Origin: Deltaproteobacteria bacterium | GTDB taxonomy: Bacteria; Myxococcota_A; Polyangia; Polyangiales; Polyangiaceae | Reading direction: 5' to 3' | Assembly: GCA_016875405.1 (NCBI GenBank) | Contig: VGRJ01000045.1 | Span: 1 to 32,447 of the forward strand | Length of the DNA stretch: 32,447 bases | Shown here: positions 1 through 32,447 of the stretch, piece by piece | How positions within the stretch are numbered: the first letter of the stretch is position 1 | Layout: every line of letters begins with the position of its first letter | Program-made: the position numbers and the translations under genes | Notes under the pieces: generated by a model | Told to the model about the DNA's origin: nothing | The model's input: the letters and a program-made list of their open reading frames with translations, nothing else | Database searches by the model: none

Positions 1-944
1 AGCGCGAGATCGGCATCGACGAGGTCGTTGCCGCCCTTCGAGGGGCCGGCCTGGAGGTTCTCCATGATGGGCGCCATCGAGCTCTGGATGTCGGTCGGGT
101 GCGTGGCACCGGCAAACGAGGTGATGCGGCTCCAGCGGCTCTTGACGAGCTCGGGAGTGACGGCGCGGCCCAGGCGCACGGTCTCGCCCTTGGTGCGCTC
201 CCAGCGCAGCTTCGAGAAGAAGCCGCCGCCGACCTCGAAGAGACCGCCCGTCTCCTGGCACTCCTCGTGGCAGAGCCACGCGACGAGCGGCGAGACGTAC
301 TCGGGCCGGAGCGCATCGACGATCTCCTTCGGCATCACCGTCTCGGTGAGGCGCGAGCCCGCGATCGGAGCGATCGTGTTGACCTGCACGCCCTTCTTGC
401 GGCCCTCGACGGCGAGCGTGTTCGCGAAGCCGACGAGGCCGAGCTTCGCCATCGCGTAGTTCGCCTGACCGAAGTTGCCGTAGATGCCCGCAGCCGACGC
501 GGTCATGACGATGCGCCCGTAGCCACGGTCGCGCATGTGGTTCCAAGCGGCGCTCGTGACCGCGAACGCCCCCTTCACGTGGACGCGGTAGACGAGGTCC
601 CAGTCCTCCTTCGAGAGCTTGTGGAAGCTCACGTCGCGGAGGATGCCGGCGTTGTTGACGACGACGTCGAGCTGCCCCCACGCGTCGAGCGCAGCCTGCA
701 CGATCTTGTCGCCGTCCTCGACCGAGTCGTAGTTCGCGACCGCCTCACCGCCGGCGGCCTTGATCTCCTCGACGACCGCGTCGGCTGCGCGCGATGACTT
801 GCCGTCGCCGTGCATCGAGCCGCCGAGATCGTTCACCACGACGCGTGCCCCGCGGCTCGCGAAGAGGAGCGCGTGCGACTTGCCGAGCCCGCCGCCCGCA
901 CCCGTGACGATCACCACCCTGCCATCGAACCGAAGATCACTCAT
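1..944 (-). CDS. Short-chain dehydrogenase/reductase, MFE-2/HSD17B4-like (3' end outside window)
   Basis: The reading frame stays open from an ATG at 944 down to base 1, about 314 codons, so the C-terminus lies beyond the window. The N-terminus has a Rossmann dinucleotide-binding motif (VTGAGGGLG, residues about 13-21), an NNAG motif near residue 97, and the catalytic triad Ser150, Tyr163 and Lys167 (YAMAK). The VNDLGG stretch after the second strand and the length beyond a normal 250-residue SDR resemble the hydroxyacyl-CoA dehydrogenase part of peroxisomal multifunctional enzyme type 2. By family it should oxidise a 3-hydroxyacyl-CoA or similar alcohol with NAD(P) in the cytoplasm. Whether a hydratase or SCP2 domain follows cannot be seen. 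It lies downstream of the kinase at 1077-3065 on the same strand, with a 132-base gap carrying a paired palindrome that may be an operator. Confidence 0.85.
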
Positions 945-993
945 CGTCCCGCCTCGTGCTCTGCGCGCTCGGTTGGGCCCGCTGGCCGATTCC

Positions 994-1019
994 TTCGCAC
1001 GCGAAGTTTCGTGCGCGAA
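994..1019. promoter_or_regulatory. Paired TTCG-N4-CGAA palindromes, possible operator of the dehydrogenase gene
   Basis: Two copies of the same palindromic pattern TTCG-N4-CGAA occupy 994-1005 and 1008-1019, with centres 14 bases apart. They sit 50-75 bases upstream of the dehydrogenase start at 944, where a promoter for that gene would lie. Tandem palindromes of this size suit a dimeric repressor such as a TetR-type regulator, many of which control acyl-CoA enzymes. The palindromes are seen; their role is inferred. Confidence 0.35.
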
Positions 1020-1076
1020 CAATTCCTCACGGGGTCCGATCCGTCAACCGCCAACGCGCGAGGCGACGGCGGCGCG

Positions 1077-3065
1077 TCAGCGATCGTCGAAGATGCTGCC
1101 GCCCTTCTTCGAGCGGGGCAACGGCGGAGCCTTCGGCGGCACCGGCAGCGGAGGCCGGATGGTGGGCGTCACGCGGGCCGGAGGTTTCGGGGTCGGGGCC
1201 TTCTGCGGGGCCTTTGGCGAGTGAGTTGAGGCCGAGGCCGACGCGACGGGTGCGGACGAGCTTGCGGGCTTGGCCGACGGGACGACCGAGTCGGAGGCCT
1301 CGAGTCCGGTCGATGGCGTCGCGCTAGCGGCAGCTTCGCTCTTGGCGCCGGCGGTGGGCGCCGAGGCCTGTGCGGCGGAGGGGGCGAGCCCGGTCGGGGG
1401 GGCCGAGACGGCCGAGGTGAACACCTCGCCACCGCGGACGGCGGCGACCATCCGCGGCCCCGCGAGGAAGCCGACCAGCCCGAGCACGGCGAGCGCGACC
1501 GCGAACGAGATGATCCCCACCTTGCGTGCGCTCGGCTCGCGACGCGACGGTCGCTCCGACCCGTGACGTTGCCAGCTCTGCGCGGTCTGGCTGCGCTTGC
1601 GAAGCGAGGGGGCGGCGTCCACTTCGCCTGGCGGCGCGCTCGCGTCCGGGGACACGAACGGCAACACCGGCATCTTCGGAAGAGCCTTCAGCTCGATGGT
1701 GGTCTTGGGCAGCGGGAGCCGCCGCGGCTGAGCAGGCGCGTCGTCGACGATTGCGTCGACGTCGAGGTCGAGCTCGACCGAGCTCGGCTCCGAGAGGCGG
1801 ACGGGCTCAGCGCCCGGGCTCGACGCGGTCGGGGCGGGCACCTCACTCGGCGAAGCGTCCACGCCGATAGGCGCCGCCTCCGCCTTTCGGGGCTCGCTCT
1901 TGGACGTGTTCGGAGAGGCGCCCTCCTCCCGCGCCGATCGGCCGGCGCGGGACGACACCGGAGACGGGACGACGCCGCCCGCGCGCGACGACACCGGAGA
2001 CGGGACGGCGCCGCCCGCGCGCGACGGCGGCGGCGCGGGCAAGGCAGCGCCCGGGAACGACGCGCGGATCGCTGCAAGCGACGACGCCGAGAGCCTGGCG
2101 AGCTCCGCCGACTGCAGCAGCGACTCGGCCTGCTCGAACATACGCACGATGCGGTCGGCGATCGCGCGACTCTCGGAGCGCCCGAAGGAAGCGATGGCCT
2201 TCGCGAAGCCACCGAGGTTCGCGAAGCGATTGCCAGGCTCCTTCTCGAGGGCGCGACGGATCGCGACCTCGAGGTCGGCGGGCACGCCGGGCGCGCGCGG
2301 AACCAGCGCGGGCATCGGGGCGTGGAGCACCGCCGTGCAGACCTGGGGCAGCTGCTCGCCATCGAACGGCGGTAGCCCCGAGAGCAGCTCGTAGAGGATC
2401 ACCGCGAGGGACCATTGGTCGGTCGCCGGCCCGACATCGCGCGCGCTCATCCACTGCTCGGGCGACATGTAGTGCGGCGTACCCATCGCCTGCTCCGTCG
2501 CGGTCAGCGTTCGCTGCCGCTCGGCGCCTTGCGGGGACGCGATCTTCGAGAGCCCGAAGTCGAGCACTTTGACGCGCGAGTTCCCATCGGCCGAGCGCGC
2601 GAGGTAGAGGTTTTCAGGCTTGATGTCGCGGTGGACGATGCCACGTGCGTGGGCCTCGGCCACCGCGTCGCAGGCCTGCACGATCCAGTCGACCGAGTCC
2701 TGCACACCGCTCGCCACGCGGTGCGTGAGGCGTACGGCGAGATCCTCTCCTTCGAGGAACTCGAGCACCAGGTACGGCGATCTCGTGTCGAGGCGACCGA
2801 TGTCGAGGACGCGGCACACGTACGGGCTCTTGATCTTGAAGAGTACGCGGGCCTCGCGCTCGAAGCGCGCCACCGCTTCCTGATTCGCGCCGAGCGAGGG
2901 CGAGAGAAACTTGATGGCGACGCGCTCGTCGAAGTCGAGGTGCCAGGCCTCGACCACAATGCTCATGCCGCCGACGCCGATGACGCGCTCGATGCGATAC
3001 TTCCCGTTCACCACGGTACCCGGGGCGACGAGCTGCTCGTGGGCGTTCGAGGTGGAGGAGGCCAT
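1077..3065 (-). CDS. Membrane-anchored Ser/Thr protein kinase (Hanks type)
   Basis: This 662-residue protein starts with a complete Hanks-type kinase domain, residues about 22-290: glycine-rich loop IGVGGMS (29-35), ATP-binding Lys52 in VAIKF, catalytic loop HRDIKPEN with Asp147 and Asn152, DFG with Asp169, and the MSPEQW segment near 200. All key residues are present, so it should be active. A low-complexity Ala/Pro/Ser linker follows, then one hydrophobic membrane segment at about 516-536 and a roughly 125-residue Pro/Ala/Ser-rich tail that would lie outside the cytoplasmic membrane. No known sensor domain is visible in the tail. The ATG at 3065 lies 20 residues before the kinase core. It is downstream of the carbinolamine dehydratase gene (47-base gap). 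Substrate unknown. Confidence 0.93.
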   Translation of the reverse strand: MASSTSNAHEQLVAPGTVVNGKYRIERVIGVGGMSIVVEAWHLDFDERVAIKFLSPSLGANQEAVARFEREARVLFKIKSPYVCRVLDIGRLDTRSPYLVLEFLEGEDLAVRLTHRVASGVQDSVDWIVQACDAVAEAHARGIVHRDIKPENLYLARSADGNSRVKVLDFGLSKIASPQGAERQRTLTATEQAMGTPHYMSPEQWMSARDVGPATDQWSLAVILYELLSGLPPFDGEQLPQVCTAVLHAPMPALVPRAPGVPADLEVAIRRALEKEPGNRFANLGGFAKAIASFGRSESRAIADRIVRMFEQAESLLQSAELARLSASSLAAIRASFPGAALPAPPPSRAGGAVPSPVSSRAGGVVPSPVSSRAGRSAREEGASPNTSKSEPRKAEAAPIGVDASPSEVPAPTASSPGAEPVRLSEPSSVELDLDVDAIVDDAPAQPRRLPLPKTTIELKALPKMPVLPFVSPDASAPPGEVDAAPSLRKRSQTAQSWQRHGSERPSRREPSARKVGIISFAVALAVLGLVGFLAGPRMVAAVRGGEVFTSAVSAPPTGLAPSAAQASAPTAGAKSEAAASATPSTGLEASDSVVPSAKPASSSAPVASASASTHSPKAPQKAPTPKPPARVTPTIRPPLPVPPKAPPLPRSKKGGSIFDDR
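1951..2022 (-). repeat. Two tandem 36-bp repeats inside the kinase linker
   Basis: A 36-base unit at 1951-1986 is repeated at 1987-2022, and a partial third copy follows. In the kinase it encodes a 12-residue unit of the form SRAGGxVPSPVS. The copies are almost identical, which suggests recent duplication or slippage in a disordered linker. Confidence 0.85.
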
Positions 3066-3102
3066 GACGAGGGCGCGCGACGCAGCCTAAGGACGTTAGC
3101 AC

Positions 3103-3114
3103 GACCGGCCGGTC
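3103..3114. other. Perfect 12-bp palindrome between PCD and kinase genes
   Basis: GACCGGCCGGTC is a perfect palindrome overlapping the stop codon of the carbinolamine dehydratase and lying about 40 bases upstream of the kinase start. A nearby CTAA-N5-TTAG repeat sits at 3087-3099. It could be an operator for the kinase gene, but GC-rich palindromes also occur by chance at this base composition. Confidence 0.25.
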
Positions 3115-3403
3115 AGGCGATCAATGCGTCGATCCGCCGGGCGAGCTCGAGGTCGAGCGCCGAGACCCCGCCGCAGTCGTGGGTGACGAGGTCGATCCGC
3201 ACCGTGCCGTAGACGTTCGACCACTCGGGGTGATGATTGAGCCGCTCGGCGTGGAGCGCCACCTGCGTCATGAAGCCGAACGCCGCCACGAAATCCGGGA
3301 AGCGAAGCTCGCGCCTCAGCTTCCCCTCGACGTACGTCCACTCGGGGAGGCCTCGGAGCCCGTCGTGCAGCGCCTCGTCGTTCAGCTTAATGCGATTCGG
3401 CAT
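3113..3403 (-). CDS. phhB: 4a-hydroxytetrahydrobiopterin dehydratase (pterin-4a-carbinolamine dehydratase)
   Basis: This 96-residue protein matches the pterin-4a-carbinolamine dehydratase family in length and motif. The active-site region AERLNHHPEWSNVY, a His ten residues later (LVTHDCGG) and an Asp in SALDLE fit the conserved family pattern completely. The enzyme dehydrates 4a-hydroxytetrahydropterin so that the cofactor of aromatic amino acid hydroxylases can be regenerated; some family members are thought to serve molybdopterin metabolism instead. No phenylalanine hydroxylase gene is in view. The ATG at 3403 gives the normal N-terminus, since extra residues from an upstream in-frame codon would run into the divergent transferase gene. 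The start is only 25 bases from that gene. Confidence 0.93.
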   Translation of the reverse strand: MPNRIKLNDEALHDGLRGLPEWTYVEGKLRRELRFPDFVAAFGFMTQVALHAERLNHHPEWSNVYGTVRIDLVTHDCGGVSALDLELARRIDALIA

Positions 3404-3420
3404 GGTACCGCATGGTACTG
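3401..3420. promoter_or_regulatory. Repeats in the 25-bp divergent gap between PCD and GST genes
   Basis: A 10-base unit CATGGTACYG is repeated in tandem at 3401-3410 and 3411-3420, and it creates the inverted repeat GTACC-N4-GGTAC at 3405-3418. The two divergent start codons (3403 minus, 3429 plus) lie on either side, so promoters must sit inside the coding sequences or overlap here. The repeat could be a shared regulator site; no known consensus was recognised. Confidence 0.3.
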
Positions 3421-3428
3421 TTTCGCCG

Positions 3429-4040
3429 ATGAAGCTCCACACCTTCCCGAAGGCGCCCAACCCTCGGCGCGTGCACCTCTACCTCGCCGAGAAGGGGCTC
3501 GAGCTCGAGCTGGTCACCGTGAATCTCGTCGGCGGTGAAACGCGGAGCCCCGAGTTTCGCGCGAAGAACCCGATGGGCACCGTGCCGGTGCTGGAGCTCG
3601 AGGACGGTTCGTTCGTCGCCGAGTCGGGGGCGATCGTCGAGTACCTCGAAGAGCTGCACCCTGCACCGAGCATGCTCGGGACCACGCCGGAAGAGCGCCT
3701 CCGCGCGCGCGAGCTCGATCGCATCGCCGAGCAGGGCGTGCTCCTGCGGGTCGGTCAGGTGCTCCAGAACACCCACGCCTTCTTCGCGAGCCAGTACAAG
3801 CAGAGCGCCGACGCTGCTGAGATGGGCCAGCGCGCCTTGGACCGCGCGCTCGACGTCCTCGAGGTACGCTTTGGCGAGGCGGCGTTCCTGCTCGGCGACC
3901 GTCCTCAGATCCCCGACTGCACGCTCTTCTCGGCGCTGTCGTTCGCGTTCGGGATGGGGCTGAAGCTCGACTTCGCGGCGCGCCCAAAGCTCGCGCGGTT
4001 CAACGAGGCGTTCCGAAGCAGACCGAGCGCTCGGGCGTGA
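3429..4040 (+). CDS. Glutathione S-transferase family protein
   Basis: This 203-residue protein has the two-domain glutathione transferase build. Residues 1-80 form a thioredoxin-like domain with the cis-proline segment MGTVPVLELEDG and the glutathione-contacting ESGAIVEYLEE; residues about 85-203 form the all-helical domain, with GDRPQIPDCTLFSALSFA as the usual N-capping region. The subclass looks like the cytosolic YfcG/Ure2p-like group, but I cannot assign it firmly. Its likely role is glutathione conjugation or disulfide/peroxide reduction. I chose the ATG at 3429 because the family starts with a short MKLHTF-like strand; upstream in-frame codons run through the divergent dehydratase gene. 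It converges with the FlgM-like gene, leaving only 2 bases. Confidence 0.9.
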   Translation: MKLHTFPKAPNPRRVHLYLAEKGLELELVTVNLVGGETRSPEFRAKNPMGTVPVLELEDGSFVAESGAIVEYLEELHPAPSMLGTTPEERLRARELDRIAEQGVLLRVGQVLQNTHAFFASQYKQSADAAEMGQRALDRALDVLEVRFGEAAFLLGDRPQIPDCTLFSALSFAFGMGLKLDFAARPKLARFNEAFRSRPSARA

Positions 4041-4042
4041 GC

Positions 4043-4315
4043 TCAGGCGCCGTCGTAAACGATGCGGTCGGCGATCCGCTGGAAATCCATCTGAAAGCTG
4101 CCCGACTGGATCGCCTCGCGGAGCCGCTCGACCTTGTCGATGTCGATGCCGTGATCGGCCGCGAGCGAGCGGGCCTTGGCCGACACCGTTGCCGTGACCT
4201 TGGCGCGAGCACCGGCCCCGGACGAGCCAGCGTCGGCCACCTTCCGGCCGGAGGAAGACCGCGCACGGTCAACCTGACCGCCACGTTCGGATCCATTGCT
4301 GCCAGGGATGCGCAT
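4043..4315 (-). CDS. FlgM-like anti-sigma-28 factor, orphan
   Basis: This 90-residue protein has a basic, disordered N-terminal half and a C-terminal half typical of FlgM: KVERLREAIQSGSFQMDFQR followed by IADRIVYDGA, the segment that binds the flagellar sigma factor FliA. FlgM holds sigma-28 inactive until it is exported through a completed flagellar hook. No flagellar gene is present in this window, so it is an orphan that may control a different sigma factor, or the flagellar genes lie elsewhere. The ATG at 4315 gives a normal FlgM length; no Shine-Dalgarno sequence is visible. It converges with the transferase gene and diverges from chorismate mutase. Confidence 0.75.
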   Translation of the reverse strand: MRIPGSNGSERGGQVDRARSSSGRKVADAGSSGAGARAKVTATVSAKARSLAADHGIDIDKVERLREAIQSGSFQMDFQRIADRIVYDGA

Positions 4316-4390
4316 GGTGTGGAGGGGAGACCCCGGGGATGGGATGACGGAGCCTCTCTCGACTCGCTGAACGGTCGCCTGCGGGAAACC

Positions 4391-4422
4391 TTGAGAGAAT
4401 TTTTCTCCCGAGCTTTTCCACA
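4391..4422. promoter_or_regulatory. AT-rich patch with small inverted repeat in the flgM/aroQ divergent region
   Basis: The 158-base gap between the FlgM-like gene and chorismate mutase contains a short stretch much richer in A and T than its surroundings, with GAGAA-N3-TTCTC at 4395-4407 followed by CTTTTCCACAATC. In a genome this GC-rich such a patch is a likely promoter or regulator site. I could not fit a convincing -35/-10 pair on either strand. Confidence 0.3.
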
Positions 4423-4473
4423 ATCGATCGCAACCTCGCGTGCGGGCCGAGCCGCGAACCTCGAGGCGCAACG

Positions 4474-4806
4474 ATGAGCGGCGCGACGCGAGCCGACGAG
4501 GAGCCTCGCGTGCTCGAGCCTCCGTCGACGGATCTCGCCGCCCGACGCCGCGAACTCGATGACCTCGACGGTCGCATGCTCGAGCTTCTGGAGCAACGCC
4601 GTGACCTCGTGGCCGCGATCTGGGAGCACAAGCGCGCCGCGGGCGTTCCACTCCTCGACGAGGCGCGCGAGGCCGCGATCCTCGAGCGCATCGCCGACGA
4701 AGGGCTCGGGCGCGGGCTCGGGCGCGCTGCGGTCCGCGCCTGGATGCGCGCCGTCCTCGACGCGATGCATCCGCACGCGCGGGACCCCGACGAGGGATCG
4801 CGCTAG
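4474..4806 (+). CDS. Chorismate mutase, AroQ class
   Basis: A 110-residue monofunctional AroQ-type chorismate mutase, which rearranges chorismate to prephenate for phenylalanine and tyrosine synthesis. Residues 21-72 align by spacing with the E. coli catalytic domain: Arg25, Arg42, Lys53, Asp62, Arg65 and Glu66 correspond to E. coli Arg11, Arg28, Lys39, Asp48, Arg51 and Glu52. The residue expected to match Gln88 is not evident in the short C-terminal helix (Ala at the equivalent spacing), so that helix may be arranged differently. The first 20 residues are a non-conserved extension. The ATG at 4474 has a GAGG sequence upstream. The next gene, fhs, starts 9 bases after its stop, so the two are probably one transcript. 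Confidence 0.88.
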   Translation: MSGATRADEEPRVLEPPSTDLAARRRELDDLDGRMLELLEQRRDLVAAIWEHKRAAGVPLLDEAREAAILERIADEGLGRGLGRAAVRAWMRAVLDAMHPHARDPDEGSR

Positions 4807-4815
4807 CCTGCGGGC

Positions 4816-6477
4816 ATGACGCAACCGCGACCCGATCGCACCCCCCGCCCGATAGCCGAGGTCGCCGCGCGACTCGGTGTCGACGCGGCCCATGTCCTGC
4901 CGTACGGCCGCGACAAAGCGAAGCTCGACCTCGCGGCGCTCGAGGCACCGCGGCAACGCGACGGCGAGGGGCGGCTCGTCCTCGTGTCTGCCATCACACC
5001 GACGCGCGCTGGTGAGGGCAAGACCACCACGACGATCGGCCTCGGGCAGGCCCTCGGGGCGCTCGGGGTGTCGTCGTGCATCGCGCTGCGCGAGCCATCG
5101 CTCGGCCCATGCATGGGCGTGAAGGGCGGCGCGACCGGTGGAGGACGCAGCCAAATCGTCCCGAACGACGCGATCAACCTCCACTTCACCGGCGATCTGC
5201 ACGCCGTGACGACGGCGCACAACCTGCTCGCCGCGACGCTCGACAATCGCCTGTTTCACGGAGACGACCTCGGCCTCGACCCCCGTCGGGTGACGTGGCG
5301 ACGCGTGATCGACATGAACGATCGCGCGCTTCGAAACTGCGTCATCGGGCTCGGTGGTGCGACGAACGGCGTCCCACGAGAGACCGGCTTCGACATCACC
5401 GCCGCGAGCGAGGTGATGGCCATGCTCTGCCTCGCGGAGGGGCTCGACGATCTACGGCGGCGAATCGACCGCACGCTCGTCGGCTTCGCGCGCGATGGCG
5501 CCCCCGTCACGGCAGGGCGGCTCGGCGTCACGGGTGCGATGCTCGCCCTCTTGAAGGACGCGATGATGCCAAACCTCGTGCAGACGCTCGAAGGGACGCC
5601 TGCCCTCGTGCACGGCGGGCCCTTCGCGAACATCGCGCACGGCTGCAACAGCGTCCTCGCGACGCGCATGGCGCTGCATCACGCCGACTGGGTGGTGACC
5701 GAGGCTGGCTTCGGCTTCGACCTCGGGGCCGAGAAGTTCTTCGACATCAAGTGCCGCAGCGCAAAGCTCGACCCGGCGGTCGTCGTCTTGGTCGCGACGG
5801 CTCGCGCGCTCAAGCTCCACGGCGGCGTCCGACACGAAGCCCTCGGAGACACGAACGTCGCGGCGGTCGAGCGCGGCCTCGAGAACCTCGAGCGGCACCT
5901 CGAGTCCGCGCGCAGCTTCGGCAAGCCCGTCGTCGTCGCCGTGAACCGGTTCGCGACCGACGCCGACGACGAGCTCGCGGCGATCCGCCATGCGTGCGAG
6001 CGCGCGGGCGTCGCGTGCGAGCGCGCGGATCACTTCGCGCGCGGCGGCGACGGAGCCCGAGACCTCGCGGCGCGCGTCATCGAGCTCGGGTCCAAGCCGT
6101 CGGCGCCGTTCACCCCGGTATACGAGCTAGCGACCCCGCTCGCGGGGAAGATCGAGCAGGTCGCAAAGACGATCTACGGTGCGGCGGGCGTGTCGTTCGC
6201 ACCGCAGGCCGAGCGCGCGCTCTCGGACGCGACGCGACTTGGCTACGGGGAGCTGCCCGTCTGCATCGCGAAGACCCAGAGCTCGCTGTCCGACGATCCG
6301 AAGCGGCTCGGCAGACCGCGCGACTTCACGCTGACGGTGCGCGACGCGCAGGTGAGCGCGGGCGCGGGCTTCGTCGTGATCCTGACCGGCGATTTGCTCC
6401 GGATGCCGGGGCTACCTCGCGAGCCGGCCGCGGAGCGCATCGACGTCGAGGAGGGCGCGATCCGCGGGCTCGCGTGA
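4816..6477 (+). CDS. fhs: Formate-tetrahydrofolate ligase
   Basis: This 553-residue protein is a full-length formate-tetrahydrofolate ligase, which uses ATP to join formate to tetrahydrofolate, giving 10-formyl-THF for purine and initiator tRNA synthesis. The start fits the family (IAEVAARLGVDAAHVLPYGR), the P-loop is TPTRAGEGKTTT at 61-72, and the family-specific REPSLGPCMGVKGGATGGG follows, with VIDMNDRALRNCVIGLGG and a C-terminal LTGDLLRMPGLP. No interruption or missing block is seen. It follows chorismate mutase closely and converges with the GH5 gene, leaving a 33-base gap. With metF at the other end of the window it belongs to one-carbon metabolism. Confidence 0.97.
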   Translation: MTQPRPDRTPRPIAEVAARLGVDAAHVLPYGRDKAKLDLAALEAPRQRDGEGRLVLVSAITPTRAGEGKTTTTIGLGQALGALGVSSCIALREPSLGPCMGVKGGATGGGRSQIVPNDAINLHFTGDLHAVTTAHNLLAATLDNRLFHGDDLGLDPRRVTWRRVIDMNDRALRNCVIGLGGATNGVPRETGFDITAASEVMAMLCLAEGLDDLRRRIDRTLVGFARDGAPVTAGRLGVTGAMLALLKDAMMPNLVQTLEGTPALVHGGPFANIAHGCNSVLATRMALHHADWVVTEAGFGFDLGAEKFFDIKCRSAKLDPAVVVLVATARALKLHGGVRHEALGDTNVAAVERGLENLERHLESARSFGKPVVVAVNRFATDADDELAAIRHACERAGVACERADHFARGGDGARDLAARVIELGSKPSAPFTPVYELATPLAGKIEQVAKTIYGAAGVSFAPQAERALSDATRLGYGELPVCIAKTQSSLSDDPKRLGRPRDFTLTVRDAQVSAGAGFVVILTGDLLRMPGLPREPAAERIDVEEGAIRGLA

Positions 6478-6510
6478 CACCCTGCCGTACGAGCGGGGGC
6501 GTCGCGCACG

Positions 6511-7971
6511 TCACTCGAGGCTCAAGACGAGCGTGTGGCGTCCGGCCCCACCGCACCGGAGGCGGACGGCGGCGTGTGCCTCCTCGCGCGTGACGACCAC
6601 GGATTCGCCGTCGCAGGCCGCCGAGAGGTTCGTCGCGCCGAGCGCCGGCGGCACGCGAAGGACGGCCTGCGCATCGACGGCTGGCTCGCCATCGAACGTG
6701 AGCTCGAAGCGGCGCGCGGAGCGGTCGTATCCATAGCGCACGGGAAACCCTGGGATCCGCTCGGGCGCGACGCGGGCGAGCGCCGACAAGACCTCCGGCC
6801 GCTCCTTCCACCCGCCCGTCTCGGGGTCGAAGTCGTGGATGCCCCAGCTGTCCTGGCTCTGCTCCTTCCAGAGCCAGAAGTACGAGCTCGCGTGGACGTC
6901 GTCCTGAAGCTCGAGCTGCCAGGCGATGTAGTCGGAGAACTCGGGGCGGTCGGGGTCGTAACCGAACTCGGTGATGACGAGCGGCGCGCGCCAGCTCTCG
7001 GCCTCGTCGCGAGCGGCCTCATTCGACGGGCGAAGCGTCTCCTTCGTGATCGCGGCGCGCTGCGCATCCGTACCGGTGAAGGCCAGCGTGTAGACGTGGG
7101 GGGCATACGCCGTGAGAGGCCACGGCTCGCGCGTCGCGAGGGTCGCCTTGTCGAACACGTTGCGGAGCGCATCCGGCTCGAAGAACACGACGCGCTCGGG
7201 GTCCGCCTCGCGCACGCGCGCGATCACCTCGTCGTGCAGCGCGTCCAGGTAGGCGCTCGGAGACAGGGGCTCGTTGAAGGCCTCGATGCCCACCACCTCG
7301 GAGCGCCCGCGGAGCCGCGCAGCGACCGCGGCCACCGCACGCGCGTAGCGGGTACGCAGGCCCGCCCCTGCCTCGCTCGGCCCGAAGAAAGTGGAGAAGG
7401 CCGCGAGGACCTGGGGCGATTGACGCCGCTCCTCGAGGTCGGTGAGCGGCCCTTCGAGCAGCGCCTCGGGGGCAGGCACGATCGCCCAAAGCGGCGCACC
7501 ATCCTCGCCTATCTCCTTCGAGTACGCGTCTTGATGAAAATCAACCAATACCGAGAGCCCCGCCTCCGCCGCGGTCGACACCACCTCGTCGAGCCTTGAG
7601 AGGTACGGCTCCGAGAACGGCTCGCCGTCCGTCGGCTCGAGGCCGCTCCAGTTGATGGGCAAGCGAAGCGAATCGAAGCCGAGCGCGCGCATGCGCGAGG
7701 CGTCCTCCAAAGTGAACGCGGGGATCGGCTCGAGCGGCGTGCGACCGTCGTCGAAGGTCACGTCGAAGAGCCCCTCGACCCTCGCGTTGATCCCGAACAA
7801 GAGCTCGACGCGACCCTCGGGGTCGACGAGGTGCCCGCAGCGAACGCCGCGCGAGCCCCGCGCCACCTCGGGCTCGGCGCACGGAGAGGCTGGTGGCGAA
7901 GAGGGCGAGCTGCACCCGGCGAGGAGCGCGACGTGACCTAGGAGGAGGAGCGCGTGATGCTTGAGCGACAC
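6511..7971 (-). CDS. Lipoprotein glycoside hydrolase family 5, endoglycoceramidase-like
   Basis: This 486-residue protein has a lipoprotein signal (hydrophobic residues 7-17, lipobox LLAGC with Cys20), then a Ser/Pro linker. The rest is a GH5 TIM barrel: RLPINWSGLEP (103-113), DFHQDAYSK (144-152), FNEP with the acid/base Glu234, HVY near 293, and ITEFGYD with the nucleophile Glu335. The DFHQDAYSK block and the C-terminal beta domain (FELTFDGEP and following) are characteristic of endoglycoceramidases and related glycosphingolipid or aryl-glycoside hydrolases. It should act outside the inner membrane, anchored by lipid. It is the last of three minus-strand genes after the kinase-ATPase and Omp85 genes (52-base gap to the latter). 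The exact substrate is not certain from sequence. Confidence 0.88.
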   Translation of the reverse strand: MSLKHHALLLLGHVALLAGCSSPSSPPASPCAEPEVARGSRGVRCGHLVDPEGRVELLFGINARVEGLFDVTFDDGRTPLEPIPAFTLEDASRMRALGFDSLRLPINWSGLEPTDGEPFSEPYLSRLDEVVSTAAEAGLSVLVDFHQDAYSKEIGEDGAPLWAIVPAPEALLEGPLTDLEERRQSPQVLAAFSTFFGPSEAGAGLRTRYARAVAAVAARLRGRSEVVGIEAFNEPLSPSAYLDALHDEVIARVREADPERVVFFEPDALRNVFDKATLATREPWPLTAYAPHVYTLAFTGTDAQRAAITKETLRPSNEAARDEAESWRAPLVITEFGYDPDRPEFSDYIAWQLELQDDVHASSYFWLWKEQSQDSWGIHDFDPETGGWKERPEVLSALARVAPERIPGFPVRYGYDRSARRFELTFDGEPAVDAQAVLRVPPALGATNLSAACDGESVVVTREEAHAAVRLRCGGAGRHTLVLSLE

Positions 7972-8023
7972 GCGCGGGGTGTATCACGAGCGCGGTCATC
8001 GTTACCGAGCAGAGACGCCGATG

Positions 8024-9304
8024 TCAGAGATCGAGCGCGCTACCGACGACGAAGTGCAAGGACTCAGGCTCGCCTCCCTCATCGAACGGACGCGTCCCCG
8101 CCGCCAGGAGCAGCTCGAAGCGATGCTCTCCGCCAAGGGTCGTTCGGAGGCCGATCCCAAACGACTGTCGGAGCGCGCCAAGCAACGCGCCGTCGAGGGC
8201 CGGGCCGAAGGCGTTCCCGAGCGCGTAGCGCTCGATGCCGTCGAGCCACATTCGAACGCGCCGCGCATGCTCGAGAGTCGCGGCGAGCGCGAACCGACCG
8301 AGGAGCCGCCGAGGCCGCACGCCTCGCATCGGAGACTGGCCGCCGAGGGTCGCGAGCTCGGTGACCGGGAGCGGGTCGCCGCGAGCGAGGAGCGGATTAA
8401 CCGTATCGAAGGTGAAGCGCACCGTCAGCACCCGGCGTCGGACGAGATCGAGACTCGCATCCATGACGACGCCGCGGCGCACGAGCGCCTGAGGGCCGCG
8501 CGAAGCACCGAGCGCATTGTCGAACCGAGGCCCTCCGGCGAGCTCGACGCGCGCCCCGAGGCGCACGCCGCTGCCGGCTGGCTCGACGACGTCGCTCTCC
8601 GATGGGAGCGCGCGAAGGCCGCGCGGGCGCGAGTCGAGGCTCCCGCGCAGACCCACGCGCGCGAACAGGTCACCGCCAAACCCGTCGGGCGCGGCTAGGC
8701 TGTCGACGAAGCCCTCGCCGCTCGCGTCGTCGAACCCAGCACGGCGTAGTCCGAGCCACCCTTCGACTCGGCGCTGTCGCCCAGGCTCGAGCCGAAGCCC
8801 GACGTGCGCCTCGGCCAAGGTGCGGGCATCGCGACGTCGCTCGACATCACGAACCCGCGGGCCGACTCCCCAGAAGAGCGGGTCGGTTCGGCGCTCGACC
8901 TCGCCATGGAGTTCGAGGGCGGGGGCTCGAGTCACCCCCGGTCGGTGCCGAGTCGAGCCCGAAACCCGATACCAGCCGACGCCGCCGGTCGCGAGGTGCA
9001 GCCGCAGCGAGTTGCCGCGGTAAAGCCAGCCGTCGCTCGTGAGGTAAAGGCCAACGCTCGGGCGGAGACCAAAGTCGATGAGCCCCGTGGGAACGAGGGC
9101 GCTCCTCCCGCGTTCACCCCACGTGAGCCATCGCCGCAATTGTTTCGGGACTCGACGCTCTTCGGCGAGCGTCACGAGCGCCCCGAGGGGCGGGCGAGCT
9201 CCGTGCTCGAGGGCCTCGGCGGCCGCCCTAGAGCGACGCTCGGACGCCTCGACAGGGCCGACGCGGAGGATGACGCTCGACGCCAGGCCCAGGCTGGCGA
9301 GCAC
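8024..9304 (-). CDS. BamA/Omp85-family outer membrane barrel protein without POTRA domains
   Basis: This 426-residue protein begins with a short hydrophobic leader (LASLGLASSVILRVGPVEAS), then goes almost at once into a 16-strand-type barrel. The features seen are the ALVPTGLIDFGLRPSVGLYL entry segment, PLFWGVGPRVRD, and the conserved GGQSPMRG motif (about 321-328; compare the (V/I)RG(F/Y) loop-6 motif of Omp85 proteins) followed by alternating strands to the C-terminus. POTRA repeats are absent, as in the small Omp85 group that lacks N-terminal domains. Likely location is the outer membrane; function in that group is unsettled. The start is a GTG at 9304; no ATG is available upstream in frame before a stop near 9414, so the signal peptide boundary is uncertain. 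It lies 111 bases after the kinase-ATPase gene. Confidence 0.82.
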   Translation of the reverse strand: MLASLGLASSVILRVGPVEASERRSRAAAEALEHGARPPLGALVTLAEERRVPKQLRRWLTWGERGRSALVPTGLIDFGLRPSVGLYLTSDGWLYRGNSLRLHLATGGVGWYRVSGSTRHRPGVTRAPALELHGEVERRTDPLFWGVGPRVRDVERRRDARTLAEAHVGLRLEPGRQRRVEGWLGLRRAGFDDASGEGFVDSLAAPDGFGGDLFARVGLRGSLDSRPRGLRALPSESDVVEPAGSGVRLGARVELAGGPRFDNALGASRGPQALVRRGVVMDASLDLVRRRVLTVRFTFDTVNPLLARGDPLPVTELATLGGQSPMRGVRPRRLLGRFALAATLEHARRVRMWLDGIERYALGNAFGPALDGALLGALRQSFGIGLRTTLGGEHRFELLLAAGTRPFDEGGEPESLHFVVGSALDL

Positions 9305-9415
9305 GCGTGAGAGCCACCGCGGAGACGTAAGCCCGCGCGTGGCATCCTCGCTCGCGCACGGCGACCGCGGAGAGGAGGCCGGAGCGTCGTGTCCGCCTCG
9401 AGACGGCGCGCGCGC

Positions 9416-12400
9416 TCAGGGACGCGGCGTGTGACCGAGCGACCTCAGCCACTGCTTCACACGCGCGCCAGCGGCCTCGGGCCAATCGAGCGTGTCGAAG
9501 TGACGGAGGAGCTGCGGCGTGTGATCTCCGCTCTGGTTCGCGTCTCGGAAAGCTCGGCGCGCGGCGTCGATCTCGCGCACCACATCGACCCATCGACCCT
9601 CGAGCGCGCCCATCCAGGCGAGCGTCAAATGGCGGTGCTGCTTCGGCTCCGCGTCGGCGAGCGCGACGGCCTCGCAACGGATGAGGGCATCGCGCGCAGC
9701 CGTCGGATCCTTCCGGTAGAGCGCGACCTGGGCGAGGAGGAGATAGGACTCCACCTTTCCCCAAGGATCGTTGAGTTTTGCATAGAGACCGCCCGCCGCA
9801 CGCGCGTGGACGTCGGCGGTGTTGGGGTGCCCCCCGTCGAGCGCGTTCATGGCGAGCAAGCGCTCGCACCCCGCCTCGCCACGCGGATTCTCGATGAGCC
9901 GAAACGCCTTCAGCGTCGCGGTCGCGCGCTCGTGGCAACGGATGAAGTTGCCCTCGCGATGGTCCGCGTGCGCGAGCGCGAGATCGCACTGCGCGACGCC
10001 GAGCCGGTACCCGATACGCTCGAGATCGGCGTGGGCGACTTGAAGCACCTCGCGCGCCCGCGCGGGTGAGCCGCCCGACTGCTCGATGAAGCCCTGAAGG
10101 ATGAGGCACTGCGAGCGCCCGAGCATGTCGCCGACTTGCAAGAACTTACCGGCGGCCTGGTGGAGAGCCTCGAGCGCCGTGGCGTGCTCGCCGAGGAGGT
10201 AGTCGATCTCGCCGATCAAGACCTCACACTGGGCCTGCCCGGCAAAATGATCGTTCTTCTTGAAGAGGGCATGCGCGCGAGCGACGAGGCGCCGCGCGTA
10301 GCTCGATGCCCCGAGATCCGAGGTGATGTGGCCCAGCAGGCGCGTCGCGTGGGCCTCGTTGATCTCGTCGCCGTAGTCTTTGAACGTGCGTCGCGAGACC
10401 TCGGCCTCGCGGCGCGCGTCTTCGAGAGCGCCCGAGTGGCGACTCGCCTCGGCACGCCAACGAAGGTGATGCGCGAGGTGGACGTCGGAGAGTTTGTCGT
10501 CGAGGAGCGACAGGTCGCGGAGCGTGGCGCTCGGATCACGCACCTGACTCCATGAACCCGCGACGTAGCCGTGGAGGAGCGTCGCGGCCTGCTCGAGCTC
10601 ACCGGCGCGATCGAGGTTCGTGACGCGGTGCCGTACGATGCGTCCGCTCGAAGCTGCGGGATGCAGGGCGAGCGCGTTCGACGCGAGCAAGAAGACGCGG
10701 CGCGCCTCGGACCGGCCCATGAGCTCTTGCAGCAAGTACTCCTGAAGGAGCGCGTGCGGCCACTGCAGCTGATCGGTGCCGGACATTAAGAGGAGCTGCG
10801 CCCGCTTCATCGCGCTCATGGCGCGCATGGCGTCGAGGCCAAGGTCGGTGAGGAGCGCGCGCAAGACGTCGCGCCGGATGTCACCGCCGAGCGCCGACGC
10901 CGCGTAGCCCGCGGGCCGCAGATCGGGGGGCAGCGCCGCGAGTCGCTCCTCCCACAGCTCGGCCGTGGTCTGCGCGGTGTGGGACAGCGCGTCGTCGCTC
11001 GCATCGTAGGTGCCATCGCTGCGCTGGGTGAGCGCGCCGCTCATCGCCCACGAATGAAGGAGCTGGAGCGCGAAGAGCGGGTTGCCCTTGGCGCGCTTCG
11101 CGGCAGCGACGAGGGCCGTGGCGCTGAGAGGCAACGTGTCGCGGAGGAGCGCCTCGGTCTCGCGCACCTCGAGCGGCTCGATCTCCATGCGACGGCCACC
11201 GAACTCCTCGAGAAGCAGCTCGATCCGCGCGCGGGCTGTCGGGTCGTTCGCGACATCCTCGTTACGCATCGTGGCGACGAAGAGGATCGGAACGTGCTTC
11301 AGATCGCGCTTGATGCGCGCGAGCTTTGCGAACGTGTCGGCCGGCGCGCGATGGAGATCATCGAGCCAGAAGAGGAGCGGGCGGCCGACGGAGGTCTTCT
11401 CGATCGTCCTTCGAATGACGAGCCACTTGAGCTCGGGGCGATCAAGGACGAAGCGCTTCTTCGTCGGACCGAGGACGTCGGCCTCCTCTTTGACGCGGCA
11501 GAGCCACGCCGCCGCACCCGCGACCCAGGTGAGCTCCTCGTCATCGGTAGGCGGGACGCGCCACAGGTTCATGAGGACCTTCTCGACGGTCGCGCGCTTG
11601 GCCTTCTCGAGCCGGTAGTGCTGCACGAGCCCGCCGACGACACCATCGAGTGGAGCGGCGATCTTCCGGTATTTCGCTCGAAGCGGTCGCATCAGGGCCT
11701 GCTCGTGCACCTCCTGACAGAGCCACTCCGCGATGCGGCTCTTCCCGACGCCGGCCGTCCCGGAGAGGAGTACGAAGCGGTGGAGCGGCTCCGACGCATC
11801 GGCGACCTCCTTCACGGTGTCGAGGAGCTCACGGCGCTCTTCGGTCCGTGCCACCATCGGGCTCGGGCGAATGCCGAGGAGCCCCGGCGTAGCGACGCTT
11901 GGCGCGCGCGTGTCGTCGACGAGTCCCTCGGAAGTAGAGCCCACGTCGCTGATGAGGCTCGGCCCGGTCCAGCTCGAATCGGGGCGACTCGGAGGCGCGA
12001 GAGGAGGCAACGTGCCCGGCGCACCGCTCGGACGGAACTCGGCCCATGCACGGCGAGCATCGGCCGCGAAATCGAAGCGATTCCAGGGCCACTTCTCCAT
12101 CAGTCGATGGATGAAGCCCTCGACGCCGGCGGGGACTCCTGCCGGCAACTTCACGGGAGGCGGCGGCGAGTTCTTGTGGTGCTCGAGCAGCTCCTCATTG
12201 GTTCCGTCGAACGGCTCCTCACCGACGAGCAGCGTGAAGATGAGGCAGCCGAGCGGGTAGAGATCCGTCGCCGGACCGACGTGCGGCGTCGCCATGCGGA
12301 TCTGCTCGGGCGCCATCCAGCCCGGCGTGCCGGCTCCATAACGAACGGTGGGCGCGACCTCGCGGGTGCCGTCCAGCCGGTGGTCGACGAGGTCGCGTGT

Positions 12401-12970
12401 CAGCCAGGCGAGGCCTAGGTCGAGCAGGTAGGCTCGGCTACGGTCGTCGCCCAGCGAGCGATCGAGCAAGATGTTCGAGGGCTTGAGATCGCCGTGGATC
12501 ACGCCGCGGGAGTGCGCGTGACCGAGGCCGGCGAGCACCTGATCGATGGTGCTCCAGATGACCTGCCAGGGGATCGCACCCTCGGTCTTCGCTCGGTAGA
12601 TCCACTCGTGAAGCGAGCGGCCCGAGGCGACGTCCATCACGATGTAAGGGGCGCCGTCCTCGAGGACCCCGTAGTCGCGAGCGCGGACGATCGTCGGATG
12701 CGAGAGCCCCGCGAGCGCGCGCGCCTCCTCGAAGAAGAACCACGCGTCGTCCTGGCGCGCCTTCCGTCGCTCCTTTGTGTCGGCGCCACCGCCCTCCTCC
12801 GACTCTTCCGCGCCGCGCGGCATGAGCTTCAGCGCGACGCGCTCATCGAGCGCAAGGTCGCGACAGAGGTAGACGTAGCCCATGCCACCGCGGCCGAGCT
12901 CGCGTCGAACCTGGTAGCGTCCCGCCAGCACGGAGCCGACGGCGAGGGCGTTTGGCTTGGCCGAAGCCAT
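9416..12970 (-). CDS. Ser/Thr protein kinase fused to AAA ATPase and TPR region
   Basis: This 1184-residue protein joins three parts. Residues about 19-290 are a Hanks kinase with GRGGMG (26-31), Lys48, the catalytic loop HGDLKPSN (Asp161, with Gly in place of the usual Arg), DLG instead of DFG (184-186) and MAPEQ. Residues about 375-720 are a STAND-like ATPase with Walker A SGTAGVGKS (Lys410) and Walker B LLFWLDDLHRAP. The rest, to about 1180, is a helical array of TPR-like repeats (for example YARRLVARAHALFKKNDHF, QCEVLIGEIDYLLGEHATAL). The plan resembles PknK-type regulators but without a DNA-binding domain. It should be a cytoplasmic signalling scaffold; no membrane segment is seen. I chose the ATG at 12970, 18 residues before the kinase, because longer starts overlap the divergent moaD. 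It is first of a three-gene minus-strand group. Confidence 0.93.
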   Translation of the reverse strand: MASAKPNALAVGSVLAGRYQVRRELGRGGMGYVYLCRDLALDERVALKLMPRGAEESEEGGGADTKERRKARQDDAWFFFEEARALAGLSHPTIVRARDYGVLEDGAPYIVMDVASGRSLHEWIYRAKTEGAIPWQVIWSTIDQVLAGLGHAHSRGVIHGDLKPSNILLDRSLGDDRSRAYLLDLGLAWLTRDLVDHRLDGTREVAPTVRYGAGTPGWMAPEQIRMATPHVGPATDLYPLGCLIFTLLVGEEPFDGTNEELLEHHKNSPPPPVKLPAGVPAGVEGFIHRLMEKWPWNRFDFAADARRAWAEFRPSGAPGTLPPLAPPSRPDSSWTGPSLISDVGSTSEGLVDDTRAPSVATPGLLGIRPSPMVARTEERRELLDTVKEVADASEPLHRFVLLSGTAGVGKSRIAEWLCQEVHEQALMRPLRAKYRKIAAPLDGVVGGLVQHYRLEKAKRATVEKVLMNLWRVPPTDDEELTWVAGAAAWLCRVKEEADVLGPTKKRFVLDRPELKWLVIRRTIEKTSVGRPLLFWLDDLHRAPADTFAKLARIKRDLKHVPILFVATMRNEDVANDPTARARIELLLEEFGGRRMEIEPLEVRETEALLRDTLPLSATALVAAAKRAKGNPLFALQLLHSWAMSGALTQRSDGTYDASDDALSHTAQTTAELWEERLAALPPDLRPAGYAASALGGDIRRDVLRALLTDLGLDAMRAMSAMKRAQLLLMSGTDQLQWPHALLQEYLLQELMGRSEARRVFLLASNALALHPAASSGRIVRHRVTNLDRAGELEQAATLLHGYVAGSWSQVRDPSATLRDLSLLDDKLSDVHLAHHLRWRAEASRHSGALEDARREAEVSRRTFKDYGDEINEAHATRLLGHITSDLGASSYARRLVARAHALFKKNDHFAGQAQCEVLIGEIDYLLGEHATALEALHQAAGKFLQVGDMLGRSQCLILQGFIEQSGGSPARAREVLQVAHADLERIGYRLGVAQCDLALAHADHREGNFIRCHERATATLKAFRLIENPRGEAGCERLLAMNALDGGHPNTADVHARAAGGLYAKLNDPWGKVESYLLLAQVALYRKDPTAARDALIRCEAVALADAEPKQHRHLTLAWMGALEGRWVDVVREIDAARRAFRDANQSGDHTPQLLRHFDTLDWPEAAGARVKQWLRSLGHTPRP

Positions 12971-13049
12971 GGGTGCGAGCGGGAGACTATCAATGCGCGG
13001 GCAGACTGCCAGCCCCACGAGCACTGAAAACGGTGCTAGGGTCCGCGCG

Positions 13050-13301
13050 ATGTCAGGCATGGTCAAGGTGCTTGCATTCGCCGGGGCTCGTGACGTAATC
13101 GGCAACGACGAGGTCGCCTGGGCCCTCGACGACGAGACGACCGCGACCGCCTTGCTCGACGCGATCATCGCTCGCTACCCGGCGCTCGGGCCGATGCGCC
13201 GCAGCCTTCGCCTCGCGGTGAACGGCCGCTACGCCGACGACGGCGACGTCGTGCGCCACGGGGACGAGGTCGCGCTGCTGCCACCGGTGGCCGGAGGCTA
13301 A
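13050..13301 (+). CDS. moaD: Molybdopterin synthase small subunit MoaD
   Basis: This 83-residue ubiquitin-like protein ends in the diagnostic PPVAGG: the C-terminal Gly-Gly is adenylated and turned into a thiocarboxylate that donates sulfur to precursor Z during molybdopterin synthesis. Family features are VKVLAFAGARDVIG at the N-terminus and LRLAVNGRYADDGDVVRHGDEVALLPPVAGG-type strands near the end. The start may be the ATG at 13050 (preceded by AGGG) or the ATG at 13059, three codons later. It is first of the moaD-moaC-moaE operon; moaC starts 7 bases after its stop. The divergent gap to the kinase-ATPase gene is 79 bases. Confidence 0.93.
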   Translation: MSGMVKVLAFAGARDVIGNDEVAWALDDETTATALLDAIIARYPALGPMRRSLRLAVNGRYADDGDVVRHGDEVALLPPVAGG

Positions 13302-13308
13302 GCGGCCG

Positions 13309-14202
13309 ATGGAAGGGGTCTTCGCGTTCGAAGGCATGGGCGACGACCTCGACCTCGTCCCGCTCGCCGCCCGCCGCGCCCTCGACGTCGCGGGCATCAA
13401 GGTCTCGCTCGCCGGGTGGCGTGCCTTGCCGCTCGAGGTGAGGCGCAGGCTCGTCCGCGAAGGGACGAGCGCGCAGGTCGCGCCGGAGGTGGTGCGCGCG
13501 CTGGCGAGTGGTGCGACCCCTCCTCCTGCGCCGTTGGCGCCGCTCGACGAGGCGACGCTGGAGCCGTGCGACGAGGACGCGCAGCGTCTCCTCGGAGCCA
13601 AGCGCCCGCTCGCCGAACACTGGCGAGGACTCCCACCGCTCCGGCGCTTCGCGCTTCGGCACCTCGCCCGACGCGGCGACGCCGAGCGAATCGCGCGCGC
13701 TTACGACGAGCTCGTCGCGCCCGCACTCACGCACCTCGACGCCAAGGGGCAAGCCCACATGGTCGACGTGGGCGAAAAGGCTGCGGCGCATCGGGTGGCG
13801 ATCGCGACGGCCTCGGTGCGGATGTCGCCCTCGACAGCGGCGCTCGTCGCAGCGCACGGAGGCCCAAAGGGCGACGTCCTCGCGACCGCGCGGATCGCGG
13901 GGCTCCTCGCCGCGAAGCGCACCTCGGAGCTCATTCCCTTGTGTCACCCCATCGCCTTGACGCGCGTCTCCGTCGAGCTCGACGTCGACGTCGAGGCGGG
14001 GCTCGTTCGAGTCAACGCGCGAGCCGAGACTCGAGACCGAACGGGGGTCGAGATGGAGGCGTTGACCGCCGCGAGCATCGCGGCGCTGACCGTCTACGAC
14101 ATGGTGAAGGGTGTCGAGCGCGGCGCCACCATCGAGCACGTCGTGCTCACCGAGAAGTCGGGCGGCCGCAGCGGTGCTTACCGCCGCGGGGAGACCCCGT
14201 GA
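13309..14202 (+). CDS. moaC: Fusion of nitrate-reductase-associated domain with MoaC (cyclic pyranopterin monophosphate synthase)
   Basis: Residues about 139-297 are a complete MoaC, which turns the GTP-derived cyclo-dehydro intermediate made by MoaA into cyclic pyranopterin monophosphate. Motifs seen are THLDAKGQAHMVDVGEKAA, GDVLATARIAGLLAAKRT, SELIPLCHPIALTRV and TGVEMEALTAASIAALTVYD with catalytic Asp264, then KSGGRSG. Residues 1-137 are unusual for MoaC: VFAFEG, VAGIKVSLAGWRALPLEVRR and HWRGLPPLRRFALRHLAR match both halves of the 'nitrate reductase associated protein' family, normally a separate protein of about 150 residues found in nitrate-assimilating bacteria. The reading frame is continuous with no stop between the parts, and the next gene moaE overlaps its stop (GTGA at 14199). 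The fusion implies a link between cofactor synthesis and a molybdoenzyme; that is inference. Confidence 0.88.
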   Translation: MEGVFAFEGMGDDLDLVPLAARRALDVAGIKVSLAGWRALPLEVRRRLVREGTSAQVAPEVVRALASGATPPPAPLAPLDEATLEPCDEDAQRLLGAKRPLAEHWRGLPPLRRFALRHLARRGDAERIARAYDELVAPALTHLDAKGQAHMVDVGEKAAAHRVAIATASVRMSPSTAALVAAHGGPKGDVLATARIAGLLAAKRTSELIPLCHPIALTRVSVELDVDVEAGLVRVNARAETRDRTGVEMEALTAASIAALTVYDMVKGVERGATIEHVVLTEKSGGRSGAYRRGETP

Positions 14203-14648
14203 GTCGGACCGGCCTGCGTGAGACGCGCCTCGCCCTCGACGAAGCGGTTGCTCTCGTTCAAGACGACGCCGCAGGCGCCATCGCGACGTTCCTCGGTGTG
14301 GTCCGCGACCACAGCGGCGGGCGCGCCGTCACCCTGCTCGAGTATCACGCGTACCCGAGCATGGCGGAGCGCGAGCTCGCCGCGATCGCGACCGAGCTCG
14401 AAGTCGAGTTCTCTGGCGCACGCATCGCGTGCTTCCACCGGGTCGGGACGCTGCGCGTCGGGGAGGCCGCGGTCGTCTGCGCCGTGAGCTCGCCCCATCG
14501 CGACGCGGCGTTCTCGGCGTGCCGAGAGCTCATCGACCGCGTGAAGGCGCGGGTGCCGATCTGGAAGCGCGAACACGGCCCCGAAGGTCCGTACTGGGTT
14601 GGCTGGGAAGACGCGCGGACCCCCAGCAAACGCGAGTCATCCGCGTAG
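14199..14648 (+). CDS. moaE: Molybdopterin synthase catalytic subunit MoaE
   Basis: This 149-residue protein is the large subunit of molybdopterin synthase, which partners MoaD to insert two sulfurs into cyclic pyranopterin monophosphate. It has the family blocks GAIATFLGVVRDHSGGR, LEYHAYPSMAERELAAIA, HRVGTLRVGEAAVVCAVSS-type and VKARVPIWKREHGPEG, where the two lysines correspond to the active-site pair of E. coli MoaE (Lys119 and Lys126). The start is the GTG at 14199, which overlaps the moaC stop by 4 bases (GTGA), so translation is coupled. Its last 12 bases overlap the convergent peptidase M19 gene. Confidence 0.93.
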   Translation: MSRTGLRETRLALDEAVALVQDDAAGAIATFLGVVRDHSGGRAVTLLEYHAYPSMAERELAAIATELEVEFSGARIACFHRVGTLRVGEAAVVCAVSSPHRDAAFSACRELIDRVKARVPIWKREHGPEGPYWVGWEDARTPSKRESSA

Positions 14649-15739
14649 GTGCTCGACCGCGCGTAGGAAGTTGCCTGCAAGGATCTTGCGGACTCGCTCA
14701 GGCGACCATCCACGGTCGAGCATGCGCTGGACAAGGACGGGCAGCTCGAGGCAGGTCGCGATGTCGGGAGGCGCGACGATCGCCCCGTCCCAGTCGCTCC
14801 CGAGCGACGCGTGGTCCTCGCCGACGGTCCTTACGATGTGCTCGAGGTGAGCGATCACCGCGTCCGCACTGCGCCCGTCGCTGCCGCGGCCGAGGAAGCT
14901 CGCCTGGTACATGACCCCGATCGTCCCGCCCGTCTCGGCAATCGCGCGAAGCTGATCGTCGTCAAGGTTGCGCCAGTGCGGGTAGACGCCCGAGACCCCG
15001 GTGTGGGTGACGATGAGCGGGAGGCTCGGATCGTGAACGGCGACGGCGTCGAAGAAGCCCTCTCGGTTCACGTGCGCGAGGTCGACGAAGATGCGCTTCT
15101 CGTCGAGCCGCCGCACGTAATCCTTGCCGAACGTCGAGAGACCGCCGCCCCGCAGCTTGAGCGGCGAGCTCGTGACCCCGATCCGCGACGAGGTGAGGTG
15201 CACGAGCGTGATGCGGAGGACGAGATCGTCGGGGATGAGGTCGAGGGCGTCGAGGCTCTCGTCGAGGGCATTGCCACCTTGGATACCGACGAACGCGCCG
15301 TGCTGCCCTGCGGCGCGCGCTTCGCGATAGTCGCGTGCGTTCCGCACCACGCGGAAGTGCTCGGCGTTGGCGGCGAAGACCTCGCGCAGCCGGGCGATGT
15401 TGCGGACGAAGGCGTCACGCCGACCTCGAGCCGTGCGCCATGGATTCGTGGTGATGATCCAGGTCGCGCCTGTGAGCCCACCCTCGAGCGCGCGGGGGAA
15501 GTCGCACTGAGAGAGGAAGCGCGCGCCGAGCGGCCCACGGCCATGCCGCTTCGCGAGGTCGTAGCCGAAGATCCTGTGCCAGATGAACGAGTCGAGGTGC
15601 AGGTCTATCGCGTCTGATGTGGCGAGGAGCTCGGCCGCCTCTCCCGAGATGCCGTGCGCGCGTACCCAACCCGCCGGAGCCGCACGATGGTCGAGGAACT
15701 CGAGGGATGGCGACGCGACCGGGAGGCTCGAGGTTGAGG

Positions 15740-15743
<4 letters not shown>
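14637..15743 (-). CDS. Membrane dipeptidase, peptidase family M19
   Basis: This protein of about 368 residues is a zinc dipeptidase of the renal-dipeptidase family, cleaving dipeptides, including ones with a D-residue. Signs are the metal-binding HLD near residue 50, [48 protein letters not shown] and the C-terminal [10 protein letters not shown] (family GGNxLR). No signal peptide is seen, so it is probably cytoplasmic despite the family name. Three GTG codons (15770, 15755, 15743) are possible starts and no ATG; I prefer 15743 because it overlaps the carB stop as GTGA, implying coupled translation. A 15770 start would add nine residues. The stop overlaps moaE by 12 bases. Confidence 0.88.
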
Positions 15744-19108
<3,365 letters not shown>

Positions 19109-19152
19109 CGCGAGGCGAGGTAGCACTAGCGATGGCGGCTGTCAGCAGTGCG

Positions 19153-20079
19153 CTACGGCGCCGGGAGTGGGCTCTGGTCGAGCGCAGCCTTGAGGTAGTT
19201 GCGCGCGCGAAGCGTGTGGGGCCCGTCGGGCGCCTGCTCGAGGTGCCGACGGAACGCGTCCGCAGCGGGCTGAAACTGTCCGGTTCGGTAGAGCGTCATG
19301 CCGCGCGCGAGCTCAACTGGGTAGCTCGGGTCGAGCTCGGCAAGCTTCTCGGTGGTCTCCATGCGCTGAGGTGCCACGAGGCGCTCGACCGCGGTGGGAT
19401 CGGTGACGCCGCGCCCGAGCGGATCGTTGTTGATGAACGGGTGCACGACGAGGAAGCCGAGGCGCACCCGCTCCTCGTCGGCGGTGAGCGCGAGGGCCTC
19501 GCCGTTCGCACCGACGATGGCGTTCCATCGCTTCTTGAAGAGGACGCGGAGCGCGCGCTCGTCGAGCAACAGGTCCCGAGTTCCAGGCCAACACCAGCGG
19601 TTTCGAGAGAGCGCCTCGACGAAGTCGCCGGAGAGCGCGCGGAGCTCGTCGCTGAACGTCCCGGTCTTTTGCCAGGCGCGCAGCTCCTCGAGGAACCGAA
19701 CGAGCTGGTAGGCACGCAGCCGCTCGAGGCCATCGGCGTCGCTCGCGACCTTCTGTGCCGCCTCGGCAACGCGTTGCCTCGCGAGCGCGAACGGCTCGCC
19801 CTCCTCGGCCAGGGCCGCGGCGTCGTTGTAGCCGCGGAGCTCGCGCCCGAGGGCGCGCACGTCGACGTCGAGCTCTTGCCTCGTCGCCTCGCGCGCGAGG
19901 TCGTCGTCTCGCGACATGACCTTCGTCAAAGTGTCGCCGTCGACGTCGGGTTGAGGCCAGTCGAGCGGCTCGGCCGCGCGCGGCGCCGCGAGGACGATGG
20001 CGGCGCCGCCCAGCAAGAGAGCGAGCAGCGCAGCTTGCCAGCCCTCGAGGTGACGGCGGAGACCTTTCGCGGTGGACAT
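19153..20079 (-). CDS. Membrane-anchored protein with C-terminal TPR-like helices, function unknown
   Basis: I do not recognise a named family. The 308-residue product has a cytoplasmic start (MSTAKGLRRHLEGW), one membrane segment at about 15-32 (QAALLALLLGGAAIVLAA), then a mostly helical, charged region outside. The last 60 residues look like a TPR unit (ELARGMTLYRTGQFQPAADAFRRHLEQAP, RARNYLKAAL). The middle holds a Trp-rich patch (RNRWCWPGTRD). I chose the ATG at 20079 because the membrane segment follows it directly; longer starts run through the divergent PilZ gene. The gene ends 44 bases before carB on the same strand and may be co-transcribed with it, which does not by itself suggest a role in pyrimidine synthesis. 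Confidence 0.72.
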   Translation of the reverse strand: MSTAKGLRRHLEGWQAALLALLLGGAAIVLAAPRAAEPLDWPQPDVDGDTLTKVMSRDDDLAREATRQELDVDVRALGRELRGYNDAAALAEEGEPFALARQRVAEAAQKVASDADGLERLRAYQLVRFLEELRAWQKTGTFSDELRALSGDFVEALSRNRWCWPGTRDLLLDERALRVLFKKRWNAIVGANGEALALTADEERVRLGFLVVHPFINNDPLGRGVTDPTAVERLVAPQRMETTEKLAELDPSYPVELARGMTLYRTGQFQPAADAFRRHLEQAPDGPHTLRARNYLKAALDQSPLPAP

Positions 20080-20125
20080 TGGTGAGCGAGAGCCCAAGGA
20101 TAGCACCAGTCGGAGGACATCCCGA

Positions 20126-20464
20126 GTGAACCGAGAGCGCCGCAAGCACGTCCGCAAGCGCGTCAGCATTCCCGCCATCGTCTGCGAGCGCGGCGGGCCT
20201 GAAAAGCTTGGCGTCCTACTCGACATGAGCCTCGGCGGCGGCCTCCTCGAGGTCGAGCCTGCACCGCCGTACGGCACGTCGCTCGAGCTGCAGTTCGAGC
20301 TGGGAGGCGTCGCCATCGTGACGACGGCAGTGGTTCGGTGGAGCAAGCCGCGCGGGGTGGGACTCCAGTTCGGCGTGTTCGGCGCTCGCGAGACCTACGC
20401 CATCACCGAGGCGCTCGCGACCGCGGCGCCCGTGCCAGACTCGAGACAACCCAGCGACGAGTGA
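20126..20464 (+). CDS. PilZ-domain protein
   Basis: This 112-residue protein is a single PilZ domain, the usual c-di-GMP receptor. The binding motif RxxxR is seen at the N-terminus (ERRKHVRKRVSIPAIV) and the second motif as DMSLGGGLLEV, about 25 residues later, followed by beta strands to AITEALA. All elements needed for c-di-GMP binding are present. The start is the GTG at 20126, chosen because GGAGG (20112-20116) precedes it by 9 bases; a GTG at 20072 would overlap the divergent gene and add 18 residues without conservation. PilZ proteins with no other domain usually act through a partner, often motility or exopolysaccharide machinery; none is adjacent. Confidence 0.88.
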   Translation: MNRERRKHVRKRVSIPAIVCERGGPEKLGVLLDMSLGGGLLEVEPAPPYGTSLELQFELGGVAIVTTAVVRWSKPRGVGLQFGVFGARETYAITEALATAAPVPDSRQPSDE

Positions 20465-20512
20465 CGCGCGTCGACGCTCCGTGCGATCCCCGGGCGGCGA
20501 TCGGATGGGGGC

Positions 20513-20555
20513 AAAAATGCGACGAGGGACGCACTCTCGTGGAGCACGTCCCTCG
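20513..20555 (-). terminator. Intrinsic-type terminator for the rplM-rpsI transcript
   Basis: A perfect 9-base inverted repeat (CGAGGGACG at 20523-20531, CGTCCCTCG at 20547-20555) with a 15-base loop lies about 45 bases past the rpsI stop. On the minus strand the stem is followed five bases on by five T (20513-20517). This arrangement suits a rho-independent terminator for the minus-strand ribosomal genes and may also stop the convergent PilZ transcript. Confidence 0.6.
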
Positions 20556-20566
20556 CGGGGTCGAAC

Positions 20567-20588
20567 CGCGGGCCGGGGTCGGCCCGCG
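20567..20588 (-). other. GC-rich hairpin just after rpsI
   Basis: A perfect 8-base stem, CGCGGGCC (20567-20574) and GGCCCGCG (20581-20588), with a 6-base loop, lies 12 bases downstream of the rpsI stop. It has no T tract of its own and may reinforce the terminator at 20513-20555 or protect the mRNA end. Confidence 0.5.
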
Positions 20589-20599
20589 TCCAACGCGTC

Positions 20600-21001
20600 T
20601 CAGCGCTTCGAGTACTGGAAGCGCTTGCGGGCACCCGGCTGGCCGTACTTCTTGCGCTCCTTCTTGCGCGAGTCGCGGGTCAGGAAGCCGGCGCGCTTCA
20701 GCGCGGTGCGGCGCTCCGGGTCGGTCGCGGCGAGCGCCCGAGCGACGCCGTGGCGCACGGCCTCGGCTTGCGCGGCGTGACCGCCACCGCAGACCGTCGC
20801 GCTCACGTCGAACTTCTCGATGAGCTCGAGGAGCTCGAGGGACTGGCGCATCACCATGCGCGACGTCTCGCGCTCGAAGTAGGTGTCACCCTCGCGCTCG
20901 TTGACGGTGAATTTGCCGCTGCCCGGCTTCACCCAGACGCGAGCCACAGCGGTCTTGCGACGGCCGGTAGCGTACAACTTGTCGGTTTGAGCTTCAGCCA
21001 T
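20600..21001 (-). CDS. rpsI: 30S ribosomal protein S9
   Basis: This 133-residue protein is ribosomal protein S9 of the small subunit. It has [22 protein letters not shown] at the start, [21 protein letters not shown] in the middle and the invariant basic tail [17 protein letters not shown], whose final Lys-Arg reaches the P-site tRNA. Length and ends are normal. It starts 3 bases after the rplM stop, the usual rplM-rpsI pair. Confidence 0.98.
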
Positions 21002-21004
21002 GAC

Positions 21005-21454
21005 TCACTTCGCCTCGAAGACCTTGGGTTGCTGCGCCGTGTGCGGATGGTCGGGGCCGCCGTAGACCTTGAGCTTCTTGATGATCTTCCGGCCCAGCGG
21101 GCCTTTCGGGATCATGCCCCAGACGGCCTTGCGGATCGGGAGCTCGGGCTCGTTGGCGATGAGGTAATCATAGCCGTGAGCCTTGATGCCACCCGGGTAG
21201 CTCGTGTGGTGGAAGTACTGCTTCTGCTCGAGCTTGCGGCCCGTGAGCTTCACCTTGGTCGCGTTGACGACGACGACGAAGTCACCGGTGTCGACGTGAG
21301 GTGTGAAGACAGTCTTGTCTTTGCCGCGGAGCTTGTCGGCAATCGCGGTGGCCAAACGGCCGAGAGGTTGATCGGTGGCGTCGACGACCCACCAGCCACG
21401 CTGGTCTTGCGACTCTTCGGGCTTTGCCGAGAAGGTTCTGCGGTGCGGATTCAT
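21005..21454 (-). CDS. rplM: 50S ribosomal protein L13
   Basis: This 149-residue protein is large-subunit ribosomal protein L13. Family signatures are RTFSAKPEE near the start, [42 protein letters not shown] and [12 protein letters not shown]. The ATG at 21454 gives [12 protein letters not shown], matching the usual L13 N-terminus; a longer in-frame start at 21508 would overlap the promoter. No purine-rich Shine-Dalgarno is visible upstream of this start. It is the first gene of the rplM-rpsI unit. Confidence 0.97.
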
Positions 21455-21479
21455 GGGAGGACCGGGAAAAGGGGTGGCT

Positions 21480-21508
21480 GTCTTAGTTTTAGCGTCTTGG
21501 ATTGTCAA
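21480..21508 (-). promoter_or_regulatory. Sigma-70-type promoter of rplM-rpsI
   Basis: On the minus strand a perfect -35 box TTGACA (plus positions 21503-21508) is followed after 17 bases by TAAGAC (21480-21485), a weak -10 box with three of six matches, in an AT-rich island 26-54 bases upstream of the rplM start. Spacing and setting fit a housekeeping promoter. Confidence 0.55.
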
Positions 21509-21515
21509 TGATTTC

Positions 21516-21569
21516 CTCGGACGGCCTCGTCTGGGCGCTCCCTCGGAGAGCCCTCGCGAGCCGTCCGAG
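21516..21569 (-). terminator. Inverted repeat after the phosphorylase gene
   Basis: A perfect 10-base inverted repeat (CTCGGACGGC at 21516-21525, GCCGTCCGAG at 21560-21569) with a 34-base loop begins directly at the phosphorylase stop codon and ends 8 bases before the -35 box of rplM. No clear T tract follows. It probably separates the phosphorylase transcript from the ribosomal operon. Confidence 0.5.
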
Positions 21570-22397
21570 TCAATGAATCTTCTGGATCCAGGCGGTCAGG
21601 AGCGTCTCGAATCGGCCGCGCGTCTCGCGGGCCGTCTCCTCGACCTCCGAGTGGTCGAGCAGGTTGCCGGACATTCCCGCCGCCATGTTCGTGATGCACG
21701 AGATCGCGCCGGCGCGAACCCCTGCGTGTCGCAGCGCGACGACCTCGGGCACGGTGCTCATGCCGACCGCGTCCGCGCCCACGGTGCGCAGCATGTGGAT
21801 CTCGGCAGGCGTCTCGTAGGAGGGTCCGAGCATCGCCGCATAGACGCCCTCCTCAAGCGGTGTCCCCACCTCGCGCGCGGCGGCGCGAGCGAGCGCGGCG
21901 AGCTCACGGTCGTAGGCGCGCGTCATGTCGGGGAAGCGCGGGCCGAAGGCTGCCTCGTTTGGGCCGACGAGCGGGTTCTTCCCCATGAAATTCAGGTGAT
22001 CGAGGATCAGCATCAGCGTCCCTGGCTTGAACGAGGGGCGGATGCCACCGGCAGCGTTGGTGAGGAGCACGGCCGTACAGCCGAGGCGCGCGAGCAGCCG
22101 AACGCCGAAGACGACCGTGTCCATGCCGTGGCCCTCGTAGACGTGGCTGCGGCCTTGGAGGCACGCGACGGGCACGTCACCGACCCGGCCGAGGCAGAGG
22201 TTTCCGGCGTGCCCCGACACGCCCGGCGATGGCATGTGCGGGATCGACGTATACGGCAGCTTGACGAGGTCGGCGATTCCGTCGGCATAGGCGCCGAGCC
22301 CGGAGCCTAGGACGAGGCCGACCCTCGGGGTGAGCGTGGTGGCTTCGCGGACGGCCGCGACGGCTTCGTCGAGGCGCTGAGTGAGGGGCTGGGTCAT
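21570..22397 (-). CDS. Purine-nucleoside phosphorylase, trimeric type
   Basis: This 275-residue enzyme cleaves purine nucleosides such as inosine and guanosine with phosphate in purine salvage. It belongs to the trimeric (mammalian-like) class: phosphate loop [11 protein letters not shown] near residue 30, [12 protein letters not shown] with the Arg/His pair near 80-90, [39 protein letters not shown] and the base-binding CITNMAAG. All blocks are in order and the length is usual. The ATG at 22397 gives the normal start. Upstream, 115 bases separate it from a divergent gene. Confidence 0.95.
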
Positions 22398-22512
22398 GAA
22401 AGCTCGTGATGGTCGCGAATCCCAGGTCTGTCCGTCAAGCTTGGCGCGCGAGGCTGTTCCCTTTCGGGTCGGACGTGTGTTAAGACCTGCGCCCTTTCAC
22501 GCTGAGGACTTC

Positions 22513-22854
22513 ATGGCCACCAAGCTCGAGACGTTCCTGACCGAGAAGAAGATCGACAGCCGCCGCGTCGTTGCGGCCTCGCACGAGCTCGAGAAGCTCC
22601 GCATCGAGGACCGCGCGATCAAGCTCGCCCAGCAACAGGCCCGCAAGAAGGACGAAAAGCGCGAGCCCGGCTCGCCGAAGCCCCGCTCCGGCAAGCCGGT
22701 GTCCGAGGCGACGCTCGGCAAGGCCATCGCGGGCCAGGCGGTCTCGGGTCCGACCAAGACCCGCGTGCTCCGCGCGGTGAACCACATCCTCGAGCAACGC
22801 AAGCAGTCGGCCGTCGCCCTCGCCGATCTGTTCGAGGCCCCGAAGAAGGCCTGA
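22513..22854 (+). CDS. Small conserved-looking protein with helix-turn-helix-like C-terminal half
   Basis: I cannot name the family. The 113-residue protein starts MATKLETFLTEKKIDSRRVV, has a charged helical middle ending in a Lys/Pro linker (about 43-65), then a segment of the form PVSEATLGKAIAGQAVSG plus TKTRVLRAVNHILEQRK. The second segment resembles the recognition half of a lambda-repressor/XRE fold, where 'vs..TL.kaLaG..vs..tk..vL.avn..l' is common. DNA binding is therefore possible but unproved. GAGG lies 5 bases before the ATG at 22513, which supports that start over an earlier in-frame codon. Two strong hairpins follow the stop. Codon use is like its neighbours. Confidence 0.75.
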   Translation: MATKLETFLTEKKIDSRRVVAASHELEKLRIEDRAIKLAQQQARKKDEKREPGSPKPRSGKPVSEATLGKAIAGQAVSGPTKTRVLRAVNHILEQRKQSAVALADLFEAPKKA

Positions 22855-22858
22855 GACA

Positions 22859-22892
22859 GCTCCGTTCGCGACGTCTTCGCGACGTCCGGAGC
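22859..22892 (+). terminator. Hairpin with internal direct repeat after the small HTH-like gene
   Basis: Starting 5 bases past the stop codon, GCTCCG plus GACGTC (22859-22864, 22870-22875) can pair with GACGTC plus CGGAGC (22881-22892), with one 5-base bulge TTCGC and the same TTCGC as loop. This comes from a tandem 11-base repeat TTCGCGACGTC. It probably ends transcription of the upstream gene together with the next hairpin. Confidence 0.5.
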
Positions 22893-22898
22893 GGGCAT

Positions 22899-22947
22899 GA
22901 AACGCACCTCGGTGCGCTCGAAAGGGGCGCACGTGTAGGTGCGTTTC
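22899..22947. terminator. Nested long hairpin, 11-bp outer and 6-bp inner stem
   Basis: GAAACGCACCT (22899-22909) pairs perfectly with AGGTGCGTTTC (22937-22947), and GTGCGC (22912-22917) with GCGCAC (22927-22932) inside it. The 3' side is CGCACTTTGTCCTT, a weak T-rich run. It is a terminator or part of a structured RNA; the symmetry makes it usable from either strand, but no minus-strand gene faces it. Confidence 0.5.
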
Positions 22948-23014
22948 GCACTTTGTCCTTCCGATCGCGCACATCCTGTTGGCCCGGCCTCTCGCGCTGC
23001 GCGAAGACACCGTC

Positions 23015-23098
23015 ATGGTGTTCTTCGCCGTCGCTGCCGTCGTGACGCTCGTGGCCTCGGACCTCTTCTCGGGTCGTGAGCGCCGCTCACGCATCTGA
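23015..23098 (+). CDS. Possible 27-residue hydrophobic peptide
   Basis: Within the 466-base gap before the sigma factor gene, an ATG at 23015 opens a 27-codon frame with a hydrophobic core (VFFAVAAVVTLVASDLF) and a basic tail (SGRERRSRI). The same frame stays open upstream with another hydrophobic run (FVLPIAHILLA). No Shine-Dalgarno sequence is evident. It could be a small membrane protein or chance; the rest of the gap, 23099-23320, shows nothing I can assign. Confidence 0.2.
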   Translation: MVFFAVAAVVTLVASDLFSGRERRSRI

Positions 23099-23320
23099 AA
23101 TCGATTCGCATGTCTGAATGCGGCCGGAGACCCCGGCAACGAGCCTGAGGTGGCACATCCAGCTCGTCGTGACGGGTCACCTGCTCCGCAGACTCGAGCA
23201 TCGTCGCCGAAGGCCTGCGACGCCACCTCCACCGGGCCTTCGCTCCGCTTGCTCCTCGGCAGCTTGCCCTCCGAGGCCCCTCGACCGACACTGCCGACAG
23301 CCGCTAGCGTGAGGGACGCC

Positions 23321-23959
23321 GTGGGGGATGAACTCGAGGGCTTGGTCGAGCGCGCACGACGCGGGGACCGCCACGCCTTCTCCAAGCTCTTCCAGCGCCA
23401 CGTCCAGCAAGTGACGGGCCTCGCGTACCGGATGATGGGGCGCTCGCCAGACCTCGAGGATGTCGTCCAGGAGGTGTTCCTCCAGGTTCACCGCAGCCTC
23501 GGTGATTTCCGCGGACAGGCGAAGTTCTCGACGTGGCTCCACCGCGTCGCCGTGAACGTGGTGTTGATGCATCGACGCCGCGCGCGTAGCCGCCCCATGC
23601 TCACGAGCGAAGAACCTGGCCGGGACGCGCCGGCTCCGCGGGAGGCCCAGCCCGACCAAGCCCTCGACAAGGAGCGACGCATCGCGGCCTTTCATCGGCT
23701 GCTCGAGCAGCTCAGCGACAAGAAGCGCGAGGTCTTCTTGTTGCACGAGATCGAGGGGCTCGCGCCGGCCGATATCGCGACGATGGTCGGCTGTCCGGTG
23801 CTGACGGTCCGAACGCGCCTCTTCTACGCGCGCAAGGAGCTCGGCGAGAAGATGAGGGAAGAGCCCGCCCTCGCGGCGCTGGTGCGCGAGCTCGAAGGGA
23901 GCGACCGCGAGGAGCCGGCGGCAACGCACCCCGACGCAGCCGAGGCAGGAGAGCGATGA
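23321..23959 (+). CDS. ECF-type RNA polymerase sigma factor
   Basis: This 212-residue protein is an extracytoplasmic-function sigma factor. Sigma region 2 covers DRHAFSKLFQRHVQQVTGLA, SPDLEDVVQEVFLQVHRSL (the -10 recognition and core-binding helices) and KFSTWLHRVAVNVVLMHRRR; region 4 covers LLEQLSDKKREVFLLHEIEG and PADIATMVGCPVLTVRTRLF (the -35 recognition helix-turn-helix). The linker is acidic/Pro-rich. I chose the GTG at 23321, five bases after GAGGG; a GTG at 23309 is the alternative. Its stop overlaps the ATG of the FecR-domain gene (ATGA at 23956), which marks the pair as sigma and cognate anti-sigma. Confidence 0.9.
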   Translation: MGDELEGLVERARRGDRHAFSKLFQRHVQQVTGLAYRMMGRSPDLEDVVQEVFLQVHRSLGDFRGQAKFSTWLHRVAVNVVLMHRRRARSRPMLTSEEPGRDAPAPREAQPDQALDKERRIAAFHRLLEQLSDKKREVFLLHEIEGLAPADIATMVGCPVLTVRTRLFYARKELGEKMREEPALAALVRELEGSDREEPAATHPDAAEAGER

Positions 23960-25212
23960 TGGAAAGGTCGAACGACTCCGACATCCGAGCCGTCCGCGAG
24001 ATGGTCGAGGAGATCCGGACCTCGATCCCGCCCGACCTCGACTGGAACGCCCTCGAGCGTCGAACGCTCGACGCGGTCTTCGACGCGCGACAGCTCGCTG
24101 CGAGTCATCGGTCGGAGCAGAGCGCCGTCGGCCGCACGTCCGGCATGGGCGCGAGCCTCGTGTTCGCGCTTGCTGCGGCGGCGCTGGTCATGGTGATCCT
24201 CGGGCAAGCGATCGGCGGGCGCGGGGCGACGGTGACCGACCTCCGGCTGCAGACCATCGAGACGCTCCCGACGATGAGGGCGTCGCAGGGCACGGGTCAG
24301 GGGCATCTCGCGACGGGGCTCGCGGAGGGTGCGCGCGTGCTCGCTCCCACGACAGCCGAGCGGCTCGTGTGGCCAGGCGTCGCCGCGCTCAGCCTCGAGC
24401 CTGGCGCGGTCGTTCGCGTGGTGCGCCAGGGCGCGGAGCCGCACCTCGAGCTCGAGCACGGGACGGTGCAGGCCGAGGTCACGTCGCGCGAGGACGCGAG
24501 CGCGATGGTGGAAGCCTTCGTGCTCGACGTCGGTGGCGTGCGGGTGGCCGTTCATGGCACGTCGTTCTCCGTCGCACGAGAGGCCGAGCGCGTGCTCGTC
24601 GAGGTGACCGAGGGCGTCGTGACCGTAGGGCCCTCGGGACAGCGTGGTCCGACGATCGGGACCCTGCTCCGCGGACCGAGCCGAGCGTCCTTCCTGCTCG
24701 CGAATGGCCAACTGATCGAGGAGCTGCCGATGTCGCCTCAGCCGTCGGAGTCGGTCGCGAGCGCTGCGCGAGAGGTGCCCGCGCGAGCCTCGACGACCAC
24801 CTCGCTCCCGAGCGACGAACCCGCGCCGCGAACGGCAGCCTCGGCGGCAGTGCCGCACGGCGACTCGAGCGCGTCGACAGCGAGCCCGCGCCGCGAGGAG
24901 CCTGGCGGCTCTCCCGACGTTCAGGCGCCCGCGCCGCCTTCCAAAGAGGGGGTCAAGCTCACGCTCTCGGCAGCCCGAGCGCTGCTCGTCGGCTGCCTCT
25001 CGGCCGACCTGAACGACTCGGATCCCGCGCTGCGCGTGACGGTCTCGAGCGAGGTGCGCCTCCGACTCGGCGGAGATGGCGACGTCGCCGCGGTGCGCTT
25101 CGACCCTCCGCTTCGGCCCGACCTGCAAGAGCGCTGCGGCGGACTGCTCTACGGGATGGCGCTCGACGCGCCCAGCGAGACAAGCTTCGAGGTCGACTTC
25201 AAGGCTCGCTGA
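23956..25212 (+). CDS. FecR-domain transmembrane anti-sigma regulator with TonB/AgmX-like C-terminus
   Basis: This 418-residue protein has a cytoplasmic N-terminal region (about 1-62) able to hold the sigma factor, one membrane segment at about 63-87 (MGASLVFALAAAALVMVILG), and a periplasmic FecR domain at about 140-245 (GVAALSLEPGAVVRVVRQGA, HGTSFSVAREAERVLVEVTEG). A Ser/Pro/Ala-rich linker follows, then a C-terminal domain from about 335 (LTLSAARALLVGCLSADLND) ending in FDPPLRPDLQERCGGLLYGM. That tail resembles the TonB/AgmX-type domain of myxobacterial envelope proteins. FecR-type proteins sense a periplasmic signal and release the sigma factor. The start overlaps the sigma gene (ATGA) and has GGAG upstream. 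It converges with the lipoprotein gene, 10 bases apart. No TonB receptor is nearby. Confidence 0.85.
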   Translation: MMERSNDSDIRAVREMVEEIRTSIPPDLDWNALERRTLDAVFDARQLAASHRSEQSAVGRTSGMGASLVFALAAAALVMVILGQAIGGRGATVTDLRLQTIETLPTMRASQGTGQGHLATGLAEGARVLAPTTAERLVWPGVAALSLEPGAVVRVVRQGAEPHLELEHGTVQAEVTSREDASAMVEAFVLDVGGVRVAVHGTSFSVAREAERVLVEVTEGVVTVGPSGQRGPTIGTLLRGPSRASFLLANGQLIEELPMSPQPSESVASAAREVPARASTTTSLPSDEPAPRTAASAAVPHGDSSASTASPRREEPGGSPDVQAPAPPSKEGVKLTLSAARALLVGCLSADLNDSDPALRVTVSSEVRLRLGGDGDVAAVRFDPPLRPDLQERCGGLLYGMALDAPSETSFEVDFKAR

Positions 25213-25222
25213 GGCGCCGAGC

Positions 25223-26536
25223 TCAAGGGCACACGCCGTCGCCGGGGCCGACGCCGGGCGTTGGCTTGGGGATGTCCGTCCACGAGGCGAGGCAGCTCTC
25301 GCTCGTCTCGTCGTGGCCCGTGATCCCGTTGCCGCCGCTCTTCTTCTCGCCGTCTTCGCTGATGGGGCAACGGTGCAACGATTTTCCGCTCGCCACCGAG
25401 GGAGCGCTCGCCTGCTCCGCCTTGGCGGTGTCGGGGGCGTACCCCGCGACGCCGGTCTTGTCGACCTTGTCGGGGGCCAGACCCCAGGTGACGTAGTCCA
25501 CGTCATCCACGGTCTGCGACTGCCCGTCCCAACGGAACAACACGACCATCTCGCCTTCGCCGGTGAGCCCGTATTTTGCACCGAGCTCTCCGGTCATCGT
25601 GGGCGCGTTCGCATCGTCGGCCGAGAAATCGAACGTCGGAAAGGTCCCGAACGCATTCTTGAACTCCGTCGCGCTACGGAGCGAGACCACCGCAAACTTA
25701 CCGGGGCCAAGCTTGGCGCCCGGAGGGAACGAGACGACGAAGTCGTGCTGCGTCGTCTGCACCGTCGACGTGACGAGGTAATAGGTCGGGAAGTCCGCGA
25801 GGTAATAGGTCGACAGGTCGACGGTCTGCGAGGTCGGGTTGTAAATCTCGACGAACTCGGAGGCCGTTGGGCCGGTCACCACCTCCGAGAGAAGCAAGTG
25901 CTCGACCGGCAGCGCGCACGTACTCGAGCACGCGTCGAACGCCACGGTGCCTCCGTCATCGCACGCCTCGCCGCCGTTGAGGACGCCATCGCCGCAGATC
26001 GGCTTCTGGCATACGCCGCCCTTGCAAACGCCGCTCACGCAGTCTTTGCCAAGGACGCAGCCCTTGCCATCGGCGCAGCGGGCCTCGCAGCTCCCGCCAC
26101 AGTCGACGTCGGTCTCGCCGCCGTTCTCGACCGTGTCCTTGCACGTCGGAGGCAAGCACGTGCCGTCGCAGACATCGCTGTCGCAGTCGGCGTCGAGCTT
26201 GCAATCCTCACCTGGGGTGCACTTCGGGCACGAGCCGCCGCAGTCGACGTCGGTCTCGTCGCCGCCCTTGATGCCGTCGACGCACGCGCAGCCTCCGCGG
26301 GGACACGGATCGCCGCCGCTCCCCGACGATGCGACCGAAGACGAGGTCACCGGAGTTCCCGCAGAGCTGCTGGCCGCCCCGGCCCCGCCTGCACCGCCCG
26401 CTCCGCCCGCGCTCGCGGCACTCTCCGTGCTGCTCGATGCCGCGCTCGACGCCGGACCTTCGACGAGATCGGGCGTGTAGACGATGCAGGCCGTCGGAAG
26501 AACGGGCGTCAGCGCGAGGAGGAGTCGGAGCCGCAC
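25223..26536 (-). CDS. Cysteine-rich lipoprotein with lamin-tail domain
   Basis: The 437-residue product starts with a lipoprotein signal (RLRLLLALTPVLPTAC, Cys about residue 16), then an Ala/Ser/Gly linker. Three cysteine-rich units follow: DETDVDCGGSCPKC, ETDVDCGGSCEARC and a myxobacterial repeat CGDGVLNGGEACDDGG with ACSSTC, of the kind often found on secreted myxobacterial proteins. From LLLSEVVTGPTASEFVEIYN, a lamin-tail domain runs to about 320. It is probably a surface lipoprotein; enzymatic activity is not visible and no MYXO-CTERM anchor is present. The GTG at 26536 is chosen for the compact signal peptide; a GTG at 26554 would add six residues. It faces the FecR gene. Confidence 0.82.
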   Translation of the reverse strand: MRLRLLLALTPVLPTACIVYTPDLVEGPASSAASSSTESAASAGGAGGAGGAGAASSSAGTPVTSSSVASSGSGGDPCPRGGCACVDGIKGGDETDVDCGGSCPKCTPGEDCKLDADCDSDVCDGTCLPPTCKDTVENGGETDVDCGGSCEARCADGKGCVLGKDCVSGVCKGGVCQKPICGDGVLNGGEACDDGGTVAFDACSSTCALPVEHLLLSEVVTGPTASEFVEIYNPTSQTVDLSTYYLADFPTYYLVTSTVQTTQHDFVVSFPPGAKLGPGKFAVVSLRSATEFKNAFGTFPTFDFSADDANAPTMTGELGAKYGLTGEGEMVVLFRWDGQSQTVDDVDYVTWGLAPDKVDKTGVAGYAPDTAKAEQASAPSVASGKSLHRCPISEDGEKKSGGNGITGHDETSESCLASWTDIPKPTPGVGPGDGVCP

Positions 26537-26904
26537 GAGTACGGATCGTAGCACCGTAGACGACGATCGAGGGGCTCGGGGACAAGAGCCCCCGCTCGGC
26601 GCCCTCGCGCACGAGGGCTGTCGGGTCACGCGGGGAGGGAACGTTGCGTGGGGCGCGAGCGGGGGGCGGGTGTCGACCAAGGGCACCGCGGCGACACCAT
26701 GCCGTCGCGGCGTCTGTCGTTCGAGAGAGAGACACGCGAGGCCGCGGCTTCATTCCCGCGTGCGCTCCGTCTCGATGACGCCACACGCGGTCGGGCTCGG
26801 CCCGAGTCGCCCCCGAAGGCTCGGCGCACGGAAGCGCACGCCGCGCCTGCCGGGCGACGACGTGCTACGACGAGATTCTTCGAGAGGCCCGGGCCCACCA
26901 CGCG
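26537..26904. other. 368-bp divergent intergenic region between lipoprotein and protease
   Basis: No gene fits here on either strand; the readable frames have unlikely composition. It must hold promoters for the minus-strand lipoprotein and the plus-strand protease, but I find no clear -35/-10 pair. One perfect inverted repeat GGTGTCG (26669-26675) with CGACACC (26692-26698) is present and could be a regulator site. Confidence 0.5.
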
Positions 26905-28308
<1,404 letters not shown>

Positions 28309-28311
28309 CGC

Positions 28312-29211
28312 GTGACCGTCGGGCCCGAGGACGACGAGCGACGAGGCGTCTGGCTCCTCGTCGGAGCGGCGTTCTGGTTCAGCGCGATGAGCTCGCTCGT
28401 GAAGGTCGCGGGCAAGGAGCTCCCGCTCGGCATGGCCACCTTCGCCCGCTCGCTCGTAACGCTCGTGTTCGCGGCACTCGTAGTGCGACGACAGGGCCTC
28501 TCGCTCGCGAGCCGAGACACGGGGCTCCTCGTGCTGCGAGGGCTCTTCGGCCTCGGCGGGATCATCTGCTTTTTCTCGGCGATCCTGAGCCTCCCGGTGG
28601 CGGACGCGACGGTGCTGCAGTTCACGAACCCGCTGCTCACGACGCTGCTCGCCGCGGTGGTCTTGAAGGAGCGCCCCGACGGTTCGGTCGGGCTCGCGCT
28701 CTGCCTCGGCTTCGCCGGCACGCTCCTCGTCGCGAGGCCGGCGAGCCTGTTCGGCATCGAGGCTTCCCTGCCCCGCGCCGGGGTCCTCGTCGGGCTCGCA
28801 GGCGCGACGTTCAGCGCCTGCGCCTACGTCACGATCCGTCGCGTCACCCGAACCACCCACCCCGACGTCGTCGCGCTCTACTTCCCGCTCGTGGCGACAC
28901 CGGCGACCTTCCTCCTCGCGCTCCGCGACTGGACCTGGCCGACCCCGCGCGGCTGGCTCTTGCTGCTCGCGATTGGCTGCGTGACGCACATGGGTCAGCT
29001 GTGGATGACGCGCGGCCTCGCGCGGGTCCCGGTCGCGCGAGGCACCGCGGTCGGGTACCTGCAAATTCCCTTCGCGGCGGCGTGGGGGCTCCTGTTCTTC
29101 TCGGAGCGACCCACCCTGTTCACGCTGGCGGGAGCGGCGCTCATCGTGGCAGGCGCGCTACTGCTCGTGCGTGCACCTCGGGCGACGCCACACGCGCAGG
29201 GAAGCTCATGA
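28312..29211 (+). CDS. DMT-superfamily (EamA) transporter
   Basis: This 299-residue inner-membrane protein has about ten transmembrane helices in two EamA halves: from WLLVGAAFWFSAMSSLVKVA to VADATVLQFTNPLLTTLLAA, then from VLVGLAGATFSACAYVTIRR to FTLAGAALIVAGALLLV. Proteins of this kind export amino acids, metabolites or drugs; the substrate cannot be told from sequence. It starts at a GTG, 28312, 3 bases after the Deg9-like protease stop, so it is probably translated from the same mRNA. Confidence 0.9.
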   Translation: MTVGPEDDERRGVWLLVGAAFWFSAMSSLVKVAGKELPLGMATFARSLVTLVFAALVVRRQGLSLASRDTGLLVLRGLFGLGGIICFFSAILSLPVADATVLQFTNPLLTTLLAAVVLKERPDGSVGLALCLGFAGTLLVARPASLFGIEASLPRAGVLVGLAGATFSACAYVTIRRVTRTTHPDVVALYFPLVATPATFLLALRDWTWPTPRGWLLLLAIGCVTHMGQLWMTRGLARVPVARGTAVGYLQIPFAAAWGLLFFSERPTLFTLAGAALIVAGALLLVRAPRATPHAQGSS

Positions 29212-29262
29212 ATCCGCGCGTGAGCGTTGACTCACGGCGCGGTCGTAGGTAGCCGCCTGCGA

Positions 29263-31041
29263 ATGATCCGGCTCGCCCACACCTCTCTCCGCCTCCTCGC
29301 GCTCTCCTCCCTCGGCCTCGCGGCACTCGCCGCGTGCGGCAGCGAAGACGGGAGCGTCGATGCCACCGCGACCTCGACGACCGCGACGGGCGCGGGCGGC
29401 GCGACCGCCTCGACGACCAGCGCCGGCGGCAACGGCGGCACGACCACCACCTTGTCGGGCGGCGAGACGACGTCGACCACCGGCAGCGCGGGCGGCGGCG
29501 GCGCGGGCGGCACCATCGACCCAGGCAAGAAGCTCGGCGAGGCCTGCGCCAACGCTGGCGAGTGCGGGAGCGGCTTCTGCGCCGACGGGGTCTGCTGCAA
29601 CACCGCGTGCGACGGCGCGTGCTCCGCGTGTTCGGTCACGGCTGGCGCGCTGATGGACGGGACCTGCCTCGCGGGCGCCGTCAAGAACGCGGAGGACGCC
29701 GGGACGTGCGACGAGACGAACGGCGGCTGTGGCGGGCTGTGCAGCTGCGACGCAGGCGGCGCGTGCGGCAAGAAGCCGCTCACGGTGAGCGGGCTCTCGG
29801 TTGGCGGCAACCACAGCTGTGCGCTCTTCGCCGACGGCACCGTGAAGTGCTGGGGCGCCAACGCGTCGGGGCAGCTCGGCCTCGGTGACATGGTCCGTCG
29901 CGGCGACAAGGCCGCGCAGATGGGCGACAAGCTCCCCTTCCTCGAGTTCGGCAACGGCAAGACCGTCAAGCACCTCGGGTCGGGTGAGGCGCACAACTGC
30001 GCCATCCTGAACGGCGGCAGCCTCAAGTGCTGGGGCAGCAACGCCGACGGGCAGCTTGGCCTCGGCGACACCGCCGCGCGCGGCAACGACTCGGGCGAGA
30101 TGGGCGAGTTCCTCCCACCGGTGAATCTCGGCAAGGGACGCACGGCCGTCGCCGTCGCGCTCGGCTCGTCGCATACCTGCGCGCTCCTCGACGACAGCAC
30201 CGTGAAGTGCTGGGGCCTCAACGACGCCGGCCAGCTCGGCCTTGGGGACACGAGTCGCCGCGGCAACAACCCGGGGGAGATGGGCGACAGCCTCCCGGCC
30301 GTCGACCTCGGCAAGGGCAAGAAGGCCATGGCGATCGTCGCCGGCGCGGAGCACACCTGCGCGCTCCTCGACGACAGCACCGTGAAGTGCTGGGGCGGCA
30401 ATGACTTCGGTCAACTAGGCCTCGGCAATACCCTTCGTCGCGGCGACAACACGAACGAGATGGGCGACGCCCTCCCGGTCATCAACCTCGGCACCAACAA
30501 GAAGGCGATGGCGATCTCGGCCGGTTTGACGCGCACCTGCGCGCAGCTCGACGACGCCACCATCAAGTGCTGGGGCAGCGGCCCCTCGGGTCAGCTCGGC
30601 CAGGGCGACGCGCAGAACCGCGGCGACAACATGAACGAGATGGGCGACAACCTGAAGCCCATCGACCTCGGAACGAACAAGAAGCTGCTCTCGCACTTCG
30701 GCGGTGCCGGTCACCTCTGCGCGAAGCTCGACGACGAATCCGTGAAGTGCTGGGGTCGCAACCTGGACGGCCAGCTCGGCCTCGGCGACACCGCCGCGCG
30801 CGGCAACGAGCCGAACGAGATGGGCGAGAAGCTCCCCACCGTCGACCTCGGCAAGGGCGAGAAGGCGGTCTCGATGTCGCTCGGGCTCGTGCACACCTGC
30901 GCGCTCCTCTCGAGCGGCGCGGTCAAGTGCTGGGGCAAGGGCGACGACGGTCAGCTCGGGCTCGGCGATCCGCTGACGCGCGGCAACGAGCCGAACGAGA
31001 TGGGCGACAACCTCCCGGCGGTCAAGCTCCTCGGCATGTGA
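29263..31041 (+). CDS. Lipoprotein with seven RCC1-like repeats
   Basis: The 592-residue product begins with a lipoprotein signal (LRLLALSSLGLAALAAC, Cys25), a Thr/Gly/Ala/Ser linker to about residue 82, and a Cys-rich segment (CGSGFCADGVCC) to about 175. Then seven RCC1-type units of exactly 60 residues run to the end, each with a Cys followed by KCWG, QLGLGD, RGxN and EMGDxLPxVxLG. RCC1 units form blades of a seven-bladed beta-propeller, so the domain is complete. The paired cysteines in each blade would suit disulfides in an exported protein. Start: ATG at 29263, 12 codons after an earlier in-frame ATG, because the signal peptide begins there. The partner is unknown. Confidence 0.9.
   Translation: MIRLAHTSLRLLALSSLGLAALAACGSEDGSVDATATSTTATGAGGATASTTSAGGNGGTTTTLSGGETTSTTGSAGGGGAGGTIDPGKKLGEACANAGECGSGFCADGVCCNTACDGACSACSVTAGALMDGTCLAGAVKNAEDAGTCDETNGGCGGLCSCDAGGACGKKPLTVSGLSVGGNHSCALFADGTVKCWGANASGQLGLGDMVRRGDKAAQMGDKLPFLEFGNGKTVKHLGSGEAHNCAILNGGSLKCWGSNADGQLGLGDTAARGNDSGEMGEFLPPVNLGKGRTAVAVALGSSHTCALLDDSTVKCWGLNDAGQLGLGDTSRRGNNPGEMGDSLPAVDLGKGKKAMAIVAGAEHTCALLDDSTVKCWGGNDFGQLGLGNTLRRGDNTNEMGDALPVINLGTNKKAMAISAGLTRTCAQLDDATIKCWGSGPSGQLGQGDAQNRGDNMNEMGDNLKPIDLGTNKKLLSHFGGAGHLCAKLDDESVKCWGRNLDGQLGLGDTAARGNEPNEMGEKLPTVDLGKGEKAVSMSLGLVHTCALLSSGAVKCWGKGDDGQLGLGDPLTRGNEPNEMGDNLPAVKLLGM
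29821..31041 (+). repeat. Seven tandem units with an exact 180-bp period
   Basis: The sequence encoding the KCWG motif recurs at 29821, 30001, 30181, 30361, 30541, 30721 and 30901, each exactly 180 bases apart, with no insertion or deletion. Copies starting at 30181 and 30361 share a run of over 35 identical bases, which suggests recent duplication or gene conversion; the others have diverged mainly at third positions. Confidence 0.95.
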
Positions 31042-31050
31042 CCCCGAAGA

Positions 31051-31085
31051 CCGGGCGATGGGGGCCGCGCCGCTCCCTCGCCCGG
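31051..31085. terminator. Hairpin between convergent RCC1 and metF genes
   Basis: CCGGGCGA (31051-31058) pairs perfectly with TCGCCCGG (31078-31085), and inner G and C runs can extend the stem. It lies 10 bases after the RCC1 stop in the 74-base convergent gap, where a bidirectional terminator is expected. No T tract follows on either strand. Confidence 0.45.
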
Positions 31086-31115
31086 CGCCGTGACGCTCGA
31101 ACCCAGAGGCCGCTC

Positions 31116-31982
31116 TCAGAGCCCGAGCGCGGCGTGCACGGCGAGCGTCGCGGACGACTGATTGAGCGTGTAGAAGTGGAGCCCCGGCGCGCCGTGCTCG
31201 AGGAGCTGCTTCGCTTGTGCGGTCGTCCAGTAGACGCCGGTGGCGACGACGGCGGCGGGATCATGCTCGACGATCGAGAGCCTCCGACGGAGCTCCTGCG
31301 GGATGCGGGCGCCGCACATGTTGGTGAAGCGCTCGACCTGCGAGACGTTCGTGACGGGCATCAAGCCGGGGACGGTGGCGACGTCGATCCCCGCAGAGCG
31401 CGCGCGACGAACGAACGCGAGGTAGTCCTGGTTGTCGAAGAAGAGCTGGGAGATGAGAAAGTCGGCGCCCGCGTCGACCTTCGCCTTGAGGTGCGACATG
31501 TCGGCGTCGAGGCTCGGAGACTCGGGGTGCCCCTCGGGGTAGCAGGCCGCGCCGACGCAGAGCGGGTAGCCCTCGTTGCGAATGAACGCGACGAGCTCGC
31601 TCGCGTGCCCGAAGCCGCCGGCGGCCGCGACGAACGTGGCCTCCCCCTTTGGCGGATCGCCGCGCAGCGCGAGAACGTTCTCGACGCCGGCGGCGACGAG
31701 GCGCTCGAGGGTGGCGGCGAGCTCGCTCCGCGACGCGCCGACGCAGGTGAGGTGCGCCATCGTCTCGATGCGGAGCTCATGCTTGATGCGCGCGACGAGC
31801 TCGAGCGTGCGGTCGCGGGTGGAGCCGCCCGCGCCGTAGGTGACCGAGACGAACGACGGCCGACACGGCTTGAGCGCCTCGACCGCGCGGTAGAGTTTGT
31901 CGATGCCGTCGTCGGTCTTCGGCGGAAAGAACTCGAAGGACACGGTCGGCTTGCCCGAAGAGAGCATGTCCTTGATGCGCAT
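31116..31982 (-). CDS. metF: Methylenetetrahydrofolate reductase
   Basis: This 288-residue flavoprotein reduces 5,10-methylene-THF to 5-methyl-THF, the methyl donor for methionine synthesis. It has the MetF TIM-barrel blocks VSFEFFPPKT with the catalytic Glu, FVSVTYGAGGSTRDRT, AHLTCVGASR, NVLALRGDPPKG with the FAD-contacting Asp, GAACYPEGHPES, DFLISQLFFDN and PGLMPVTN. Length is normal for a bacterial MetF without a regulatory domain. The ATG at 31982 fits the family start. It converges with the RCC1 gene. Upstream on the minus strand is a region with several hairpins that may be a leader. Confidence 0.97.
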   Translation of the reverse strand: MRIKDMLSSGKPTVSFEFFPPKTDDGIDKLYRAVEALKPCRPSFVSVTYGAGGSTRDRTLELVARIKHELRIETMAHLTCVGASRSELAATLERLVAAGVENVLALRGDPPKGEATFVAAAGGFGHASELVAFIRNEGYPLCVGAACYPEGHPESPSLDADMSHLKAKVDAGADFLISQLFFDNQDYLAFVRRARSAGIDVATVPGLMPVTNVSQVERFTNMCGARIPQELRRRLSIVEHDPAAVVATGVYWTTAQAKQLLEHGAPGLHFYTLNQSSATLAVHAALGL

Positions 31983-32355
31983 GGCTCGCGGCAGCCTAAT
32001 CGGCCGGGCGCGAGAGGCAACCGAATGCGACGGTGGAGTCCCGCGCGAGCCAGGACGTGCCAGCGCGCAGACCGCGAGCTGAAGCGAGCGCTGCCGGGCC
32101 TCAGAGCCGACTCCAGTAGGAGTGGCGGGCGAGCAGCCCGCGCATCAGCCGCCGACGACGCCGAGGAGGTCGGCCGAGAAGCCTCGGTCCTCAAGGGCTC
32201 CAAACCCTGGTCTCTGGCCTAACGAGGATTTTCGGGATCGGGGCCGCGGAACGTTTGCGGCAACGCTGAGCCGTAAGTCGACGGCCTACGGCGCCGCTCG
32301 GACGGTCGCGTCTTTGGCGCCCCCGCCCCCCCGCAGGCTGGATCGGCCAACGCCC
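31983..32355. other. Non-coding region upstream of metF with several hairpins
   Basis: No gene can be supported here. Between 32110 and 32208 I find four compact stems: ACTCC-AGTA-GGAGT (32110-32123), GCGGGC-N5-GCCCGC (32125-32141), CCGAG-N4-CTCGG (32174-32187) and AGGG-N7-CCCT (32194-32208). A fifth, GCCGTA with TACGGC, is at 32270-32292. On the minus strand the first four lie 128-226 bases before the metF start and could form a leader or a separate small RNA. Cobalamin, SAM-I and tRNA consensus parts were looked for and not found. Confidence 0.4.
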
Positions 32356-32447
32356 ATGCCTGCGGCCTGGGCACTTGAAAACATTGAGGATTTTGTTGCC
32401 CGCTGGGTTGACGTGCCCGGCTCGAGCCTTATCGTCTTGTCACCTCG
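32356..32447 (+). CDS. Possible start of a gene continuing beyond the right edge
   Basis: From an ATG at 32356 the frame is open to the end of the window and reads MPAAWALENIEDFVARWVDV and further, a protein-like sequence. Only about 18 of 30 third codon positions are G or C, far below the neighbours, so this may be recently acquired DNA or not a gene. No Shine-Dalgarno sequence is clear, and the product cannot be recognised. Confidence 0.22.
   Translation, partial: MPAAWALENIEDFVARWVDVPGSSLIVLSP

What the first reader, a model, noticed from the sequence alone, without database searches (positions are those of the whole stretch)
13309..14202. Nitrate-reductase-associated domain fused to MoaC
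MoaC is normally about 160 residues. Here a 137-residue N-terminal part matches both conserved ends of the 'nitrate reductase associated protein' family (VAGIKVSLAGWRALPLEV, HWRGLPPLRRFALRHLAR). That family is uncharacterised and known only by its link with assimilatory nitrate reductase. A fusion to a cofactor-synthesis enzyme suggests that the domain acts in making or delivering molybdenum cofactor rather than in nitrate reduction itself. The frame is continuous and the operon is otherwise normal.
Basis: partly seen in the sequence, partly recalled or inferred. Interest (0 to 1): 0.75.

Follow-up and report, generated by a model that had tools for sequence, protein, structure and literature searches.

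The report
NarM domain fused to MoaC enzyme
A little-studied helper domain so far linked to nitrate reductase is joined, in this bacterium and many of its relatives, to enzymes that build the molybdenum cofactor, which suggests that the helper works in making or handing over that cofactor.

Summary
Confirmed. Window 13309-14202 (+) is one open frame: a Nitr_red_assoc/NarM-type domain (PF09655, 42.7 bits, cut-off 25), then a complete MoaC (TIGR00581, 193.1 bits, cut-off 141.5), between moaD and moaE. No artefact: 29 of 60 genomes of its family carry a catalytic NarM:MoaC; in 28 of the 29 it is the only normal MoaC. New here: the domain is also fused to MoaE (1 locus), to MoaC plus MoaE (2) and, as separate events, to MobA on its C side and on its N side (2 genomes of one genus each). 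Every partner recognised is a molybdenum-cofactor (Moco) enzyme or a MoaC relic; Pfam found no other partner in the 16 unfused copies. The window's genome has no recognised nitrate reductase among its PF00384 proteins, and the domain does not track NasC-like genes in the family. Best reading: a Moco-pathway docking or hand-over domain (role about 0.8; tethering about 0.4). A paralogue on a dead MoaC keeps the NarM residues. Against: canonical NarM is tied to nitrate reductase in cyanobacteria, a divergent branch sits beside cbb3-oxidase-like genes, no client or ligand was identified, and the window domain fails NCBI's NarM cut-off (50.7 against 110).

The parts
13309..14202 (+). narM:moaC fusion gene, 297 aa
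   Evidence: open frame; same fusion in 29 of 60 family genomes, window included
13321..13686 (+). Nitr_red_assoc / NarM-type domain, residues 5-126
   Evidence: PF09655 42.7 bits, over cut-off; predicted helical domain, pLDDT 96.4, pTM 0.90
13687..13719 (+). end of the helical domain and start of the junction, residues 127-137; the low-confidence stretch of the full model lies at about residues 131-160
   Evidence: block pLDDT 78, 57, 76 for residues 131-140, 141-150, 151-160 in the full-length model; no ATG/GTG/TTG codon between residues 76 and 151
13720..14187 (+). MoaC (cyclic pyranopterin monophosphate synthase), residues 138-293
   Evidence: NF006870 216.7 bits and TIGR00581 193.1 bits, both over cut-off; K187, C212, H213, E248, E250, D264, K267 match the aligned E. 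coli positions 51, 76, 77, 112, 114, 128, 131; model matches 4pyd at TM 0.94 of the target
13050..13301 (+). moaD (molybdopterin synthase sulphur carrier, ends in GG); start at 13050 or 13059
   Evidence: ThiS PF02597 54.7 bits over cut-off; TIGR01682 moaD 61.5 bits, just below its cut-off 66.15 (scanned with the longer frame from 12957); sequence
14199..14648 (+). moaE (molybdopterin synthase catalytic subunit), overlaps the fusion gene by 4 nt
   Evidence: PF02391 133.1 bits; a moaE match within 800 nt downstream in 39 of 44 fused loci with 500 nt or more there, two of the 39 being NarM:MoaC:MoaE in one frame

Best explanation
The N-terminal domain is a molybdenum-cofactor (Moco) pathway domain. 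It most likely works as a docking module: joined to MoaC, which forms hexamers (recalled), it would display several copies of a rigid helical domain that binds a later Moco enzyme (MoaE, MobA) or an apo-molybdoenzyme, so that cofactor synthesis happens next to the place of use. In other lineages the same domain is attached to MoaE or MobA, or is a free protein, because any step of the same assembly line can carry it. Shown: the fusion, its conservation, the set of recognised fusion partners, intact MoaC residues, no recognised nitrate reductase among the host's PF00384 proteins. Inferred: a Moco role (about 0.8); tethering as the mechanism (about 0.4); which client it serves (not identified).
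For: Catalytic NarM:MoaC in 29 of 60 family genomes, the only normal MoaC in 28 of the 29. Among 78 distinct domains pooled: MoaC 44, MoaC+MoaE 2, MoaE 1, MobA at the C side 2, MobA at the N side 2, degenerate MoaC 11, unfused 16. The pool was typed with MoaC, MoaE and MobA profiles only, so I scanned the full frames of all 16 unfused copies with Pfam: no other domain at E 0.01. The two MobA fusions have opposite order and fall on either side of a branch supported 98/97, so they are separate events. Unfused copies have a MobA-like, MoaC, MoaD or MoaE gene in the stretch read in 6 of 12 loci (0 of 4 of the cbb3 type). The NarM:MoaE gene directly follows a moaA (302.7 bits, cut-off 284.05). On three Acetobacteraceae plasmids the NarM-type gene is directly upstream of an FdhF/YdeP oxidoreductase, in two with Moco-type genes and fdhD. 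The window genome's five PF00384 proteins are an FdhF/YdeP protein over cut-off, a NuoG-like protein and three others far below every nitrate reductase model. A confident separate fold on an unsure junction suits a tether. NarM residues persist where MoaC is dead.
Against: No binding, activity or structure data. MoaC acts before molybdenum enters (recalled), which is odd for a delivery factor. Co-occurrence tests named no client: NasC-like genes p 0.74; YdeP p 0.06 in the family and no excess in the phylum (8 of 37 against 97 of 340); the L103-type oxidoreductase 13 of 37 against 7 of 34 within the order, p 0.20. 25 of 54 MoaC-bearing family genomes have no catalytic fusion that I could see (two of them cut by contig ends). 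A divergent branch sits by genes that look like cbb3 oxidase, ccoG and globin genes with no Moco gene in reach, and the Agrobacterium copy is in an amino-acid cluster. Five of 12 unfused loci show neither a Moco gene nor a molybdoenzyme of the kinds sought.
Confidence: 0.45

Rival explanations
1. The domain binds a pterin intermediate or the finished cofactor itself and acts as a carrier or insertion chaperone; fusion to MoaC, MoaE or MobA passes the product straight to it.
For: The partners make or consume three successive pterin compounds (cPMP, molybdopterin, MGD; pathway recalled). Arginines R22, R23, R45, R113 and tryptophans W37 and W105 are invariant in 22 fused sequences and could bind phosphate and pterin. 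The NCBIfam title calls NarM a maturation protein.
Against: The compounds differ, so one pocket for all is not obvious. R22 is lost in 7 of 11 degenerate copies, and W37 is Y or F in some rows of the wider set. Conservation at PLAARRALD in that wider set is inflated, because it was the search pattern. No fold match to help (inconclusive).
Confidence: 0.25
2. A regulatory domain: it senses a signal (client enzyme, redox state, product) and gates MoaC, hence the total Moco flux.
For: MoaC is an early step of the pathway, a sensible control point (recalled). A paralogue keeps the NarM domain on a dead MoaC, 6 of 11 with a C-terminal hydrophobic stretch, as a sensor or decoy might.
Against: The same domain sits on MoaE and on either side of MobA, which are not first steps. 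No known ligand-binding fold found (inconclusive).
Confidence: 0.1
3. The domain serves nitrate reductase alone, as canonical NarM in cyanobacteria; the fusions are by-products of operon order.
For: narM and narB occur in 119 and 118 of 132 picocyanobacteria (passage of PMC9361551). Free NarM lies near a NapA-like gene (893.6 bits, cut-off 904) in one genome. Three of the four family genomes with canonical free NarM have a NasC-like enzyme (two genera only).
Against: Window genome: no recognised nitrate reductase among its PF00384 proteins. Only 5 of 29 genomes with the catalytic fusion have a NasC-like gene over 650 bits. Three Acetobacteraceae copies lie with YdeP, with no annotated nitrate reductase in the stretches shown.
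Confidence: 0.1
4. Frameshift, chimaera or overcalled domain.
For: None found.
Against: Family-wide conservation with similar spacing in most members, both domains over Pfam cut-offs, high-confidence model.
Confidence: 0.01

Closest known systems
Nitr_red_assoc, PF09655 / TIGR02664 NarM (nitrate reductase maturation protein)
   Same: Homologous domain over the Pfam cut-off; similar length and motif (LPLxxRRxLDxAG...W..L....R)
   Different: Below the NCBI NarM cut-off (50.7 against 110), on the other side of a 98/97 branch from the canonical free copies, fused to MoaC, host without a recognised nitrate reductase
MoaC, cyclic pyranopterin monophosphate synthase (TIGR00581, NF006870)
   Same: Full-length, over the equivalog cut-off, catalytic residues present, between moaD and moaE
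   Different: Carries an extra 137-residue N-terminal part
Known MoaC fusions in NCBIfam: MoaC/MoaB (NF002947), MoaC/MOSC (NF011069), MoaC/MobA (NF011070)
   Same: A MoaC joined to another Moco-related domain
   Different: Those partners differ; the window protein scores 173.7, 164.6 and 126.7 against cut-offs 285, 457 and 606. No NarM:MoaC model appeared among the hits
MobA, molybdenum cofactor guanylyltransferase (TIGR02665), as partner of NarM in relatives
   Same: Same assembly line; fused to the same domain in 4 genomes (two genera)
   Different: Partner in other families of the order, not in the window; of the two MobA domains scanned, both are below the equivalog cut-off (77.0 and 63.8 against 151.85) though over Pfam's NTP_transf_3 cut-off

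Membership tests
Nitr_red_assoc (PF09655) | score over the curated Pfam cut-off of 25 bits | tested here: met
   42.7 bits in the whole protein, 45.9 for residues 1-141 alone
NarM (TIGR02664, subfamily) | score over the curated cut-off of 110 bits | tested here: not met
   50.7 bits. The four canonical free copies of the family also stay below, at 109.0, 98.9, 88.8 and 85.6
NarM (TIGR02664, subfamily) | host has a nitrate reductase that it matures | tested here: not met
   5 PF00384 proteins in the genome (99.13% complete by the tool), none near a NasC, NasA, NapA or NarG cut-off; a sulphite-oxidase-type nitrate reductase was not sought
NarM (TIGR02664, subfamily) | needed for molybdoenzyme activity | not testable with these tools
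   needs a deletion
MoaC (TIGR00581) | score over the equivalog cut-off of 141.5 bits | tested here: met
   193.1 bits, positions 1-148 of 148
MoaC (TIGR00581) | catalytic residues (K51, H77, E112, E114, D128, K131 in E. coli numbering; list recalled, K51 and D128 also named as variants in PDB titles) | tested here: met
   K187, H213, E248, E250, D264, K267
MoaC (TIGR00581) | hexamer that makes cPMP | not testable with these tools
   needs protein
Known bifunctional MoaC fusions (NF002947, NF011069, NF011070) | whole-protein score over the fusion model's cut-off | tested here: not met
   173.7 of 285, 164.6 of 457, 126.7 of 606 bits
Known fold of a Moco chaperone or carrier | structural match of the predicted domain to a solved chain | tested here: inconclusive
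   Foldseek best E 4.8; second look best Z 3.5 over 62 residues to a designed protein

The most novel reading that the evidence does not exclude
PF09655 is a general Moco-assembly module, of a fold without a clear match in the PDB and probably of internally duplicated origin. It recruits Moco enzymes (MoaC, MoaE, MobA) and molybdoenzymes of several kinds; nitrate reductase in cyanobacteria is just its best-known client. In some relatives a second copy on a dead MoaC, often with a hydrophobic C-terminal stretch, has become a separate membrane-bound loader or sensor.
Probability: 0.35. Interest if true: 0.75.

Novelty: new variant of a known kind. Interest (0 to 1): 0.6.

Why it matters
How Moco passes from its synthesis enzymes into molybdoenzymes is an open question, and NarM is a named maturation factor whose mechanism I know of no account of. 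Fusions to MoaC, MoaE and MobA say which pathway it belongs to and give ready-made pairs (domain plus known enzyme) for binding and activity tests. They also warn against reading 'nitrate reductase associated protein' as evidence of nitrate use in a genome.

Tried and rejected
Frameshift or chimaera: rejected (see rivals). Nitrate reductase as the linked enzyme: in 60 family genomes 9 of 12 with a NasC-like hit over 650 bits have a NarM-type domain against 32 of 48 without, p 0.74. The 650 line is mine, set in the gap between 655.7 and 500.8 bits; no hit reaches the model's own cut-off of 1100, and one genome (G337) gave two pieces of 681.3 and 141.7 bits. One of these proteins (L218) was scanned: NasC is its best model, 818.2 bits, but formate dehydrogenase alpha follows at 646.6 of 666, so 'NasC-like' is as far as I go.

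FdhF/YdeP as the client, suggested by the Acetobacteraceae plasmids: 15 of 17 family genomes with a hit over 500 bits (my line) have a NarM-type domain against 26 of 43 (p 0.06), but over the phylum 8 of 37 NarM-positive against 97 of 340 NarM-negative genomes have it over the cut-off (p 0.44). Not supported as the general client. The L103-type oxidoreductase of the window's genome, a close relative of which lies beside NarM:MobA in two genomes of one genus: a hit over 900 bits in 13 of 37 NarM-positive against 36 of 340 others (p 0.0002), but within the order 13 of 37 against 7 of 34 (p 0.20), so shared ancestry may explain it.

Known fold for the domain: none found. Full-length domain arrangement: pTM 0.54, not usable. 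Promoter and terminator scan: nothing. moaD upstream by single-sequence search in only 6 of 46 fused loci; I draw nothing from it, since one MoaD query may miss diverged ones. In print: searches listed no paper whose title or abstract start speaks of this fusion ('NarM' with 'MoaC', whole words: 0 papers); the library holds only open-licence PMC papers. The 2004 NarM paper of Maeda and Omata is recalled only and is not held. In PMC4683180 'NarM' means a different, archaeal membrane anchor (passages).

Limits of the counts: the 78 domains pool what my searches fetched and are not a census; one domain (G392 C165) was never read, and the MoaC genes of G390 and G403 are cut by contig ends. Of the 62 fused frames only some were scanned with Pfam; long open frames before the domain in three (L147, L153, L181) showed no further domain. 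Phyla other than Myxococcota were seen only through 17 plasmid records, 7 of them covering 80% or more of the query; I opened four. The single scan of named genomes used one pattern, P[LM]AARRALD, which favours the MoaC-fused branch.

Full report
What is there. The gene at 13309-14202 (+) encodes 297 residues without interruption. Residues 5-126 match Pfam Nitr_red_assoc at 42.7 bits (cut-off 25) and residues 151-286 match MoaC at 173.4 bits. NCBIfam calls the second half a full MoaC (193.1 bits against 141.5) and gives the first half 50.7 bits for TIGR02664, NarM, whose cut-off is 110. The gene follows moaD (start 13050 or 13059, end 13301) by 7 nt and overlaps moaE (14199-14648) by 4 nt. There is no start codon between residues 76 and 151, so MoaC cannot be made alone with its normal N-terminus; an ATG at residue 151 would give a MoaC short of its first 13 residues.

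How common it is. In a sample of 377 genomes of the phylum, 37 have a PF09655 domain, all in the window's own order. I read all 37 frames. In the window's family 22 of 22 are fused to a MoaC or MoaC-like domain: 19 normal, 3 degenerate; of the 15 in other families 4 are fused to MobA and 11 are unfused. In a second sample of 60 genomes of the family, 54 have MoaC, 38 have PF09655 by Pfam, 37 of them over the cut-off, and 29 have a catalytic NarM:MoaC (profile search of the frames; tallied). In 28 of these 29 it is the only normal MoaC; one genome (G389) has a second, unfused one, and two others have a degenerate one besides. A scan of named genomes gave 36 loci, titled Polyangium, Polyangiaceae, Polyangia, Myxococcales, Myxococcota or undefined (delta)proteobacteria, Polyangium fumosum DSM 14668 among them; 31 of 36 are fused to MoaC (one of them to MoaE as well), one to MoaE alone, and 4 are unfused. 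A moaE match follows within 800 nt in 39 of 44 distinct fused loci with enough sequence, two of them in the same frame.

Other fusions. Pooling the loci gave 78 distinct NarM-type domains: 44 NarM:MoaC, 2 NarM:MoaC:MoaE, 1 NarM:MoaE, 2 NarM:MobA, 2 MobA:NarM, 11 NarM with a degenerate MoaC, 12 free and 4 free ones of a cbb3-oxidase-like neighbourhood. The typing used MoaC, MoaE and MobA profiles; a Pfam scan of the whole frames of the 16 free ones found PF09655 and nothing else at E 0.01. Pfam confirms the partners in the examples scanned: MobA-like NTP transferase at 94.1 and 78.8 bits (cut-off 27), MoaE at 116.5 and 132.9 bits (cut-off 23.4). The NarM:MoaE locus belongs to an assembly that also has a NarM:MoaC, and a moaA (302.7 bits, cut-off 284.05) lies directly before it. 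In the tree a branch supported 98/97 parts 12 rows (6 canonical free ones, NarM:MobA, the cbb3 type) from 66 (the MoaC fusions, the degenerate ones, NarM:MoaE, MobA:NarM, 6 free). The two kinds of MobA fusion are therefore separate events, with opposite order; each is known from two genomes of one genus. The tree rests on 132 columns and many forks are open.

Neighbours of free copies. Of 12 free loci, 6 have a MobA-like, MoaC, MoaD or MoaE gene within the stretch read (about 5-7 kb each side where the contig allows), one has a NapA-like gene (893.6 bits against a cut-off of 904), one of the six also has another molybdopterin oxidoreductase, and 5 have none of these. The four cbb3-type loci have none; by eye they lie among ccoN-, ccoG- and globin-like genes. 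On plasmids, 17 records have a relative of the canonical form. I opened four. In Kozakia, Gluconobacter and Komagataeibacter it is directly upstream of an FdhF/YdeP oxidoreductase; Kozakia adds an NTP transferase and fdhD, Komagataeibacter moaA, moaD, moaE and fdhD, and the Gluconobacter stretch ends at the record's end. In Agrobacterium leguminum it lies in an amino-acid cluster without annotated Mo genes.

The window's genome. It is 99.13% complete by the tool's figure. It has five PF00384 proteins: an FdhF/YdeP protein (884 bits, cut-off 582), a NuoG-like one (354 bits, its best model, below the cut-off 470), and three whose best model is formate dehydrogenase alpha at 210-224 bits, far below the cut-off of 666; none comes near NasC, NasA, NapA or NarG. 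Four of the five have the PF01568 domain, and there is one PF20256 match, a xanthine-dehydrogenase-type protein. So oxidoreductases of the bis-MGD kind exist but no recognised nitrate reductase. Across the 60 family genomes the NarM-type domain does not follow NasC-like genes (9 of 12 against 32 of 48, p 0.74), nor clearly YdeP (15 of 17 against 26 of 43, p 0.06). The canonical free form, in four genomes of two genera, does occur with both (3 of 4 and 4 of 4; p 0.02 and 0.005 if genomes were independent, which they are not); this is evidence for the ordinary NarM role of that form.

Structure. The domain alone is predicted with pLDDT 96.4 and pTM 0.90 as a helical unit. No solved relative by sequence and no fold match by Foldseek (best E 4.8) or the second look (best Z 3.5); this does not prove a new fold. 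In the full fusion both halves are confident (mean pLDDT 91.2) but the junction is not, and pTM is 0.54: two units whose arrangement is unknown. The MoaC half superposes on E. coli MoaC with cPMP, 4pyd, at TM 0.94 of the target, 1.5 A. The two halves of the NarM domain resemble each other: profile comparison E 6.5e-5, probability 64%; 10 of 78 sequences at p 0.01 or less in shuffles.

Dead MoaC copies. In 11 sequences (two groups on the tree) MoaC has lost K51, H77 and E112 in 11 of 11 (E112 is D in two), E114 in 9 and K131 in 7, while D128 stays in 11 of 11; in the NarM domain R23, W37, R45, G52, W105 and R113 stay in 11 of 11, R22 in 4 (E. coli numbering recalled, mapped through). Six of the 11 end in a stretch with hydropathy over 2.2, likely a membrane helix; one of the other five is cut by the contig end. 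Selection thus seems to hold the NarM half apart from MoaC catalysis.

Reading. Several kinds of Moco partner, at least two separate MobA fusions, neighbouring Moco genes and a host without a recognised nitrate reductase point to a Moco-pathway role. The literature seen fits: in cyanobacteria a 'nitrate reductase associated protein' co-occurs with nitrate reductase and Moco genes (passages of PMC5862535), and narM occurs about as often as narB (passage of PMC9361551). A survey of Mo-related fusions has no occurrence of NarM or Myxococc in its main text (term search of PMC6147048). Since the partners act at different steps, a docking or assembly role is more likely than a step-specific one; a pterin carrier is the main rival. 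The client is not identified.

Noticed in passing
L034, L037, L108-L114 (and a milder group L035, L115): NarM domain joined to a MoaC that has lost its catalytic residues, 6 of 11 with a C-terminal hydrophobic stretch; a likely pseudo-enzyme paralogue. Two genomes (G383, G386) have it in addition to a normal NarM:MoaC, and one (G400) has two such genes and no normal MoaC match.
   Followed up: partly
L033, L045, L046, L047: Divergent PF09655 proteins (27.0 to 39.4 bits, cut-off 25) between genes that look by eye like cbb3 oxidase genes (ccoN, ccoG) and a globin; a role there would not be Moco.
   Followed up: partly
window 13321-13686: The NarM domain looks internally duplicated: W37/L40/R45 answer W105/L108/R113 at the same spacing, and the two halves align by profile.
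   Followed up: partly
L231, L233, L234: Acetobacteraceae plasmids: 'nitrate reductase associated protein' directly before an FdhF/YdeP oxidoreductase, with fdhD and Moco-type genes in two of three; a candidate NarM-YdeP system.
   Followed up: partly
L232 7968-8444: A NarM relative on an Agrobacterium leguminum Ti plasmid in a diaminopimelate decarboxylase / aspartate dehydrogenase cluster, with no Mo gene annotated or matched near it.
   Followed up: no
window 9416-13168 (-) and L216 4941-8486: A long Ser/Thr-kinase-like gene lies divergently next to the moaD-moaC side in the window; a similar one lies beside NarM:MoaC in G401 (read by eye).
   Followed up: no
G394, G102, G071, G401, G196, G376 (hits): Molybdopterin oxidoreductase frames with a single in-frame TGA; perhaps selenocysteine formate dehydrogenases (inferred, not tested).
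   Followed up: no
L040, L041: NarM:MobA lies next to a close relative (66% identity) of a molybdopterin oxidoreductase in the window's genome (G000 C2:79301-81559): a candidate client to test first.
   Followed up: partly
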